64,000 nt of DNA, from contig DATIKU010000053.1 of NCBI GenBank assembly GCA_035477215.1, positions 62,001-126,000 of the forward strand, written 5' to 3'. This document shows, in pieces, positions 1-64,000 of this stretch. Numbering within the stretch: the first letter of the stretch is position 1; the number at the start of each line of letters is the position of its first letter. Under the pieces are notes generated by a model, which had not been told where the DNA came from, did no database searches, and saw only the letters and a list, made by a program, of their open reading frames with translations. The DNA is from Spirochaetota bacterium. Its GTDB lineage: Bacteria; Spirochaetota; UBA4802; UBA5368. The translations under genes were made by a program, and so were the position numbers.

Positions 1-178
1 AGGCCTCGAAACGTTTTTTTGCGGATTCCCAGTGATCTTTATATAACATTGTGCACCTCGCCGGTCTTGCATCCATCACGCACACCCCGCGCGGAAACGG
101 AGGCGATATCGATGATTCGCGAATTGATGGAATGAAACCAACCCGAAACGCCTTTCAGCCGAATGCTCCCCGAAGCGT
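1..178. other. intergenic, nothing recognised
   Basis: No convincing gene, promoter or terminator is visible before the MFS stop codon. Short open frames here lack ribosome-binding sites and protein-like composition. Confidence 0.5.
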
Positions 179-1507
179 TCAGCTCCGCTTGGCGCCCGCG
201 CCATCGGCCTCCATCTCCCCGGCGCGCTCTGCCAGCAGCACGCGCAGGGTTTCCCGGTCCCGGGTGATATAGCGCGCGACCATAAGGAGCAGCAGCCCGC
301 ACGGCACCCACCACGAAACGGCGAAGTTCATCATGAAGAGGTACCCCATCGGCGCGAGGAGTCCGCCGATTGCGGGCCCCAAACCCTGCCCTATGTTATT
401 GGTGATGTTGAACACCGAAAACACCGTGCCGCGGTGTTCCGGCCGGTTGACGTTCATTATCATCGCGGGAACGTTGGCCGCCGCCACGGAGACCAGCGCC
501 CCGGTAACGAAACCCAGAGCGAGATATGCCGGGACGTTTTCCATGGACATGTTGACGAGGAGGAGGGCCGGCACTATCCCGGCGATCACCCCGATGCCGC
601 ACAGAAGCGGCATGTACGACGGCCGTTTCTTGTACAGCCATTCGCCGACGTACGCAAAGGCGAGCCCGCCAAGCACGGAGCCTATACCGACGACAAGGAA
701 GATGGTGGTGGCCGTTTCCTTCGACACGTTCCGGTACTCCTGGAAGAAGGTGATGATCCAGTAGGTGAGGATTCCCCAGGGAACGGTGCCCGGCAGGCCC
801 TGGAGGAAGGTGTAGATGTTGGTTTTATTCAGAAAAATCACCTTAAAGTCGCGTGGATGGATGGTCTGGCGATAGATGATGCCCCGCCGTATAAGGTCCT
901 CCAGCGCGTCCTCGGTCCTGCCGCGCTCGGGTTCCCTGGCGTACAGGGCGAAGAAAATCGCAATCGGCACGTTCGGGGCGCCGACCAGGATGAATGAAAG
1001 CCTCCAGCCGTAGATGTTGGTCAGATAGCCGGCGATCATAACGCCCAGTATGCCGCCGACAGACCAGGCCACTGTCATCCACGCCGAGGCGGTGGCCCGG
1101 TGCTCCTCCTTGAAATAATCGGCCAGGATGGAATAGGAAAGCGGGAAGATGCCGCCCAGCCCGAGTCCCGTAAGTATGCGCAGCACGGTGAACGAGCCGA
1201 TATCCTGCGTGAAAAAGGGGATGCCCGTCATAATACAGGGAACCTCCCCCAGGAGGACGACGAACACCAGGAGCGCCTTGCGCGAGACCTTGTCGGTCAG
1301 ATAGCCAAATACGATGCTGACGAATGCGCCCACCAGCGTGAAGGCGGAACCGATAAGGCCCAGGGTAGTCTCGCTCGCGCCGTATTCCCTGGAGAGCTCC
1401 GGGAGGATGGCCGACATGATCATTTGGTCGGCAAAGAGGAGCATGCTCATTACAAAGAGGAGGGAGAGGGTGAACCTGTCCCTGAACGACATCGATTGCG
1501 CAGTCAT
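179..1507 (-). CDS. MFS family transporter
   Basis: Inner-membrane secondary transporter of the major facilitator superfamily, about 442 residues with roughly 12 hydrophobic segments. The loop after the second helix reads GYLTDKVSRK, the typical MFS G-X-L-(T/A)-D-(R/K)-x-G-R-(R/K)-like motif, and helix 5 has an SVGGILGVMIAGYL stretch. I prefer the ATG at 1507 (protein begins MTAQSM) because AAGGCGG lies about six bases upstream; an in-frame ATG at 1525 has no such site. It follows ilvC on the same strand after a 30-base palindrome, so it may be read with the ilv operon. The substrate cannot be told from sequence. Confidence 0.85.
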   Translation of the reverse strand: MTAQSMSFRDRFTLSLLFVMSMLLFADQMIMSAILPELSREYGASETTLGLIGSAFTLVGAFVSIVFGYLTDKVSRKALLVFVVLLGEVPCIMTGIPFFTQDIGSFTVLRILTGLGLGGIFPLSYSILADYFKEEHRATASAWMTVAWSVGGILGVMIAGYLTNIYGWRLSFILVGAPNVPIAIFFALYAREPERGRTEDALEDLIRRGIIYRQTIHPRDFKVIFLNKTNIYTFLQGLPGTVPWGILTYWIITFFQEYRNVSKETATTIFLVVGIGSVLGGLAFAYVGEWLYKKRPSYMPLLCGIGVIAGIVPALLLVNMSMENVPAYLALGFVTGALVSVAAANVPAMIMNVNRPEHRGTVFSVFNITNNIGQGLGPAIGGLLAPMGYLFMMNFAVSWWVPCGLLLLMVARYITRDRETLRVLLAERAGEMEADGAGAKRS

Positions 1508-1522
1508 GATAAACCGCCTTAA

Positions 1523-1552
1523 CAAAGGCGACGATTCGAATCGTCGCCTTTG
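1523..1552 (-). terminator. 30-base perfect palindrome after ilvC
   Basis: Fifteen-base arms pair without mismatch around 1537/1538. On the minus strand the hairpin is followed only by a short TTTG run, so it is a weak intrinsic terminator at best. It sits directly before the MFS ribosome-binding site and could instead be an operator or an RNA-stability element. Confidence 0.5.
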
Positions 1553-1580
1553 CCGTATCGTTATTTCGCCTTTCGCGGGC

Positions 1581-2576
<996 letters not shown>

Positions 2577-2712
2577 TGTATCGCTCCTGTGATAACGCCC
2601 CGCCGCCTCATCGCCCCACGCCTTCCCCAAATCGCGGCACGCGGCGTGCCGCGGACGGTTCTCTTCGATTCGGGAATTCGCGGCCGCGACGCCGGCGAGG
2701 CGAATTTACGCG
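2577..2712 (-). other. ilvN-ilvC spacer with GC-rich dyad
   Basis: A 136-base gap inside the operon. It carries a strong GC-rich inverted repeat near 2634-2654 (GCGGCACGC facing GCGTGCCGC) that could act on RNA stability or translation of ilvC. Confidence 0.3.
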
Positions 2713-3182
2713 CTATTCCTTGTTCATCGATATCCGGCCCGTCCGTATGAGCTCCTTAATGGAGTACGGGCGCATGAGCTCGATGAAGTTATCGATCTTC
2801 TCCGGTTCGCCGGGAAGCTCGAGTGTAATGGTCTTAAGCGATATGTCAACTATTTCAGCCCCGAATATCCTGGCCAGCTGGTACACCTCCGGGCGTTTGG
2901 CGGGCTGCGCGTTCACCTTTACGAGAGCGAGCTCGCGCTGGACCGAGGGGTAGTCGGAATGGTCCGACACCTTTATGACATCGATGAGCTTGTTGAGCTG
3001 CTTTTTCACCTGCTCGATGATGCGGTCGTCGCCCCGTACCACGATCGTCATCATGGACACGTCTTCCTGCTCGGTCTGGCTGACCGCAAGCGAGTCGATG
3101 TTATAACCGCGCGCGGAGAAGAGGCCCGCCACGCGCGCGAGGACGCCGGATTTATTTTCCACCTTGACGGATATTACGTGCC

Positions 3183-3186
<4 letters not shown>
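2713..3186 (-). CDS. ilvN: acetolactate synthase small (regulatory) subunit
   Basis: Regulatory subunit of acetohydroxyacid synthase; binds the large subunit and mediates valine feedback inhibition. 157 residues, normal length. An N-terminal ACT domain ([21 protein letters not shown], with [11 protein letters not shown]) is followed by the second ACT-like domain ending [16 protein letters not shown]. Its ATG overlaps the ilvB stop by four bases (ATGA), so the subunits are translationally coupled. Confidence 0.95.
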
Positions 3187-4862
<1,676 letters not shown>

Positions 4863-5065
4863 GGCAGTTCTCCCCGCACCCGTTTCTGATGCACTTCGGC
4901 GCCGGCACCCGCCGAACGCCCGGAAAAATTATAAAATGGAGACATCGCCCATTATCGCATCAATTCAATTATTTAAAGAAGGATTCAGTGTCATTAAAGC
5001 CAATAATGTCAATTATATTTTAATACCACGGAAAAGGGCCACGTTAAAAATTTAATGAGGGCCGG
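4863..5065. promoter_or_regulatory. ilv upstream region
   Basis: AT-rich gap holding the probable ilvB promoter. On the minus strand a TTGACA at 5012-5007 is visible but no good -10 box sits at 16-18 bases. I see no leader peptide with runs of Val/Leu/Ile codons and no T-box-like element. Confidence 0.3.
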
Positions 5066-6214
5066 TCACTGCCGCCTGCGAAGGCCCTCCGCGGCCGCCT
5101 GAGCGGGACTGATGAAGCTTACATTGATTTTATAGCTGGAGGTGGATGAACGGTCGAGCGCCCGGTTGATCACTCGAAGCGGGTCGAGCACCAGCACCAG
5201 AACGCTTCGGAAGAATCCCGGATCCATGTTCTTTTCCACGAAGAGGCCCGTCTGGTGCAGGGTCTCGCCGAAGAGGGGGCCGCCGATTCCGGTGGCGAAC
5301 AGGTCGTTGAGCGAGGCCTCCTCCTTGAATTCGCCCAGGTATTCCCACATGAGGCTCCCGGCGATCGCGAACATCATCGACCCGTAAAATCCGTAGCCGT
5401 TGCTTCGTGCGGCATTATAATATAAATTACCCGAATAGACATGACCCACGCAGTTCGTGGTGAAATTGTTGGCGTCCAGCGTCATGCCGTCGGCGAGCTT
5501 GCGCTTGAAGCCGGCGGCCGAAATGGGATATTTCCAGTCGTCGGTGTTGGTGTCCAGGTTCATCATATAATCGATCGCGCCCAGCCCGTTGAGGAGCACG
5601 ATCCCCCCGAACGATCGCCAGAACCTCGCCGAATGCGAGGGCGGGACGGTCACGTCGAGAGTATAGTGCCGAATGACCGTCTCACCGTCACTTTCCTCGT
5701 ATGCCAGGTCGCTGATGCGCCGGTCACCGGACGCGAGCGCGTACGCGAGCACCGACTCTTTCCGTTCCCCGTTCACCGGCGGCAGGGCGACTTCGAGAAC
5801 TCCCCGAAGCGCCTCGACGCTGTCGCGCCCGAAATCCCTGCCGTCCGGAATGGCCCATTGCACACGGGAAACAACCCCCCCGTGGTTTTTCGGATACAGG
5901 GCGAAAACAACCCCGTGGAGGCCCTCGCAGTGGGCCCGTTTGCTGGTCAGCAAAATACCCTCATCCACCCCCGGGACGTCCGCGGTGCGCACATAGCGCA
6001 CGGCGGCGACATACCTGTCGAAAAAGCCCTTCATATAAAAATTGCCGAGCACCGGAAATGCCGGATCGGAGTCGACGAGATTGAGGTTAATCGATTCCCG
6101 CCGCGCCTCCGCGTTCAGCGGCACCTCGAAGGTGATTACGAGCGCAACGAGCATTGCCATGGCGAGCGTCCCGGCCGCGGGAGCCCTGCACATTAGCGAG
6201 CGCAATAAATTCAT
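5066..6214 (-). CDS. DUF3943 family envelope protein
   Basis: About 382 residues with an N-terminal hydrophobic export signal (LAMAMLVALVITFEVPLNAEA). The C-terminal half has the DUF3943 pattern: GHVYSGNLYYNAARSNGYGF, then SLMWEYLGEFKEEASLNDL and a GGPLFGETLHQ segment. The family is of unknown function and likely membrane-associated. ATG at 6214 is preferred (GGTGA six bases upstream); a GTG at 6223 is possible. It starts less than 20 bases after the preceding gene on the same strand, so the two look co-transcribed. Confidence 0.75.
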   Translation of the reverse strand: MNLLRSLMCRAPAAGTLAMAMLVALVITFEVPLNAEARRESINLNLVDSDPAFPVLGNFYMKGFFDRYVAAVRYVRTADVPGVDEGILLTSKRAHCEGLHGVVFALYPKNHGGVVSRVQWAIPDGRDFGRDSVEALRGVLEVALPPVNGERKESVLAYALASGDRRISDLAYEESDGETVIRHYTLDVTVPPSHSARFWRSFGGIVLLNGLGAIDYMMNLDTNTDDWKYPISAAGFKRKLADGMTLDANNFTTNCVGHVYSGNLYYNAARSNGYGFYGSMMFAIAGSLMWEYLGEFKEEASLNDLFATGIGGPLFGETLHQTGLFVEKNMDPGFFRSVLVLVLDPLRVINRALDRSSTSSYKINVSFISPAQAAAEGLRRRQ

Positions 6215-6229
6215 AACAATCACCGTATG

Positions 6230-7573
6230 TTATCCGTTTCCAGGGGAATGCGCGTCCTCGCCTATTTTACACTCCAGGCCGAAGAACACCCTGTGCCATG
6301 AATAATACCTGGTTTTGTCCCGGAGACGGCTGTATACATTCCAATACTCATATCCTGCGGTGACAAGCACGCCGCGCGAGAGATACCATCCGATATATCC
6401 ACCGGGAACGTTCAGCACGTCGTACGCCCGCTCCGCTTCTACTGGCGAAAAATAATAGAACCGGTATTCCGTCTTTATCCGGAACGGACCGATCCGGTCC
6501 GCCGCGAACGACAGGGCCAGGGGGACCGACCAGCTGTAATAGAAATTCTGCCTGCGGTCTCCATAGAACTTTGAGCGGAATATGGGGCTCAGCGCATCCT
6601 CCTCCGCTTTGGAGATATTCGTCGCGCAGAGAGAAGAGTTCACCGACAGCGCCGCCGAGCCGAAGGCCGAAAGTCTATAGCGCCGGTCCCGCCCCCACTG
6701 GTGGATAAACCCCGGAATGACCGGCTTAAGCAAAAAATACTGAATATGCGGATGGTCCTCGTAGATGCCGTCGCTCCACATGAATTCCTTGAAATTGAGC
6801 GAGGGACGGGAAAGCTCTATGCCGGAGAACAGTCCGACAACCGACCGCGCAGGCCGATCATCGTCCACGGCGAGCGTCTGCATGCCGGCGAGCAGCAGGA
6901 TCAAGTCGTACCACACGTCCTTCCACTCGGGGCTGAGGTTCAAATGCCCGCGGAAATGGAAATAATCGCCGAACCCGAGATTAGAGCGTCGCTCGCTCAT
7001 GTGCCGGGCCGGGTCGTGCAACAGATCGGCCCCAAGCTGGAGGGTCCCTATCCGCCAGCGCGGATAGGGCTCGAATTCGTGAAAACGGTTATAGCCGGCC
7101 GAAACCGAGGCCTCGTAGGCGCTCAAGCGGCGCGGACCGCGGCTTCCGAGCGATTCGATGAGATATGGCAGAATTACGCGAAGGGGGTCGGTGCCGGAAT
7201 CTTCCGGGCCGGGCTTGCGGATGCGAAAGCTCCGCTCACGTTGCGCCCCATCATAGGATACACGGGCATCATAGATCTCGAACTCGCCGTCCGACGAGCC
7301 CGAAAGCGCCGCCCTAAGTTCTTCGTAATCGTTATGCAGGCGGTACGCCCTGAGCGCGCCCGGATCATCGCGAAAGACCCTCCAGCCCCTGGCGGAAAGT
7401 ACGCTCGCGTAGTCGGAGAGCACCCGCTCGATCTGCTTCGCCGGCGCGGAGTCTTCGGCCGCGGCCGCCGGCGGAACGCACAGCACGACTACCGCAAAAA
7501 CGACAGCCAGCCGAAAAACAACTCCGCAATGCCTGCCCCCGCCTTCCTTCATTCTCCGGAAATCTCCCGTCAT
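6230..7573 (-). CDS. putative outer-membrane barrel protein
   Basis: Not recognised as a named family. 447 residues with a secretion signal (VVFRLAVVFAVVVLCVPPAAAAE, near residues 20-42), then a soluble section to about 150. The C-terminal part is rich in alternating aromatic/polar segments (FRIKTEYRFYYFSPVE, GVLVTAGYEYWNVY) typical of outer-membrane beta strands. ATG at 7573 has only a distant AGGAG; ATG at 7552 (MKEGG) is an alternative. It precedes the DUF3943 gene by a few bases, suggesting a two-gene envelope unit. Confidence 0.6.
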   Translation of the reverse strand: MTGDFRRMKEGGGRHCGVVFRLAVVFAVVVLCVPPAAAAEDSAPAKQIERVLSDYASVLSARGWRVFRDDPGALRAYRLHNDYEELRAALSGSSDGEFEIYDARVSYDGAQRERSFRIRKPGPEDSGTDPLRVILPYLIESLGSRGPRRLSAYEASVSAGYNRFHEFEPYPRWRIGTLQLGADLLHDPARHMSERRSNLGFGDYFHFRGHLNLSPEWKDVWYDLILLLAGMQTLAVDDDRPARSVVGLFSGIELSRPSLNFKEFMWSDGIYEDHPHIQYFLLKPVIPGFIHQWGRDRRYRLSAFGSAALSVNSSLCATNISKAEEDALSPIFRSKFYGDRRQNFYYSWSVPLALSFAADRIGPFRIKTEYRFYYFSPVEAERAYDVLNVPGGYIGWYLSRGVLVTAGYEYWNVYSRLRDKTRYYSWHRVFFGLECKIGEDAHSPGNG

Positions 7574-7761
7574 GGTTAATAGCTTCTGCCGCGCGACCCG
7601 GAACCTCTCCTTTTCGATCGGCGGGAATATGCACGTTCATACCTGAAGAATTAGGTGTCAATACTTTTCCATGCGAAACGCCCAGGGCAAATAATTTCTT
7701 GATTAAATATCCGCACCGCGCGAAAGTTACGCCGCCGCGCGGAAAAGAAACCGTCGGAGAC

Positions 7762-7789
7762 TTGATTAATATGTATCTCATGATATATT
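7762..7789 (+). promoter_or_regulatory. sigma70-type promoter for def-fmt
   Basis: TTGATT at 7762-7767 and TATATT at 7784-7789 are separated by 16 bases, placing a start site near 7796, about 100 bases before def. The rest of the 325-base gap between the divergent genes (7574-7898) shows no gene. Confidence 0.55.
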
Positions 7790-7898
7790 GTAACTATCCA
7801 AAAATCCGGAAACACCCGGCCGGAAGCGGGACGCAAACACCGCATGCTTCGGCCGCGCGGCGACCGGACACCATCTACCTGGCAGTGCGGGAATACTG

Positions 7899-8420
7899 AT
7901 GATGGAAGGCACCAACAACCATCTCCTCTTCTACGGGGACGAAACCCTCCGGGAAATAGCCCGGGAGATCAGCAATATCGACCAGGGAACGATCGACCTC
8001 GTCGAGTCCATGTTTAACGTGATGTACGGTTCGCACGGAATCGGCCTTGCCGCGCCGCAGGTGGGCGTGTCCAGGCGGCTCCTGATACTCGATATCGAAT
8101 CGTACAAAGGGCCGGCCCTTACGCTCATCAACCCGGTCATCACGGCCCGCTCGGACAGACTGGGCCCTTACGAGGAAGGCTGCCTGTCTGTGCCGGGCAT
8201 CAACGCCATAATTACGCGGCCGCTCGAAATATCGGTAACCGCCGTGACCCCCGACGGGAAGGGAATAAACTTCGACGCAAGGGGCCTGCTCGCGCGCGTC
8301 ATCCAGCACGAAATCGACCATCTCGACGGCAAGCTCTTCATCGATTATCTCGAGGACCATGACCGCAAAGAGCTCACCGCCGAACTGAAAAAAATAAAGA
8401 AGCTCAACAAAAGGAAATGA
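7899..8420 (+). CDS. def: peptide deformylase
   Basis: Metalloenzyme that removes the formyl group from nascent protein N-termini. 173 residues with all three motifs: GIGLAAPQVG at 47-56, EGCLS at 93-97 (metal-binding Cys) and HEIDH at 137-141 (two His ligands and catalytic Glu). A second ATG one codon downstream could also be used. It overlaps fmt by four bases (ATGA), the classic def-fmt pair linking deformylation and initiator-tRNA formylation. Confidence 0.96.
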   Translation: MMEGTNNHLLFYGDETLREIAREISNIDQGTIDLVESMFNVMYGSHGIGLAAPQVGVSRRLLILDIESYKGPALTLINPVITARSDRLGPYEEGCLSVPGINAIITRPLEISVTAVTPDGKGINFDARGLLARVIQHEIDHLDGKLFIDYLEDHDRKELTAELKKIKKLNKRK

Positions 8421-9352
8421 GGATAGGCTTTTTCGGAACGCCGCAGATAGCGGCCTACTGCCTCGGGGAACTGGTCGGGACCCACGATGTCGCCTTTATC
8501 GTCAGCAACGACGACAAGCCCTGCGGCCGCCATCTGAAAGTCCGGTGCTGCCCCGCCAAGGAGGTCGCGCTCGAGCACGGCATACGGTTTTATCATCCTG
8601 GAAGCCTGAAAGAAAAACCCTTCATCGAAGCTCTCAGGCTCGAAGGGTCCGATTTGTTCGTCGTCGTCGCGTTCGGCCGCATTATTCCTCGCGAGGTCTT
8701 CGAAATTCCGCGCCTGGGCACCATCAACCTCCACCCTTCCCTTCTGCCGCGCTACCGGGGAGCGGCCCCCGTGGAGTGGGCGCTCATAAACGGAGATACC
8801 GAAACGGGCGTTACGGTGCAGATGATCAACGAACGCCTCGACGCGGGCGACATCGTCGTTCAGGAGGAGCTTCCCATCCCCGCCGGCTTTACGGCCGCAG
8901 ACCTCTACGACGCGGTGCGGCCGCTCGGAGCGGGACTTTTACTGAAGGCGATCGACCTGCTCGGCGCCGGCACCGCCAGGCCGCGCCCCCAGGACGATGC
9001 GAAAGCCACCTATTGCGGCAAGATCGACCACGAACTCGCCCATGTCGACTGGAAAGCCGGCGCGACGAAAATCCATAATCTTGTACGCGGGTTGAACCCG
9101 CGCCCGGGGGCATGGACAAGTTTTCGCGGCGCCCATATCAAAATCTGGAAGACCGCACAGATTGCAGACGGCGGACCCCTTGAGCCCGCCGCGCCCGGAC
9201 GAGTGCTCGTTCATGAGAAGAAGCGGCTGCTTGTGGGAACGGAGGACGGCTGGATCGAGATACTGTCGCTTCAGCCCGAGACCAAAAGGGTGATGGACGG
9301 CCTCTCGTTCATAAACGGCTACAGGCCGGCGGCGAATGACCGTTTTGAGTAA
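8417..9352 (+). CDS. fmt: methionyl-tRNA formyltransferase
   Basis: Transfers a formyl group from 10-formyl-THF to Met-tRNA(fMet). 311 residues, normal length. The catalytic domain has INLHPSLLPRYRGAAPVEWA at about 103-122 (catalytic Asn and His) and GDTETGVTVQ with the catalytic Asp; the C-terminal OB-like domain follows. Start overlaps the def stop. Confidence 0.96.
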   Translation: MRIGFFGTPQIAAYCLGELVGTHDVAFIVSNDDKPCGRHLKVRCCPAKEVALEHGIRFYHPGSLKEKPFIEALRLEGSDLFVVVAFGRIIPREVFEIPRLGTINLHPSLLPRYRGAAPVEWALINGDTETGVTVQMINERLDAGDIVVQEELPIPAGFTAADLYDAVRPLGAGLLLKAIDLLGAGTARPRPQDDAKATYCGKIDHELAHVDWKAGATKIHNLVRGLNPRPGAWTSFRGAHIKIWKTAQIADGGPLEPAAPGRVLVHEKKRLLVGTEDGWIEILSLQPETKRVMDGLSFINGYRPAANDRFE

Positions 9353-9378
9353 ATGGAGCGGGGATACGGGAAGAACCG

Positions 9379-9729
9379 ATGACGCGGCACGATGACAGGC
9401 GAAAGGGCCGTCGGCAACGCCCGGCGAGCGCCGGAGAATTCCTCGCCGCGGCGGAAGAAGACGCGTCACGCGAAAAGCACCGGGCGCGCGAACTGCGCGC
9501 GACCGCCTGGTGGCGCAAGAAAATCGCCTCGGGCATATGCCATTACTGCGGGAACCGCGTGCAACCGGCCGCCCTCACCATGGACCACCTTATCCCGCTC
9601 TCGCGCGGCGGAAAATCGGAGCGCTTCAATATCGTGGCGGCATGCAAGGAGTGCAACAACAGAAAGAAAAACCTGCTTCCGGCCGAATGGGACGAATACC
9701 TCTGTTCGATAAAAAAGAGGACCCTCTAA
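9379..9729 (+). CDS. HNH endonuclease family protein
   Basis: Small basic protein of 116 residues. It has an HNH nuclease fold signature: zinc ligands C54-x2-C57 and C89-x2-C92, the DH pair at 69-70, and Asn84 in SERFNIVAACKECNNRKKN. GGGAAG precedes the ATG by about five bases, and it follows fmt by 26 bases, so it is probably co-transcribed. No intron, phage or restriction genes are nearby; the role is unknown. DNA nicking or cleavage is inferred from the family. Confidence 0.85.
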   Translation: MTRHDDRRKGRRQRPASAGEFLAAAEEDASREKHRARELRATAWWRKKIASGICHYCGNRVQPAALTMDHLIPLSRGGKSERFNIVAACKECNNRKKNLLPAEWDEYLCSIKKRTL

Positions 9730-9738
9730 ATTTATTTA

Positions 9739-9766
9739 TTGAAAATGCCGTTATTTAATATATCAT
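9739..9766 (+). promoter_or_regulatory. promoter of the 9.9 kb gene
   Basis: TTGAAA at 9739-9744 and TATCAT at 9761-9766 with a 16-base spacer, in an AT-rich patch 145 bases before the next gene. Confidence 0.45.
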
Positions 9767-9911
9767 AATTCCCCGTTGCCATGGCCTCGATTCGATCCGG
9801 GTAAATACCGGAAATGCCGCGGAGCGGGGTGCGGTCACCTTCGCCGGCGGGAGACGATCAGGAGCCATGCCGGATGCCGCCGTATCAAAACGATAACAGA
9901 GAAAGCAGACA

Positions 9912-12362
9912 ATGACCCCCAGCACAGACAGCTCGAAAGGTGACCTTTTTAAAAAAGGACAGCTTTTAATCCGACAGGGCGAGGAGCCCCGGTTTATGTA
10001 CTACATGCACAGCGGCGCGCTCGAGATACTTTCGGCACCGCCCGAGTATGAAGAGCTCCACACCGACATCCTCCTCTCCAGGAGCAAGAGGGTCGGCACC
10101 ATCAAGGAAAAGAACCTGATCTCGGGCCTGAGCATCCTCTTCGCAGAACCGTACAAGAAGTCCATACGGGCCATCGAAGACTCGTATGTCTCGAAGTACC
10201 CCATAAAGGAAGGGGGCTTCGGGCAGATTGCAACCGACAACACCCCGCTCGCGGTCGACATCCTGTCCAACCTCTTCCGCAGGCTCGAGCTCTCAATACC
10301 GGACGCGTCGCGCTACGCGAACCTATACCAGAACATAGCCCGCATCAACGACAACGTCTGCCTGATGCACAAGGCGCTCTCGCAGGGAGCCCTTCCCGAA
10401 AAGCTCCAACAGCGGGCCGACGCCCTTCACGACATCTACGTGCAGAACGGCGGGAGCTTCCCGGGGAGTTTCGACGCGAAATTCGTAATAGCCGACAACA
10501 GCGGAATGCTCAGGAAAAAATACTCGTTTCCCGGCCTCCCCATGGAAACCATCCTGGACCTGAAGCAGTGCAATTTCATCAACAAGTTCATAAAACTCGA
10601 TATAAATGTTCTTATCGGGGTCGTTAAACGGGACCCCTCCATAGCCACATACATGTTCGAGACTGTTTCGGACAATCTTCTTAAAGTTCTCGACCGGATC
10701 GAGGCCATCCACACGCTGATCGACGAGGAGCTCACCGTGCTGTTCGGCCAGGAGGGAAGCTGGACGAACGTGCTCATCGACTCGGGCGCGTTCGCCACCT
10801 GGCAGCGCACCGGCAGGCTTTCGACGGATTTTCTAAAAAATTTCCTCTCGGTCTCGGTGAAGGTGCATACCTTCTTCGAGGAGCTTTCCGGCAAAAAGCT
10901 TTCGGAGATTTTCCCGGGGTTCAAGAAGCTTCACGAACTCTACGTTTCGCAGAAGGACAGGGGCGCGGCCGGGGAACGCCCCGCGGCCAGGAAGGTGAGC
11001 TCCCTCGGCAGAGATTATGTCAATTCCATCCAGCAGATATTCGAATTTTCGCTCATCGACAAGGAATTCCAGAACAACTTCCTGAAGGTGCTCAACGACT
11101 TCAAGAAGATGCAGAACCCGTTCAACACGGAGCCCGAAGGAAGAAAGATACGGCGCTTCATAACACGCCTGTATCTCGACCTCTACAAACAGGTACTGTT
11201 GCGCAGCCAGAACGAATCGACCATGCCCTCGCCCGTGCGCCTCATGCTCAACTTCGGCTTTCTCGACGAGACGATGCTCGAACAGGAGCAGATCGACGAG
11301 CTGCACGAGATGTCCATGCGTTCGGCGGAATCGTCGCGCCTTCCCATCTACCACGAACACGAATTTCTAAAGCGGATATACGAGGGCAAGGACAATCCCA
11401 GCATCACCGAGATGGGACTCACCTACGAGGCACACCTCCGCGAGGAGGAGAAGCATAAGAAAAGGGCTAGCACCCAAAAGCCGGCGGCGGACGAGGAAGG
11501 CATCAGCAAGATGATGTACGAGATCGATCACCGGCTCCTCCACACCATCGCCGTGTGTTCGGGCTCGACCGCCACCGCGTTTCCCATCCTGAGCTCCATG
11601 GTGATGCGGGGCAATCCGGCCAACTTCCACCTTTCAAAAAAGAAGCTCGAATCCACGGTACTGGCGCTTCGAGAAATCGATTTCTCCGCCTTCTACCGCG
11701 AAACCGTCGAGCGGATCGGCGAGGCGCGCGAGATTATCCAGGACGAGGTGATCCCGAATTTCATCCTGCTGCCGTCGTTCGGCACCAAGACCATGCTGTG
11801 GCAGGAGCTCGACGGTACCAACCGCAAAACCAGGGGGCGAATCGTCATCCCCATCCTTTTTATGGGCGACATCATGAAGAGCCTTGCGCACACCATCGCA
11901 TGCTTCCGCTGGGAGCTCAACCGCTCGCTGAAGGGCGCCATGTGGGCGGACCCCGTCGAGGGCGGGCTTAGCGGCATCTATTTCGATTACGTCAATTTCT
12001 TCAAGAAGAACCCCAAGCTCTCGACCGAGGCCAAGGAAAAGATCGCCGAGCGCTTTAAAAGCATACGCACCAACCGCGACCGCTTCGCCGAGGACTACGT
12101 AATGTGGGTGCTCTTCGAGAAGGACGGCATCATGAAGCTGAACACCGTGGTGCGCGAGATGTTTTACCGCCATATACCGTTCAGGAAAGACGTCCGGAGC
12201 AAGCTCGAAAATATGCCCGCCTTCAGCGAGATCGCCGCCAAGGTCAAGAACATCCACACCAGGGACGCGACCGCCTACCAGCGCAGGTTCAAGAAGTACA
12301 CCGACGAGACCGGCGCTCTCCCCGAGGCGATCCAGCGTTTCATGGACTTCCTCGATATGTAG
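9912..12362 (+). CDS. large cyclic-nucleotide-binding-domain protein
   Basis: 816 residues. Residues about 10-125 look like a Crp-type cyclic-nucleotide-binding domain (FKKGQLLIRQGEEPRFMYYM, HSGALEIL, then GLSILFAEPYKKSIRAIEDS). There is no Crp-type DNA-binding helix-turn-helix after it; instead about 680 residues of mostly helical, charged sequence of no family I know follow, with a Lys/Glu-rich hinge near 510-525. No membrane segment or signal peptide is seen, so it should be cytosolic. It stands alone between an HNH gene and a convergent muramidase gene. A signalling or scaffold role is inference. Confidence 0.7.
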   Translation: MTPSTDSSKGDLFKKGQLLIRQGEEPRFMYYMHSGALEILSAPPEYEELHTDILLSRSKRVGTIKEKNLISGLSILFAEPYKKSIRAIEDSYVSKYPIKEGGFGQIATDNTPLAVDILSNLFRRLELSIPDASRYANLYQNIARINDNVCLMHKALSQGALPEKLQQRADALHDIYVQNGGSFPGSFDAKFVIADNSGMLRKKYSFPGLPMETILDLKQCNFINKFIKLDINVLIGVVKRDPSIATYMFETVSDNLLKVLDRIEAIHTLIDEELTVLFGQEGSWTNVLIDSGAFATWQRTGRLSTDFLKNFLSVSVKVHTFFEELSGKKLSEIFPGFKKLHELYVSQKDRGAAGERPAARKVSSLGRDYVNSIQQIFEFSLIDKEFQNNFLKVLNDFKKMQNPFNTEPEGRKIRRFITRLYLDLYKQVLLRSQNESTMPSPVRLMLNFGFLDETMLEQEQIDELHEMSMRSAESSRLPIYHEHEFLKRIYEGKDNPSITEMGLTYEAHLREEEKHKKRASTQKPAADEEGISKMMYEIDHRLLHTIAVCSGSTATAFPILSSMVMRGNPANFHLSKKKLESTVLALREIDFSAFYRETVERIGEAREIIQDEVIPNFILLPSFGTKTMLWQELDGTNRKTRGRIVIPILFMGDIMKSLAHTIACFRWELNRSLKGAMWADPVEGGLSGIYFDYVNFFKKNPKLSTEAKEKIAERFKSIRTNRDRFAEDYVMWVLFEKDGIMKLNTVVREMFYRHIPFRKDVRSKLENMPAFSEIAAKVKNIHTRDATAYQRRFKKYTDETGALPEAIQRFMDFLDM

Positions 12363-12378
12363 CGAATGAACCCATCCC

Positions 12379-13623
12379 TCAATACATCAGGTGTTTTTTC
12401 CGCTGCCGGTTGAATTCCTTCTGCCCGACGGCTATCTGACCGGCGAATTCCGCGAAGGGCCGCCCTTCGTCGATATACCGGCGGAACGCGTCGGTTCCGG
12501 CCAGAAAATCCACATGGTATCTGTCTCTGTGCCGGTCCCAGTGAAATTCCGGGTACGCGTTTTTCAGAAATGTTATGATGCGATACGAAACCTCCATCGG
12601 ACTGAAGGCCCCGCCCATGTAAAAAATCTGAACACCGCCGCAGCGCATCCCCGCATACTTCGAGAAGGTCGGAGAGAAATAAACCGGGCGAAACCTGAAA
12701 TTGGGAAGATTGAGATCGGAGAGCCGCCTTGCGAGCTCGCGCGGGTCGATCCACGGCGCGCCGATGTACTCGAACGGCTTGGTGGTGCCGCGCCCGACCG
12801 ACAGGTTCACGCCTTCCAGCATCACGATGGCCGAGTACACGACCGACGATTCGTAGGTGGGCAGGTTTGGCGAGGGCGGCACCCAGGGCAGCATGGTTTC
12901 GTTGTACATTAAATCGCGGCGGTAATTCTTGAGCGGCACAACTTTAAGACGCACGTCGCGGGCATAGCCCGCCCGGTAAAAGCGCGCGGCCTCGCCCATC
13001 GTCATGTTGTAGATGAACGTTGATGGAAAGGCGCTGATGTGGCGCGACTGGAATCCTTCGTGAAGATACGCGCCGTCGATACCGAGAAAACCCAGGGGAT
13101 TGGGCCTGTCGAGCACCACCAGCCCGATCGGTGTCCCGTTAAGCGCGTCCATCACCTGCTTCAGGGACGACACATAGGTGTAGCAGCGCATCCCCATGTC
13201 CTGAATGTCGAAGATCACCGCTTCGACCGGTCCGAACAGGTGGCGAAGCTGTCCGATGGAAAGATGGTGCAGATTGTAGACGATCACGTTCAGCCTCGAG
13301 TCCGCCTGGTACAGCATGGAATCGTAATCGTTCTCGTAACCGTATAGCCCGTGCTCGGGCGCGCAGGCCAGCACGATCTCGAGACCCTGCCGTCGCAGGA
13401 GATCGATGTTCTTTCTGAGATTGAAATCGACGCCGGAATGATTGGTGACCAGCGCGATTTTCTTCCCCCTGTATTCTTCGGCACCGCCCGCGATGAAGTT
13501 CTCGAGCCCCGAGTAGACGCGCTTCTGTCTCCTGGCGGGCAGGTTGTAGACGGCGGGCGACGCGCAGTCAAAAAGAACGGACACGGCGACGGCGAACACA
13601 ATCCAGCGGGCGGTTTTTCTCAC
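12379..13623 (-). CDS. exo-beta-N-acetylmuramidase NamZ-like (DUF1343)
   Basis: 414 residues with an N-terminal hydrophobic export signal. The DUF1343/NamZ family signatures run in order: LVTNHSGVD, APEHGLYG, VIFDIQDMGMRCYTY, LDRPNPLG, PWVPPSPNLP and EGVNLSVGRGTTKPFE. Characterised members release terminal MurNAc from peptidoglycan fragments during cell-wall recycling. The VLFDCAS segment has Asp before Cys, which is not a usual lipobox, so export by signal peptidase I or a membrane anchor is likelier. It converges on the 9.9 kb gene. Confidence 0.88.
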   Translation of the reverse strand: MRKTARWIVFAVAVSVLFDCASPAVYNLPARRQKRVYSGLENFIAGGAEEYRGKKIALVTNHSGVDFNLRKNIDLLRRQGLEIVLACAPEHGLYGYENDYDSMLYQADSRLNVIVYNLHHLSIGQLRHLFGPVEAVIFDIQDMGMRCYTYVSSLKQVMDALNGTPIGLVVLDRPNPLGFLGIDGAYLHEGFQSRHISAFPSTFIYNMTMGEAARFYRAGYARDVRLKVVPLKNYRRDLMYNETMLPWVPPSPNLPTYESSVVYSAIVMLEGVNLSVGRGTTKPFEYIGAPWIDPRELARRLSDLNLPNFRFRPVYFSPTFSKYAGMRCGGVQIFYMGGAFSPMEVSYRIITFLKNAYPEFHWDRHRDRYHVDFLAGTDAFRRYIDEGRPFAEFAGQIAVGQKEFNRQRKKHLMY

Positions 13624-13858
13624 CGATGCGCACCTCGTGTAATGATCTGGCGGTTTTGTCCGGTCTCACTCAAGACAGTATCAGTATGTATATCGAACGC
13701 CGTCAAGGATTTCGCAGGCCGATTTTAACGCGGCGCCGGGCGTTTTCGCGATATTTGCTTGACAGGAGGCCGATTTGCCTGTATGCAACAGCGGAAAGCG
13801 CTTCGCTCCGGCGGCCATGAAAAACGGAAAATACCTGCATCATTCGACGGGAAGAACA

Positions 13859-14479
13859 ATGCTTCTGAATATACTCGCGGGCTTTTTCATCGTTTCATCC
13901 ATGCAGTGCGCGACGACCGGCGAAAGGGAAAAGAGCATACTCGCCTTCTCGAAGAGCGAGGCCTCCCGCTACCAGGAATTTCTCATTGACCCGGGGCAGT
14001 ACACGACCAACGGGGCCGTATACCACGAAAAATACCTGAACCACCTTGTCGGCATCGCCCGCATGCTTTCGTCCGATTACAAGTTCTCCATAGCGAAAAA
14101 CAGCATCGGGTTTTATTTCGATAAAAAGCTCAATCTGCGAGACCGGCTCTACCTGGGCATCGATATCGAGATTCCCCTCGACGAATCGGCGCATGCGGGC
14201 TCGTCGTACCAGCATATAGCGGTGACGGCGCTCGAAACCTACCTGAAAGATGTGCTCGTCGTCATCAACTCGTGCACCACCATCTTCGGCGAGAGCGAGA
14301 TTATCGGCATGGTTGTGGGTTTCCACTGGAAGATAAAGGAACAGCGCTCGTCCATCAACATCTGGATCGACGAACGGGACGTGGTACGCTACGAGAACAA
14401 GCAGCTCACCATGAAGGAGCTGATCAGCCGGAGCTACATCACCAACACCGAGGGAAAGCTCATCCGCCTTTTATTATAG
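13859..14479 (+). CDS. putative small lipoprotein, unknown function
   Basis: About 206 residues from ATG 13859 (GGGAAG a few bases upstream); in-frame ATGs at 13817 and 13775 exist. The N-terminus MLLNILAGFFIVSSMQCATTG looks like a short signal followed by Cys, with Gln at -1, acceptable only under relaxed spirochaete-type lipobox rules. The remainder is a mixed alpha/beta domain of no recognised family. The 3' end overlaps the convergent hisC end by 20 bases. Confidence 0.6.
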   Translation: MLLNILAGFFIVSSMQCATTGEREKSILAFSKSEASRYQEFLIDPGQYTTNGAVYHEKYLNHLVGIARMLSSDYKFSIAKNSIGFYFDKKLNLRDRLYLGIDIEIPLDESAHAGSSYQHIAVTALETYLKDVLVVINSCTTIFGESEIIGMVVGFHWKIKEQRSSINIWIDERDVVRYENKQLTMKELISRSYITNTEGKLIRLLL

Positions 14480-15515
14480 CCTCAATCTCCTTCACCAGCG
14501 CTCGAAGCTCCATCATCGTTCCGACGCTTATACGCACGTACTCGGACTGCACCGGGCCCGCGAAATAGCGTACAAGGATCTTGTGCGCGTACAGTTCCTC
14601 GTATATCTTTTTCGCCGGAACATCGGGATGCCTGACAAGGAGAAAGTTCGCCTTCGAAGGCACGATCGAAAAACCGAGCTCCTCCAGCCGTTCCTCGAGA
14701 TATTCCTTGTTGTCGCGCACCATCCCGATATTGTATTTGAACCCCTTCTGGTCGGCGAGCGCCGCGAGCGCCCCCGCCTCGGCCAGCCGGTCGACGTTGT
14801 ACGAGTCTTTGAGCTTGATGAAGCCGCGGATGATGTCCGCGTGCGCGGCCGCTATGCCGACGCGCAGGCCGGCGAGCGAATACGATTTCGAGAACGACCG
14901 CGTTACGATGATGTTGTCGAATTCGCGCACCAGGCCGATGGCCGTCTCGCCGTAAAAATCGACATAGGCCTCGTCGACCACCAGAAGTCCCTTGAATTTT
15001 CCGGCGAAATTTATAAGCGAGTCGAGATCGACGCCCCGACCGGTGGGATTGTTGGGATTGCAGACGATGACCAGCGCGTATTTTTTCTTTAAATAATCCG
15101 CGAAATTGATATCGAGATCTTTCGTAAGCGGTATCCGTTCGTACTGCACGCCGTTCGCCTCCGCGAGGGTGTAATAGAGCGAATAGGAGGGATAGGGGAA
15201 CGCGGCAAGCGCTTCCGGATCAACGAAGCCCCGCAGGAGGAGCGTGAATATCTCGTCCGATCCATTTGCCACGAAGACATTTTCGGCCGTAAGCCCGTTA
15301 CGTTTCGCGAAGGCCTCGCGGACCGACATCGTCGTGGGATTGGGATAGCGGCGAAGCGACGCGTCGGCGGCCCTTTTTATCGCGTCGAGCACCACAGGCG
15401 AGGGAGAAAATGGGCTCTCGTTGGTGTTGAGCTTTATAAACTCATCGAGGCTTTCCGGCTGCTCGCCGGGAATGTACTCGGCCATTTTTTTAAGTCGCGT
15501 GTTCCAGTACTTCAC
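14460..15515 (-). CDS. hisC: histidinol-phosphate aminotransferase
   Basis: PLP-dependent class I/II aminotransferase of histidine synthesis, 351 residues. VCNPNNPTGRGV, the VVDEAYVDFYG segment and the PLP-lysine motif RSFSKSYSLAGLRVG are present. The start is GTG at 15515 with AAAGGAG six bases upstream. No other his genes are nearby, so broader aromatic aminotransferase activity is possible. Confidence 0.92.
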   Translation of the reverse strand: MKYWNTRLKKMAEYIPGEQPESLDEFIKLNTNESPFSPSPVVLDAIKRAADASLRRYPNPTTMSVREAFAKRNGLTAENVFVANGSDEIFTLLLRGFVDPEALAAFPYPSYSLYYTLAEANGVQYERIPLTKDLDINFADYLKKKYALVIVCNPNNPTGRGVDLDSLINFAGKFKGLLVVDEAYVDFYGETAIGLVREFDNIIVTRSFSKSYSLAGLRVGIAAAHADIIRGFIKLKDSYNVDRLAEAGALAALADQKGFKYNIGMVRDNKEYLEERLEELGFSIVPSKANFLLVRHPDVPAKKIYEELYAHKILVRYFAGPVQSEYVRISVGTMMELRALVKEIEAIIKGG

Positions 15516-15608
15516 CGGTGACTCCTTTGATTGTCAGACTTTGCACGAATCGATAACGGAAATTATGCCCGCAACATGACGAGAAGGCCTGTTTTCGCGG
15601 ACTCCCGA

Positions 15609-16511
15609 TTATACCCTGTGCGCCGCGCCGATTATCTCGTCCGGGCGGCCAATATTTCGCTCCCTCATGTACGCCTCGAGCCCCTCGACGCAGTCGATCG
15701 CCGTGCGGGGGTTTACCAGGCTCATCGTCCCGATCGACACGGCGCTCGCCCCGGCCATCAGGAACTCGAGCACGTCATCGAGCGAACCGATCCCGCCGAT
15801 TCCGATGACGGGAATGTCCGCCTTCGCGAATATCTCGTAGACGATGCGCACGGCGATGGGCCGTATGGCCGGGCCGCTGAGCCCCGCCACGCGGTTTACG
15901 AAATGGGGCCTGCCCGTGGCGACGTCGATTTTCATCCCGAGAAAGGTATTTACCGCCGAGACCGCATCGGCCCCGCAGTCTTTCGCCGCCGCGGCGAACT
16001 CGGTAACGTCGGTGACGTTCGGCGAGAGCTTCACGATAAGCGGCACCGGCGTGACTTTGCGGACTGCGCCAACCAGCGCCGAGAAGGTGGAGAGGTTGCG
16101 CCCGAACGCGATTCCGCCCTCCTTTACGTTGGGGCATGAGACGTTGAGCTCGAGGGCGGCGATCCCGGCCGTATGCCCGAGGACACGGCAGAGCTCCACG
16201 TTCTCATCGACCGAATGACCGGCGATGTTCGGGATAACCGTCGCGCCCTTTGATAGTAAAAAGGGCAGCTTTTTTTCCAGAAACGCATCGAGCCCCACGT
16301 TCTCAAGCCCGATGGAGTTGAGCATCCCCGACGGCGTCTCGATGATGCGCGGCCCCCTGTTGCCCGGACGGGGCGCAAGCGAAAGCCCCTTGGTAAAAAC
16401 GGCCCCGAGGCGGGCGATGTCGTAGTATGCCGAAAGTTCCTCACCGTAACCGGCGGTCCCCGAGGCGACCGTTACCGGATTTTTAAGCCGCAGGCTTCCT
16501 ATTTGAACCAT
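15609..16511 (-). CDS. pyrD: dihydroorotate dehydrogenase, class 1B catalytic subunit
   Basis: FMN enzyme oxidising dihydroorotate to orotate in pyrimidine synthesis; about 300 residues from ATG 16511 (MVQIGSLRLKNPV), with the frame open to 16544. NVSCPNVKEGG carries the catalytic Cys of class 1 enzymes, and the C-terminal IGIGGIGSLDDVLEFLMAGA binds the FMN phosphate. Class 1B enzymes need PyrK, which is not adjacent here. A terminator-like hairpin 84 bases upstream may control expression. Confidence 0.92.
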   Translation of the reverse strand: MVQIGSLRLKNPVTVASGTAGYGEELSAYYDIARLGAVFTKGLSLAPRPGNRGPRIIETPSGMLNSIGLENVGLDAFLEKKLPFLLSKGATVIPNIAGHSVDENVELCRVLGHTAGIAALELNVSCPNVKEGGIAFGRNLSTFSALVGAVRKVTPVPLIVKLSPNVTDVTEFAAAAKDCGADAVSAVNTFLGMKIDVATGRPHFVNRVAGLSGPAIRPIAVRIVYEIFAKADIPVIGIGGIGSLDDVLEFLMAGASAVSIGTMSLVNPRTAIDCVEGLEAYMRERNIGRPDEIIGAAHRV

Positions 16512-16589
16512 GGTATCGATACCGTCACCCCCGATCGCCGGCACAGGCCGGGATATGACACCGCCGCGTTACAGACCAGTCAAGAAATA

Positions 16590-16706
16590 AAAAAGGGCAT
16601 CGCTCGCGATGCCCCCAGATGACGCCGAATACTTTGTATAAAAGCCTTGAACCTTTCTCCACGGGACCCCCGTCCCCCGGGCCTCCCGGCACCCATCCCT
16701 GTTGTA
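16590..16706 (-). ncRNA. candidate small RNA or pyrD leader
   Basis: A compact transcription unit without a credible reading frame. A good promoter lies just upstream (16712-16740), then about 115 bases of GC-rich sequence with several local dyads (CGGG-AGG-CCCG; GGGAC-GGG-GTCCC), then a strong terminator at 16595-16614. pyrD starts 84 bases further on, so this may be an attenuated leader. I do not recognise SRP RNA (no GGAAGCAGC), 6S, tmRNA or a PyrR-type site. Confidence 0.45.
16595..16614 (-). terminator. intrinsic terminator upstream of pyrD
   Basis: Eight-base GC-rich stem (GGGCATCG facing CGATGCCC) with a four-base loop, followed on the minus strand by TTTTTT. It is well formed. Confidence 0.8.
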
Positions 16707-16711
16707 AGATT

Positions 16712-16740
16712 GTATTACCATATTTCCCCCCCGATGTCAA
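16712..16740 (-). promoter_or_regulatory. promoter with TG-extended -10
   Basis: Minus strand: perfect TTGACA at 16740-16735, 17-base spacer, then TAATAC at 16717-16712 preceded by TGG (TG-n extended -10). Start site expected near 16705. Confidence 0.6.
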
Positions 16741-16838
16741 GAAAAATATTTGCGTATCGGTTTCCACGTTGATATACGGTCCCAAAGCGCACCGGGTACA
16801 GTCAACTCGCGTCCCGATGCCGCAGGAGAAACCCGATC

Positions 16839-17867
16839 ATGCGATCAATCCCACGCTTCGTCCGCTGTGCTCTGCCATTCGCGCTCCTCCTCGGCGCAAT
16901 CGGCTGCCGTAAGGGCGAGCTCATTACCTTCAACCGGCCGATGCTGGGCACCATCATTACCATTACGATTATCGCAGATTCCAGCGAGGCAGGGGTCAGA
17001 GCCTCGGAAGCGGCATTTAACGAGATTGCCCGGATAGAGGCCCTGATGAGTCCGCGGCTGGCCGGGAGCGACGTCGCGCGGCTGAACCGCGATGGCGGTC
17101 GCATCCACGTCACCGTTTCGGACGAGACCTTCGCGCTGATCGAAAAGTCCATCGAGGTGTCGCACCGGACCGACGGCGCCTTCGACATTAGCTTCGCCTC
17201 GCTCGGCCACCTCTGGAATCTGGCAAGCGACGACTTCCGCCCGCCGGGGCACCGCGAGACCGCGCGCCTCCTTCCGCTGGTCGACTACCGGAAGATCACA
17301 CTGCATCCGGAATCGCGCCGGGTCTCTTTCGCCCTGCCGGGGATGAGGGTCGGCCTCGGCGGAATAGCGAAGGGATACGCCATAGCCCGGGCGGTCGGGG
17401 CCCTCCGCCGGGAAGGGGTCAGAGCCTCGATAGTCGACGCGGGGGGTGATCTCCAGGTGACCGGCGACAAGTTCGGCGAGCCATGGCGGGTAGGCCTTAT
17501 GCATCCGCGCAAAAAAGAAATCCTCCTCACAATAGCGGCCCGCGACGGCGATTCGGTCGTGACGAGCGGTGATTACGAGCGATTCGCCTTCTTCAATGGA
17601 GAGCGATATCATCATATAATCGATCCCAAGACGGGCTTCCCGGCCCGGGGGCTGGCATCGGTGACGGTACTGTGCTCTGACCCCGTGCTGGCCGACGCCT
17701 ACGCCACGGCCCTTTTCGTGATGGGAGGGGTCAGAGCCCGCGAATTCGCCCTTGCTCACCCGGAGATAAAGGTCATTCTTATCGACGAGGACATGCGTAT
17801 CAGCGCATCGAGGGAGCTCGAAGACCGGGTTGGGCCGTCCGGCCGCGCAAAAATCGAGTGGTTTTAG
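16839..17867 (+). CDS. apbE: FAD:protein FMN transferase (ApbE), lipoprotein
   Basis: Periplasmic Mg2+-dependent enzyme that attaches FMN to Thr of Nqr/Rnf-type flavoproteins. 342 residues with a good lipobox (GAIGC, Cys23). Family landmarks: RTDGAFDISFASLGHLW, GLGGIAKGYAIARA, IVDAGGDLQVTG, TSGDYERFAFFNGERYHHII with DPKTGFP, and ADAYATALFVMG. Odd feature: the 12-mer GGGGTCAGAGCC occurs three times in the same codon phase, each giving Gly-Val-Arg-Ala at residues 52, 193 and 297, plus one inverted copy at about residue 279 (Cys-Ser-Asp-Pro). All core motifs survive, so the gene looks functional. No rnf or nqr genes are in the window. Confidence 0.93.
   Translation: MRSIPRFVRCALPFALLLGAIGCRKGELITFNRPMLGTIITITIIADSSEAGVRASEAAFNEIARIEALMSPRLAGSDVARLNRDGGRIHVTVSDETFALIEKSIEVSHRTDGAFDISFASLGHLWNLASDDFRPPGHRETARLLPLVDYRKITLHPESRRVSFALPGMRVGLGGIAKGYAIARAVGALRREGVRASIVDAGGDLQVTGDKFGEPWRVGLMHPRKKEILLTIAARDGDSVVTSGDYERFAFFNGERYHHIIDPKTGFPARGLASVTVLCSDPVLADAYATALFVMGGVRAREFALAHPEIKVILIDEDMRISASRELEDRVGPSGRAKIEWF
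16992..17003 (+). repeat. REP-like 12-mer, copy 1 (in apbE)
   Basis: GGGGTCAGAGCC in codon phase, encoding GVRA at residues 52-55 in a variable helix of ApbE; flanked by CA upstream and TCGG downstream. Confidence 0.75.
17415..17426 (+). repeat. REP-like 12-mer, copy 2 (in apbE)
   Basis: GGGGTCAGAGCC in the same codon phase as copy 1, encoding GVRA at 193-196 just before the conserved IVDAGGD strand. It shares the following TCG with copy 1. Confidence 0.75.
17674..17684 (-). repeat. REP-like motif, inverted copy 3 (in apbE)
   Basis: GCTCTGACCCC on the plus strand, an 11-base inverted match to the motif. With copy 4, 42 bases downstream, it forms an 11-base inverted pair able to fold as a stem. 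Confidence 0.65.
17727..17738 (+). repeat. REP-like 12-mer, copy 4 (in apbE)
   Basis: GGGGTCAGAGCC in the same codon phase again (GVRA at 297-300), just after the ALFVMG motif. It pairs with the inverted copy 3. Confidence 0.75.
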
Positions 17868-17873
17868 CGGGAG

Positions 17874-17885
17874 GGGGTCAGAGCC
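17874..17885 (+). repeat. REP-like 12-mer, copy 5 (after apbE)
   Basis: GGGGTCAGAGCC a few bases after the apbE stop, between apbE and the convergent 1.46-kb-residue-class lipoprotein gene. Confidence 0.75.
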
Positions 17886-17928
17886 CCGGCACAACGCATA
17901 TACTACTTTTTTATGTTTCCTGGACGGC

Positions 17929-20900
17929 TCAAGGATTGGCCCTGACATCATAGAATATGTCCGCTTCGGTCGGCGTGGTGGCGTTTCGGTAATCCTTCCA
18001 AAGGAACAATCCGCCATAAGGAGTGCCACCATCATTATAGTACAGTCCCTTTAATGAAAGTTCGTCATCATCCCACGACGAAACAATACCGACCACTACG
18101 CCGTCATCATCGGCAACGTCGTCAAACCAGTTGAGCGTCCAGGCGCCGGCGTTGGGGATGACGGCCTGGGCCACTATGACGTAGCCGACCGAGTAATAAT
18201 ACCTGTTATCCATCCAGCTTACAACGGCGCCATTGAGCCCGTCGCTGGCGATCGAGAGGTTGGAGACATAGGAACCGGTACCGGCGACATCCAGAAGTGT
18301 TCCAAAATTCGCCTGCACGCCGGTGGCCGCGGTAAATTTTTCCGCGTAAATGCGCCCGAGACTGTCCGCATAGGCGACGACGGGATTGTTCGATGTATCG
18401 AAGGTAATGGCCGCGTCGACCGCCCCCGCGAAGCTGATCGGGTTCGTCCCCCAATCGGCCAGGGCTCCAGTGGCACTGTTGTAGCGCGCGAGATAGATGT
18501 TTGCGCCGTCGCGGTAGAGCACCAGGAAACGGAAATTCGCGTTATCAGGAGCGGCCCTGACGTCGATAATCTCCGCGGCGGTTCCATTGTACAACAGCAG
18601 CCCCCGACCACCGTTAGCTGCGGCACCAAGAACCACGGTTCCGAAGGAATTCACCCGTTTGTAATAGATATTACCGTCCGTATTGGACTCAAAAATCACA
18701 CGGGCGCCTCCGTTATCGCCATTGGCGTGGAGAAGCTTGACGTTATCCATCACATCCCCGGCGGTATAGAGCGTTGATGTGGAGTATACCGATCCGTTCC
18801 CCATGTTTATTACGGCACCGAGGATGCTGCCGCCGCTCTCCCATGCGAAGAAGAGTCGCTGACGATAAATGTAATACCGCTGCGTAGCGGCCCATCCGGG
18901 AATGGCGGCACGAAGCGTTATCTGGGTGGCGGAGTCGACGGACTGGACTATGCCGACGGTGTTATTGCCCACGATCTTCACCACATCGCCGGGATGGACG
19001 CGGTAGGCGGCCAGCTGGAAGTTGGTGAGCACATCGCCGTCGGTGAACTGGTTGCCGGCAACCGCGGAAATGGTTCCCGTGGCCACCAGCGGTTCCGTGC
19101 TCGCGAAAACGAGATAGTCCTCGTTACCGGTATCGAATATATTCTTATTCAGCGTAAGCTGAGTCGGCGAATCCCTGCTGACCACAACCGCGAACCGGTT
19201 GTCGCTGATGTTGTATACCAGGTCGCCGTTCTCCACGCCGGCAACATCAAAAGCGGCACCCGCCGACACGAGAAGCCCGGCACTCAGGGCCGAAGCCTTG
19301 CCGTATTTGAGCCACGTCTCCGCGGGCGTGACGAACCTGAGAAGCCAGTAAAGATCCGCGTCGGACATGAAGGCGGCGGCGCCGTTTATATCGAGCGCGC
19401 GCTCCCTCACGGCAAAAGTGCCCGTAGTGACCCGCGCGATAGACGTGTCGGTGACGTTTACCAGCACGTCATTATTGACCACACCGGTCGTGACGAAAGT
19501 CGCATTGTCGTCATAGAGCGGATTGGCGGGGGGAGTGTCGGCCGTACCGGTGATTGTCCGGTAATTGTACACATCGACCGTTACGTTATCACCTACGTTA
19601 AATGTTGCCAGATCGACCAGTATCCGATAGAAGGGATCGACGGGACTGGCGGCGTGTGTGGTGCAATAATTATTATAAATACTATAGTTTTCGGCCCCAA
19701 GACTGAATATCGGGTCGGAAAGGTTAAGCACGCGGGTCGAGGACGCGGAAACGAAAGCGCTGTCGGGGGTGGTAAGATTATAGACGAGCGCGTTTGCCGC
19801 GATCGCGCTCCAGTCGGCGGTATAATCGACGAGTGGATTGGCGCCGAAAGCATTTTCGGTTCCGTTATCAACAATTGGAGGATCTTCGACGATCATATAG
19901 CCTTCGCCGGCGTCGAAATTAAGACCCGGGATCGTGAGCTCCGTAGCTGAAACCACCACGGTAACCTGACCATACGTATTATCGTTGATATTCGCCACCC
20001 AGTCCCCGGGCACGACCAAGGCCGTCCAATCATCAAGATTGGTACTATCGATCAGACTGTCGGCGCTTGCTTCCGCCGTTCCTTCGTCAATCAACCGGTA
20101 AATGTCGTACTGGTCTCCCGTATGGGGGAAGATATCGGCGTCAAGCGCGAGCATGTCCGTATTCACATCAGTAACGCGGGCATAGCTGATTGGAGGACCA
20201 GCGCTGATATTCACGACCACGTCATTGACCGCGACACCCAGTGCCGTAAAATCAACGTCCGGATCGTACAGCACCACGGGTTCCTCGGCCCCGCTGTAAT
20301 CGGCCGCCATGTTTACCCCGTTCAGGGAATTGATATATACGTAGGTCGCACCCGAATGAATCACATCCCCGACCCCCATCCAGGCCGGCGGCGCATAATT
20401 ATGTTCGGTAATGACCCTGTTGGCCGTGCTCGTTTGCGTTGGAGGCGTAACATTCATGGCGTGATCATCGGTCAGGAAACTGGTGAAGCTGGTAACCCCA
20501 TCGGCGATCCGGTACACGTTCCCGGTGGTGACCACCCCCGCGCTCTGGCCGAGCACATGCCTGAAATTCGTCGAGCGCGTCGCCACCGCTCCCACGTGAT
20601 CGGTGACGTCCATAATACGATCGTCGTTCTGTATAACCGCATTTCTCAGATTGACGTCAAAATCATAAAATGGATTAGCCGGGATGTTGTGGGTAGACCC
20701 GACGCCGGTGCCGTTGTGAATCCGCGTTACGAAACCATTATAAACATTGTTATCGAGACCGGCCCCATAGCGATAATACATGGGAATCGCCGACGCATCC
20801 TGGTAACCGGCCGTATGGCCGAACGTATTCCCGAAACCGGCGGCGGTATTATCGCTCCAGTAGGTGCTGAAACCGAGGCCCGTCGCCCCCCCGGTAACAT

Positions 20901-22305
20901 ATTTCACGTAAAATCCGCTCGCACCATCCTCGAGAACGACGAACACACCACCGTAGCCATCCGGGAACAGCCGCGGGTCGCTCAATCCGTGGGCGTTATC
21001 GATAAGCTGGCCCGGGTGCCAGTTTACGTTGGGAACACCGGTTGCGTTGATATAGGTTGCGCGCACGCTGGTCCCATCCACCCAGGCCACATAGGCCGTT
21101 GCATCCGTGTTCTGATGAACGGTGAACTCGGAGATGTTTGCCGCCGGCGGGCCGGCCGCGACGGCATTGAGACGTTCGTCATTAATGGCGGGATCGGTAT
21201 CGTTTGCCGTCATGAAATTGCCGGTCTGCGTCACTATCGTCGCGTGATCGATGATGAAGTAGTACCTGGTTGCCGTCGTTAAGCCCGTAATATCCGCGTA
21301 GTGCACCGTCGGGGTCCCCGCCTCCGCCTTGGTGAAGCCGTAAACCGTGGTGAGCCCATAGTTAACGGTAAAACCGGTAGCCGGGCGCGTTGTTGTCCAG
21401 TTGATCCTGACTGAATTCTGCGTGACTTCCGTAAGCCATACCGAGCCGATCGTAATGGGACCGCCCGGATTGGGGTCGGCCTCCACGGTGAAGGTCCAGG
21501 TGTTATTGACGCTTACCACCAGGTCACGAAGTCCCGTATCTCTGATCCCCGTTCCGGGAGTGTCATCCAGGTCGACCGTATAGACCTGCGCATAGGTGAG
21601 AGTATTCAGTGGGAGATACCATGTTTTCTGATCGAGGCTGAAATAGGGGGCTACCGACGCGGCCGCCGGAGCGATGGTAAAGGTGGCGGCGGTCACGTTC
21701 TGAACCTCTTTATTGAACGATACCACCACATAGCCCACGCCCCGGCTGTACGGCCCGGCACCAACCGGATACCGGGAGGTGGCGATGACGACCGGATCAT
21801 AGTCACCAGAATCATCATCACCGGTGGTGAACTCCGCGGTATCGTTGCCGGGTATACCGGTATCAAGCCCACCGGAATCACGAATTGCCGCAGGATCGAC
21901 CTCAATGGTGTAGGGAGTTGAATATGCGAGATTTCCAGTAAATGCTATCCGCACAGCCCTATAATATCCGGAACCGTCCGCAGCAAAGCCGGTTACCGAA
22001 GCGAACCCCGGATTGCCCGGAATGTCCACGCTCGCTGGGGTAATATCAGCGACATCATAAATCGGTTTTGAAAATATTATGACAACGTCCGTGTCGATCG
22101 GAAACCGGTCGGTAGCGGGAAGCGGCGCGTCCGGATAGATGGACTCAACCTGCAGAAACTCGGTCCCCGGGCTCGAGCCCGGAACGGTCCCTCCCGTTGC
22201 GCTGAGGTCGACGTTCGGCGCTTCGGGCGCGCAGGCGTGGAAAAGCAGCGCCATGACGGCCGGGAGCATGAAGGATAGCGCCGGACGGTATCGGAGTGTT
22301 CGCAT
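17929..22305 (-). CDS. giant lipoprotein with Ig-like and FN3 domains
   Basis: About 1458 residues from ATG 22305 (MRTLRYRP), chosen because AAAGGGGGGTGAT lies just upstream; an ATG at 22335 is unsupported. The signal peptide ends LLFHAC, a spirochaete-like lipobox. Two SbsA/Big_5-type Ig-like domains (about 55-160 and 170-275: DTDVVIIFSKPI, RGVGYVVVSFNKEV) precede an FN3-like domain (about 285-365). The middle (about 640-1140) holds at least six related modules of the form GD-x-V-x-N-x-x-D-N ... T-x-L-x-L ... Y-x-I-Y. The end resembles propeller-like repeats. Likely a surface protein; ligand unknown. Confidence 0.82.
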   Translation of the reverse strand: MRTLRYRPALSFMLPAVMALLFHACAPEAPNVDLSATGGTVPGSSPGTEFLQVESIYPDAPLPATDRFPIDTDVVIIFSKPIYDVADITPASVDIPGNPGFASVTGFAADGSGYYRAVRIAFTGNLAYSTPYTIEVDPAAIRDSGGLDTGIPGNDTAEFTTGDDDSGDYDPVVIATSRYPVGAGPYSRGVGYVVVSFNKEVQNVTAATFTIAPAAASVAPYFSLDQKTWYLPLNTLTYAQVYTVDLDDTPGTGIRDTGLRDLVVSVNNTWTFTVEADPNPGGPITIGSVWLTEVTQNSVRINWTTTRPATGFTVNYGLTTVYGFTKAEAGTPTVHYADITGLTTATRYYFIIDHATIVTQTGNFMTANDTDPAINDERLNAVAAGPPAANISEFTVHQNTDATAYVAWVDGTSVRATYINATGVPNVNWHPGQLIDNAHGLSDPRLFPDGYGGVFVVLEDGASGFYVKYVTGGATGLGFSTYWSDNTAAGFGNTFGHTAGYQDASAIPMYYRYGAGLDNNVYNGFVTRIHNGTGVGSTHNIPANPFYDFDVNLRNAVIQNDDRIMDVTDHVGAVATRSTNFRHVLGQSAGVVTTGNVYRIADGVTSFTSFLTDDHAMNVTPPTQTSTANRVITEHNYAPPAWMGVGDVIHSGATYVYINSLNGVNMAADYSGAEEPVVLYDPDVDFTALGVAVNDVVVNISAGPPISYARVTDVNTDMLALDADIFPHTGDQYDIYRLIDEGTAEASADSLIDSTNLDDWTALVVPGDWVANINDNTYGQVTVVVSATELTIPGLNFDAGEGYMIVEDPPIVDNGTENAFGANPLVDYTADWSAIAANALVYNLTTPDSAFVSASSTRVLNLSDPIFSLGAENYSIYNNYCTTHAASPVDPFYRILVDLATFNVGDNVTVDVYNYRTITGTADTPPANPLYDDNATFVTTGVVNNDVLVNVTDTSIARVTTGTFAVRERALDINGAAAFMSDADLYWLLRFVTPAETWLKYGKASALSAGLLVSAGAAFDVAGVENGDLVYNISDNRFAVVVSRDSPTQLTLNKNIFDTGNEDYLVFASTEPLVATGTISAVAGNQFTDGDVLTNFQLAAYRVHPGDVVKIVGNNTVGIVQSVDSATQITLRAAIPGWAATQRYYIYRQRLFFAWESGGSILGAVINMGNGSVYSTSTLYTAGDVMDNVKLLHANGDNGGARVIFESNTDGNIYYKRVNSFGTVVLGAAANGGRGLLLYNGTAAEIIDVRAAPDNANFRFLVLYRDGANIYLARYNSATGALADWGTNPISFAGAVDAAITFDTSNNPVVAYADSLGRIYAEKFTAATGVQANFGTLLDVAGTGSYVSNLSIASDGLNGAVVSWMDNRYYYSVGYVIVAQAVIPNAGAWTLNWFDDVADDDGVVVGIVSSWDDDELSLKGLYYNDGGTPYGGLFLWKDYRNATTPTEADIFYDVRANP

Positions 22306-22501
22306 CACATCACCCCCCTTTGAGCGGGGAAACATCGAATTTCCGTTTTTTTGCAGGGGGCATACAGTTTTTCTTTACATTTTAATCGTTGCGGCATGTA
22401 TTTATCAATGTATGCTGCATATCGGCACAGAATCAACATACACCTTCTCGATCCTATATATTACAGAAGAAATCGGGATTAAGGCAATAATAATTTAGAC
22501 C
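22306..22501. promoter_or_regulatory. divergent intergenic region
   Basis: AT-rich 196-base gap between two divergently read secreted-protein genes. It includes T-runs near 22347 and an ATCCTATATATTAC stretch near 22450. No clear paired -35/-10 boxes could be fixed. Confidence 0.3.
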
Positions 22502-25015
22502 ATGCTCCGTAAAAAAATTAGATTTCTCCCGCTGCTGCTCATCACCGCCCTTTCTCTGCTGTTGACAGAGAAAGCGGGTCGTGGAACCATCACCTCGATC
22601 ATCCTCACGCCGGCCAACCCGACCACCATGTCGAACACCCTGGGGTATTACCTGGCGGGCAAGGCATATACCTTTACGATAAACGTGGTCGATCCGGATG
22701 TCACCGCCTGGAACCAGATCACCGATGCCAGAATGACTATCGCTAACACAACCAATATTGTAGTAAGAAACACGGTCGCCTTCGGCTTCGGAGCATCTCC
22801 TCTCGTTGCCGATACGCCATTCGCAGTAACGGTGGACTCGGGGACCGTGGATGCCGCCGGCCTGGTCACCGCCGGCAGCACCTATAACAACTTTACCGTG
22901 CGATTCACCGTAACATTCAGATGGGACACCCCCGCATCCGCCTGGGCCGCCGCCCGAAATGTCATCGGATCCGCCACCACCAACAATCCGGCCGTGAATA
23001 CCCTCACCGACACCCGCACGGTATCGTACGGCGTCGTTTCCACCATTCGGATTGTCGGCTTCGCCCAGGACGGCGACGCGGCCGACGGGCGAGTAAACCC
23101 CTGGCACACGGCGTTCAACGTAACCGGTACCATCGCATACAACATACCGGGCGCGGTCGCCGCCGACGCGGTGCATCTGGTCGCCGACGCGGGTGTGGGC
23201 GAGTACACCGCCCCCGGCTCCACGCTGTATCGATCCGGCTTCATCACGCCCCACGTCGACGCAACGCCGGCCGCTCTCAGTATTCCCGTAAGCGCCGAAT
23301 GGTTCAATTCCCTGGGATGGGTCACCGCGCGCGGCAACCACACCTGGACGGTACGTGTCGCCATGAATACGGCAGGCGGCCCTGAAACCTCCGTGAATAC
23401 CCTTGCCATCAACTGCGACCGCATCCGGGTGACCAATATTGAGTTTTTCGGTGGGGGCGGCGTCAATCCGCCTCCGCGCTACTACCGCAGTGTAAACCTG
23501 CCCGGCACGCAGGTACGGGTGACCGCCCAGCTCGAGAATGCCGGCACGGGAATGGTCGGAAACACGACTATCAGGATATCCGACAGCGCCGGAACCCCCA
23601 ACACCTACGACGTGGTAATCGCCAACGGCGCCACTCAGGGCGTTATCGATATGAGCGCGAACTATCCGGCGGTCCCCGGCGACATCCCCGCAAACGACAC
23701 GACGGTACTCTCGTACAGCGCGGTGCGCGTTTTCGGCGGAGCCTATGACGGCGACACGGCCGCGGCCGAGGGTCAGGACGATTTTGGAAGTATTACGCAG
23801 GCCGCGTTAGGAACGTATCAGATTTATTGGGATCATGAGGATCCACCGGGGGCAAACGCCGGAGGGTTTACCACCTGGGTCAACCAGCAAACCACTGCGA
23901 CTTCACTTGAATTAACCTGGACTCCCATCAATCCACTGGCAAATGATGACCACGACTTTTATTCATACAGAATCTATTACCGGGAAGATACAACCGTTCC
24001 ATGGATTATGATTGATCGCAACACTGCAAATTACGGGCCTCCCGCCGGAACATTCAGACTGGATCTCATCACAACCGGCACCGCAGCAATCCAGGGATTG
24101 GTGCCACTCACTATGTATGATTATTTTGTTTCAGCGGTTGACGTTTTTGGAAATGAGATTTATACATTATTTCCCGGGAGCATCATTACCGGCCCCACAG
24201 GTGCGGACTGGTGGGGCGAAATACAGACACAACCACTGACCATTCTTTCTGAAATTACCGACGGAGTAACAATCTTCCAAGATAATTCTTTCACTCTCAA
24301 CCCCCTTGCATCAGCACGCCCAGTTCGCGACACAGCGATCCGCGTAAAATTAACAATATCCGGAACCGCCATTACCTTGCCAGAAACAGTTAATTTAATA
24401 GTGGCACAAGATGGAGCGACAGACCTAATAAGTGGAGGCACGGTAAATCCCATCCCCGTTGAACCTTGGTATCGGATTAACTGTGCGAAGAGCGGCCCGA
24501 ACATCTGGACTGCTCATATTCCCGACACTAACACTTTAATAACAATTGGCACGGATGTGCGCTTTGTGATCGAAATGATACATGGTGCATCCATCACATA
24601 TGCGGATCATAATTCCGAACTCGAAATTCCTGCTGGCGTTCCCCCTGTAACTCCAAATGACTATGAATGGACATTCTCGGTTATCACCCCCACCACCTTC
24701 CAGCCCTGGCCCACGCGCATCCTGAACAATGTCATTACCGACAAGGATCCGGTGGCCTACCCGGCCTATTATCTCTCTGAGGACGCCTACGTCACCATCA
24801 AGGCCTTCGACATCAAGGGACGCCCCGTCGCCACCCTGCTCGATAACGCCTTCCGCAAAGGCGGGCAGAACATCAAGGAGGGCGGCTGGCGCGGCGACAA
24901 CAAGGCAAACCGAAAGCTCGGCGTGGGTCTTTATTACATCCAGATAGAGGCGAAGGCCGTGTCGAGCGGCAAGGTTATCCTCAATTCCTTCCAGAAGGTG
25001 GTCATGGCGCGTTGA
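22502..25015 (+). CDS. secreted FN3 protein with FlgD/sorting-type C-terminus
   Basis: 837 residues. Signal peptide (FLPLLLITALSLLLTEKAGRG), then about 430 residues of Ala/Thr/Asn-rich beta-type repeats. An FN3-like domain at about 450-560 contains YSYRIYYREDTTVPW and LVPLTMYDYFVSAVDVFGNE. The C-terminal 90 residues form a FlgD-Ig/type-A-sorting-like domain (YLSEDAYVTIKAFDIKGRPV, GGWRGDNKANRK, GVGLYYIQIEA). Base composition drops clearly from about 23.8 to 24.65 kb, then recovers for the C-terminal domain, suggesting a mosaic. No Shine-Dalgarno is obvious. Probably exported or surface-attached. Confidence 0.78.
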   Translation: MLRKKIRFLPLLLITALSLLLTEKAGRGTITSIILTPANPTTMSNTLGYYLAGKAYTFTINVVDPDVTAWNQITDARMTIANTTNIVVRNTVAFGFGASPLVADTPFAVTVDSGTVDAAGLVTAGSTYNNFTVRFTVTFRWDTPASAWAAARNVIGSATTNNPAVNTLTDTRTVSYGVVSTIRIVGFAQDGDAADGRVNPWHTAFNVTGTIAYNIPGAVAADAVHLVADAGVGEYTAPGSTLYRSGFITPHVDATPAALSIPVSAEWFNSLGWVTARGNHTWTVRVAMNTAGGPETSVNTLAINCDRIRVTNIEFFGGGGVNPPPRYYRSVNLPGTQVRVTAQLENAGTGMVGNTTIRISDSAGTPNTYDVVIANGATQGVIDMSANYPAVPGDIPANDTTVLSYSAVRVFGGAYDGDTAAAEGQDDFGSITQAALGTYQIYWDHEDPPGANAGGFTTWVNQQTTATSLELTWTPINPLANDDHDFYSYRIYYREDTTVPWIMIDRNTANYGPPAGTFRLDLITTGTAAIQGLVPLTMYDYFVSAVDVFGNEIYTLFPGSIITGPTGADWWGEIQTQPLTILSEITDGVTIFQDNSFTLNPLASARPVRDTAIRVKLTISGTAITLPETVNLIVAQDGATDLISGGTVNPIPVEPWYRINCAKSGPNIWTAHIPDTNTLITIGTDVRFVIEMIHGASITYADHNSELEIPAGVPPVTPNDYEWTFSVITPTTFQPWPTRILNNVITDKDPVAYPAYYLSEDAYVTIKAFDIKGRPVATLLDNAFRKGGQNIKEGGWRGDNKANRKLGVGLYYIQIEAKAVSSGKVILNSFQKVVMAR

Positions 25016-25031
25016 TGGCCCGGTGGGCCGA

Positions 25032-25056
25032 GGGGTCAGAGCCGAGGGGTCAGAGC
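25032..25056 (+). repeat. REP-like motif, copies 6 and 7 (tandem)
   Basis: Two direct copies, 25032-25043 (GGGGTCAGAGCC) and 25046-25056 (GGGGTCAGAGC), separated by GA, directly after the upstream gene's stop codon. Confidence 0.8.
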
Positions 25057-25106
25057 ATTAAAAGATTACTCCCAATTGCCATAAGCCAACATAAAGGGGA
25101 CATCGA

Positions 25107-25118
25107 GGGGTCAGAGCC
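25107..25118 (+). repeat. REP-like 12-mer, copy 8
   Basis: GGGGTCAGAGCC preceded by CGA as in copies 6 and 7. The bases just before it read AAGGGGACATC, a second short motif that recurs inverted near 26625-26637. Confidence 0.75.
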
Positions 25119-25157
25119 GTCGAAAATTTCCGTGGTACCGGCCAGGGCTCGAAAGAT

Positions 25158-25195
25158 GGGGTCAGAGCATTTTTTTAAAAAAAATGCTCTGACCC
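25158..25195. repeat. REP-like inverted pair, copies 9 and 10
   Basis: The motif and its inverse are joined by a T7/A8 run, making a perfect 37-base palindrome at 25159-25195 (18-base arms, single A at the centre). It lies 80 bases before the RAYT gene. It could be a BIME-like substrate of the transposase or a bidirectional terminator. Confidence 0.8.
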
Positions 25196-25274
25196 TTCAG
25201 AAAGTTTTAACTTCGCGACCTCCAAAAACGTATCTATTCTAGAACCTCATTAAGATACGTTAAAGGAGTGTCAC

Positions 25275-25865
25275 ATGGCCCGTAAAACCCGTATCCAGCA
25301 GGAAAACCTCACATACCATATAACCTCCCGCTGTATCGAATGGCGGGCGATGATGGAGCTTGACCTTTTTAAGCAGATTTTAATTGAAGTATTGGGCCAG
25401 ACGCAGGAAAAATACGATTTCGAGCTTTCCGCATACCAGATAATGGATAACCATATTCACATAGTAATCAGGACAATCCCGGGCGGTGCACCTATTTCGA
25501 AAATCGTTCAGTATATTAAGTCCCGCTTTGCCGAAAAATACAACCGGCTGACCCTACGAATAGGCCCGTTCTGGAATGAACGATACCACGACACCATTAT
25601 CGAGCACGCGGACAATCCCGAATACTACCTCCTGTGGTTGCTCTGGTATCTCGCCTTCAATCCGGTCCGGAGCAAAACCACGGACAGCCCGCGGAAATAC
25701 CTGTATTCCAGCATACATTCATATCTCGAAACTGGCAAACGGACCCCAGTGAGAGTCGATTTGCACCGGTATTTTATGCAGTTGGGAAAGACCGTCGAGG
25801 AAAGGCTGAAAAGATTTCTCGTCTACGAGGACACGTACCGCAGGCGCCTGGCGATAATCATTTAA
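25275..25865 (+). CDS. REP-associated tyrosine transposase (RAYT, Y1 family)
   Basis: 196 residues, single-domain Y1/IS200-like HUH nuclease. The metal-binding H-x-H is at 60-62 within YQIMDNHIHIVI, and the C-terminal WYLAFNPVRS (about 124-133) corresponds to the helix that carries the catalytic Tyr. AAAGGAG lies six bases before the ATG. RAYTs are domesticated single-copy relatives of IS200 transposases that act on REP sequences; here thirteen copies of one short motif surround the gene and none is seen elsewhere. No flanking IS ends or target duplications are visible, fitting a RAYT rather than a complete IS. Confidence 0.9.
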   Translation: MARKTRIQQENLTYHITSRCIEWRAMMELDLFKQILIEVLGQTQEKYDFELSAYQIMDNHIHIVIRTIPGGAPISKIVQYIKSRFAEKYNRLTLRIGPFWNERYHDTIIEHADNPEYYLLWLLWYLAFNPVRSKTTDSPRKYLYSSIHSYLETGKRTPVRVDLHRYFMQLGKTVEERLKRFLVYEDTYRRRLAIII

Positions 25866-25953
25866 CACTAACGGCTGGATTAATCCGCATGATGTAATAA
25901 TCGAAAGGGTGTGCTTTCCAAAAATCAGGACGAAACAACCGCTCGCCCCTCCC

Positions 25954-26434
25954 CTAATCATAGACCCATCCCCGCCTTAAACCAGGCAGGTTTAGCTCCT
26001 CCACAACCTCGGAGAACTCCCCCCGGAGACGGTTCTTCCAAGATTAGGGTGATTCCTGATCGCCGGCCTCGGATAATACTGCGACATAAGCGAGATGTGT
26101 ACCGATGAAGACAGCTCCTCCGCAATAGCACGAAATATGGCTCTGACCCCTGATTTAAGTAATGCATCCCGGTTGCCTCTTGCTGCATGCCACTGAATTC
26201 CTGCTTATCTGATAATTCTGACAAAATATACACCGAAGATTGCAGTGTTCATAAAATACGCTGAATATTCCCGTCGATAACCGGCCCGTCCCCTTTATGC
26301 AAACATATCGATGTAACCGCAAATAAACCATCGACTCTACAGTACCCTCCGCCGGCCGAACGTATCGCCCCGCACCCCCTCGCGCAGAGGCTGTATGGCG
26401 AACGCTCGCCATAATACTGAATGCCATTACACAT
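25954..26434 (-). pseudogene. radical SAM protein remnant, internally deleted
   Basis: The N-terminal piece (about 26434-26165) reads YGERSPYSLCARGCGAIRS, then SICLHKGDGPVIDG, then after a frameshift YEHCNLRCIFCQNYQISRN with the radical SAM CxxxCxxC. The C-terminal piece (about 26138-25954) reads RAIAEELSSSVHISLMSQYY and, after a one-base loss in a G6 run, EFSEVVEELNLPGLRRGWVY then stop. The middle, normally over 100 residues, is missing, and the REP-like motif sits exactly at the join (26139-26150). The gene is dead unless the frameshifts are errors. Confidence 0.75.
26139..26150 (-). repeat. REP-like 12-mer, copy 11 (at deletion join)
   Basis: GGCTCTGACCCC on the plus strand, i.e. the motif on the coding strand of the radical SAM remnant, located at the join of its N- and C-terminal pieces. 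Confidence 0.8.
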
Positions 26435-26779
26435 TATGAACGCCGTTCATCGGATTTCGCATAAAGCAAAAAAAATATTACTTGATAAAATAATTTCTTG
26501 AAATAATACGGATAACTATTATGTTCTGCGAATGCATCGTTATGATGCATTGTACATCCTATCAATAGAATATGGTCGACTGTTGACTCGATCAATTGGT
26601 GATGCCTCATTTTTTATAAAGATGTCCCCTTATCGCATACGGTAATATAACAATTTGTTATATTACCACAACAATTTGATATATCATTGTTCCGTCGCTG
26701 AAAATGGCCCACGTATATCTGCACACTATATGCGACTGTTGCACCATCTTTTCATTATCGAACCATTTATGAGGGCACA
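26435..26779. other. AT-rich intergenic region with dyads
   Basis: 345 bases, clearly AT-richer than the rest of the window. It contains AATGCATC-GTTAT-GATGCATT near 26531-26551 and a perfect 12-base inverted repeat at 26641-26667. GATGTCCCCTTAT near 26625 is the inverse of a motif near 25094. No coding potential is seen. Confidence 0.5.
26641..26667. promoter_or_regulatory. perfect 12-base inverted repeat, operator-like
   Basis: GGTAATATAACA and TGTTATATTACC separated by ATT, 113 bases before the small gene at 26780. The AT-rich dyad without a T-tail looks more like a repressor site than a terminator. Confidence 0.4.
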
Positions 26780-27013
26780 ATGACAGAAGAAACCCTGGAA
26801 GGCAAATTCCGTCGCAAAAAACGCAAGAAGTCGTTCATGCAATTTGACGAGATCACGCTCTCCGAGCTTATTGCAATTTCCAACGAACCCTTTCTGGTAG
26901 AAGGTACAGTCCTATCCACAAGCGGTACTCATTTCCATGGACCGATGGGAGGATTCAATGAATTCTCCCCTGTCCAGGACTTCCCTTTACTGCCTGATGA
27001 AGACATCCAGTGA
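26780..27013 (+). CDS. hypothetical small protein
   Basis: 77 residues, not recognised. The N-terminus is very basic (EGKFRRKKRKKSF), followed by an acidic, Phe/Pro-rich section ending LLPDEDIQ. GAGGG lies four bases before the ATG, supporting translation. It has no partner genes, and its stop codon touches the 3' end of the mutY remnant. It may be a genuine orphan of the accessory region. Confidence 0.45.
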   Translation: MTEETLEGKFRRKKRKKSFMQFDEITLSELIAISNEPFLVEGTVLSTSGTHFHGPMGGFNEFSPVQDFPLLPDEDIQ

Positions 27014-27160
27014 TCACCTGATAAAAAAGCGATCCCCATTACTGTAAAGGAATTCCTCCTCCACCAGTTCCGCAAGCGCCGTGCGTACCGCGTGGGAGTC
27101 GAAGCCGATTAGCGCGGTTAACGCCGGTGCCGTAATGCCGGAATTGCCGACGACTCAAGC

Positions 27161-27172
27161 GGGGTCAGAGCC
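27161..27172 (+). repeat. REP-like 12-mer, copy 12 (at mutY join)
   Basis: On the mutY coding strand it reads GGCTCTGACCCC, giving Glu-Ala-Leu-Thr-Pro in that frame, exactly where the large internal deletion begins. Confidence 0.8.
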
Positions 27173-27277
27173 TCCGAGCGGATGTCCGGAAAAGCCGTAA
27201 TAAACTCGTCGAACTTCTTCGCGACCCTGTCCGACTGCGTCTGCTGGAGCATGATTTCGGATGCAAGTACATGATAA

Positions 27278-27289
27278 GGGGTCAGAGCC
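27278..27289 (+). repeat. REP-like 12-mer, copy 13 (in mutY)
   Basis: Inserted between YYARHGK and PYHVLASE, replacing the roughly nine residues (RDLPWR-type) found in intact MutY and bringing in a stop codon. Confidence 0.8.
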
Positions 27290-27428
27290 TCACTTCCCAT
27301 GCCGCGCATAGTACCTATACACAAGCCCCCTGAAGGCCGAGATCGCCTCCGCATCCAGGACCCTGTCACGGACAATCCCCGCCAGTATGCTTTCATCCTC
27401 GATATTGATTTCGTGTCGCATCCCTTCC

Positions 27429-28502
27429 CTAAACGTTGAACCTGAAGCTTATGATATCGCCGTCTTCAACTATGTACTCCCTGCCCATTACATGAAACCG
27501 CCCGGCTTTTTTTACCGCATCCTCGCTTTTCAACTCGCGAATATCCGGATATTTCATCACCTCGGCCCGGATGAATCCGCGCTGCATGTCCGTGTGAATG
27601 GCGCCGGCCGCCTCCGGCGCGCCGGATCCCGCCCTGATCAGCCATTGCCTTACTTCGTCATCACCCACGGTAAAAAAGGAAATAAGGCCGAGCGAGCGCA
27701 TGCACAGCCGCGAAAGAAGGTTAACCGCCGGCTCCCCGATTCCCGCTTCCCTCATAAACTCGGCCCGCTCCTCCGCGGACTCCAGCGCGGCGATCTGTGA
27801 CTCGAGTTCCGCGGAAATCTGCATGACCTCCATTCCGTAATCGCGATACCGGTCCGTCATGCGCGCCACCGCGTCGCCGCTTGAAATGTCCGACTCGGAG
27901 ACGTTCAGCGCGAGTATCATTTTTTTCAGAGTAATAAAGGGATAGCTTGCTATCAGCCTGCGATCGTCCTCCTCGATTTCGAGCAGGCGCAGCGGCAGGT
28001 TCTTTTCGAGGTGCCCGCGGAACCGGCCGAGAATGGCCTCCTCCCGCCGGGCATGCTCTTCCATACCCTTCTTTTTTGCTTTCTCAAGCCGTTCGAATCT
28101 TTTTTCGATAAAGAGAAGATCGTGCAGGATGAGCTCCGCGTTCACCGAATCGACGTCGCGTTCGGCACTGACGCTGCCGCTCACATGATACACCGCATCA
28201 TTATCGAAAGCCCTCACCACATGGCAGAGTGCGTCGACATCGGCGATATCCTTGAACACAGCACCCTCCCTGATGGATGCCGCCTCGAGCCTGGGGAGAA
28301 GGTCGATGTTGATGCGCGCACGGACGGTTTTCTTGGGATTGTAAAGGCCTGCCAGCACATCAAACCGCGGGTCGAATATCTCAGCCACCCCCGTCATGCT
28401 TTTTGACGCGTCTGACCCCGAATGCGATGACTTCATTCCGGCGAGCAGTTGAAATAACTTCTTTTTGCCCGTCTGAGGTAATCCTATGATCCCGACTTTC
28501 AT
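27429..28502 (-). CDS. YchF/Obg-type P-loop protein, degenerate GTPase motifs
   Basis: 357 residues from ATG 28502 (CAGGAAACGG upstream; the frame is open to 28658 without support). It has the overall YchF order: N-terminal P-loop domain, helical insert (about 130-200), NVSE at the G4-like position, and a C-terminal TGS/DUF933 domain ending YIVEDGDIISFRFNV. G1 reads GLPQTGKKK, with Lys where YchF has Ser/Thr, and the G3 D-x-x-G is DLLP with the usual switch II Gly-rich loop lost. Nucleotide hydrolysis is doubtful. Followed at once by the mutY remnant. Confidence 0.82.
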   Translation of the reverse strand: MKVGIIGLPQTGKKKLFQLLAGMKSSHSGSDASKSMTGVAEIFDPRFDVLAGLYNPKKTVRARINIDLLPRLEAASIREGAVFKDIADVDALCHVVRAFDNDAVYHVSGSVSAERDVDSVNAELILHDLLFIEKRFERLEKAKKKGMEEHARREEAILGRFRGHLEKNLPLRLLEIEEDDRRLIASYPFITLKKMILALNVSESDISSGDAVARMTDRYRDYGMEVMQISAELESQIAALESAEERAEFMREAGIGEPAVNLLSRLCMRSLGLISFFTVGDDEVRQWLIRAGSGAPEAAGAIHTDMQRGFIRAEVMKYPDIRELKSEDAVKKAGRFHVMGREYIVEDGDIISFRFNV

Positions 28503-28667
28503 TTTTCCGTTTCCTGTGATTAGAGTGCCTGTTATGCCGGGAATCCGGGCCTCTCCGCGCCTGCTGCGAAGGAAACTTTCCATTTCCATGGCATAGAACA
28601 ACGTCATTGATAATCGTGAACAAATTACAGTCGCAACGACCGGACATGGAGCACGCACGCCCCATGC

Positions 28668-29588
28668 TCAGGAAGGCCTGGCCGCGAAGAAAAGGCGATG
28701 CGTTACGCTTTTTTCGAGGTCATAGAGCTCGTTAAGATGGGGCGCAATTCCCGAGTCACGATGCATATTCGACTTCACCATCTGAATCAGACCCCGAAGC
28801 AACAAGAGGTCCGAACGCCGGTTTAGCTGCCCGTCCTCCACAAGTTTTTTTAAATACTCGAACTGGTACTTGCGCAGGTTTACCTGAAGGAAAAAATTCA
28901 CACCGTATATCTTCAATATCCGCTGCAACGGATAGCTGTTACTCTTCGATACGAAATCCTCATATTGCTTCGTATCTATGGCCCGCGATACCGGCTTGAC
29001 CTTGCCGGACCGGGTGCTTCCGGTCCCGGGCGTCGCCGCCGGGCCCCGGCTCTTCTCAAGACTTGCCGGAAAATTTGCGTTTTGCATCTCGCTGGCGAAG
29101 TGTTGTTCCTTCCATTCGTCTGTAAATTCGCCGAAGTTCTTCTCGAGCAGGCGTTCAAACTCATCCAGCATGATCGCCTTGTTGGCAAGCTGGCCGACGA
29201 TGGTATTGTTCAGACTTCGCATCATCGGGAAAATCTCCTTGACGATCTGGCGGAACAGATGGCGCTTATGGAACTGCCTCTCGTATTCCACCATCAGCTC
29301 ACTCTGGAAATAATTTTTCAGGCGACGAACTATTGTGATGTTGGTGACGACATAGCCCTCCACCCGCGGCACGTCCTTTGCGCCGTCTTCGGCCACTATT
29401 TCCATCGAAAAGATCCTGTGGGAGCTCAGCAGCACCCCGAGGGCCCTTCTGACGAAATCGGCATCCACGCCCAGTGAAGAGGTCACGTACTTGATAAAGT
29501 CATCGGAATGAGGAATGGCGCGCATCCCAACAACCGCGTTCTGCTTGTTTATTTCCTGGAAGATTTCCTCTACGATATCGAGCGCCAT
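28668..29588 (-). CDS. conserved hypothetical cytosolic protein
   Basis: 306 residues, not recognised. It is mostly alpha-helical, with no signal peptide or membrane span. A low-complexity linker at about 175-205 (SRGPAATPGTGSTRSGKVKP) splits it into two helical domains. It ends 166 bases before the YchF-like start on the same strand and is divergent from tRNA-Asp. Confidence 0.6.
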   Translation of the reverse strand: MALDIVEEIFQEINKQNAVVGMRAIPHSDDFIKYVTSSLGVDADFVRRALGVLLSSHRIFSMEIVAEDGAKDVPRVEGYVVTNITIVRRLKNYFQSELMVEYERQFHKRHLFRQIVKEIFPMMRSLNNTIVGQLANKAIMLDEFERLLEKNFGEFTDEWKEQHFASEMQNANFPASLEKSRGPAATPGTGSTRSGKVKPVSRAIDTKQYEDFVSKSNSYPLQRILKIYGVNFFLQVNLRKYQFEYLKKLVEDGQLNRRSDLLLLRGLIQMVKSNMHRDSGIAPHLNELYDLEKSVTHRLFFAARPS

Positions 29589-29697
29589 TCCCCGTTCACC
29601 CTCAACCCGCCGAAAACGGCGGGGCCTTGAAAATTATTAGATTTTTTAATTGACACAGAAAGCTCTTTTCAGTCGTAGTAATCCCACAAGGTGAACC

Positions 29698-29772
29698 GGG
29701 GTGTTAGCTCAGCTTGGTTAGAGTGCCTGCCTGTCACGCAGGAGGTCGCGAGTTCGAGTCTCGTACACCCCG
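29698..29772 (+). tRNA. tRNA-Asp (GTC)
   Basis: Complete cloverleaf: acceptor GGGGTGT pairs with ACACCCC, the D-arm reads TAGCTCAGCTTGGTTAGAG, the anticodon stem CCTGC/GCAGG encloses CTGTCAC (anticodon GTC), and the T-loop reads GTTCGAGTC. CCA is not encoded. A TTGACA at 29650-29655 upstream may be its -35 box; the -10 is weak. Confidence 0.96.
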
Positions 29773-29785
29773 CACGGTTACCGGT

Positions 29786-29816
29786 AAAAAGAACCCTCAC
29801 TGGGGGTTCTTTTTTT
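29786..29816. terminator. bidirectional terminator, tRNA-Asp / moaA
   Basis: AAAAAGAACCC and GGGTTCTTTTTTT flank a short loop, so the hairpin has a U-run on either strand. It ends tRNA-Asp transcription on plus and lies at the moaA stop on minus. Confidence 0.8.
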
Positions 29817-30813
29817 ATCCCCCGGTCCTCGACATCTGTCTATTACGGACTATCGCCATACACCCATCCCCCGCCTCCAGGGGGTCGCCCAGTCGGTGCG
29901 CTTCGGGCTTGGAATGGACAGCGGCGGCAATAATATCATTCAACGGCCTGTCGCCTTCGTTTTTCCGAAGTGCCGTTTTCAAATCGAACTCCATCGGCGA
30001 ATGAAGGCAGGTCTTCAGCATCCCGTCGCATGTCAGCCGCAGCCGGTTGCAGCGCGAACAGAACTTATGCGTCATTGGCGGAATCACTCCGATCCTGATA
30101 TCGCCGAATGTTCCGCGTAAATTATACATCTGCGCCACGCTGGTATCATTGTCATGATTTCGCATGAGATCACCCCTGGACCGCAAATACTCGACCAGTC
30201 TGTCCGAGGGCACAAACCGCGGGGCGTCATAGACGTCATCGAAAGGCATCCTCTCAATAAACCGGAGTGTAACGTTTTTCCCGGCGAAAAATTTTATATA
30301 ATCATCCAGCTCAACGAGCGATTCCTCGTGCAGCACCATATTGATTTTCAGGTCGAAAAACCGGCTCCCGATCGCCCGGGCAATATTCCCGATGACCCGA
30401 TCGAACTCGTCCCGACCCGTTATCGCCCGGTACCTTTCGGCCGACATGGTGTCCAGGCTGATATTGAGCTTGCGTACACCGAAACGCCGGAGGCCGTCGA
30501 GCGCTTCATCCAGCAGAATGCCGTTTGTCGTAAGGCACAGTTCCATGTCCGGGTGGTTCCGCCTTACCTGCTCCACTATTGCCATAAAGCCTTTGCGGAC
30601 AAGCGGCTCCCCTCCGGTAAAACGGACCTTGCGCACTCCGAACCCGGCGAAAACACCGATAAGATGTATGAACTCCTCGATTCGGAGCACCTCCTCATGA
30701 GGCAGAAACTCGACGCCTCCCGGCGGCATGCAGTATATGCAGCGCAGGTTGCATTTATCCGTCACCGAGACCCGGAGATAGTCAAGCCGACGGTTGTATA
30801 TATCGGTCAGCAT
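29815..30813 (-). CDS. moaA: GTP 3',8-cyclase
   Basis: Radical SAM enzyme of molybdopterin synthesis converting GTP to 3',8-cyclo-GTP. About 332 residues from ATG 30813 (AAAGGAT upstream). The N-terminal cluster motif C21-x3-C25-x2-C28 is in TDKCNLRCIYCMPPGG. The C-terminal cluster is in KFCSRCNRLRLTCDGMLKTC, and the protein ends in the required Gly-Gly (SRTGG). moaC lies about 12 kb away on the same strand. Confidence 0.95.
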   Translation of the reverse strand: MLTDIYNRRLDYLRVSVTDKCNLRCIYCMPPGGVEFLPHEEVLRIEEFIHLIGVFAGFGVRKVRFTGGEPLVRKGFMAIVEQVRRNHPDMELCLTTNGILLDEALDGLRRFGVRKLNISLDTMSAERYRAITGRDEFDRVIGNIARAIGSRFFDLKINMVLHEESLVELDDYIKFFAGKNVTLRFIERMPFDDVYDAPRFVPSDRLVEYLRSRGDLMRNHDNDTSVAQMYNLRGTFGDIRIGVIPPMTHKFCSRCNRLRLTCDGMLKTCLHSPMEFDLKTALRKNEGDRPLNDIIAAAVHSKPEAHRLGDPLEAGDGCMAIVRNRQMSRTGG

Positions 30814-30834
30814 TTCACATCCTTTATCGAGCAC

Positions 30835-31301
30835 CCGAACCCGGGGACATACTCGCCGCTGTCAATCACTCTATCACTAAAACAGGACATTTCAAGCATC
30901 GGCAGCGCCCTCCCGTTCATCTCGCCCCCTCTTGCGTACGCCGGAAGGGCCGGCGCCGCGTCCACGGCCGCAGTTCCAACGACGGCAAAGGCCGCGTCCC
31001 GAACCCCCGGGTCGTAATTGCGTTACATCTCTTCGACGGTCGCGTTCCCGCCGCCGGGAGCCCGCAACTGTTCCCGTGGCCCGGATAGATCTCCGCGTTC
31101 GCCGTCCACGAAGAGCAGTATAGCGAGTGTCCGGTTTCCCCGCCGCGATTATAACAGGAACCCTGGATTATCGCAATCTTTAAAACGGCGAAGGCCGTGC
31201 CGTAATAATTTTCATCCACCGGATTTCCGATGCTTCAAAAGCGCAACGAAGGTGGCGCCTGTGTTACGAAAAGGATCGAGCGGAACCGCCATCGCTTTTT
31301 A
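30835..31301 (-). other. no intact gene; possible decayed coding sequence
   Basis: 467 bases between moaA and a TPR lipoprotein. On the minus strand a frame ending GYVPGFGC-like (EYVPGFGCSIKDVKC then stop) overlaps the moaA start by a few bases. Upstream pieces in several frames look protein-like (DENYYGTAFAVLKIAIIQGS; RTLAILLFVDGERGDL) but are broken by stops. It may be a wrecked gene once coupled to moaA; I cannot name it. Confidence 0.3.
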
Positions 31302-31802
31302 TTAATTACCGGCCTCGGAGTAGAGGAGGTTCTTTCTAAAATAGTCGTTGTTTGACTCAAGAAGGCAGGCCCTCGAATACATGTCGAAAGACTCCTCCTT
31401 CCGCCCGAACACCTCGTAGACTATGCCGAGGTTATTGTATGGCGCGGCCATCGAATCATCTTCCTTTATCGCCTCCAGGAAGAGGTTCCTTGCCTCATTG
31501 AAGCGTCCTTCAAGCGCGTGCTCGATCCCTTTTCTGTTTATCACTGCCGCAGGAGAGGATGAGCGCACATCGGCGAACCGCTTGATGGTATAGACGCTCC
31601 GGGTACTTTTATCATTCGCCGCGCGCGCCTCCGCCGGCCCTGCCTCTTTTCCCGCGAACAGGAGCGCGGCGTCCGCGCGATGCTCGATCCGTATCGCATG
31701 GTATCGATAGCAGGACAAGCATGCGAGGGCCAGCGCAATCGCCAGCGCCGCGCTACAGGCCCGGGCGGACCGGTTCGGTATGCCGCTCGATCGCTTTCGC
31801 AC
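31302..31802 (-). CDS. TPR-containing lipoprotein
   Basis: 166 residues. The signal peptide ends LACLSC, a plausible lipobox. The C-terminal half contains about two TPR units (IEHALEGRFNEARNLFLEAI; APYNNLGIVYEVFGRKEE). Its start overlaps the gatA 3' end by about 50 bases on the same strand, so the two are probably co-transcribed, though a later start is possible. Function unknown; a protein-interaction role is inferred from TPRs. Confidence 0.7.
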   Translation of the reverse strand: MRKRSSGIPNRSARACSAALAIALALACLSCYRYHAIRIEHRADAALLFAGKEAGPAEARAANDKSTRSVYTIKRFADVRSSSPAAVINRKGIEHALEGRFNEARNLFLEAIKEDDSMAAPYNNLGIVYEVFGRKEESFDMYSRACLLESNNDYFRKNLLYSEAGN

Positions 31803-33201
31803 AGTTCAGTATTTTCTTTTCCTCGAAATGGCTTGCCATTATCTGAAGGCCTATGGGCAACCCCGACTCGTCGCGACCTATCGGCACACTCATGCCGGGA
31901 ATCGCCGCGAGGTTCGCCGATATGGTAAGGATGTCCGAAACATACATCTCCAGCGGATCATCCACCTTCTCACCGAGGGCGAAAGCCGTCGTAGTGGTGA
32001 CCGGGCTCAGGATGCAGTCGACCTTCGAGAACGCCTTTTGAAAATCCTTGATTACGAGGGTCCGCCCCTTCAGCGCCTTAAGATAATAAGCGTCGTAGTA
32101 TCCCGAGCTGAGCGCGTAGGTCCCCAGGATTATTCTGCGCTTCACCTCCTTTCCGAATCCCTCGTTTCGGGTTTTGCGGTAGAGCTCGGCGAGCGCGCCT
32201 ATCCCGGGCGGGCGGTAACCGTAGCGTATTCCGTCATAACGCGCAAGGTTCGAAGACGCTTCGGCCGTTGCGATCAGATAGTAAATCGGTATGGCGTATT
32301 CCGTATATTGCAGCGATATCGGCTCGATCTTCGCCCCCATCGCCTCGAGTTCTTTGACTTTCGATAAAATCGCTTCTTTAACCCCGGGCGCTATTTCTAT
32401 AAAATACTCATCGGGAAGCCCGATTACCATTCCCGCGACGTTTCCGTCAAGCGTGTCCGGCGTGAAATCCACGGCGCGTTCTATCGACGTCGAATCCGCC
32501 GGGTCGCCGCCGGCGATCACTCCGAGCAGCAGCGCGGCATCGTCGACCGTACGCGCGAAAGTACCGATCTGATCGAGCGACGAGGCGAACGCAACCAGCC
32601 CATAGCGAGAGACCCTGCCGTAGGTGGGCTTTATGCCCGCCACGCCGCAAAACGACGCCGGCTGGCGGATCGAGCCGCCCGTATCCGAACCGAGTGCGGC
32701 AGGGGCCATCATCGCGGCCACCGCCGCCGCGGACCCGCCGGAACTCCCCCCCGGCACGCGGTTTTCATCGTGGGGATTTTTGGTAATGCCGAAGAAGGAC
32801 GTTTCGGTGGTGGATCCCATGGCGAATTCGTCCATATTCGTCTTGCCGAGTGTTACGAAGCCGCTCTGGCGAAGCCTGCGATAAACCGTGGCATCGTACG
32901 GGGGAACGAAATCGCGAAGTATGCCCGATCCACAGGTGGTGCGCAGGCCCGCGGTACAGATGTTGTCCTTGACGGCAATCGGAACCCCGTCCCACGCCGA
33001 GAGCGCGTTCCCCTTCCCCCGGCGTTCATCCGATTCTCCGGCCTCCCTCAGCGTGCGGGCCTCGTCCACCGTAATGTAGGCGTTTATCGCTCCGTTTTGC
33101 GAGCCGATCCGCGCAAGGTATTCTTTCGCGATCTCGACCGCCGAAACCTTGCCGTCCGCCAGCAGCGCTGCCAGCTCGCCAATAGTTTTCTCTACCAGCA
33201 T
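31753..33201 (-). CDS. gatA: Asp-tRNA(Asn)/Glu-tRNA(Gln) amidotransferase subunit A
   Basis: Amidase subunit of GatCAB, releasing ammonia from Gln to amidate mischarged tRNAs. 482 residues. The amidase-signature Lys-cisSer-Ser triad is visible: GVPIAVKDNI for the Lys, GGSSGGSAAAVAA, and ALGSDTGGSIRQPASFCG for the nucleophile region. GGAGG lies six bases before the ATG. gatC and gatB are not adjacent. Confidence 0.94.
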   Translation of the reverse strand: MLVEKTIGELAALLADGKVSAVEIAKEYLARIGSQNGAINAYITVDEARTLREAGESDERRGKGNALSAWDGVPIAVKDNICTAGLRTTCGSGILRDFVPPYDATVYRRLRQSGFVTLGKTNMDEFAMGSTTETSFFGITKNPHDENRVPGGSSGGSAAAVAAMMAPAALGSDTGGSIRQPASFCGVAGIKPTYGRVSRYGLVAFASSLDQIGTFARTVDDAALLLGVIAGGDPADSTSIERAVDFTPDTLDGNVAGMVIGLPDEYFIEIAPGVKEAILSKVKELEAMGAKIEPISLQYTEYAIPIYYLIATAEASSNLARYDGIRYGYRPPGIGALAELYRKTRNEGFGKEVKRRIILGTYALSSGYYDAYYLKALKGRTLVIKDFQKAFSKVDCILSPVTTTTAFALGEKVDDPLEMYVSDILTISANLAAIPGMSVPIGRDESGLPIGLQIMASHFEEKKILNCAKAIERHTEPVRPGL

Positions 33202-33308
33202 CCCGTTCCTCCATGGCCCGCGCGGGCGCCAATTAAAAATGGTATGGCAGCGCGCTGTACAAGGGTCAATGATTTTTTCAGGCCGTAAAACCCCGTCGTT
33301 AATTATTA

Positions 33309-33337
33309 TTGACTTTAGACCACGACTGGTCTACCTT
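33309..33337 (+). promoter_or_regulatory. promoter with operator-like dyad, S41 protease
   Basis: TTGACT at 33309-33314 and TACCTT at 33332-33337 with a 17-base spacer. The spacer contains a perfect dyad TAGACCA-CGAC-TGGTCTA (33316-33333), well placed for a repressor or a MerR-type regulator. Confidence 0.45.
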
Positions 33338-33426
33338 ACACTTTAATGGTGGCGCTCGGCCGCCATTCTAATTTAACAGTCCATTTGCGCATCTATATCC
33401 AGCAATGCCGGGAGCAGACCGACGCC

Positions 33427-35409
33427 ATGTTCAACAAAAAGCGTAAAATCACCCTCATCGCCATTACCGTAATTGCGTTCGTTTTCGGATGTTTCAGCCG
33501 AACCGACGGCGTAAAACAGACCGATATAAAGCCGCTGGTCGGGGTTTTTCTGTCGAAACACGTCCGCTATCAGAGTCTCGACCAGGAGCTGTCCAGAAAA
33601 ACTATGAGCAACCTGCTCAACTTCATCGACCCGGGAAAGTTCTACTTCTATAAAAGCGATGTCGCCGGTTTCATTACCCACGAGAACAAGCTCGGCGAGT
33701 ACATAGAAAGCGGTAAATACGGGATTGTCTTCGAAATTTTCGCACTCTACAAAAAACGCTTTGATGAGAGCATGACGCTCTTTAACGACCTCCTCGCGCT
33801 CGACTACGATTTCAACAAGGACGAATACGTTGCCGTAGACCGGGAAAAGATCGATTATCCCGCCAGCCCCTCGGAGATGCGGGAGCGCTGGAGGAAGAAC
33901 ATCAAGCTTCAGCTCCTCAACTATCTCACCACCGTCAAGGACGTCAACGAGGCCAAGGAAAAGCTTCGCAACAAGAACCGTCTCAGCAAGAAACGCGTCG
34001 ACGAGATCAACGAGAGCAAGATGATCTCGACGTTCGTCAATGCTTTTTCAACTGCCCTCGATCCCCACTCGAATTACCTGTCCCAGGAAGATCATGAGGA
34101 TTTCATGATCCAGACCAAGCTGAAACTCGAGGGAATCGGCGTGATACTCCGATCGGAGGACGGTTTCGCTCTTGTCGAGTCCATAATTCCCGGGGGGGCC
34201 GCAGCGAAGCTCCCGACGGCCCTGCAGCTTAAGCCAAATGACAAGATCGTAGCCGTCGCCCAGAAAGACAGCGAATCGGTTGATGTTATCGACATGGACC
34301 TGCGCGATGTCGTAAACCTGATCCGGGGCAAATCGGGCACCACGGTCAAGCTCACCATTTTCCGAAAGGCCGACGAAAGCCAGAAGCCCGTGCGAATGCA
34401 GATACCCATAGTGCGCGAGGAGATCAAGCTCGAAGACCGCGCGGCCAAATCGGACATTTACATCATGAAAAAAGACGGCCGGGAAATTAAAATAGGCTAT
34501 ATTAAACTGCCCACATTCTACCTCGATTTCGACGCAGCGCAGAAAAACGACCCCGCCGGAAAGAGTTCATCAATCGATGTTATACGCGAGATAAACAAGC
34601 TCTCGAACCTCAATATCGGCGCAATGGTGGTCGACCTCAGGGGGAATCCCGGAGGGGCGCTGACGGAGGCGGTCAACGTCGCGGGTCTTTTTATCGACCA
34701 GGGACCCGTGGTTAAAATAGTCTATAACACCCGGAGGATGGAAGTCCTGAGCGACGATGATCCCGGCATCTATTACGACGGGCCGCTTGTGGTGCTTATC
34801 GACCGATTCAGCGCGAGCGCGTCGGAGATTTTCGCGGGGGCCATCAAAGACTATCGCAGGGGAATAGTGCTCGGACCCACGGCCACCTTCGGCAAGGGAT
34901 CGGTGCAGGAATACAACCAGCTCCCTTCCAAAAAAGGCGCAGTTAAAATCACCACCGCGCTTTTCTACCAGCCCGGTGGAACCTCGAACCAGCTTACGGG
35001 TATCGCTCCCGATATCATCATCCCCGACATCAGCGCGGCATGGGACATCGGCGAGGCGAAGCTTCGCAATCCACTCACATGGGAGAAAATACCCAGCGCC
35101 AGCTTCGTCCCATACCGCAACTATCTGAACAGGGAGATAATCGGAGCGCTCCAGGAACAATCCAAAAGAAGGGTCGCCGGGATGAAAGAATTCGCCGACC
35201 TGAACGAAAGGATAGCATCCCTGAAAAAGCTGCTTGCCACAAAGGAGATCAGCCTGAAAGAAGAGTCCAACATCGAAAAGCACAAGGTTCGCGATATGGA
35301 AAAACAGCTTAAACGGGAAAATAACGACAAGGTCATCGATATAAATAACGACCTTTTCCTCGGGGAGGCTTTCAATATCACTGCGGAGTACATCGAGCGC
35401 ATTCAGTAA
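33427..35409 (+). CDS. S41 family C-terminal processing protease (Prc/Tsp-like), lipoprotein
   Basis: About 660 residues from ATG 33427 (MFNKKRKITL); the upstream open frame to 33346 lacks a signal sequence. The signal ends FVFGC, a lipobox, so it is probably a periplasmic lipoprotein. Order: N-terminal helical domain, PDZ domain (GIGVILRSEDGFALVESI, then LKPNDKIVAV), and the catalytic domain with VVDLRGNPGG, the Ser in DRFSASASEIFAG and the Lys in FGKGSVQ. A charged C-terminal tail (KSRR/KEESNIEKHK type) follows. It degrades or processes envelope proteins at their C-termini. Confidence 0.92.
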   Translation: MFNKKRKITLIAITVIAFVFGCFSRTDGVKQTDIKPLVGVFLSKHVRYQSLDQELSRKTMSNLLNFIDPGKFYFYKSDVAGFITHENKLGEYIESGKYGIVFEIFALYKKRFDESMTLFNDLLALDYDFNKDEYVAVDREKIDYPASPSEMRERWRKNIKLQLLNYLTTVKDVNEAKEKLRNKNRLSKKRVDEINESKMISTFVNAFSTALDPHSNYLSQEDHEDFMIQTKLKLEGIGVILRSEDGFALVESIIPGGAAAKLPTALQLKPNDKIVAVAQKDSESVDVIDMDLRDVVNLIRGKSGTTVKLTIFRKADESQKPVRMQIPIVREEIKLEDRAAKSDIYIMKKDGREIKIGYIKLPTFYLDFDAAQKNDPAGKSSSIDVIREINKLSNLNIGAMVVDLRGNPGGALTEAVNVAGLFIDQGPVVKIVYNTRRMEVLSDDDPGIYYDGPLVVLIDRFSASASEIFAGAIKDYRRGIVLGPTATFGKGSVQEYNQLPSKKGAVKITTALFYQPGGTSNQLTGIAPDIIIPDISAAWDIGEAKLRNPLTWEKIPSASFVPYRNYLNREIIGALQEQSKRRVAGMKEFADLNERIASLKKLLATKEISLKEESNIEKHKVRDMEKQLKRENNDKVIDINNDLFLGEAFNITAEYIERIQ

Positions 35410-35420
35410 TTGGCACCGTT

Positions 35421-35454
35421 GATTGCTCCGCACCTTTCTTTGCGCGGAGCAATC
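35421..35454 (+). terminator. hairpin after S41 protease
   Basis: Eleven-base perfect stem (GATTGCTCCGC facing GCGGAGCAATC) starting 12 bases after the stop codon. There is no U-run, so termination is uncertain. Confidence 0.45.
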
Positions 35455-35482
35455 GCCGAATCCGCCATCCTGAAAGTTTACC

Positions 35483-35507
35483 GTGCCCCGGAAAACCGCC
35501 GGGGCAC
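35483..35507 (+). terminator. second GC-rich hairpin
   Basis: Nine-base stem GTGCCCCGG/CCGGGGCAC with a seven-base loop, followed by ATTCGTC rather than a U-run. Together with the previous hairpin it separates the protease from the ptb-buk region. Confidence 0.4.
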
Positions 35508-35659
35508 ATTCGTCTATACTAATATTTTGCCCGGTACGCGATATAGTGCTTGCCATACGACAGCAGATGGCGACAGGGTAAGTAAATGAAACATTGTTTT
35601 CAAGCCGCCGGCAATTCCGGAAAGTGGGACGGCTGGCACAGTGTAGCTCGGAGGCGACA

Positions 35660-35958
35660 TTGTTAAACAAATCGTTCGAGCTCGAATCATATCTCAAGGA
35701 ACACAGCATACGATGCAGGCTCGTTATACCGGCGACCAAATAAGAAAATGTGCATAACGCCGCCTTTACCGCGCATAGAATCGGCAACTCCGACCCCACC
35801 CTTATCGGCAGCGAACGGACTATTCGCGGACTCGCCGAGGAAAAAATACGACCTGTCTGAAATCAGCATTATAAACTGGGAAAACACCACCGAGGCGGCC
35901 ATCCGGTCGGTACGAATGGTGCGCGAAGCAAGCGTCGATCTCTCAGATAAAACATAAT
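35660..35958 (+). pseudogene. ptb: phosphate butyryltransferase fragment
   Basis: GGAGGCGACA precedes a TTG start. Translation reads LLNKSFELESYLKEHSIRC, RLVIPATK, an in-frame TAA, then ENVHNAAFTAHRIG, DPTLIGSERTIRGLAEE. After a +1/-1 slip in an A-run it continues KYDLSEISIINWENTTEAAI, RSVRMVREASVDL then stop. This matches the N-terminal third of phosphate acetyl/butyryltransferases (the IGS/IGD...I...A motif and EAA...VR). The catalytic C-terminal two thirds are absent. It lies 65 bases before butyrate kinase, the usual ptb position. Confidence 0.72.
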
Positions 35959-36022
35959 AGACAGGGGAATTCCTGCAATCATCCAGCATTGAACACTACA
36001 GACAGGAGCGGAGTGAAACATC

Positions 36023-37102
36023 ATGCCCGAACCAAGAATACTCGCCATCAATCCGGGATCAACCTCCACCAAGGTCGCCGTATACGAGGGAGAATCCCCC
36101 TTATTTATTAAAAATATTAAACATGCCACCGGGGAACTCTGTGCCTTCTCGGACATGGCCGAACAGTACCACTTCAGAAAAGAAATAATACTTGCCGAAC
36201 TCGCCGCCGCCGGCATTGAACCCTCATCGCTTTCGGCTATCGTCGGCAGAGGCGGGCTTCTCAAACCGATAGCATCCGGCGTTTACTTCGTAAACGAATC
36301 CGTCATACTTGCGCTCCGCGAAGGCCTGAAATTTTCACAGCACGCAAGCAACCTCGCCGGGCTTATCGCCGACGACATCGCGCGCGGTCTTCCCGATACG
36401 GTCGCATACATTGCCGATCCGCCCGTGGTTGACGAAATGGACGACATCGCGCGCATCACGGGACACCCCCTTTTCGAGCGCAAATCGCGCTTTCACGCCC
36501 TTAACCAGAAAGCCGTGGCACGCAGGCACGCCAGGGCCATCGGCGGGGCCTACGAAGAACTGAATCTCATTATCGCGCACATGGGCGGAGGCACATCGAT
36601 CGGCGCCCACCGCAGGGGGATGATCGTCGATGTAAACGACGCCTTCGACGGCGAAGGGCCCTTTACCCCCGAACGAAGCGGAACGCTGCCCGCGGGCGAC
36701 CTTGCCCGGCTCTGTTTCAGCGGCGACTACACTTACGACGAAGTAAGAAAAATGCTGACCGGCAAAGGCGGTCTCACGGCTTACTTCGGAACCAACGATG
36801 CCCATGAGATTGAAAAGATGGGCGCCGCCGGCGACTCCCGCGCTCGGCTTATCATGGACGCGATGGCCTACCAGGTCTCGAAGGAAATCGGAGCGATGTT
36901 TACCGTGCTCAAGGGCGATGTCGACGCGATCATTCTGACGGGAGGGATCGCCTTCAACAAGCGCACGAACGACGCCATAATCGAACGGGTGGGCAGGCTC
37001 GCCCCCGTTTCGATTTATCCCGGCGAAGACGAGATGGAAACCCTGGCCCTGAACGGCCTTATGGTCGTCAGGGGAGAGGTCATGGCGAAGGAGTATCGGT
37101 AG
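36023..37102 (+). CDS. buk: butyrate kinase
   Basis: Acetokinase-family enzyme making ATP and butyrate (or branched-chain acids) from acyl phosphate. 359 residues, normal length. INPGSTSTKVAVYEG forms the N-terminal phosphate-binding site, NLIIAHMGGGTSIGAHRRG the adenosine motif, and AIILTGGIAFNKR the C-terminal one. GGAGCGGAG lies about nine bases upstream. Its normal partner ptb is broken just upstream, so acyl phosphate must come from another enzyme. The 3' end overlaps the convergent gene by 23 bases. Confidence 0.93.
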   Translation: MPEPRILAINPGSTSTKVAVYEGESPLFIKNIKHATGELCAFSDMAEQYHFRKEIILAELAAAGIEPSSLSAIVGRGGLLKPIASGVYFVNESVILALREGLKFSQHASNLAGLIADDIARGLPDTVAYIADPPVVDEMDDIARITGHPLFERKSRFHALNQKAVARRHARAIGGAYEELNLIIAHMGGGTSIGAHRRGMIVDVNDAFDGEGPFTPERSGTLPAGDLARLCFSGDYTYDEVRKMLTGKGGLTAYFGTNDAHEIEKMGAAGDSRARLIMDAMAYQVSKEIGAMFTVLKGDVDAIILTGGIAFNKRTNDAIIERVGRLAPVSIYPGEDEMETLALNGLMVVRGEVMAKEYR

Positions 37103-38180
37103 CGGCCAGATACGCCGACAGGACCCTCCCGGCGCCCTCCGAATCCACCACTATCGGATCCACTCCCGTTCTCATCAGCCGAATCCGCAGGGACTCGATC
37201 TCCTCGAGCATAATTTCATCCATCGTGTCGCGGAGGAAAACGACCATTCCAATTCCGTAATTTTTAAGGTCCCGGTAAAACAGGTCAAACCGCTCCCGGG
37301 GCGGTCGCAGCGACGGACATAAGGGCCGATAGCTCAGAGCGTCAAGCATTTCGTAATATAGATTCCGCGACGCGGGGTTATGCGATACATCAAACTGCCG
37401 GCGCCCGTTGCAGCTGTCATCCTCGGAAACCACGCAACCCGCCCGTTCGATATCGTCCAGTACATCCGCCCCGCGGATTAAACCTCCCCGCACCAGAACC
37501 GTCCTTCCGACCGGCGCCACGTCCGATGCGGGGCAAGCATTGAGTGCATCAAGCATCCCCGCCAACGCTTCCGTCACCACGGCCGGCGGCAACGCCCCCG
37601 CCGCCTCGAATACCATCATTAGGTTGCTGGGCAAAAGCGCGTCCCGCCGCGTATGCCGGACCGAGGCTATACCCCTGGCCAGCCTCCGAACCGCGTCGTA
37701 CTTGGCCACGGCAATGGCCAGTCGTTCGGGGTCCATCTGATCGATATTTTTGAAACCGAGCCTTTGTAAAAGAGAATCGAGAGAATGATGCAACGCAATC
37801 GCCGCATCCTCCCCATACCCGTGCGGATGCGAGAATTGGATGATCCGCCCCGTATTCAATTCAAGGGCCGGTCTGTACGCCGCACAGCCTTCCGGTACGA
37901 TAACGCAATCGCAGATTTGAAGCGCTGCCGCAATCCGGTCCTCGGGTGAAACGGTTGAACCGCCTTCCGTAACGAGTATCGGCACACGAAGGGCCTCAAC
38001 TCCGAACGCCGCGAGTATCTCCCGGGGCAGCGCGTCGCATACGGTCCCGACAAGCCTGTTTTCCGTTCTTACAGCATGGCCCCGTGCGATCGTCCCCCAC
38101 TGGCCGAGTTGTTCGCGCATAGATTCCAGAAACCGGTCCATCCGCCTTCCCAATGTTCCGACTGAATTCTGACAAGCCAT
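37080..38180 (-). CDS. 2-hydroxyacyl-CoA dehydratase D-component-like protein
   Basis: About 366 residues. It resembles HgdB/FldB/BcrC-type subunits: VGTVCDALPREILAAFGVEA near the start, a middle FSHPHGYG..AAIALHHSLD region, VLVRGGLIRGADVLDDIERA, and the terminal FLRDTMDEIMLEEIES then GVDPIVVDSEGAGRV. These proteins bind a 4Fe-4S cluster in radical dehydration of 2-hydroxyacyl-CoA. No partner subunit or ATPase activator is adjacent. Start uncertain: ATG 38180 has GAGGG very close; GTG 38198 lacks a site. Confidence 0.7.
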   Translation of the reverse strand: MACQNSVGTLGRRMDRFLESMREQLGQWGTIARGHAVRTENRLVGTVCDALPREILAAFGVEALRVPILVTEGGSTVSPEDRIAAALQICDCVIVPEGCAAYRPALELNTGRIIQFSHPHGYGEDAAIALHHSLDSLLQRLGFKNIDQMDPERLAIAVAKYDAVRRLARGIASVRHTRRDALLPSNLMMVFEAAGALPPAVVTEALAGMLDALNACPASDVAPVGRTVLVRGGLIRGADVLDDIERAGCVVSEDDSCNGRRQFDVSHNPASRNLYYEMLDALSYRPLCPSLRPPRERFDLFYRDLKNYGIGMVVFLRDTMDEIMLEEIESLRIRLMRTGVDPIVVDSEGAGRVLSAYLAATDTPSP

Positions 38181-38341
38181 TACCCTCGTCTCGACCACTG
38201 AATCATCTCAGCGTCCCTATCGGGGTCAAATAAAAAATACGCCCAATTCATGAAAATGATTTGATGTATTACCCGGATTCGCCCAACCATTGTAGTCATG
38301 GCTCCCGCCGGAGCATCAAGCCTTCTTCCCAGGAGCACGCA

Positions 38342-39337
38342 ATGCGCCAGTTCCCACGAAAAAAAAGCAGCGCCGCGCCCTATCTCTCGATTCTTCTTCC
38401 CCTGTACAACGAGGAAGATAATATCAAACTCCAGTACGACGAAATCGTACGAGCGGTCGACTCTCTCAAGGTCACCTACGAAATACTCTTCGTCGATGAC
38501 GGCAGCACCGACAGGTCTTTTGAGGTTCTGTCATCAATCGCGAGCCGCGACCGCAGGGTGAAGCTCATCCAGTTTCGCCGCAATTTCGGCCAGACCGCGG
38601 CGATGGCGGCGGGCATCAACCATTCAAGAGGTGAGATTCTTATATTCATGGATTCTGATCTGCAAAACGATCCCCGCGACATAGCAAGGCTCCTGGAAAA
38701 AATCCGCGAGGGCTACGACGTTGTAAGCGGCTGGCGTAAAAACAGAAAGGACAACCTGTTTATTCGGACCATCCCATCGCGTATCGCCAACAGGCTCATT
38801 TCGCGGGTCAGCGGAGTACGCCTTCACGACCTTGGCTGCTCGCTCAAGGCCTACCGGGGAGAGGTGCTCCGACAGGTCAAATTATACGGAGAAATGCACC
38901 GCTTTATCCCTATCCACGCCTCATGGGTGGGGGCTTCCATAACCGAAATACCGGTTAATCACAATCCTCGCCGCTTCGGCAAATCCAAATACGGTATCGT
39001 ACGCACCTTCAAGGTAATCCTCGACCTTTTTACGGTCAAGTTCATGGGCTCATTCTCGACCAAACCGATCTATATCTTCGGAGGGGCCGCTATCATCCTT
39101 TTCTCCGGCAGCCTGTTGAGCGGCACGGCGGTCATCCTCATGAAGCTTTTACTGGGCCACAGCATGATACGAAATCCACTCCTGCTTCTTACGGTGATGC
39201 TCATAATACTGGGTACCATGTTCATCCTGCTCGGCCTGCTGGCCGAAATATCAATTCGAACCTATCACGAGTCCCAGTCAATGCCGCCCTACCGTATCAA
39301 GAAAACCATCAACATCGATCAGGCGGCTCTGCGTTAA
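38342..39337 (+). CDS. DPM1/GtrB-like glycosyltransferase family 2
   Basis: 331 residues from ATG 38342 (AGGAG six bases upstream; the frame is open to 38261). The GT-A domain has LSILLPLYNEEDNI, LFVDDGSTDRS and FMDSDLQNDP with the D-x-D type metal site. HNPRRFGKSKYG follows before two C-terminal membrane helices (about 240-265 and 275-300). Such enzymes load a sugar onto undecaprenyl/dolichyl phosphate. No flippase or lipopolysaccharide cluster is adjacent. Confidence 0.88.
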   Translation: MRQFPRKKSSAAPYLSILLPLYNEEDNIKLQYDEIVRAVDSLKVTYEILFVDDGSTDRSFEVLSSIASRDRRVKLIQFRRNFGQTAAMAAGINHSRGEILIFMDSDLQNDPRDIARLLEKIREGYDVVSGWRKNRKDNLFIRTIPSRIANRLISRVSGVRLHDLGCSLKAYRGEVLRQVKLYGEMHRFIPIHASWVGASITEIPVNHNPRRFGKSKYGIVRTFKVILDLFTVKFMGSFSTKPIYIFGGAAIILFSGSLLSGTAVILMKLLLGHSMIRNPLLLLTVMLIILGTMFILLGLLAEISIRTYHESQSMPPYRIKKTINIDQAALR

Positions 39338-39363
39338 TCCCTGACACCATGGCGCGCACAAAA

Positions 39364-39389
39364 AGAGAGGGGCCTCGGGGCCCCTCTCT
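39364..39389 (-). terminator. groEL terminator
   Basis: Eleven-base perfect stem (AGAGAGGGGCC facing GGCCCCTCTCT) with loop TCGG, followed on the minus strand by TTTTTG. It may also stop transcription from the plus-strand glycosyltransferase. Confidence 0.82.
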
Positions 39390-39413
39390 GTGCGTTTTCT
39401 GTACGCTGACGGC

Positions 39414-41057
<1,644 letters not shown>

Positions 41058-41082
41058 TCAACCTTCCTCTCGCGTAATAATG

Positions 41083-41370
41083 TTATTCAAGTATGGCAAG
41101 AATATCGTTTTCGCGCACGATCAGATACTCCTTGCCGTCATGTTTTACTTCCGTTCCGGCATATTTGCCGTACAGCACAACGTCACCCGCCTTGACGTCC
41201 AGGGGTACCAGCTTGCCGTCCTCGAACCGGCCTTTGCCGACGGAAACCACCTTCCCCTGCTGGGGTTTCTCCTTCGCGGTATCGGGGATAAAAAGCGCTC
41301 CCTGTTTCTGGAGCTCCTCCTCCAGCACCTCGATGAGGACACGATCTCCTAATGGTCTGATAGCCACGTT
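41083..41370 (-). CDS. groS: co-chaperonin GroES
   Basis: 95 residues from GTG 41370 ([18 protein letters not shown]), preceded by AAGGAGGAG; an upstream ATG at 41385 would include the Shine-Dalgarno itself and is rejected. The mobile loop ([19 protein letters not shown]) and the terminal [12 protein letters not shown] are typical. First gene of the groESL operon under CIRCE. Confidence 0.97.
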
Positions 41371-41592
41371 ACTCCTCCTTCTCATAAAAAAGTTTTAGTA
41401 GAATTGCCGCAAACCCGGAGTCTTATGGCGCTCTCGCCCCGCATTACCGATGCGATACCACCCATCAGTCCGATTTGCACCAATCTATTGTATTCACGTC
41501 TCGCGCCGGGAAAACCCGGTCCCTGATACTCTCAACAGCCGGCAGGCTCAACCCGCATATCCCCGGGACCCCGGTATAAACGGCATAAAATT

Positions 41593-41621
41593 GTTTTATT
41601 TGATCTGCATAAAACTGTCAA
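41593..41621 (-). promoter_or_regulatory. groESL promoter
   Basis: Minus strand: TTGACA at 41621-41616, 17-base spacer, TAAAAC at 41598-41593. It lies just downstream of the CIRCE element and leaves a leader of about 215 bases. Confidence 0.65.
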
Positions 41622-41624
41622 GAA

Positions 41625-41660
41625 AATTATTAGCACTCAGTTTGATGAGTGCTAATAATT
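41625..41660. promoter_or_regulatory. CIRCE operator (HrcA site)
   Basis: TTAGCACTC and GAGTGCTAA cores at 41630-41638 and 41647-41655. The arms extend to 14 perfect bases. The spacer is 8 bases (AGTTTGAT) by my count, whereas the textbook CIRCE has 9. HrcA repression of groESL is the expected control. Confidence 0.93.
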
Positions 41661-41972
41661 TAAGAATAACATATTCTTTATCCCCGATCAAGCACTATTT
41701 CAGACGATGAGAGGCGTTTAAAGCGAAATATATACTATAACCTTATTATTTGTACATTATTTTAAAGCAATGACAATAATGGGGAAAAACAACAGCAAAA
41801 ATGCCTTAAACGGTCGATTTTCTCCCTCCCTGACGGTATGCGGGAGGATAATTAACACTGAGAAAACCGGTAGCACCGCCCTTCCGATGGAGGCATTCGA
41901 CCATCTGCCCCGGTTGCATACCTCCCGGCATCGGAACCATGGCAACGTCTCCAGATCGAGGAGGGTCGTACG
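41661..41972. other. intergenic, nothing recognised
   Basis: 312 bases between CIRCE and the STAS gene. Short open frames exist on both strands but lack ribosome-binding sites or family resemblance. Confidence 0.4.
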
Positions 41973-42344
41973 CTATGGCCGGTAATCGTCGGTGAAGCGT
42001 ATGTCGATCCGGTCAACCATATCGCGAAATACGAGGAGCTTAAGTATGGCGCGACGGGGATTGCGCAGCGCGAAGGAATATCCTTTACGGCCATAGCGCT
42101 CGACCAGCCTGGTGACCGCCTGCAGGCCGCAGTCATCGATGATTTCAACCCTGGAAAAATCCAGCACAACGTGACGCCGGTCGCTCTTCTTTACGACGGA
42201 GGCAAGCTCGTCGTAAAACGATTCATTATTGAGCACGATCGCTTCGCCCAGCTCGATTGTGACGGTGCTCTTGTCTATATTTTCAAGTATGACGAAGCTA
42301 ATCGGATTTGCCCCCCTTTTTCTCAAGCAGGCGCACGTCTTCAA
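41973..42344 (-). CDS. STAS-domain protein (anti-anti-sigma-like)
   Basis: Single STAS domain, up to 123 residues: ISFVILENIDKSTVTIELGE, VVLDFSRVEIIDDCGLQAV, YGRKGYSFALRNPRRAI. In regulated SpoIIAA-type proteins the helix begins D-S-S-G-L with a phosphorylated Ser; here it is D-D-C-G-L, so the phospho-switch site is absent. The ATG at 42344 overlaps moaC by 47 bases. Protein-like sequence begins about residue 14, just after AAAAAGGGGGG, so a non-standard start there is possible. Confidence 0.75.
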   Translation of the reverse strand: MKTCACLRKRGANPISFVILENIDKSTVTIELGEAIVLNNESFYDELASVVKKSDRRHVVLDFSRVEIIDDCGLQAVTRLVERYGRKGYSFALRNPRRAILKLLVFRDMVDRIDIRFTDDYRP

Positions 42345-42759
42345 TTGACATTTCCTTATCCACGGCCTTGCACATATCGTAAACGGTTAGAGCGGCCACC
42401 GCTACCGCAGTCAGCGCCTCCATCTCCGCCCCGGTTTTACCCTCGGTTTTAATCTCGGAATAAATCCGCACCCCACCGGCATCCGGATCGACAGCCATCT
42501 GCACATCGACATAGTTTATCACGAGGGGATGACAGAGCGGAATAAGGGAAGAGGTTTCTTTGGCCGCCATTATCCCGGCAATCCGGGACGCCTCGAACGC
42601 GTTCCCCTTGGGGAGCAGGTTCCCGGAGATCATTTCAATCGTTTCGGGACTCATCCTGACGAATCCGCTCGCCCTGGCGCTGCGCGCCGTCACCGCCTTC
42701 GAAGAAACGTCGACCATCCGCGAATGCCCTTCGGCGTTATAATGGCTGAAATCCGCCAT
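42298..42759 (-). CDS. moaC: cyclic pyranopterin monophosphate synthase
   Basis: Converts MoaA's product to cPMP in molybdenum-cofactor synthesis. 153 residues, normal length. The signatures SLIPLCHPLVINYVDV and the catalytic segment KTEGKTGAEMEALTAVAVAA, then LTVYDMCKAVDK, are intact. It lies three bases after pssA on the same strand. Confidence 0.95.
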   Translation of the reverse strand: MADFSHYNAEGHSRMVDVSSKAVTARSARASGFVRMSPETIEMISGNLLPKGNAFEASRIAGIMAAKETSSLIPLCHPLVINYVDVQMAVDPDAGGVRIYSEIKTEGKTGAEMEALTAVAVAALTVYDMCKAVDKEMSIEDVRLLEKKGGKSD

Positions 42760-42761
42760 TG

Positions 42762-43475
42762 TCAGTATTTATGGTCCTGAATAAGCTGGATTACAAAACT
42801 TAAAATCCCGGAAAGAATATAAATAGAGATCACGACAAACACCGCCCACTGTTTTAGAAAAACTATCAGCAGGACAATAATTACGAAAAAGAGCAGCAAT
42901 TTGACCCTGTGGTAGCTCTTAAGCAGCGAGGCCTGCGGCTTCTGGTATCTGAAGGTCGAAACCATTAAAAGGGCGATGATCACGAAAAAGACGGCAAAAC
43001 CGATCCGGGGGATTTCGTCCCCATGGAAACAGACGGGAACCAGCGCTATAACGATCCCCGCCACCGGCGATGGCAGACCGCTGAACGAATTGGATACATG
43101 GGTTACGTTAAACCGCGCAAGCCGGTAGGCCGCGCAAATCGGGAATATCGAGGCAAGGAAAATGCCCATATCAACAGATTTTCCGAAAACGGGTACGATC
43201 ATGCCCGAAAGGTAGGCCTGATAGGCAAGGTAACCGGGCGCGACCCCGAAAGTAACGCAGTCCGCAAGGGAATCGAGCTCGGCACCGATGGTGCTGTCGA
43301 CCTTGAGGGCGCGCGCAATCGGCCCGTCAAGACCATCAAGCAGGGCCGCTCCCATGATTAAAAGGCCCGCAACCATGAAACCCTGCGGCGTACCCGCGCT
43401 TGCAAAAATAACCGATGTAAAACCGCAGAGAAGGTTCCCCATTGTCAGGGAGTTGGGCATCCACGCCAGATTCAT
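42762..43475 (-). CDS. pssA: CDP-diacylglycerol-serine O-phosphatidyltransferase
   Basis: Integral membrane enzyme of phosphatidylethanolamine synthesis, about 237 residues from ATG 43475 (AAAAGGG upstream). The CDP-alcohol phosphotransferase signature spans about residues 45-72 (DGLDGPIAR, then GAELDSLAD, with all catalytic Asp). Hydrophobic helices fill the rest. Confidence 0.92.
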   Translation of the reverse strand: MNLAWMPNSLTMGNLLCGFTSVIFASAGTPQGFMVAGLLIMGAALLDGLDGPIARALKVDSTIGAELDSLADCVTFGVAPGYLAYQAYLSGMIVPVFGKSVDMGIFLASIFPICAAYRLARFNVTHVSNSFSGLPSPVAGIVIALVPVCFHGDEIPRIGFAVFFVIIALLMVSTFRYQKPQASLLKSYHRVKLLLFFVIIVLLIVFLKQWAVFVVISIYILSGILSFVIQLIQDHKY

Positions 43476-43644
43476 GTCGATCCCTTTTGTTAAGTGTGAC
43501 GTAGCCAGCGGCCGTTCGTCCCGCACGGAAAACACGGCGGGGTAAAAACGCTTACGAAGCGCCAAACCCGGATTTCATCATACAAACAAACTCGGATTCA
43601 GGCCCCCTGTCAATGAAAAAAAGGCGAAGATACGCCAGACCGAT

Positions 43645-44295
43645 TCAAAACTCGTCCTTAAAACATGAGTCGAGCTCCTTATGGGATGAGAAGACGCGGT
43701 CCGCATTCGCGAGCCTTTCCGCGTCAAGTGTGGTCGTCAGGGCGAAACAACGGAGTCCGGCCGATTTTGCGGAGGCGATACCGAGCGGCGCGTTTTCAAT
43801 TACGAGAACTTCTTCGGGTCGAAAACCCACTTCTTCGAGCGCTTTAAGATAGGGCTCCGGATGCGGTTTTCCGTTTTGTATGTCATCAACGGTTACAATG
43901 CTTGCAAAGCGCTCCTGAATGCTCCCGGGCAGGACATAGTTGACCGATCTTCGAAGCGAGCCCGTCACAAGGCCCAGGACGACCCCCTTCATTGATAGAA
44001 ATTCGAGGATCCCGTTCACTTCCGGATACACATGTACCGGATGCCGTTCGAACAATTCGAGCTTCCTCTCCTGCAGGCTTTTCATTTCATCGGGAGACGG
44101 GATCGCCTGGCCCTTCGAGCGGAATATGTCTATTATCGAACCGATTCCCGACATGCCCTCCCTAAGATAAATATCCTCTGTAGAGAGCGTCAGCCCGTGT
44201 TCCCTGAAAACCCGAATCCAGCATTCCGCGTGCTGCCGCATGGAATCGACGATCACGCCGTCCATATCGAAGAGGATGGACCTGAACGCGCTCAT
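43645..44295 (-). CDS. HAD-superfamily hydrolase, phosphoglucomutase/phosphatase-like
   Basis: About 216 residues from ATG 44295 (MSAFRSILFDMDGVIVDS). Motif I is FDMDGVIVD (nucleophile Asp and general-acid Asp), motif II LVTGSLRRS, motif III Lys in DIQNGKPHPEPYLKAL, and motif IV VIENAPLGIASAKSAG. The helical cap is between motifs I and II. The substrate could be a sugar phosphate or phosphoglycolate. It starts inside or just after the upstream gene's stop. Confidence 0.88.
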   Translation of the reverse strand: MSAFRSILFDMDGVIVDSMRQHAECWIRVFREHGLTLSTEDIYLREGMSGIGSIIDIFRSKGQAIPSPDEMKSLQERKLELFERHPVHVYPEVNGILEFLSMKGVVLGLVTGSLRRSVNYVLPGSIQERFASIVTVDDIQNGKPHPEPYLKALEEVGFRPEEVLVIENAPLGIASAKSAGLRCFALTTTLDAERLANADRVFSSHKELDSCFKDEF

Positions 44296-44309
44296 CCGCC
44301 CAGCGTACG

Positions 44310-44873
44310 CTACCTGCACTTTTCCTCAAGGTGGGACAACAACTCTTTCTCGGATTCGATCCGGCGCGACATGACGTCCCTCCATCGCGGGGAAGGGGCC
44401 CCGAGGGTTTCCGCGAAGCCGCAGAGGCGCATTGCATGGTTCATATTGTGCAACTGCACTCGCCGCTGGTGAAGAATCCGGCATTCCAGCGCAGCGGGCA
44501 TATCGATCGATCGCGCTATCTTTTCGGCTTCGGCGGCATAATACGAGGCGAGCTCCTTTTTCATTCGCTCATACATTACGGGGTTTATCATCCGGTGCAG
44601 GTTAATATCATTCAATTCCGCCGGATCCCGCTGCAGCATCTTCTTCAGTTCGACACGGGCCTCTTCGAACCTGTCTTCATTCATCAGCCGAACAAACGCG
44701 TCCTGGTACGACTCCCTGAAGCTCTGCGAAACGAGGAAACCTAATAAAATGGATGTAAGAGCCATGCCGATGGCGAACAAGGTTCTGAACTTCTTGCGGA
44801 AGCGATAATACAGTATTATCCCCGGAATTACGACATAGAAAACGACCTGTGCTGCGATTTTCCATTTTTCCAT
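44310..44873 (-). CDS. membrane-anchored hypothetical protein
   Basis: 187 residues. Two N-terminal hydrophobic helices (about 8-25 and 32-50) are followed by a charged helical domain (SYQDAFVRLMNEDRFEEARV, then KKMLQRDPAELND) with a TPR-like look. No family recognised. It sits between ddl and the HAD gene on the same strand with short gaps. Confidence 0.6.
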   Translation of the reverse strand: MEKWKIAAQVVFYVVIPGIILYYRFRKKFRTLFAIGMALTSILLGFLVSQSFRESYQDAFVRLMNEDRFEEARVELKKMLQRDPAELNDINLHRMINPVMYERMKKELASYYAAEAEKIARSIDMPAALECRILHQRRVQLHNMNHAMRLCGFAETLGAPSPRWRDVMSRRIESEKELLSHLEEKCR

Positions 44874-44886
44874 ATAGTGTCCGCGC

Positions 44887-45996
44887 TTATTGTTTGGTTA
44901 ATTCCGTGGTTATCGACACCCGCCGGCCGTGACGTTCGAAAGCCAGCCCTATGAGCCGGTCGATGAGCTCCGGATATGAAAGGCCGGCCGCTTTCCACAG
45001 TTTGGGATACATGCTGATCGAGGTAAAGCCGGGAAGCGTGTTGATTTCATTGAGATAAAATCGAGTGCCGTTTTTCTCGAGAAAAAAATCGACCCGCGCC
45101 ATTCCCGAACAGCAGAGCGCCCGATACCCGCGAGAGGCCGCGTCTCTGATGCCGGCGGACAGCTCCGCCGGCAGATCCGCCGGAATACGCAAATCGGCCC
45201 CTTCGGGATCGATATATTTCGCGTCGTAGGAATAGAACTCGTGGCGCGGTATCACCTCTCCCGGCGGGGACACCTCGACCAGATCATTGCCAAGCGCCGA
45301 GCACTCAATCTCGCGGCAGCCGACGGCCTTCTCCACCATTACCTTGGTGTCGAACAAAAACGCGTTTTCAACCGCTTCTTCGATCAGGGCCGCACCGGTC
45401 ACCTTTCGCACACCCACCGAAGAGCCCGCGGTAACCGGTTTTACGAAAACGGGAAAACCGAATTCGCTCTTTACCCGCTCAACGATCCGTTTCGCTTCAG
45501 CTTCCCATTGCGCCCTGCGAATCGTTATCCAGGGCACAACGGCGATCCCGGCGTCGCGTAGCAGCCGCTTTGCGACGTCCTTGTCCATCCCCACCGCCGA
45601 GCCGATAACGTCGGCGCCCACGTAGGGCACCATGGCAAGCTCCAGAAGACCCTGCAGCGTTCCGTCTTCACCGAATGTTCCGTGCAGTACCGGGAATACG
45701 ACATCCACATATCGCCGCCGGGAGCCGTCGATATCGTGCAGCCACAGTTTCCGGCCGTTTTCAAAATGATTAACAAGCCAGGTGCCGGTCTTTTTGATGG
45801 CAAGCACTTTGCCGAAATCCTTATCATCAATAATCTCCGCCGGTTCCTGCACGTACCAGCGCCCGGTACGGTCGATCCCGATGGCAGTCACCTCATACTT
45901 CGCCGTATCGATGGCGGAAAACACCGACGCGGCCGAGCAGCGCGACACCTCGTGCTCGAGCGACCTTCCGCCGTAGAGTAATCCGACTTTAATCAT
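44887..45996 (-). CDS. ddl: D-alanine--D-alanine ligase
   Basis: ATP-grasp enzyme making D-Ala-D-Ala for peptidoglycan. 369 residues. N-terminal GGRSLEHEVSRCSA, VLHGTFGEDGTLQGLLE, the ATP-binding FPVFVKPVTAGSSVGV and the terminal metal/substrate site FYLNEINTLPGFTSISMYPK are present. It begins three bases after lysC. Confidence 0.95.
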   Translation of the reverse strand: MIKVGLLYGGRSLEHEVSRCSAASVFSAIDTAKYEVTAIGIDRTGRWYVQEPAEIIDDKDFGKVLAIKKTGTWLVNHFENGRKLWLHDIDGSRRRYVDVVFPVLHGTFGEDGTLQGLLELAMVPYVGADVIGSAVGMDKDVAKRLLRDAGIAVVPWITIRRAQWEAEAKRIVERVKSEFGFPVFVKPVTAGSSVGVRKVTGAALIEEAVENAFLFDTKVMVEKAVGCREIECSALGNDLVEVSPPGEVIPRHEFYSYDAKYIDPEGADLRIPADLPAELSAGIRDAASRGYRALCCSGMARVDFFLEKNGTRFYLNEINTLPGFTSISMYPKLWKAAGLSYPELIDRLIGLAFERHGRRVSITTELTKQ

Positions 45997-45999
45997 GTC

Positions 46000-47220
46000 C
46001 TACTTCTCAAGAAACTCCGCGTGAATGACCTTTGACGCAAGCTCCATAAACTTGGCGTCGATCACGCACGAAATCCCTATTTCGGAGGTGGATATCATCT
46101 CGATGTTCACACCGTGGTCCGCGAGCGCCTTGAAAATGCGCCCGGCCACGCCGTAGCTGGAGGTCATCCCCACGCCGATCGCCGAGACGATCGCGATATC
46201 CTCCTTGTAATCGACCTTTGTTCCGCCCAGTTCCTCCCTCAGCTCCTCGCAAATCTCGAGCGCCCGCTTAAGCTCGCTCTTAAGCACCGTGAGCGAAATC
46301 GACGCGATTCCGTCGTGCCCGGTCGACTGGACGATCATGTTTACCGAAATCTTGTTCTCTCCGAGCTTTCCGAAAAGCGTGGCGGCGATACCGGGGCGGT
46401 CGGGGATGTTTCGAATGGTGAGCTTCGCCTCGTCGGCCTTGTGGGTAACGCCGCTTATGACGAATTTTTCCATCATCTCTCCCTTTGGCATAACGATAGT
46501 CCCCTCTTCGTAGATAAAACTCGACCGCACGTGCAGTCGTACGTTGAATTTCTTGGCGAACTCGACCGAGCGCGGATGCAGCACCTTCGCCCCCAGCCGG
46601 GCGAGCTCGAGCATCTCGTCGTAGCTGATCTCTTTCAGTTTCCTCGGATTCTGGATCACCCTCGGGTCGGCGGTATACACGCCGTCCACGTCGGTGTAGA
46701 TTTCGCAATCGCGCGTTTCAAGCGCCGCGGCAAGCGCCACCGCCGAGGTGTCGGATCCGCCGCGCCCCAGGGTGGTGATGTTCTCATCGGCGTCGATGCC
46801 CTGGAACCCGGCGACGATCACAACCTTGTTGTCTTTGAGCGACGAAACGATTTTTTCAGTGGCGATGCTCGCTATTCGCGCGTTCGAATGGTTGCCGTCG
46901 GTGAGCACCCGTATTTGTGAGCCCGTGTACGAGATCGCGCCCAGGCCGATTTCATGAAGCGCCATGGCAAGAAGCGCGATGGAAACCTGCTCGCCGGTGG
47001 CCAGCAACATGTCCATCTCTCGTTTGGATGGACTCGCGCTGATTTCGCCCGCAAGTTTTACGAGCGCGTCGGTCGATTTACCCATCGCCGAAACAACCAC
47101 CACGACAAAATAGCCGTCGCCCACATAGGTCTTTATGCGCTCGGCAACCGCCTTTATCCGCTCGGGCGTCCCAACGGAGGTGCCGCCGTACTTCTGGACG
47201 ATGATTTTAAGGTCGGACAT
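46000..47220 (-). CDS. lysC: aspartate kinase
   Basis: First step of Lys/Thr/Met and diaminopimelate synthesis. 406 residues from ATG 47220 ([17 protein letters not shown] upstream). The kinase motifs [10 protein letters not shown] and [18 protein letters not shown] are followed by two ACT domains (about 265-400: [38 protein letters not shown]). The order lysC-ddl links diaminopimelate supply with peptidoglycan synthesis. Confidence 0.95.
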
Positions 47221-47466
47221 GGCTTGCCTCGTACATACACAATTCAATGATAAATCATCATGCGCTAATAGCGGCTGGTATTAAATTGCACAACTATAAT
47301 TCACCCGGCATTACAATAATTTTCAAGAATGCGGCACAGAAGACGGGCGGCCGGAAAGAGTCGGGCCGGGCCGGATGGTTTTTGCGCGTTTACAGTAGGG
47401 TGACAAGCCGCACTTCCAAGTTATTTATATTAAAATAAATATATTTATAATCTGGAACGAAAGCGA

Positions 47467-48825
47467 TCATGGAATATTCACGATTGTTCCGGCATCAGTC
47501 TCATCAATGACCAGAGGGACACCGGTAAGTTCAACGAAATTCGCACCTCGCCCCGGCAACTCACCCGGATTTACCGCTCCATTCCAATAGTAAACACGGT
47601 ACGTGCGTCCGACCGGCACGTTTGTAAAAGTGAAAGTGCCAGTCGTCGTATAGGTAACAAGCGGCGGGATCCTGAACGATTTCAGGCCGTCATTGTAATC
47701 TTCCCAAGGAACCGCATAATCACTTTCATACGTCGTCTCATCATTGACGATAACGGCAAAGGCGTTATAGTCTTCCTTGTAAACTTCGTATTGAAGAAAA
47801 TAATCAAGATAGGCCTCGATATCTGTCGAATCCGCGAGTATCGGCGCTTTGGGAGGAGAAAGGGTAGTACTCCGATCCCCCGCTCCCGGTGCTAAGGTAT
47901 AATCCGCAATGTCGTTCTCGGCATATATCGCAACAACATAGCTATTGGCGCCTGCCCCGCTATCATTAATCGTCGCCGTTTTCCCCGGCACGTACGCACG
48001 GGCCACGGCGATCACGTTACCGCCTATATCCTTCTCGTCCGCCTGGACATCCCGCAACCAGTCCGACAGGCCGAAATAGTGAACCAGACCTCCGGTATAA
48101 TCGTATTCATACACTTTTATGAAGTTCTTCACCACAAGCCTGATCTCGAGAACGGTCTCTTTGTCTTCTTTGTCATAAATGAGGCCGCCATCGATTGGAA
48201 TCGATAAAGGGAAAATGCGGTTCACCCGGCCGGATTCCAATCGCAGGCTATCGTAGTAGGAGTTAACCTGGAGCTGGTTAAAATCAAAGCCCTCCACGGC
48301 CTTCTCCGCGAAAATAGTCTCGACATTCTGCGAATAAGTCCACACGCCGCTGATCCTTTCAAACTGGGCGGCGTTGTTGAATATCATCTTTCTTATATAC
48401 ATACCCACATGGCTGTAGGTACCATTGGGCACGTCGTCGTTCGAATACCCTATCCCATCGGTAAAAAAAGGCTCCAGGTCGTCCATGCCCGCGTTATAAG
48501 TCTCTCGATAGTTTGCGAATTTCTTTCCGCCAAGTCGAAGCTCCGCAAAATCGATCATAAAGCGCGTCGGGAAATCCATCTCATACGGGGTAACCCCGTC
48601 GGTTTCATATACCACGCTGTTGAGGGAATCATCAACTTCCACATCATCGAGGATAACTCCGGTGTCCAGGGGCCGTGAATTGTTCGACTCGTACGTTCCC
48701 TTGATCACCACTTTCAGTCGATTGGTCGCAAGCTCGTCGAACAGCGCCTGGTCGCCGCACGCGGTAAAAACCGCCATAAAGACCGGCACAATCACCGCGA
48801 ACCATTTCACGCCAGGCCTTTTCAT
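47467..48825 (-). CDS. large lipoprotein, unknown function
   Basis: 452 residues. The signal peptide ends VFTACGDQ, a good lipobox (Cys at about 23). The body is beta-rich with aromatic/acidic composition (MDFPTRFMIDFAELRLGGKK; LVVKNFIKVYEYDYTGGLVH) and a C-terminal Ig-like stretch (TFTFTNVPVGRTYRVYYWNG). Not recognised by family. Its start overlaps the stop of the upstream barrel gene by four bases. Confidence 0.7.
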   Translation of the reverse strand: MKRPGVKWFAVIVPVFMAVFTACGDQALFDELATNRLKVVIKGTYESNNSRPLDTGVILDDVEVDDSLNSVVYETDGVTPYEMDFPTRFMIDFAELRLGGKKFANYRETYNAGMDDLEPFFTDGIGYSNDDVPNGTYSHVGMYIRKMIFNNAAQFERISGVWTYSQNVETIFAEKAVEGFDFNQLQVNSYYDSLRLESGRVNRIFPLSIPIDGGLIYDKEDKETVLEIRLVVKNFIKVYEYDYTGGLVHYFGLSDWLRDVQADEKDIGGNVIAVARAYVPGKTATINDSGAGANSYVVAIYAENDIADYTLAPGAGDRSTTLSPPKAPILADSTDIEAYLDYFLQYEVYKEDYNAFAVIVNDETTYESDYAVPWEDYNDGLKSFRIPPLVTYTTTGTFTFTNVPVGRTYRVYYWNGAVNPGELPGRGANFVELTGVPLVIDETDAGTIVNIP

Positions 48826-49394
48826 TTCCCCCCCAGGTTGAAATACAGCGTTATGCCGGTATTGACGATATGGCCGTTATGCGTTGCGCCCGGCAGGTAG
48901 CTTTCATAAATAAAGAGATAATCGATGCGCAGCCCGATGTTGATGTAGCGCCCCGCCGGAAACGACGTCTCGAAACCAATCATGCCCATGGGGTCCCACT
49001 GGCTTTCGTTATCGGGCTTGATTTCCACGTTGGCGCCCCCGGCGCCCGCCTTCACCTGGAAGGCGAGCGCGAACTTGATCGGGATCCGGTATATCATGGA
49101 ACCGTACACCGGCCACAGCGTCAGTTCGTTGACCCCGTCCGATTTAAAACGCTGATACGAGGCATCGAACCCAAGTTTGAGCGGCTTGTAGGGCGTATTA
49201 TAGCGGAAATAAAGCCCGCCCCCGAGATTGGTATCGACGTCATCGCGCGTGGTGTAGACCGGCGTAACCGGACCGAACCACACGCCCGCCTGCGGGCGCA
49301 AAAAATAATCGGTCGCCGCCCTGCGCTGCGCGAACGCCTCGCCGGAGGCTGCCAGGATTATCGCAATTACAGCCGCTATTCTTATCGATTTCAT
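48822..49394 (-). CDS. small outer-membrane beta-barrel protein
   Basis: About 190 residues from ATG 49394 (MKSIRIAAVIAII), with a signal peptide cleaved near ASGEAFAQ. The rest alternates aromatic/polar strands (LGGGLYFRYNTPYKPLKLGF, IPIKFALAFQVKAG) and ends ITLYFNLGGK, like eight-stranded barrels. Coupled to the downstream lipoprotein by an ATGA overlap, suggesting an envelope pair. Confidence 0.7.
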   Translation of the reverse strand: MKSIRIAAVIAIILAASGEAFAQRRAATDYFLRPQAGVWFGPVTPVYTTRDDVDTNLGGGLYFRYNTPYKPLKLGFDASYQRFKSDGVNELTLWPVYGSMIYRIPIKFALAFQVKAGAGGANVEIKPDNESQWDPMGMIGFETSFPAGRYINIGLRIDYLFIYESYLPGATHNGHIVNTGITLYFNLGGK

Positions 49395-49510
49395 TCGCCG
49401 GTGCCGGAGGTACAATTAATCAGTATCCATTGATGAAAAAATGTTACCGCCTGTCGTCTGCGGTCGAGGTACTATCGGAAATGCCCGATCTGATGTCAAT
49501 TAAATTAAAA

Positions 49511-50305
49511 CTAATACGCCGACTCAAAAGTCACAAGCGCAGGATCGTACTCGACATTTTTCAGATAAAGTCCGTAAGGCGGCGCGGTGACTCCCGCTTC
49601 GTCCCTGTCGCGCCGCTTTAGTATCTCGAGCATGCGCACCGGCGGATCGCCACGCCTGTGCATATCACACAGGGTGCCGACAATGATGCGTATCATATTA
49701 TGAAGAAAGGCGTTTCCCCGTATGCGAATCGCGATAAGCTCATCATTTTTATCGATCGTAATGGAATCCACTCGCCGCATCGTGCCCCCGCCGGCGGATA
49801 TCTTTTTACAAAAGGAAGCGAAGTCATGCTCGCCCACAAGATGACCCGCGGCCGCGCGGAGATAGCCCACATCGAGAGGATGGTGCACCCACATGGCCCG
49901 ACGCAGCATAAAGGGGCTCCGCTGTCGGCCATTGTATATCAGGAAGAGGTATTCGCGCCCGACGGCGTCGAAACGCGCATGGAAGTCCGGCGGCACGGCG
50001 TAGGCGTTTTTTATCGCGACGTCCCGATCCAGAATGCCCGAAAGGCCGATACAGAGCCTGTCGAGCCTGACGGGCGAATAGCAATCCAGGTGAGCCACCT
50101 GCCCCAGGGCATGTACACCGGAATCGGTCCTTCCCGCAGCGGTCAGATTGCACGCCCTGCCGGTAAGGATTTTTACCGCGCGTTCGATCTCTCCCTGGAC
50201 CGTTCGACCGCCGTTTTGCACCTGCCAGCCGTTGAATCCGCTCCCATCGTACTCTATAAGTAACGCTATTCTGGCGAGGCTTCCGGTTCGGTCCGCTGTT
50301 TCCAT
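49511..50305 (-). CDS. truA: tRNA pseudouridine(38-40) synthase
   Basis: 264 residues. The catalytic Asp61 lies in AAGRTDSGVHALGQVAHL, and the N-terminal LLIEYDGSGFNGWQVQ is characteristic. It modifies the tRNA anticodon stem-loop. The start overlaps the DUF2225 gene by 40 bases, with no clear Shine-Dalgarno, so coupling by re-initiation is likely. Confidence 0.94.
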   Translation of the reverse strand: METADRTGSLARIALLIEYDGSGFNGWQVQNGGRTVQGEIERAVKILTGRACNLTAAGRTDSGVHALGQVAHLDCYSPVRLDRLCIGLSGILDRDVAIKNAYAVPPDFHARFDAVGREYLFLIYNGRQRSPFMLRRAMWVHHPLDVGYLRAAAGHLVGEHDFASFCKKISAGGGTMRRVDSITIDKNDELIAIRIRGNAFLHNMIRIIVGTLCDMHRRGDPPVRMLEILKRRDRDEAGVTAPPYGLYLKNVEYDPALVTFESAY

Positions 50306-51144
50306 TGATCGAGCATCTGGTTCATACGGTCATAGAGGTTACGGGTCATATCGATTAAAGCCCCAGGTTTGGACTTGGACGATTTCCCCGAACCGAAAAG
50401 CCTGCTCAGGTAGCGTTTCGTCTTCTCGAAATTTTCGATGCGCTTCGCGATATCAGTTTCGAGCCCCCCCACTTTGAGCGTAAGCACCGCGTTCATGTAT
50501 AAAATGCCTTCATAGCTCCAGTTCTTGTCATAGTCCGGGCCGATATTCCCCGCCGCCTCCATGGTCTCGCCGCCGTTCTGTACGAGTTCAAGGACCTCCT
50601 GGTAGAACCGGTAGGCCTTCTGGTAGAAAAAGGCGGAAATCTTTTTATACGGCCGTTCCGGCATTTCCTCCGCAAGGTCGCTGAAGAGCCAGGCCGCCCT
50701 GATCGACGAGACCGCCTTCTTGAACGTGGGGGCCACCTGCCTGATCCTGAAGGTATAGCAATCCACGGCCAAGAGGTATGAGGCCGCCCCCAGCAGAAGG
50801 TCCCTGTTCCGCTCGAAGCTCACATCGCCAAAAAACTTTTTTACCGAGTTCACCCGGGCCCGGGTCGTCGCGCTGATCTTTTCGGTCTCCGCGCCGGTGA
50901 TTTCCGAAAAATCCCTTGGATAAGCCGCGTAATAACACCGGGGGCAGACGATTACCAGGTACGCAAGCGGGTAAACTTTCCCGAATTTCGCGTTTTTTTC
51001 GAAGATGCGTCGTAATTCATCGGTCAATGTACCCGCTATCAGGCGACCTCCGCCTGTAAGCATCTCCTCCCGATGGAATTCGTACGAGCAGATCGGGCAC
51101 TTAGTCGCTTCCTTCTGCCTGAAGGATATCTTCTTTTCGTCCAT
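50266..51144 (-). CDS. DUF2225 family protein
   Basis: 292 residues. The N-terminal zinc-ribbon-like pairs CPICSYEF and CPRCYYAAYPRDF and a helical C-terminal half match the DUF2225 family, found in clostridia and spirochaetes and of unknown function. No membrane segment. Co-transcribed with truA. Confidence 0.8.
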   Translation of the reverse strand: MDEKKISFRQKEATKCPICSYEFHREEMLTGGGRLIAGTLTDELRRIFEKNAKFGKVYPLAYLVIVCPRCYYAAYPRDFSEITGAETEKISATTRARVNSVKKFFGDVSFERNRDLLLGAASYLLAVDCYTFRIRQVAPTFKKAVSSIRAAWLFSDLAEEMPERPYKKISAFFYQKAYRFYQEVLELVQNGGETMEAAGNIGPDYDKNWSYEGILYMNAVLTLKVGGLETDIAKRIENFEKTKRYLSRLFGSGKSSKSKPGALIDMTRNLYDRMNQMLDQWKQRTEPEASPE

Positions 51145-51395
51145 AGCGCGGATGAAACCATTCCTCTACATTGGCTGGCCTATTTAATCCCACAGCATAA
51201 AGGATAATTCAACCATATTTTTTACCTAAAACCGGCCGGTGCTGTCCGCCTGTCCAGATTCAACTTCAGCAATTTTCATTGATCGGATACCCCGGTCCGC
51301 GTCCTAAATCACGACCCGTCCGGAATGGCTCACCTGTGTTAAGAGTACAACAGGACCTGCCGATAATGAGTAAAATACCGTATTCGAGGTTCGGA

Positions 51396-52268
51396 ATGAA
51401 CACGCGAAAAGCCTTTGTATCGGGCGCAATTATTTTTTTTGCGATAACTTCGGCGCCCCTCCCCGGATTGGCGGTGTCATCCGCCGTTAAATCCCAGTCG
51501 GATTACGTGTTCACACTCAACCACATCCGCGAGTTGCGCGTAATAGTCGATAATTTCGGCGATGATGCGCAGAAAAAGCAGTTTGATGAAATTAAAACCG
51601 TATTCAACCGTGCCTCCGAGGAATTCTACGCCCAGAACTTCGTCTCATCGTATCAAAAATTCTTTAACCTCAAAGAGCGCCTTTCGGTTTTCATGGAGAC
51701 AATCGCCGCGATGTATATCAAGCGCTCGCAGGATATACTCGATTCGACCTCCAAGGCCTCGTTCGACATACTTATCAATTACGGCAGAGGGGGGCCGATG
51801 GCGAAATATTTTCGAAAGCCATTCAATCCACTCGAAGACATCAAACCGTATAAGGAGGAGGAATACCACTTTTTCCACAGCCGGGAGACCATCGAACGCT
51901 ATCTTCGCGGAGGCTATAAAAATCTTCAGGACGCGCGAAACCTCGTTGCGGACCCGGATCTTGAAGTAATCAAGGCCAAAAAGAACAAGACATCGGCCAA
52001 CCTCGATTTTTTAATCCATCGATATTCCATTGCCGTCGAAAACTGCAGGCTGGCCAAACAGTACGGAATCGAGATACATAAAATGATAAAGGTCCACCAG
52101 ATGGGGGATATCCAGCGCAAGTATAACCTGCCCGGCGCGACACTCGAGCCTATTTTCGATGACCGCATCCCCGAAGAATTCAAGGTCGATGCGAACGACA
52201 ATATCAAGCTAATCCACTCGATCGAAAAAGAGCGTCTGACCAGGAAGCAACAGGCAATCGGAAAATAA
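51396..52268 (+). CDS. exported helical protein, unknown function
   Basis: About 290 residues from ATG 51396 (GAGG six bases upstream); longer in-frame starts at 51366 and 51279 would bury the signal peptide. Signal AFVSGAIIFFAITSAPLPGLA. The mature part is helical and charged (DDAQKKQFDEIKTVFNRASE; YKEEEYHFFHSRETIERYLR). Not recognised. It stands alone between divergent DUF2225 and the convergent ribosomal operon. Confidence 0.6.
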   Translation: MNTRKAFVSGAIIFFAITSAPLPGLAVSSAVKSQSDYVFTLNHIRELRVIVDNFGDDAQKKQFDEIKTVFNRASEEFYAQNFVSSYQKFFNLKERLSVFMETIAAMYIKRSQDILDSTSKASFDILINYGRGGPMAKYFRKPFNPLEDIKPYKEEEYHFFHSRETIERYLRGGYKNLQDARNLVADPDLEVIKAKKNKTSANLDFLIHRYSIAVENCRLAKQYGIEIHKMIKVHQMGDIQRKYNLPGATLEPIFDDRIPEEFKVDANDNIKLIHSIEKERLTRKQQAIGK

Positions 52269-52298
52269 ACTCTGGCATATCTGCTTTCGATAAAATAA

Positions 52299-52322
52299 GA
52301 AAGCCCCTGGAACGGGGCTTTC
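52299..52322. terminator. bidirectional terminator of the ribosomal operon
   Basis: GAAAGCCCC and GGGGCTTTC with a six-base loop and T/A-rich flanks. It serves the plus-strand gene ending at 52268 and the minus-strand rplQ ending at 52348. Confidence 0.8.
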
Positions 52323-52347
52323 TTTATGGCCGGTTGACTGCTAATAA

Positions 52348-52836
52348 CTACTTCTTGTCTTTAGACTTGTCCTTCGGCTTGTCCTTCGGCTTGTCCTTCG
52401 GCTTGTCCTTCGCTTTGCCCTTATTCTCGCCCGCCTTCTTCGCGGCCGATTTGCGCTCTACTAATTCGACGATCGCCATTTCCGCTGCGTCTCCGGGCCT
52501 TCTCCCCAGAAGATACAGACGCGTATATCCGCCGTTACGCCCCTTGAATCTCGGCGCGATGTCGTCGAACAGCTTTTGCACCACGTCGCGGTCTTTTATC
52601 GTCTTCATGACAATGCGTTTGTTATGCAGCTTTTTATCGGCCGCATCCTCGGGAAGATCTATATTATCCTTCGCACGGGTTATTATCTTTTCCGATATCC
52701 TTTTCAGCTCACGCCCCTTTTGTTTCGTCGTGATTATCCGCTCCTTTTCGAATAAAGAGGTAACCATGTTGGCGAACATTGCCTTGCGATGCGACTGCGT
52801 CCTGCCGAGCTGCCGTACGCTGTTCTTGTGTCTCAT
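52348..52836 (-). CDS. rplQ: 50S ribosomal protein L17
   Basis: 162 residues, longer than the usual 115-130. The L17 core (MRHKNSVRQLGRTQSHRKAM to the VELVERKSA region) is normal. The extra C-terminal tail is almost only Lys/Asp/Pro, built from a PKDK tetrapeptide repeated four times by a 12-base DNA repeat. Last gene of the alpha operon. Confidence 0.95.
   Translation of the reverse strand: MRHKNSVRQLGRTQSHRKAMFANMVTSLFEKERIITTKQKGRELKRISEKIITRAKDNIDLPEDAADKKLHNKRIVMKTIKDRDVVQKLFDDIAPRFKGRNGGYTRLYLLGRRPGDAAEMAIVELVERKSAAKKAGENKGKAKDKPKDKPKDKPKDKSKDKK
52366..52413 (-). repeat. 12-base tandem repeat in rplQ
   Basis: Four copies of CTTGTCCTTCGG (plus-strand reading, last copy with one change) encode the PKDK repeats at the L17 C-terminus. 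Likely prone to length change by slippage. Confidence 0.85.
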
Positions 52837-52851
52837 TGAATCTCTCCTCGA

Positions 52852-53817
52852 TTATTCCTTCAATCCAAGGCTCAGGTGATTGACGTCCAGCCTTCCCTTA
52901 ATCTCCTTGAGTATCTGATCGCTGTAATGTTTGGACTTTTTCAGCTCTTCCTCGGTCTTCCTCACCAGGCTCTCAAGATCATTGATGTCGAGACTCTTGA
53001 GGGTGTTGTACGCCCTTACGGAAAGTTCGAGCTCGTCGATGGACCTGGCAAGAACATTCTTTATCCTCTCAATATTTTCATCAACCACTTCGGCCTCTTC
53101 CTCGATCTCCTCCTCGAAGTTGATGAAGATGGTCATGTGGTCTTTGATGATCTTCGCCGCCTGGGCCAGCGCGTCTTCCGGGGATATGGAGCCGTCAGTC
53201 CAAACCTCGAGTATCAGCTTGTCGTAATCCGTTCGCTGCCCGACTCGTGTGTCCTCGATCTTAACGTTCACTTTTTTAACCGGCGTAAAAATCGCGTCTA
53301 TCGGAATGACGCCGATCGTTTCCGTGTTGCCCTTATTCAACTCGGCGGGGACATACCCCCTTCCCCTCTCAACCTGTATCTCGAGGTCGATCTTCGCTTT
53401 TTCATTGAGCGTCGCGATTTTAAGATCCTGGCTCATTATCTCAATGTCTGAATCTACATTGAAATCCGCTCCTGTAAGCTCCCCGGGACCCTGTTTGATC
53501 ACGTGCATCACTTTCGGAAGTTCGCCGTGGTATTTCAGCCGCAGCTTCTTGAGATTAAGGATTACTTTTGCAACGTCCTCGTAAACTCCTTCGATCGCGT
53601 GAAACTCGTGCGGGACCCCCTCGACTTTAATCGCGGTAATCGCCGAACCTTCTATGGAAGACAAAAGCACCCTGCGAAGCGAGTTGCCGACCGTCAGGCC
53701 GTACCCCTTCTCAAACGGCTCCGCGATAAAGCGCCCGTAATCTTTCTCCAGTTCATCATGTTCAAAGACAATTTTGCTCGGTCTCTTAAAACCTTTTAAA
53801 AGGTTCTTTGGGGCCAT
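52852..53817 (-). CDS. rpoA: RNA polymerase alpha subunit
   Basis: 321 residues. The N-terminal assembly domain (GYGLTVGNSLRRVLLSSIEG, with HEFHAIEGVYEDV) and the C-terminal domain (SIDELELSVRAYNTLKSLDI, with DLESLVRKTEEEL) contacting UP elements and activators are both present. Confidence 0.97.
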   Translation of the reverse strand: MAPKNLLKGFKRPSKIVFEHDELEKDYGRFIAEPFEKGYGLTVGNSLRRVLLSSIEGSAITAIKVEGVPHEFHAIEGVYEDVAKVILNLKKLRLKYHGELPKVMHVIKQGPGELTGADFNVDSDIEIMSQDLKIATLNEKAKIDLEIQVERGRGYVPAELNKGNTETIGVIPIDAIFTPVKKVNVKIEDTRVGQRTDYDKLILEVWTDGSISPEDALAQAAKIIKDHMTIFINFEEEIEEEAEVVDENIERIKNVLARSIDELELSVRAYNTLKSLDINDLESLVRKTEEELKKSKHYSDQILKEIKGRLDVNHLSLGLKE

Positions 53818-53872
53818 TATAACCTCCGGTGTTCAGCCGCACAACAGGATATCCGCGCTACGGGGCACAGAA

Positions 53873-54502
53873 TCACTTGGAATACAATTCAATAACCAGC
53901 TGCTCATTAAACGGAGCGGCAACGTCCTGGCGTGCCGGCAATCTCAATATCTTTCCCTTCTTGCCATCAAAATCAACTTCAACCCACTCCGGGAGCGAAC
54001 TCAAAGCCTTGGACAGCTTAATCGAATCTTCCACCGTCACATTGGCCTTGTATTTCTCGGCTATTTCAACCAGGTTTCCCTCTCTAATCCTGAACGACGG
54101 TATGTCCACCCTCTCCCCGTTTACGAGAATATGCCCGTGCTGTATCAGCTGGCGGGCCTGCATCCGTGATGACGCAAACCCGATACGGTAGACCACATTG
54201 TCGAGTCTTCTCTCGAGCAGGGACAGCATGTTGTCGCCGGTGACCCCCTTCATCCTGTTCGCCTCTTCGAATATCAGCCGGAACTGCTTTTCAAGGAGAC
54301 CGTAGCTTCTTTTGATCTTCTGTTTTTCACGCAGCTGTACGCCGTATTCCGACAGCTTCCCCCTTCTTTTACGGGGAGGCCCTGGAGGATATTTCTTTTT
54401 CTTGATCGCACACTTGTCCGTAAGACAGCGCTGCCCCTTCAGCATGAGCGGGGTCATCTCCCTTCTGCACAGCTTGCACGATGGTCCGGTATACTTTGCC
54501 AT
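53873..54502 (-). CDS. rpsD: 30S ribosomal protein S4
   Basis: 209 residues from ATG 54502 (AGGAG five bases upstream; the longer frame to 54556 overlaps rpsK and is rejected). It is the zinc-binding form: CKLCRR near residue 9 and RCLTDKC. The S4 RNA-binding domain (LDNVVYRIGFASSRMQARQL) and HGHILVNG follow. Confidence 0.96.
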   Translation of the reverse strand: MAKYTGPSCKLCRREMTPLMLKGQRCLTDKCAIKKKKYPPGPPRKRRGKLSEYGVQLREKQKIKRSYGLLEKQFRLIFEEANRMKGVTGDNMLSLLERRLDNVVYRIGFASSRMQARQLIQHGHILVNGERVDIPSFRIREGNLVEIAEKYKANVTVEDSIKLSKALSSLPEWVEVDFDGKKGKILRLPARQDVAAPFNEQLVIELYSK

Positions 54503-54521
54503 ATTGCTCCTCTCGATCCTC

Positions 54522-54908
54522 TCAGACTCTGCGCCTTTTCGGCGGGCGGCACCCATTATGCGGAATCGGCGTAATGTCCTTGATCTTCGTCACCGAAAGG
54601 CCCGACTGCGAGAGGGAACGAATCGCCGCCTCCCTGCCGATTCCCGGCCCCTTCACCAGCACCTCGACAGTGCGAAGGCCCGCCGTATCGATCGCTTTCT
54701 GAGCAGCAACCTTTGCCGCCATCTGCGCCGCGAAAGGAGTCGATTTACGCGAACCTTTGAAACCCTCGCCGCCCGATGACGCCCACGATATTACATTTCC
54801 CTGCATATCGGTCAGGGTGATAATGGTGTTGTTATACGTGGCCCGGATAAACGCCTTTCCGACCGGCACGTTTTTCTTTTCTTTCTTCTTCGTTCTTTTT
54901 TGCTTCAC
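54522..54908 (-). CDS. rpsK: 30S ribosomal protein S11
   Basis: 128 residues. The core reads [20 protein letters not shown], with [13 protein letters not shown] and the C-terminal [16 protein letters not shown] Lys-rich N-terminal extension precedes it. Confidence 0.97.
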
Positions 54909-54938
54909 GGATATTCTCCTTTTGCGCGTACAATATCG

Positions 54939-55310
54939 CTATTTCTTCTTTTTGCCCATCAACGGCTTCCTGTTACCCTTTCGGGTCCTTGCGTTGTTTT
55001 TTGTGTTCTGGCCCCGGACCGGCAGCCCTCTTCGATGGCGAATCCCCCGGTAACAGCCGATGTCCATCAATCGCTTGACATTCATCGCCACCTCGGTCCG
55101 AAGATCACCCTCCACCTTGAAGTTTTTTTCAATCGTCTGTCTGAGCACGTTGATTTCCTCGTCGGTAAGGTCTTTCACCCTCGTATCGGGATTGATCTTC
55201 GCGGCCTTCAGTATCTTTCCGGCACCGGCATCGCCTATGCCAAAAATATAAGTAAGCGCCACTTCGATCCGTTTGTTGTTGGGCAAATCTACGCCTGAAA
55301 TACGTGCCAT
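54939..55310 (-). CDS. rpsM: 30S ribosomal protein S13
   Basis: 123 residues: [20 protein letters not shown] with the GIG-type helix-hairpin-helix, and the terminal [20 protein letters not shown] segment that contacts tRNA at the P site. Confidence 0.97.
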
Positions 55311-55320
55311 ATATAACCTC

Positions 55321-55449
55321 TTATTTTGCCGTTCTCTTCTTCTGACGCTGCTTGTGCCTGGGGTTTGCGCAAATAACCATTACAACCCCATGACGCTTTA
55401 TCACCTTGCATTCAGAACATACCTTCTTGACCGAAACGCGAACCTTCAT
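55321..55449 (-). CDS. rpmJ: 50S ribosomal protein L36
   Basis: 42 residues: [20 protein letters not shown], then [12 protein letters not shown]. This is the zinc-binding form with Cys11, Cys14, Cys27 and His32. A short basic tail (KKRTAK) makes it slightly longer than the usual 37-38. Confidence 0.94.
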
Positions 55450-55500
55450 CACTGACCTCGTGTAAATCGCTGTATAGAACGCGTAAAAAGAACCCCCGGA

Positions 55501-55719
55501 CTACTTCGCCCGGTAGGTAATTCTCCCTCTGCTCAGGTCGTACGGCGACAATTCAACCGTAACCCGATCGCCGGGAAGGATCCGAATATAATGCATCCGC
55601 ATCTTGCCGGATATGTGCGCGAGCACTACATGCCCGTTTTGAAGCTTAACCCTGAACATCGCGTTGGGAAGCGGCTCAACCACAACGCCTTCAACTTCTA
55701 TGGGTTCTTCTTTTGGCAT
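55501..55719 (-). CDS. infA: translation initiation factor IF-1
   Basis: 72 residues, a single OB fold: [53 protein letters not shown]. Normal length and normal position between map and rpmJ. Confidence 0.97.
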
Positions 55720-55733
55720 ATATCCACTCTATT

Positions 55734-56498
55734 TCAATTAAAATTTTTACCACTCGTCAAAATTTGAGCTTTTCCGTCAACGATCGCGACCGTGTGCTCG
55801 AAATGCGCCGAAAACCTGCGATCCCTCGTAATCACCGTCCAACCGTCGCCCAGTACCTCAACATCGCGACCCCCAGCGTTTATCATCGGCTCAATCGCGA
55901 AGACCATCCCCTCCCTGATTCTCGGCCCCTTCCCGGCATCACCGAAATTCGGAATCGACGGCTCCTCGTGGAGATTCTTTCCAATGCCGTGTCCGACAAA
56001 CTCCTCAACAGGTGCGAACCCGAAACGGGTAACATGGGCCTCAACGGCATGGGACACATCCGAAACTCTGTTGCCCGCCACCGCTTTTTCGATGCCCCTG
56101 TACAGAGATTCCCGCGTTACATTGAGGAGGCTTTCGATATCCTCGCCGACCGAACCGATCGCGTAACTTCGCGCCGTATCTCCATAGTAATCTTTATAAT
56201 AAACACCGATATCAATTCCGATGATATCGCCGCTTTTAAGCCGTGTATCCCTGCTCGGAATCCCGTGAACCACCACCTCGTTTATCGAGGTGCATACGGC
56301 CGCGGGAAATCCCTTGTATCCGAGAAACGCGGGGGACGCACCGGATTTCCTGATTGCGCTTCGAGCAAGGGTGTCGATTTCGTGGGTTGAAACGCCGGCG
56401 CCGATGATCGTCTCTATTTCGTCAAGCACGCTTGCGGCTATCAGACAGGCGTTTTCAATCCTTTTTATCTGCTCTTTGTTATAAATATAAATACCCAA
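55734..56498 (-). CDS. map: methionine aminopeptidase, type I
   Basis: 254 residues. Metal ligands lie in IGIDIGVYYKDYYGDTARSY (two Asp), GHGIGKNLHEEP (His), FAIEPMIN (Glu) and SAHFEHTVAIV (Glu). Removes initiator Met. It directly follows secY; the adk gene often found here is absent. Confidence 0.96.
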   Translation of the reverse strand: MGIYIYNKEQIKRIENACLIAASVLDEIETIIGAGVSTHEIDTLARSAIRKSGASPAFLGYKGFPAAVCTSINEVVVHGIPSRDTRLKSGDIIGIDIGVYYKDYYGDTARSYAIGSVGEDIESLLNVTRESLYRGIEKAVAGNRVSDVSHAVEAHVTRFGFAPVEEFVGHGIGKNLHEEPSIPNFGDAGKGPRIREGMVFAIEPMINAGGRDVEVLGDGWTVITRDRRFSAHFEHTVAIVDGKAQILTSGKNFN

Positions 56499-56528
56499 TG
56501 CCCGCCCGCATACCCGTCGAAGAAGCCT

Positions 56529-57878
56529 TTACTGGTACCTCCCGCGGATCCGTCCTTTTTTTATAAAGCCGTCGTAATGACGCATAAGCAGCTGCGACTC
56601 TATCTGCTTGAGCGTGTCCAGCGCAACGCCGACAATAATAAGCAGCGACGTTCCACCGAAAAGATAGGCCATCTCATGCGATACTTCCTCCGGCCATATC
56701 CGGATAATAAAGTCCGGGAAAATGGCGATCAGCGCGAGAAAAATCGCCCCGGAAAGCGTGATGCGGTTCAGTATACGCGTAATGTAATCCACAGTGTTCG
56801 GACCCGGCCTGATCCCGGGGATGAATCCACCGTATTTTTTAAGATTATCCGCAATATCCACCGGATTGAACTGTATCGCCGTGTAAAAATAGCAGAAGAA
56901 AATTATAAGAATGGCGTACATGAACATATAAACGCCGTGGCCGGGCGAAAGCCAGTACTGCAGCCTCTGTAATATCGCATACTCACTGCCACCCAGCATA
57001 TTGCTTATCTGCGCCGGGAACAAAATGATGGAGGAAGCGAAAATGATCGGTATCACTCCAGCCGCATTCACCCTCAGCGGGATCGCCTGAGACGACATCT
57101 GCACCATGCGCCGTCCGACCACTCGTTTGCCATAATTAACCGGGATTTTACGTATGCCCAGTGTCAGAAGAATCGACGCCGCCACCACCATCACGAAAAT
57201 TCCCATCAGTACGATGCCGATAATAGGATCGCTGCGATCCACTACCCGCTGCCATGTGTCCATCACGGCGGCAGGCACCCTTACGACAATACCGGCAAAT
57301 ATTATCAAGGAAATTCCGTTTCCTATCCCGCGCTCGGTAATCACCTCGCCGAGCCACATGAGTACCATGGTGCCCGTGGTAATCGCCATAACGGTCACAA
57401 TAATAAAACCGATCCCCGCGTCCTTCGGCACCACCGCGCCCTTCGCCGACACCATCGATTTCATCCAGAAAGTAAGCCCCATGGACTGAATGGCGCATAA
57501 CAGAACAGTCCCGTACCGGGTATATTGATTGATCTTTTTGCGGCCTTCGGGGCCTTCTTTGGAAAACCGCTCAAGCTGAGGTATGACTACCGTTAAAAGC
57601 TGCATTATGATCGAAGCGGAAATGTATGGCATTATTCCAAGCGCAAAAATCGTAAACCGCTTGAGCGCTCCCCCTGCGAACAGATCGAAGAAATCGACAA
57701 GTCCTCCCGCCTGGCTGCTCTTCGCGGCCTGGTCGAAATACGATTTCAGCGCGTCAACATTTATGCCGGGTATGGGAATATGCGCGCCTATCCGGTATAC
57801 GATAAGTATGAACAAAGTAAAAAGTATCCTTCTGCGGAGTTCCGGAATTTTGAATACATTGACTATCGCGCTGGCCAT
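56529..57878 (-). CDS. secY: protein translocase subunit SecY
   Basis: 449 residues, ten predicted membrane helices. Landmarks: RIGAHIPIPGINVDAL near the N-terminus, the plug/TM2 segment (FAGGALKRFTIFALGIMPYI), and the C5 loop with NYGKRVVGRRM. Core channel of Sec export. Confidence 0.97.
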   Translation of the reverse strand: MASAIVNVFKIPELRRRILFTLFILIVYRIGAHIPIPGINVDALKSYFDQAAKSSQAGGLVDFFDLFAGGALKRFTIFALGIMPYISASIIMQLLTVVIPQLERFSKEGPEGRKKINQYTRYGTVLLCAIQSMGLTFWMKSMVSAKGAVVPKDAGIGFIIVTVMAITTGTMVLMWLGEVITERGIGNGISLIIFAGIVVRVPAAVMDTWQRVVDRSDPIIGIVLMGIFVMVVAASILLTLGIRKIPVNYGKRVVGRRMVQMSSQAIPLRVNAAGVIPIIFASSIILFPAQISNMLGGSEYAILQRLQYWLSPGHGVYMFMYAILIIFFCYFYTAIQFNPVDIADNLKKYGGFIPGIRPGPNTVDYITRILNRITLSGAIFLALIAIFPDFIIRIWPEEVSHEMAYLFGGTSLLIIVGVALDTLKQIESQLLMRHYDGFIKKGRIRGRYQ

Positions 57879-57887
57879 TGGGACCCC

Positions 57888-58352
57888 TTAGCTTTCCTGC
57901 TTTTGCGCTGCCGGCTGGCCGACAATAGCCTTGCCGCCCGCTTTTTCTATCTTTTCTCTGGCCGTGGCGGAAAACGCATCGGCGTAAACGGTCATGGCTT
58001 TGTCGATCGATCCATTTCCCAGGATTTTGATTGCACTGTTCTTTCCCTTGACAAGTCCGCGCTTCTGAAGCAATTCACGGTCTATTTCCGCGGCGTCGAT
58101 CTTTCCCAGTTCCGTCAGGTTGACCACGACAAACTCCAGCCTGAACAGATTATTGAAACCGCGCTTGGGGACCCTGCGCTGCAGAGGCATCTGGCCGCCC
58201 TCGAACCATGCGCGCCGTTTCGCCCCGGATCTGCTCATCTGGCCTTTGTGACCCCGGCAGCTCGTTTTGCCATGGCCGCTGCTCATTCCACGCCCCACTC
58301 TTTTTCTGCTTTTAATCGATGCGGGCTTTTTCAGTGTATAACGCTCTTCCAT
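57888..58352 (-). CDS. rplO: 50S ribosomal protein L15
   Basis: 154 residues: the Gly/Arg-rich N-terminus KRVGRGMSSGHGKTSCRGHK, then FEGGQMPLQRRVPKRGF, and a C-terminal globular domain with VKGKNSAIKILGNG. Confidence 0.96.
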   Translation of the reverse strand: MEERYTLKKPASIKSRKRVGRGMSSGHGKTSCRGHKGQMSRSGAKRRAWFEGGQMPLQRRVPKRGFNNLFRLEFVVVNLTELGKIDAAEIDRELLQKRGLVKGKNSAIKILGNGSIDKAMTVYADAFSATAREKIEKAGGKAIVGQPAAQKQES

Positions 58353-58366
58353 GTCTCACGTGCTCT

Positions 58367-58555
58367 CTACTTTTTTATTTCCCTGACTTCAACGAGGTGG
58401 TTCACCTTCATGATCATCCCCCGAATCACCGGGTTGTCGTCGTGAATCCTTGCCGCATTCATCCTTCTCAGGCCAAGCGCGGTCAGAGTCTTGCGCTGGT
58501 CCGGCTTTTTTCCGTTCCTGCTTCTTACCTGTTTTACTTCTATCTTTTTCGCCAT
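58367..58555 (-). CDS. rpmD: 50S ribosomal protein L30
   Basis: 62 residues from ATG 58555 (MAKKIEVKQVRS): GKKPDQRKTLTALGLRRMN and PVIRGMIMKVNHLVEV are typical. The frame also opens at 58564. Confidence 0.95.
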   Translation of the reverse strand: MAKKIEVKQVRSRNGKKPDQRKTLTALGLRRMNAARIHDDNPVIRGMIMKVNHLVEVREIKK

Positions 58556-58568
58556 GTGCTCCACCTCG

Positions 58569-59084
58569 TCAGGCTTCCCATAATTTGTTCAACGGGATTT
58601 CACGCAGATCGGCGGCCTCTCTGAGGCTCCTTAACTGAATCAACCCATCAATTGTGGCCTTCACCACGTTGAGCGGGTTGCGCGAGCCCTGAACTTTTGC
58701 AAGTACGTCGTGTATTCCCGCTCGTTCGATGACCGCACGCACCGACGCACCCGCAATAATTCCTGTACCGGGCGATGCGGGCTTTAGAATGACGCGCGCA
58801 GATTTAAATTTGCCAATTACCTGATGAGGAATGGTGTTCTTTGTTCTGTTGACTTTATATACGTTTTTCTTTGCCGCTTCCACGCTCTTTCGTATCGCGT
58901 CGGGAACCTCATTGGCCTTGCCGAAACCGACTCCGATATGTCCCTGGCCGTCTCCTACCACCGACAGCGCGCTGAAAGAAAAACGCCTTCCACCTTTCAC
59001 CACCTTCGCTACGCGGTTGATTGTGACGACTTTCTCAACGAGTTCCAGACCGTCGTTCTTGATTTTCTTCCTAAGCACCTTCAT
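58569..59084 (-). CDS. rpsE: 30S ribosomal protein S5
   Basis: 171 residues: the double-stranded-RNA-like N-terminal domain ([35 protein letters not shown]) and the C-terminal [20 protein letters not shown]. Confidence 0.97.
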
Positions 59085-59096
59085 CAGAAACCACCC

Positions 59097-59462
59097 TTAA
59101 AATTCCAGACCATTTTCACGCATGGCGTCGGCGAATGCCTTTACCTTGCCGTGATACAGATAGCCGTTGCGGTCGAACACGACCTTCTTAACGCCGAGCT
59201 CTACCGCCTTGCCTGCAATAAGTTTACCGAGCGTCGTTGCCGCCTCCTTGTTGCCGCGGTTTTTCATCTGGGGGAATTCCGGACTCAAAGTCGACATACC
59301 CAGGACGGTATGCCCTGCAACATCGTCGATAATCTGTGCGTAAAACCCCTTGTTACTCCTCGATATGCAAATCCGCTTGCGGCCGGCGACAATGCGGATT
59401 TTTCTTTTAACGCTCAACCGCCTGCGGGCATATCGCTTTTTTTTAAGTCGTATTTTATCCAT
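59097..59462 (-). CDS. rplR: 50S ribosomal protein L18
   Basis: 121 residues: RISRSNKGFYAQIIDDVAGH and VVFDRNGYLYHGKVKAFADA. Binds 5S rRNA. Its start touches the rplF stop. Confidence 0.96.
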   Translation of the reverse strand: MDKIRLKKKRYARRRLSVKRKIRIVAGRKRICISRSNKGFYAQIIDDVAGHTVLGMSTLSPEFPQMKNRGNKEAATTLGKLIAGKAVELGVKKVVFDRNGYLYHGKVKAFADAMRENGLEF

Positions 59463-60007
59463 TATTTTTTACCTGTCTTACCGGCTTTTTTCCGCACCTT
59501 TTCGTTTTTATAGCGGATTCCCTTGCCTTTATAGGGTTCCGGCGACCGCAGCTCCCTGATGTTCGCCGCCACCTGCCCGACAACCTGTTTGTTGATTCCC
59601 GTAACTTTCAGCTTTGTCGGTTCCAGTACCTGGACGGTTATACCCGCCGGAGGAGTGTACGTTATATTGTGCGAATATCCCAGCTGGAGAACGACATTTT
59701 TGTCCTGCTGGCTGGCGCGGTAGCCCACACCAACGATCTCGAGATCCTTTTCGAATCCCTTCGAAACACCGATTACCATATTGGCAAGGAGCGCCCTCGA
59801 AAGCCCGTGAATGGCGTCCAGCTTCTCCACTCCCGAATTAGGATTCGTCAGGACCTCCACCTCCTGAGCCTGCAGCTTCAGCTCGATCCCCTGCATAAGC
59901 TCCATCGCCTCAGTCCCAAGCGGGCCTTTGATTGTTACGCTGCGATCCTTTACATCCACGGTAACGCCGCCGGGGATCGGAATGATCTTTTTCCCTATTC
60001 TTGACAT
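59462..60007 (-). CDS. rplF: 50S ribosomal protein L6
   Basis: 181 residues, two L6 domains: MSRIGKKIIPIPGGVTVDVK and the terminal NIRELRSPEPYKGKGIRYKN. Confidence 0.97.
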   Translation of the reverse strand: MSRIGKKIIPIPGGVTVDVKDRSVTIKGPLGTEAMELMQGIELKLQAQEVEVLTNPNSGVEKLDAIHGLSRALLANMVIGVSKGFEKDLEIVGVGYRASQQDKNVVLQLGYSHNITYTPPAGITVQVLEPTKLKVTGINKQVVGQVAANIRELRSPEPYKGKGIRYKNEKVRKKAGKTGKK

Positions 60008-60030
60008 GTCAGCTCACTCACTGTCTCGCG

Positions 60031-60432
60031 TTATGAAATCTCGCACACCACTTCGCCGCCCACATTAAGCTTCTTGGCGGCCTTGTTCGTTATAATTCCT
60101 TTCGAGGTTGAAAGAATCCATATGCCCACATTGTTATAAACAGGACGCAAATCTTCGGCGCCTATGTATACTCTCCGCCCGGGCTTGCTGATCCGTTTAA
60201 GGCTGAGCATAGCCGACTGGCTGCTCGTACCGTACTTGAGGTATACCCTCAAGAGTTTCTGTTTATTATCATCGATCAGCTTGAAGTTCTTTATAAAACC
60301 CTCGTCTTTAAGTATCCTCGCAATCGCGACCTTCATCTTTGATGACGGAATATCGACCTTCAGATGCCCCGCCTTTACAGCGTTGCGCATCCTTGTCAGC
60401 ATATCGGAAATGGGGTCGGAAACGCTGCTCAT
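60031..60432 (-). CDS. rpsH: 30S ribosomal protein S8
   Basis: 133 residues: DPISDMLTRMRNAVKAGH at the N-terminus and the C-terminal signature GIWILSTSKGIITNKAAKKL. Confidence 0.97.
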   Translation of the reverse strand: MSSVSDPISDMLTRMRNAVKAGHLKVDIPSSKMKVAIARILKDEGFIKNFKLIDDNKQKLLRVYLKYGTSSQSAMLSLKRISKPGRRVYIGAEDLRPVYNNVGIWILSTSKGIITNKAAKKLNVGGEVVCEIS

Positions 60433-60460
60433 AATACCACTGCTCCACTAAATAGATTTT

Positions 60461-60646
60461 TTACCATGACGATTTGGTAACACCCGGGACCTTCCCCTGG
60501 TTGGCAAGCTTACGGAAGCACAGCCTGCACATATCAAATCTCCTCATGTATGCGCGGGGCCTTCCGCAAATCTTGCACCTGTTGTGCTTGCGCACGTCGT
60601 ACTTCGGAGTCTTAATGCTTTTAGCGATCATGCATGTTTTGGCCAC
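60461..60646 (-). CDS. rpsN: 30S ribosomal protein S14, type Z
   Basis: 61 residues from GTG 60646 ([10 protein letters not shown]), with AGGGGTGA upstream. It is the zinc form with four Cys: CKIC and CRLC around [12 protein letters not shown], ending [14 protein letters not shown] at 60655 overlapping the rplE stop is also possible. Confidence 0.94.
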
Positions 60647-60651
60647 GTCTA

Positions 60652-61200
60652 TCACCCCTGTTCCCTGAACGGCATTTTAAACTCGTCGAGCAATGCCTTC
60701 GTTTCTTCTTTGGACTTGGATGTAGTCACAATTGTGATGTTAATTCCGTGAATCTTGTCAACCTTGTCGAAATCAATTTCCGGAAAAATGATCTGTTCCC
60801 TGATAGAAAAATTATAATTGCCGAAATTGTCGAAGGATTTCGCCGAAAGCCCCTTGAAGTCCCTGACCCTTGGCAGCGCAATATTGATAAGCCTGTCCAG
60901 GAATTCGAACATCACGGCACCGCGCAGCGTCACTCGGCATCCGACATCGTATCCTTCCCTTATTTTAAAGTTGGCGATCGATTTCTTGGCCACGGTCTTC
61001 ACCGCCCGCTGACCGGAGATTTTCGTAAGCTCCTCTATTGCGGCATTGATGGCGTTCTGATTCGCATGGGCGTCGCCCATGCCGACGTTAAGAACGATCT
61101 TCTCGAGCCTCGGCACCTGCATCACCGATTTATACTTTAAGCGGTCCATAAGCCGCTTTTTTACGTTCGTGTCGTAATCGACCTTAAGCCGTGCAGCCAT
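60652..61200 (-). CDS. rplE: 50S ribosomal protein L5
   Basis: About 182 residues from ATG 61200 ([16 protein letters not shown] upstream). [18 protein letters not shown] and [20 protein letters not shown] are typical. Contacts 5S rRNA. Confidence 0.96.
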
Positions 61201-61210
61201 CGCATTCACC

Positions 61211-61531
61211 CTACTTGTCCAGACTCTTACCGCATTTTTTACATACCCGGTTTTTGCCGGAATCCTTTATCTCCATTCCCACCCGAACGCCCTTTTTGCA
61301 TTTTTCGCAAAATATCATCACCTTCGAGATATTAACCGGATATTCGAGATTGATGGCCCCGCCTTTGGGATTTTCCTGCGACGGGCGGACAAACTTCTTC
61401 TTCTTGTTTATGCCCTCTATCACCGCGCGCCCCTTTGATATGTCGACGAAGAGTATTTTCCCTTTTTTACCCCTGTCAGCGCCCGATATCACAACGACAT
61501 TATCGTTCTTCTTTAACTTCGTGCTTGCCAT
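61211..61531 (-). CDS. rplX: 50S ribosomal protein L24
   Basis: 106 residues. The KOW motif is in [20 protein letters not shown]. The C-terminus carries two Cys pairs ([17 protein letters not shown]), indicating a zinc-binding form. Confidence 0.95.
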
Positions 61532-61544
61532 TGCTCATTGCCTC

Positions 61545-61937
61545 TTATAGTACTTCCGGAGCAAGGGAAACGATCTTCAGAAAATTCCGATCCCGAAGCT
61601 CCCTGGCCACCGGCCCGAAAATACGCGAACCCTTGGGCTCGTTCTTGGCATCGATTATCGCCACCGCGTTGTCATCAAAACGAATATACGATCCGTCTTT
61701 TCTTCTTACCGGCTTGCTCGTCCGGACGACAACCGCGCGAAGAACCGCCTTCGTGTGCACCTTTTTGCCGGTCGAATCCTTCAATCCGTAAGAAGGCTGA
61801 GAGTCCTTCACGGCCACCACGATGATGTCGCCGACCGTGGCATAGCGTCTTCGCGTGCCGCCGAGTATCTTTATACACTGCACTTTTTTCACGCCGCTGT
61901 TGTCGGCGACATTCAACATCGTTTGTACCTGGATCAT
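61545..61937 (-). CDS. rplN: 50S ribosomal protein L14
   Basis: 130 residues: [20 protein letters not shown], with [10 protein letters not shown] and the terminal [21 protein letters not shown] few residues longer than the common 122 through an internal insertion around [14 protein letters not shown]. Confidence 0.96.
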
Positions 61938-61946
61938 GACAAACCC

Positions 61947-62207
61947 CTACTTCACCTTCTCGATTATCTCGACCAGACGATACCGCTTGTCCTTCGAAAG
62001 CGGCCTCGTTTCCTCTATTCTCACAAGGTCGCCGATGGAACACTCATTTTTCGCATCGTGGCCCTTGATCCTTTTCGTCATCCTGACCGATTTCTTGTAA
62101 AGTGAGTGCATCATGAGCCTTTTTATCTCAACAACGATGGTCTTGTCCATCTTGTTGCTCACCACTTTACCGACGATCTGCTTCTTGTTTTTTTTCGCGG
62201 TCTCCAT
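61947..62207 (-). CDS. rpsQ: 30S ribosomal protein S17
   Basis: 86 residues: [20 protein letters not shown], then [20 protein letters not shown]. Normal length. Confidence 0.96.
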
Positions 62208-62233
62208 GAAACACTAACGCTCCTGATGAATTG

Positions 62234-62443
62234 TTATTTCCCTTTCGGCGTCCGTAAGCCGAGCACGTATTCCCTCTTGAGCGTCAAAATCCGCGCGATA
62301 TGTTTCCTGAGCGTGCTCACCCTCTTGGGATTATCGACCTTGCTGGTAACACTTTTAAAGCGCTGCTTGCGTATTTCTTCCTTCGCCTCGCGCATGCTTT
62401 TGTCGAGCTCTCCCATGTTGAGTTCCTCGATTTTTCCCTTCAT
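62234..62443 (-). CDS. rpmC: 50S ribosomal protein L29
   Basis: 69 residues, two long helices: [20 protein letters not shown] and [18 protein letters not shown]. Confidence 0.95.
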
Positions 62444-62462
62444 GTTTCTATCCCTGTGCCTG

Positions 62463-62867
62463 TTACTTTTCGATCCCTATTATCTTCGTTTTTACCGAAA
62501 GCTTGAAAGCCGCCAGCCTTAATGCGTCTTTCGCCAGATCTTCGTTTACCCCGGCAATCTCGAACAGGATTCTTCCAGGTTTGATGATCGCCACCCAACC
62601 CTCGGGATTGCCCTTCCCCTTGCCCATACGGGTCTCGGCGGGTTTTTTGGTGACCGGATAATCCGGGAAAATCCTGATCCAGAGTTTTCCGCCGCGTTTA
62701 ACTTTTCTCGAAATGGCCACACGGGCGGCCTCTATCTGCTTGCTCGAAATCTTGCCGCACTCCATGGATTTCAGTGCGAACTCCCCGAAGGAGATCGTCG
62801 ATCCGCGAAAGGCCTTGCCCTTCATCCTGCCGCGCTGCAACTTCCTGAATTTAGTCCTTTTGGGCAT
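62463..62867 (-). CDS. rplP: 50S ribosomal protein L16
   Basis: 134 residues from ATG 62867 ([17 protein letters not shown]); a second ATG two codons upstream exists. [20 protein letters not shown] and [15 protein letters not shown] are conserved near the peptidyl-transferase/tRNA contact. Confidence 0.96.
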
Positions 62868-62887
62868 TAACATGGCAACATCCTCGC

Positions 62888-63568
62888 TTACTTCGTCTTC
62901 CTTTTAACGGTATACTTGTCCTCGTCCGATTCCTCTTTCTTGGAAAGTATATCGCCGTTATATATCCATACCTTTATTCCGATCAGCCCGAAGGTCGTAA
63001 GGGCCTCCGCCGTTCCGTAGTCGATATCCGCGCGAAGCGTATGAAGCGGTATCCTTCCTTCTTTGTAAGACTCCGCTCTCGAAATCTCCGCCCCGTTCAA
63101 TCGTCCCGAAATTGCGACCTTGATGCCGAGGGCGCCGCCGCGGATCGCGCCGGCGATCGCCTGCTTGACCGCGCGTCTGTATGGAAATCGTCCTACTACC
63201 TGCGACGCCACCTGCTCGGCTACAATCTTCGCGTTCTTTTCGGGCTTTTTGACTTCGTTGATATTGATATAGATGTTTCTCGAGGATATCTTCTGGAGCT
63301 CACCCTTCAGTATCTCAATGTCCGAACCTTTCTTTCCTATGAGAAGTCCCGGTCTGGAAGCGTGTATATTTATATTCACCCTGTCCGGGTAGCGTTCTAT
63401 CGCCACCTTGTATATCCCGGCGTTTTTATGCTTCGCCTGAACATGGCGCTGGATGGCGAGGTCTTCGTGCAAATTCTTCGCATACAGCTTCTTTTCCTCG
63501 TACCATACAGAATCCCACGTGCGGTTGACGCCGACTCTAAAACCCGTCGGATTAACTTTCTGACCCAT
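62888..63568 (-). CDS. rpsC: 30S ribosomal protein S3
   Basis: 226 residues: [20 protein letters not shown], the KH motif [18 protein letters not shown], and the C-terminal [20 protein letters not shown]. Lines the mRNA entry tunnel. Confidence 0.97.
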
Positions 63569-63586
63569 AGCGTCCTTCCGTACCTC

Positions 63587-63928
63587 TTAGTTTTCGTTCG
63601 ATAAAATGACAACGATGCTGCTTGTCCGCTTCCTGAGCCTGGAAGCCCGTCCGCGGGCGCGGGCGCGGAAACGCTTCATCGTGGGCCCTTCGTCCACGGT
63701 TATTTTCTTTATGAAGAGATCCTTCTCGAGAAGATCCGGTTTCTTGTACTTCGCATTGGCACCCGCGGAATACAGGGCCTTTAAGATAAGCTTTGACGCC
63801 TTGCGGGGAACCGCCTTGAGCACGTCGACAGCCTCAGGAAACGAGTAACCCCTGATCTCATCGGCAACGAGGCGTGCCTTCTGGGACGAAATCCTCTGAT
63901 ATTTTGATATTGCCTTGGCTTCCATCAT
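63587..63928 (-). CDS. rplV: 50S ribosomal protein L22
   Basis: 113 residues: KYQRISSQKARLVADEIRGY and the tunnel-loop region DEGPTMKRFRARARGRASRL. Start could be either of two consecutive ATGs. Confidence 0.96.
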   Translation of the reverse strand: MMEAKAISKYQRISSQKARLVADEIRGYSFPEAVDVLKAVPRKASKLILKALYSAGANAKYKKPDLLEKDLFIKKITVDEGPTMKRFRARARGRASRLRKRTSSIVVILSNEN

Positions 63929-63938
63929 AATTCCTCGC

Positions 63939-64000
63939 CTATTTCTTCTTCTTCGCTACCTTGTCGTCCCTGCTCGTATGTCCCCGGTAGGTACGGGTCG
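63939..64000 (-). CDS. rpsS: 30S ribosomal protein S19, partial (C-terminus)
   Basis: Only the last 19 residues are in the window: TRTYRGHTSRDDKVAKKKK then TAG. The TRTYRGH segment is the conserved S19 tail. The gene continues past the window end; rplB and the rest of the S10 operon should follow. Confidence 0.88.
   Translation of the reverse strand, partial: TRTYRGHTSRDDKVAKKKK

Follow-up and report, generated by a model that had tools for sequence, protein, structure and literature searches.

A REP-associated tyrosine transposase (RAYT) encoded in the 64,000-nucleotide stretch of DNA analysed here (the window), from an uncultured order of Spirochaetota, lay within a cluster of copies of its cognate motif, RGGGTCAGAGCM, which is 11–12 bases long. 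Such copies were local to RAYT genes, specific to each enzyme's own motif, written over genes without indels at sites enriched in partial matches, conserved at the nucleotide level and free of half-decayed forms. We infer that the RAYT is the driver of this pattern; it is probably a cis-acting enzyme of the TIRYT kind that drives the templated conversion of near-matches to the motif.

RAYT gene and flanking repeats

The ORF at 25275–25865 on the forward strand was intact and encoded a protein of 196 amino acids. A preliminary description of this DNA had named it a Y1/HUH RAYT, and the assignment was upheld by profile searches: the protein matched PF01797 (Y1_Tnp) with an E-value of 2e-13 and just cleared NCBIfam NF047646, 'REP-associated tyrosine transposase' (81.5 bits, cut-off 80). 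Its best solved relative by profile was the TnpAREP 4er8. The HUH motif was N59-H60-I-H62 and the candidate catalytic tyrosine was Y125 in WYLAFNPVR (invariant columns in A1), a stretch that contains the Y---NP motif characterising class 2 RAYTs (PMC6006769); the form Y..(F/Y)NP was kept by most aligned RAYTs, with NA or NS in some. Judged by these sequence features, the window gene is a RAYT. Hits to PF01797 in the whole genome (G000) comprised the two RAYT genes only, which were 53% identical, consistent with a few diverged copies per genome and not with an expanding insertion sequence. An IS200/IS605 insertion sequence was rejected on this identity and on the NF033573 score (37 bits, below the cut-off of 55). 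Up to 29 matches were seen in some relatives.

Upstream of the gene, forward-strand motif copies were present at 25032–25042, 25046–25056 and 25107–25117. The first is intergenic and a near-tandem duplicate of the second, the two forming one clear 14-bp tandem duplication; it is missing from G004, where the other two are kept. An inverted pair at 25158–25196, GGGGTCAGAGC ... GCTCTGACCCT, located 89–117 bp before the RAYT start and able to form a long hairpin, is probably the upstream terminal repeat of the gene. The earlier remark that inverted pairs alone can fold was right, as 25159–25195 gave a DNA hairpin of 18.8 kcal/mol. Many RAYT loci of the order carried an upstream copy 70–165 bp before the start, often on the reverse strand, and a forward-strand copy 13–37 bp past the stop codon; at the window RAYT the upstream pair was present and the nearest downstream copy was 277 bp off.

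This TIR-like anatomy, the intergenic arrays and the 14-bp duplication could also be expected from ordinary transposition of REP- or TIR-like elements near the RAYT, by enzyme insertion or tandem duplication, with in-gene copies as tolerated insertions; REP insertions in genes are on record for RAYT subclass 2.4 (PMC6006769). However, array spacers were mostly unalike outside the motif, and, of 42 in-gene copies for which there were motif-free homologues, 40 were base-for-base replacements free of indels. Simple insertion for the in-gene copies is contradicted by the codon alignments, and we regard the transposition account as rather improbable.

Motif copies in the window and the genome

Twelve exact copies of GGGGTCAGAGC, 10 on the forward and 2 on the reverse strand, spanned 16992–27288 (starts at 16992, 17415, 17674(-), 17727, 17874, 25032, 25046, 25107, 25158, 26140(-), 27161 and 27278), against 0.02 expected by chance over the whole window from shuffles. 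The cluster noted in the preliminary description is confirmed. The thirteen copies counted there consist of these twelve and the one-mismatch AGGGTCAGAGC at 25186(-). A search of the rest of the window returned no exact copy, in agreement with the earlier statement. Position 12 was C in 9 of the exact copies and A in the others. As an example of a looser resemblance, GCGGCGACCCC matches the motif at 8/11 positions. A pattern search of the whole genome (3.57 Mb) revealed 24 exact copies, compared with 1 for the reversed control pattern; 17 of the 24 lay no more than 10 kb from one of the two RAYT genes (binomial p ~4e-28), a distribution on which a genome-wide uptake-type signal was rejected.

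Many copies lay within conserved genes, having arisen by base replacement and being letter-perfect between species, an unusual feature missed in the preliminary description. Four were inside an ApbE-family FMN transferase gene (16839–17867, forward strand; PF02424, E=1.6e-79), at 16992–17002 (+), 17415–17425 (+) and 17727–17737 (+), each in codons GVRA, and at 17674–17684 (-), where the sense strand reads SDP. All four were the same in four species; the first was not in the outgroups and showed no indel, and at the second the outgroup G005 has GGCGTCACGAA. Near the copy at 17727–17737, a distant family has its own motif copy 4 bases away. A further copy at 17874–17884 (+), directly past the ApbE stop codon, had aligned copies in G001 and G003. 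On the other side of the RAYT, the copy at 26140–26150 (-) was within a radical SAM gene remnant with deletions on either side, the gene being intact in G004. The copy at 27161–27171 (+), which is GGGGCCAGGGC at the corresponding place in G004, lay in a decayed MutY-like gene, 13 bp from a deletion junction; the copy at 27278–27288 (+) in the MutY-like gene was kept in G004 and reads ALTP right before YHVLxSEIMLQQTQ.

Locality and private variants across the order

The proposed test of copy density showed a peak at the RAYT and a fall with distance. Density was 2.3/kb in the first kb upstream and 0.5–1.1/kb at 0–3 kb downstream, thinned out across ~3–8 kb and was mostly 0.0–0.2/kb farther away. 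A comparison with genomes carrying RAYT homologues had also been proposed, and across the order the presence or absence of the motif tracked that of the homologues (Fisher p ~8e-5). The motif sequence changed along with the RAYT, and every RAYT neighbourhood held solely its own variant, also within one genome: in G035, the C11 neighbourhood had nine copies of variant E and none of A, whereas C1 and C4 had 15 and 5 of A and none of E. At the same codon of an HI0933-like gene, GCTCTGACCCC was found beside an A-type RAYT and TCTCTGGCACC beside a C-type RAYT. The density peak at the gene, the co-occurrence with homologues and this covariation support the view that the motif belongs to the RAYT.

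The exact 11-mer was absent or nearly so in the RAYT-bearing G013, G022 and G037. In G013 and G022, variant motifs occupied the RAYT flanks instead, and for G037 no motif was identified. Motifs accompanied by no detected RAYT occurred in G003 and G019, genomes just 73% and 89% complete. Motif clusters far from a RAYT were considered as counter-evidence and in part set aside: three G035 clusters with no intact RAYT each held a RAYT fragment, but no remnant was seen in G017 C2 or in two smaller G035 clusters.

A host function independent of the RAYT, such as an RNA element or a regulator site that merely has a RAYT nearby, could be compatible with nucleotide-level conservation in either orientation. 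A known RNA family lends it no support, because Rfam matched nothing but a tRNA in the region. In dozens of loci and RAYT graveyards, moreover, the presence, variant and position of the motif all tracked the RAYT, and such a function is very improbable.

Replacement of bases within genes

Of 427 distinct copies, 130 were in ORFs with 250 or more codons, compared with 70% of random positions, so copies were depleted in genes and yet far from strictly extragenic. Hosting genes included those for ApbE, HisS, U32 peptidase and MutY. Codon alignments against motif-free homologues, taken as proxies for the ancestors with one genome per species, showed the absence of indels at the 40 sites mentioned above, among them, without exception, the four ApbE sites and the six U32/HisS sites of G017. 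In U32, GGC GTC GAC GCC was replaced by GGG GTC AGA GCC, so that a mostly-Asp position is now Arg; in HisS, AGC GGC GAC CCC was replaced by AGC TCT GAC CCC. The U32 and HisS motifs were present in just two species, with a RAYT adjacent, and in none of the other aligned species, many of which carry type-A RAYTs elsewhere, a pattern in favour of action in cis. Some of the arrays came with added bases, as did the copy at L168:4363.

At overwritten sites the homologues matched the motif at 6.2 of 11 positions, against ~3.0 at other places (p=5e-8). Taken alone, this partial-match result does not prove conversion, since purifying selection would also leave copies at motif-like old sequence. In the aligned genes, bases were overwritten one for one at what appear to be prior partial matches.

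Conservation and decay of the copies

The four ApbE copies were nucleotide-identical in the four species (12 of 12 codons, against 49 of 167 elsewhere; p=1e-6). Chance resulting from amino-acid conservation (GVRA, ALTP, SDP) was rejected for ApbE, because the outgroups are without most of these residues and the Arg codon AGA was kept in 4/4 species. Within 8 kb of RAYTs there were 203 exact and 87 one-mismatch copies (67 of these differing at base 1 only). Decayed older copies, sought near RAYTs as an excess of two-mismatch sites, were not found: 67 such sites were counted against 101 expected.

These observations bear on the main rival, an origin driven by selection as in uptake sequences. 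Selection or molecular drive would act on sites made by point mutation, the motif being useful as a signal, in binding or recombination, to the RAYT or to some other protein; near-matches by a RAYT would evolve to exact sites, which purifying selection would then hold. Exact conservation across four species would agree with this, as would copies that outlast a departed RAYT and the strong likeness to the Neisseria DNA uptake sequences, which are short, non-palindromic, partly in genes, indel-free there and very strongly conserved (PMC2397512). However, uptake sequences number ~2000 across the core genome and are tied to transformation (PMC2397512), whereas the genomes here had 24–168 copies each, clustered no more than kilobases from a transposase gene, and even inside one genome every RAYT had a private variant. 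A stepwise origin also predicts intermediates, in contrast to the lack of a two-mismatch excess, and selection would need to have favoured, in several genes simultaneously, changes at enzyme positions that are well conserved. We consider this origin unlikely.

Comparison with known systems

The preliminary description had proposed a minimal, undescribed REP class. The motif does belong to a RAYT, but the novelty holds only in part, because GGGGTCAG fits the consensus GGGGWSAS (W=T, S=C, S=G) shared by the terminal inverted repeats that flank TIRYT-type RAYTs, as given in the available part of the TIRYT/TIRtron account (PMC3733652). The same part describes a RAYT-like Y1 gene within inverted repeats, repeat families in some genomes and a near constant distance to the gene, all comparable to our case. 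It does not report gene overwriting, local clustering in cis, per-RAYT variants within a genome or exact in-gene conservation, all of which were seen here, and the conserved unit of 11–12 bases differs from the repeats it presents. Most published TIRYTs are of subclass 2.1, with a median of 238 amino acids, YIELNP or Y[IV]HLNP and a C-terminal HTH; the window RAYT, with its 196 residues and YLAFNP, departs from these features, and Pfam detected no HTH domain in it.

RAYT/TnpAREP systems with REP, BIME or REPIN repeats resemble the present one in having a domesticated Y1 HUH enzyme with a cognate short repeat, a repeat family per RAYT and repeat variants that track the enzyme (PMC3116915, PMC8266576, PMC6006769). 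A classical REP, a GT[AG]G-tagged palindrome of 20–40 nt, was rejected, as RGGGTCAGAGCM has neither an internal palindrome nor a GTAG foot. In contrast to those repeats, the motif is not mainly extragenic, numbers tens of copies near the gene and not hundreds genome-wide, and is gained by replacement and not insertion. Quasipalindrome or template-switch mutation likewise causes templated in-place replacement of several bases, stimulated by covalent DNA-protein links, and its usual effect is to homogenise the two arms of a single imperfect inverted repeat nearby (PMC7202029, PMC6357072); here, one fixed 11-mer was spread over kilobases in both orientations beside a specific enzyme. Open-licence literature yielded neither a published link of the motif GGGGTCAGA to a bacterial transposase nor RAYTs that overwrite genes, and a prior description is possible. 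We regard as new the private variants, the local thinning together with RAYT remnants, the in-gene overwriting, the ApbE identity and the absence of two-mismatch decay.

Proposed mechanism and significance

In the conversion reading, the RAYT would act mainly in cis, within ~3–8 kb of its own gene, and partial matches there, intergenic and in-gene, would be changed in situ into the exact motif while the number of bases stays the same, the copies being held at, or restored to, consensus. In the vicinity of its gene, the Y1 enzyme may bind and nick single strands that are cognate or near-cognate, which would give the usual covalent tyrosine-DNA link. Repair or replication at this block could switch template to a motif-bearing copy, by which the 11-mer would be written over the near-match; alternatively, the enzyme itself may join a motif strand. 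In Escherichia coli, proteins linked covalently to DNA promote template switching (PMC6357072). Neighbouring copies less than 120 bp apart were mostly direct and not inverted, so that the main local process is not simple hairpin template switching. At C48 and C61 of G000 the motifs remain though the RAYT is now gone, so pure upkeep by a nearby RAYT fails there and trans action or selection on the copies would be needed.

The spread of REP-like repeats and the persistence of domesticated Y1 transposases still call for an explanation. For the former, it is usually assumed that hairpin units are inserted and copied. The record of aligned genes presented here is one of replacement with nothing inserted, linked in cis to a single enzyme that has a motif of its own. 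We tentatively suggest that this class of RAYT may be a local in-place rewriter, which would turn near-matching 11-mers within a few kb into its own recognition sequence, edit codons of essential neighbours, keep all copies at consensus and shift the written motif with the specificity of the enzyme. This also opens the dissemination of REP/TIR repeats to a direct test by means of a simple reporter. Should the RAYT act in this way, HUH enzymes would be able to drive a templated conversion of specific sites that links the sequence recognised to the sequence written, and neighbouring housekeeping proteins would be edited as a side effect.

Distribution and copy number of the motif

Scanning of the whole 64 kb revealed 12 exact copies of GGGGTCAGAGC, all within 16992–27288, and none in the remaining window, against a whole-window shuffle expectation of 0.02. 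The preliminary description had reported a cluster of thirteen copies with no exact copy elsewhere in the 64 kb; the cluster and its confinement were upheld but the count was not, as the thirteenth, at 25186 on the minus strand, was AGGGTCAGAGC. The assembly containing the window (G000; 3.57 Mb, 62 contigs) held 24 exact copies compared to one for the reversed pattern. Only two Y1_Tnp genes were present in this genome, the window RAYT with 12 nearby copies and one on contig C37 with five, and the genome-wide search that the preliminary description had proposed placed 17 of the 24 copies at most 10 kb from a RAYT (binomial p ~4e-28). Among the other seven, one copy on C61 and one on C48 aligned with RAYT-flanking copies of two genomes of the same order (G001, G002), which points either to loss of a RAYT or to an older arrangement. 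A further three copies lay close to these on the same contigs, and C16 and C58 held single copies. The orthologous copies at C48:70382 (L029:7383) and C61:112384 (L028:7385), with no RAYT near them in G000, were carried by two genes on separate contigs, one FAD-dependent oxidoreductase-like and one for a class I/II aminotransferase.

The unit consensus of 427 distinct copies was RGGGTCAGAGC followed by A or C. At most RAYTs a copy was located 70–165 bp upstream of the start, frequently in opposite orientation to the gene, and many had one 13–37 bp downstream of the stop on the same strand. This placement resembles that of the terminal repeats of TIRtrons, for which the published consensus is GGGGWSAS (PMC3733652). 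In the window, the upstream pair (25158–25196) formed a long hairpin when folded, and a close downstream copy was absent. Across 34 type-A loci, density was 2.3 per kb in the first upstream kb, 1.1, 0.8 and 0.5 per kb in the first three downstream kb, and mostly 0.0–0.2 per kb farther away, a peak at the RAYT with a fall-off over distance. A bump at −8 kb includes the ApbE gene of two related genomes. Dense arrays of 10–12 copies each were observed at L091:7250–9442 (G004; spacing roughly 35 bp) and L092:5106–10181 (G003), with mostly dissimilar spacers, one of which was duplicated.

Association of the motif with RAYT

The window RAYT (25275–25865; 196 aa) narrowly passed NCBI's RAYT model, and its closest solved structure by profile was 4er8, the E. 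coli TnpAREP. Homologues occurred in an order of uncultured Spirochaetota, represented by MAG assemblies with one genome per species. At least five motif copies were found in 32 of the 35 genomes of the order that had a clear RAYT homologue, compared to 3 of the 11 that had none (46 genomes in all; p ~8e-5). In two of the three RAYT-bearing, motif-poor genomes (G013, G022), the variants GGTGCCAGAG, GGTGTCAGAG and GCTCAGAGC flanked the RAYTs. In G035, three dense motif clusters without an intact RAYT held RAYT fragments; its loci L110, L111 and L112 were ~10-kb clusters around degraded fragments, with copies still exact. Three genomes (G003, G019, G036; completeness 73, 89 and 96%) had 12–25 copies and no clear intact RAYT could be found. 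Family f6 (G012, G016, G024, G028) carried 12–29 RAYT matches and 101–154 motif copies per genome, an apparent recent expansion, and many of its RAYT fragments were located at contig ends.

On the RAYT tree, motif type required 12 changes compared to 19.5 in shuffles (0 of 200 shuffles as low), a clustered pattern, though it also changed between close relatives. Most tellingly for ownership of a motif by its RAYT, several genomes carried RAYTs of differing types, and nearly every neighbourhood held its own type only. In G035, contig C11 had nine copies of variant E and no A copies, and C1 and C4 had 15 and five of A and none of E; in G041, locus L167 had four of E and none of A, and L168 had 15 of A and none of E.

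Motif copies inside genes

The ApbE gene (16839–17867) contained four motif copies, with one more just past its stop codon. The four were unchanged at 11/11 bases and in the same places in G004, G003 and G001, whose ApbE proteins were 77%, 76% and 68% identical to that of the window. None was present in the outgroups G005 and G010, where protein-guided and whole-gene alignments revealed substitutions and no indel. Considering only codons with the same amino acid in all four species, 12/12 were identical inside the motif compared to 49/167 outside (p=1e-6). A distant genome (L173) had its own ApbE copy four bases from the fourth site and ~9 kb from its RAYT, indicating that the same region was struck twice. 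Two very large proteins, predicted to be surface-located or secreted (1468 aa, minus strand; 837 aa, plus strand), filled the space between ApbE and RAYT (17929–25015); they gave weak phosphatase-N and fibronectin matches and had no motif copies within them.

The U32 peptidase/histidyl-tRNA synthetase (HisS) pair adjoining a RAYT in G017 and G029 is a second, polarised case. In G017, U32 carried four copies and HisS two, and in G029 U32 carried two, compared to 0/13 U32 and 0/14 HisS in the remaining aligned sequences. Type-A RAYTs are nonetheless present elsewhere in many of the genomes that supplied these motif-free sequences, which argues for a process acting in cis. The changes were in place: GGC GTC GAC GCC to GGG GTC AGA GCC (Asp in most relatives to Arg), AGC GGC GAC CCC to AGC TCT GAC CCC, and GCG GTC GGC GCC to GGG GTC AGA GCC. 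In an HI0933-like flavoprotein gene beside a RAYT, the corresponding codons were GCTCTGACCCC at the A-type L168 and TCTCTGGCACC at the C-type L070, the latter being the reverse complement of the L070 RAYT's own variant.

Over all loci analysed, genes were avoided (130 of 427 copies inside ORFs of at least 250 codons; 70% expected), and in-gene copies occupied all five reading frames without a stop. Motif-free homologues, serving as proxies for ancestral states, were available for 42 in-gene sites, and 40 of these sites had no indel; sites among related species are non-independent, and by our own count they represent ~30 independent positions when shared sites count once. The homologues matched the motif at 6.2/11 bases compared to ~3.0 at other places in that frame (p=5e-8), indicating that the overwritten places had been partial matches, an enrichment to which selection-based tolerance could contribute. 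Downstream of the window RAYT, the radical SAM and MutY-like glycosylase genes, intact in G004, were broken by deletions (several hundred bases) in the regions 26130–26190 and 27147–27161, and the deletion ends lay within ~1–13 bp of motif copies that were still exact. A tRNA-Asp (gtc) was located at 29698–29773, ~4 kb downstream of the RAYT.

Exactness of copies and possible mechanism

Within 8 kb of RAYTs, 203 exact and 87 one-mismatch copies were found (67 differing at base 1 only), while two-mismatch copies (67) fell below the 101 expected by chance, and one-mismatch sites in the whole G000 genome were no commoner than the reversed control. Copies are thus either exact or absent, and judged from these counts birth by stepwise point mutation is disfavoured. 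Exactness despite the age implied by ApbE divergence indicates that copies are kept or restored actively. Such upkeep is what the main rival, a useful site held by selection in the manner of uptake sequences (PMC2397512), accounts for; however, it explains neither a private motif per RAYT within kilobases nor the absent intermediates.

The motif is local to RAYTs, specific to each neighbourhood and substituted in place, and from these patterns we infer the RAYT as the agent of replacement. Enzymes of this type cleave single strands with a covalent tyrosine link, and join them (PMC8266576), and in E. coli covalent protein-DNA links promote replication template switching (PMC6357072), which yields multi-base in-place replacements. 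The RAYT may nick near-cognate strands close to its own gene, after which copying from a true motif would overwrite the site; this would account for locality, specificity and replacement together. Hairpin-only switching would be insufficient because close motif pairs were mostly direct in orientation. RAYTs, TIRYTs and GGGGWSAS repeats are already known, and in the open-licence literature searched no report was found of a RAYT motif overwriting adjacent codons, exact across species and private per neighbourhood. If the RAYT enzyme does cause the overwriting, this behaviour would be categorically new.

Follow-up and report, generated by a model that had tools for sequence, protein, structure and literature searches.

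Motif copies in the apbE gene

The apbE gene of this spirochaete (16839..17867, plus strand), predicted to encode an FAD:protein FMN transferase (PF02424, E = 1.6e-79), contains the same 12-nucleotide sequence, GGGGTCAGAGCC, three times, which raises the question how one DNA word came to spell the same four residues at three places in a protein, and what keeps it exact. The three copies (16992..17003, 17415..17426 and 17727..17738, plus strand) are exact and, as noted in the initial annotation of this DNA, all lie on codon boundaries of the apbE frame, reading GGG GTC AGA GCC, or GVRA, at intervals of 423 and 312 nucleotides, both multiples of three. An inverted 11-mer (17674..17684, minus strand), read on the plus strand as (T)GC TCT GAC CCC and translated as CSDP, pairs with the 17727 copy over 11 bases, as also described there, and this inverted pair delimits a unit of 64 nt (17674..17737). 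Together with a direct copy that starts 6 nt past the stop codon (17874..17885, plus strand), five copies of the motif are clustered within about 0.9 kb. The closest named homologues of this ApbE come from two Spirochaetes bacterium MAGs (Prado230 and QR_Bin.4).

The window, that is, the entire 64,000-nt stretch of DNA analyzed here, contains 16 matches to the motif with at most two mismatches, compared to a mean of 4.84 and a maximum of 10 in 100 shuffles, and the whole source genome (3.57 Mb) contains 24 exact 11-mers (17 in the plus and 7 in the minus orientation) versus a single one for the reversed control. Given that the window count exceeds that in every shuffle, and given the 24 to 1 ratio in the genome, the abundance of the motif is not a chance effect.

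Origin of the apbE copies by substitution

Matches to apbE were found in 53 of the 59 related genomes, and the ApbE alignment included all 30 loci that were returned. GVRA is present at all three places in five of these genes, four from the source genus (G000, G001, G003 and G004) and one from a second, sister genus of the same family (G006); another genome, G002, is fragmentary and gave no apbE match. At 14 of the 15 sites, the codons are GGG GTC AGA GCC, and the fifteenth site ends with GCA, so that the close relatives share identical codons, not the varied ones by which the initial annotation would have recognized ancestral protein sequence. The inverted SDP copy is present in all five genes, and, in all five genomes, a motif copy lies no more than 10 nt past the apbE stop codon, in the direct orientation in four of them and inverted in one.

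The other 25 of the 30 homologues, including those of G005 and G007 from the same family, contain different residues in the GVRA columns, and 24, 25 and 25 of these 25, respectively, are ungapped at the three sites. Because the motif-free homologues fill these columns with other residues and without gaps, an origin by substitution, not insertion, is indicated. Furthermore, these homologues resemble the motif more at the three sites (6.67, 5.96 and 7.24 mismatches on average) than at in-frame 12-mers generally (8.65), as expected if near-matches were completed. Judging from the alignment, the apbE copies arose by nucleotide substitution at near-matching sites, and, most simply, these substitutions would date from the common ancestor, before the two genera split.

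The interpretation given in the initial annotation thus holds in part. A dispersed DNA element that dictates the local protein sequence is supported, and the homologue alignment proposed there as a check identifies the GVRA columns as replacements of existing codons that leave the length of the gene unchanged. In contrast, the copies are older than the split of the two genera and so are not recent events in the source genome, and their common phase cannot be taken as a sign of insertion followed by the removal of out-of-frame events, given that other genes carry the motif in other frames, where it reads SDP, ALTP or GSE and is evidently tolerated by the respective proteins. One of the six reading frames of the motif yields a stop codon.

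Codon freezing within the motif

We compared codon use inside the motif with that in the rest of apbE, as had also been proposed, and found a sharp difference. Among the 4-fold and 6-fold degenerate codons that specify the same amino acid in all five genes, 13 of 14 are invariant within the motif and its inverted copy, compared to 7 of 83 elsewhere (p = 2e-10), and pairwise identity at 4-fold sites outside the motif is only 0.38-0.58. Arginine is encoded by AGA in 15 of 15 cases within the motif versus 1 of 139 outside. As the protein is blind to differences between AGA and other arginine codons and to synonymous bases in general, the freezing acts on the DNA and not on the protein: it is as a DNA sequence that the motif has been kept exact since its origin in apbE.

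Frozen motif codons were detected in three further genes (p of about 0.003-0.004 for each, in tests on 3 or 4 genomes per gene), the loci compared being 14 of the 24 returned for a NirB-like oxidoreductase, 15 of 24 for an aspartate-aminotransferase-like gene and 10 of 24 for a pflX-like radical SAM gene. The oxidoreductase encodes GVRA in all three genomes of the genus in which the gene spans the site, and not in G006. The aminotransferase contains an ALTP site and a 9-mer GVR site in all three of the genomes compared from the genus, both missing from G006; the four residues of the first site are already encoded in the outgroups G006 and G007, by other codons, such that the differences are silent only. 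In the pflX-like gene, the first site is present in all four genomes, including G006, and the second one in 2 of 3 within the genus but not in G006. Within G005, 7 of the 28 copies, at 5 places, are exact also in G007, in a comparison of motif-centred sets in which only shared copies can be found (48 of the 50 copies from G007 were used).

Several other coding occurrences were observed. A 922-aa ORF of G005 contains motif copies 36 bases apart, read as ALTP, that are common to G007 (L295, 2416-2498; L312, 2042-2124). In two genomes of another family, the motif occupies a GSDP site of a protease-like gene, which we take to be htrA (L304, 3613; L305, 3988), and at position 1964 of L304 it is found at the third apbE site in a different frame (GSEQ).

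The motif surrounds RAYT genes

Downstream of apbE, the gene at 25275..25865 (plus strand) encodes, according to its matches to PF01797 (E = 2.2e-13) and NF047646 (81.5 bits, with a cut-off of 80), a predicted Y1 HUH transposase of the domesticated kind known as REP-associated tyrosine transposase (RAYT, or TnpA-REP). RAYTs are HUH transposases with a single catalytic tyrosine (Tyr-1) that act on single-stranded DNA. The interval between the two genes (17929-25015) is occupied by two very long genes (1468 and 837 aa), which are found in the same order in G004.

Motif copies that, like the RAYT gene and the copy past the apbE stop codon, do not figure in the initial annotation of the apbE motif are located around the RAYT gene at 25032, 25046, 25107, 25158, 26139 (minus strand), 27161 and 27278. 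The first three form an upstream group (25032..25118, plus strand), followed by an inverted pair (25158..25196) that is predicted to fold, about 80-117 nt upstream of the gene, into a hairpin (-18.8 kcal/mol, z = -8.3); altogether, the 8-mer core of the motif occurs five times in the 400 nt upstream of the gene and once in the 500 nt downstream. Two gene remnants, both on the minus strand, adjoin the RAYT gene: a decayed pflX-like radical SAM gene (25903..26434), with one exact motif (26140-26150, minus strand) beside a deletion, and a decayed mutY gene (27017..27460), with two exact copies, at 27161 and 27278, that translate as ALTP. The motif in pflX is separated from one edge of the deletion by about 44 nt and from the other by about 10 nt; in mutY, a first deletion stops about 8 nt short of a motif, and a second one begins about 7 nt beyond a motif. 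These three uncontrolled cases are suggestive of breakage near the motif. Genome-wide, 17 of the 24 copies are no farther than 8.3 kb from a RAYT gene, of which two were found in the source genome, and the 10 kb on either side of both genes make up 1.2% of that genome.

The same association is apparent across the 59 related genomes. With RAYT presence defined as a match better than 1e-20 and motif presence as at least 10 copies, 32 genomes have both, 21 have neither, and 3 + 3 are discordant (Fisher's exact test, 6e-10), and the 8-mer core is found no more than 400 nt upstream in 23 of 30 RAYT loci, compared to none of the 30 for the reversed control. The motif is thus found around RAYT genes, and it is abundant mainly in genomes that have one. 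The discordant genomes are G003, G019 and G036, which have the motif with no or a weak RAYT, and G013, G022 and G037, which have a RAYT with one or no motif copy. Some of these count against a link to RAYT, namely, G019, with 20 copies and no RAYT detected, G036, with 12 copies and a weak RAYT, and G013 and G037, with RAYTs present and the motif absent. The same can be said of the contig of G006 that carries apbE and pflX, on which no RAYT match was found and yet the copies persist. RAYT genes without the core motif (L100, L101, L105 and L113) have different, related words at a similar upstream place, for example, TCTCTGACACC in G013. A dispersed variant motif co-evolving with the RAYT of G013 was considered and rejected, given that the variant word occurs only at that RAYT (2 copies).

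Exactness, location and possible mobility of the copies

In the six genomes of family f1, we counted 234 exact and 200 one-mismatch copies, with 231 one-mismatch copies for the control, so that, summed over these genomes, the exact copies are not accompanied by a halo of decaying ones; in G006 alone, the corresponding one-mismatch counts are 30 against 15. In another five genomes of the order (G008, G012, G016, G017 and G035), exact copies number 664 and one-mismatch copies 523, compared to a control of 133, an excess which implies that decay or variants exist there. G008 by itself has no clear one-mismatch excess (42 against 39); the many one-mismatch copies in G012, G016, G017 and G035 (families f6 and f7) count against the interpretation favored below. 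The fetched loci contain 221 exact and 38 one-mismatch copies, a ratio that is biased because these loci were mostly picked for holding the motif.

The copy number reaches at most 168 in any of the 59 genomes. According to our own codon-usage ORF script, 103 of 151 copies lie outside predicted ORFs, in loci chosen for holding the motif. Exact copies are also present in spacers and decayed genes, and the frames used in intact genes are those that the protein could take. In G008, there are two tandem arrays of six copies each with a 19-base period (C22:18-123 and C70:67384-67489). A role at the RNA level was set aside because the motif is present on both strands of genes. Nor do the data support a lagging-strand signature: the orientation of the motif agrees with GC skew in 25 loci and disagrees in 33, and where the skew exceeds 0.03, the tendency (7 versus 19) is opposite to that expected.

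Two duplications may reflect mobility. In G001, a second copy of the 64-nt unit of apbE, 90.6% identical, is located about 1.25 kb downstream, with a match that stops at the motif borders (an alternative, longer match adds a few nt), and an AbiEii/DUF6036-type nucleotidyltransferase gene lies between the two units (L115, 6401-7171). In G003, a 109-nt duplicate of the 3' end of apbE terminates at a motif, and an insert just downstream of apbE contains a nucleotidyltransferase-like gene with a weaker match to NTP_transf_5/DUF6036 (L127, 6629-7093). Both duplicates, two cases in all, fit motif-guided copying as in REPINs.

What may keep the motif exact

On balance, and with somewhat better than even confidence, we favor the interpretation that GGGGTCAGAGC(C/A) is the cognate recognition word of the resident RAYT family, a stripped-down REP that is maintained at the DNA level. 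The RAYT would nick or bind the motif as single-stranded DNA, recombination starting at the motif would favor motif-bearing strands, and perfect copies might then re-write or outcompete imperfect ones, by analogy with the molecular drive of uptake sequences. Exactness would be kept either by such recombination or by selection for RAYT sites, and selection acting directly on RAYT binding, site by site, would predict the same pattern. The bolder proposition is that a domesticated HUH transposase runs an insertion-free sequence drive, overwriting near-matching 11-mers in the neighborhood of its gene and correcting mutants, with GVRA, SDP and ALTP frozen in host proteins as a result; we consider this a tentative possibility and would not bet on it.

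About as doubtful is the reading of the motif as a protein-binding site, for regulation, chromosome organization or titration of the RAYT, with each copy under purifying selection on the cell. Strong site-by-site selection would have codon freezing and missing one-mismatch copies as its outcome, but it is hard to credit for every copy when some lie in decayed genes and others in spacer arrays of changing number, and the consensus of such families is usually more relaxed, as discussed in the relevant part of PMC1626085.

Slightly less plausible is a USS/DUS-type uptake sequence, spread and repaired by biased import and homologous recombination, to which the RAYT would be incidental. Substitution origin and an excess of perfect copies are hallmarks published for USS (PMC1626085, in the part that treats their origin), and some copies, in G005, reside in core genes with no detected RAYT anywhere near. 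Against this stand the low copy number and the clustering, both within apbE and in the vicinity of RAYT genes. ComEC (PF03772) is encoded in 56 of the 59 genomes, and, because these include motif-free ones, its presence is uninformative on uptake.

The two remaining explanations are refuted by the apbE data. REP-like insertions of which only the in-frame ones survived have precedents in tnpAREP and other genes (as far as described in PMC6006769), but at the three apbE sites, the ungapped columns, filled with other residues in motif-free homologues, make such insertions most improbable. A requirement of the protein for GVRA at these places, with the shared codons an ancestral coincidence, accounts for its presence in all five motif-bearing relatives but is virtually ruled out by the frozen synonymous positions and AGA usage, which are confined to the motif, and by the other residues in homologues beyond the two genera.

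What sets this motif apart is its shortness, which allows each of its bases to be traced through coding sequence, with codon degeneracy as an internal clock. Proteins of core metabolism carry residues set by a process that operates on DNA, and, if the drive reading is true, host proteins were rewritten to motif-encoded residues and remained frozen for the age of genera.

Comparison with REP, uptake sequences and other repeats

For REP sequences, we followed the definition in the relevant section of PMC8266576, according to which the way they spread is unsettled. As in REP/RAYT systems (REPtrons and REPINs), the motif flanks a RAYT gene, is dispersed and forms inverted pairs, and is mostly intergenic; the duplicated inverted-pair unit of G001 looks like a single REPIN-like copying event. 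Unlike in REP, the core is an 11-mer, many copies are intragenic and derive from substitution, and family f1 has no excess of degenerate copies. The GT[AG]G foot of REP is missing, with no fixed tetranucleotide in the 12 nt before or the 14 nt after 214 copies, and so is a palindrome of 20-50 nt per copy of the REP type: the three single apbE copies fold weakly (-0.5 to -4.3 kcal/mol), and strong hairpins are formed by inverted motif pairs only. With neither a GTAG foot nor a palindrome of its own, the motif is not a canonical REP. In the limited literature collection that we searched, there was no description of DNA-level freezing of substituted motif copies beside a RAYT, nor of this 11-mer.

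The elements of Rickettsia known as palindromic elements are likewise selfish repeats within protein genes, but they are long in-frame insertions as opposed to 12-nt substitutions. The closest coding precedent among RAYT-linked repeats is the in-frame REP insertions reported inside tnpAREP of subclass 2.4 and in other genes (PMC6006769, in its account of that subclass), which resemble the present case in that the frame is kept, and differ from it in that here the gene has kept its length, with codons common to two genera.

Uptake sequences, i.e., USS of Pasteurellaceae and DUS of Neisseriaceae, are 9-12-mers, many of them in coding sequence, with inverted pairs in spacers (relevant parts of PMC1626085, PMC2346458 and PMC2397512), and are marked by origin through substitution, not insertion, and by perfect copies exceeding those one base off (same part of PMC1626085). 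The motif shares both features, having arisen by substitution within existing genes and having more perfect than one-mismatch copies in f1 as well as in the five other genomes. It differs in number, with tens to fewer than 200 copies (24 in the source genome) compared to hundreds to thousands of USS/DUS, and in being clustered and tied to RAYT. The motif thus resembles REP in its partner and clustering, and uptake sequences in its origin and exactness; because it pairs a RAYT partner, as REPs do, with the substitution mode and the exactness of uptake sequences, the mode of spread becomes testable.
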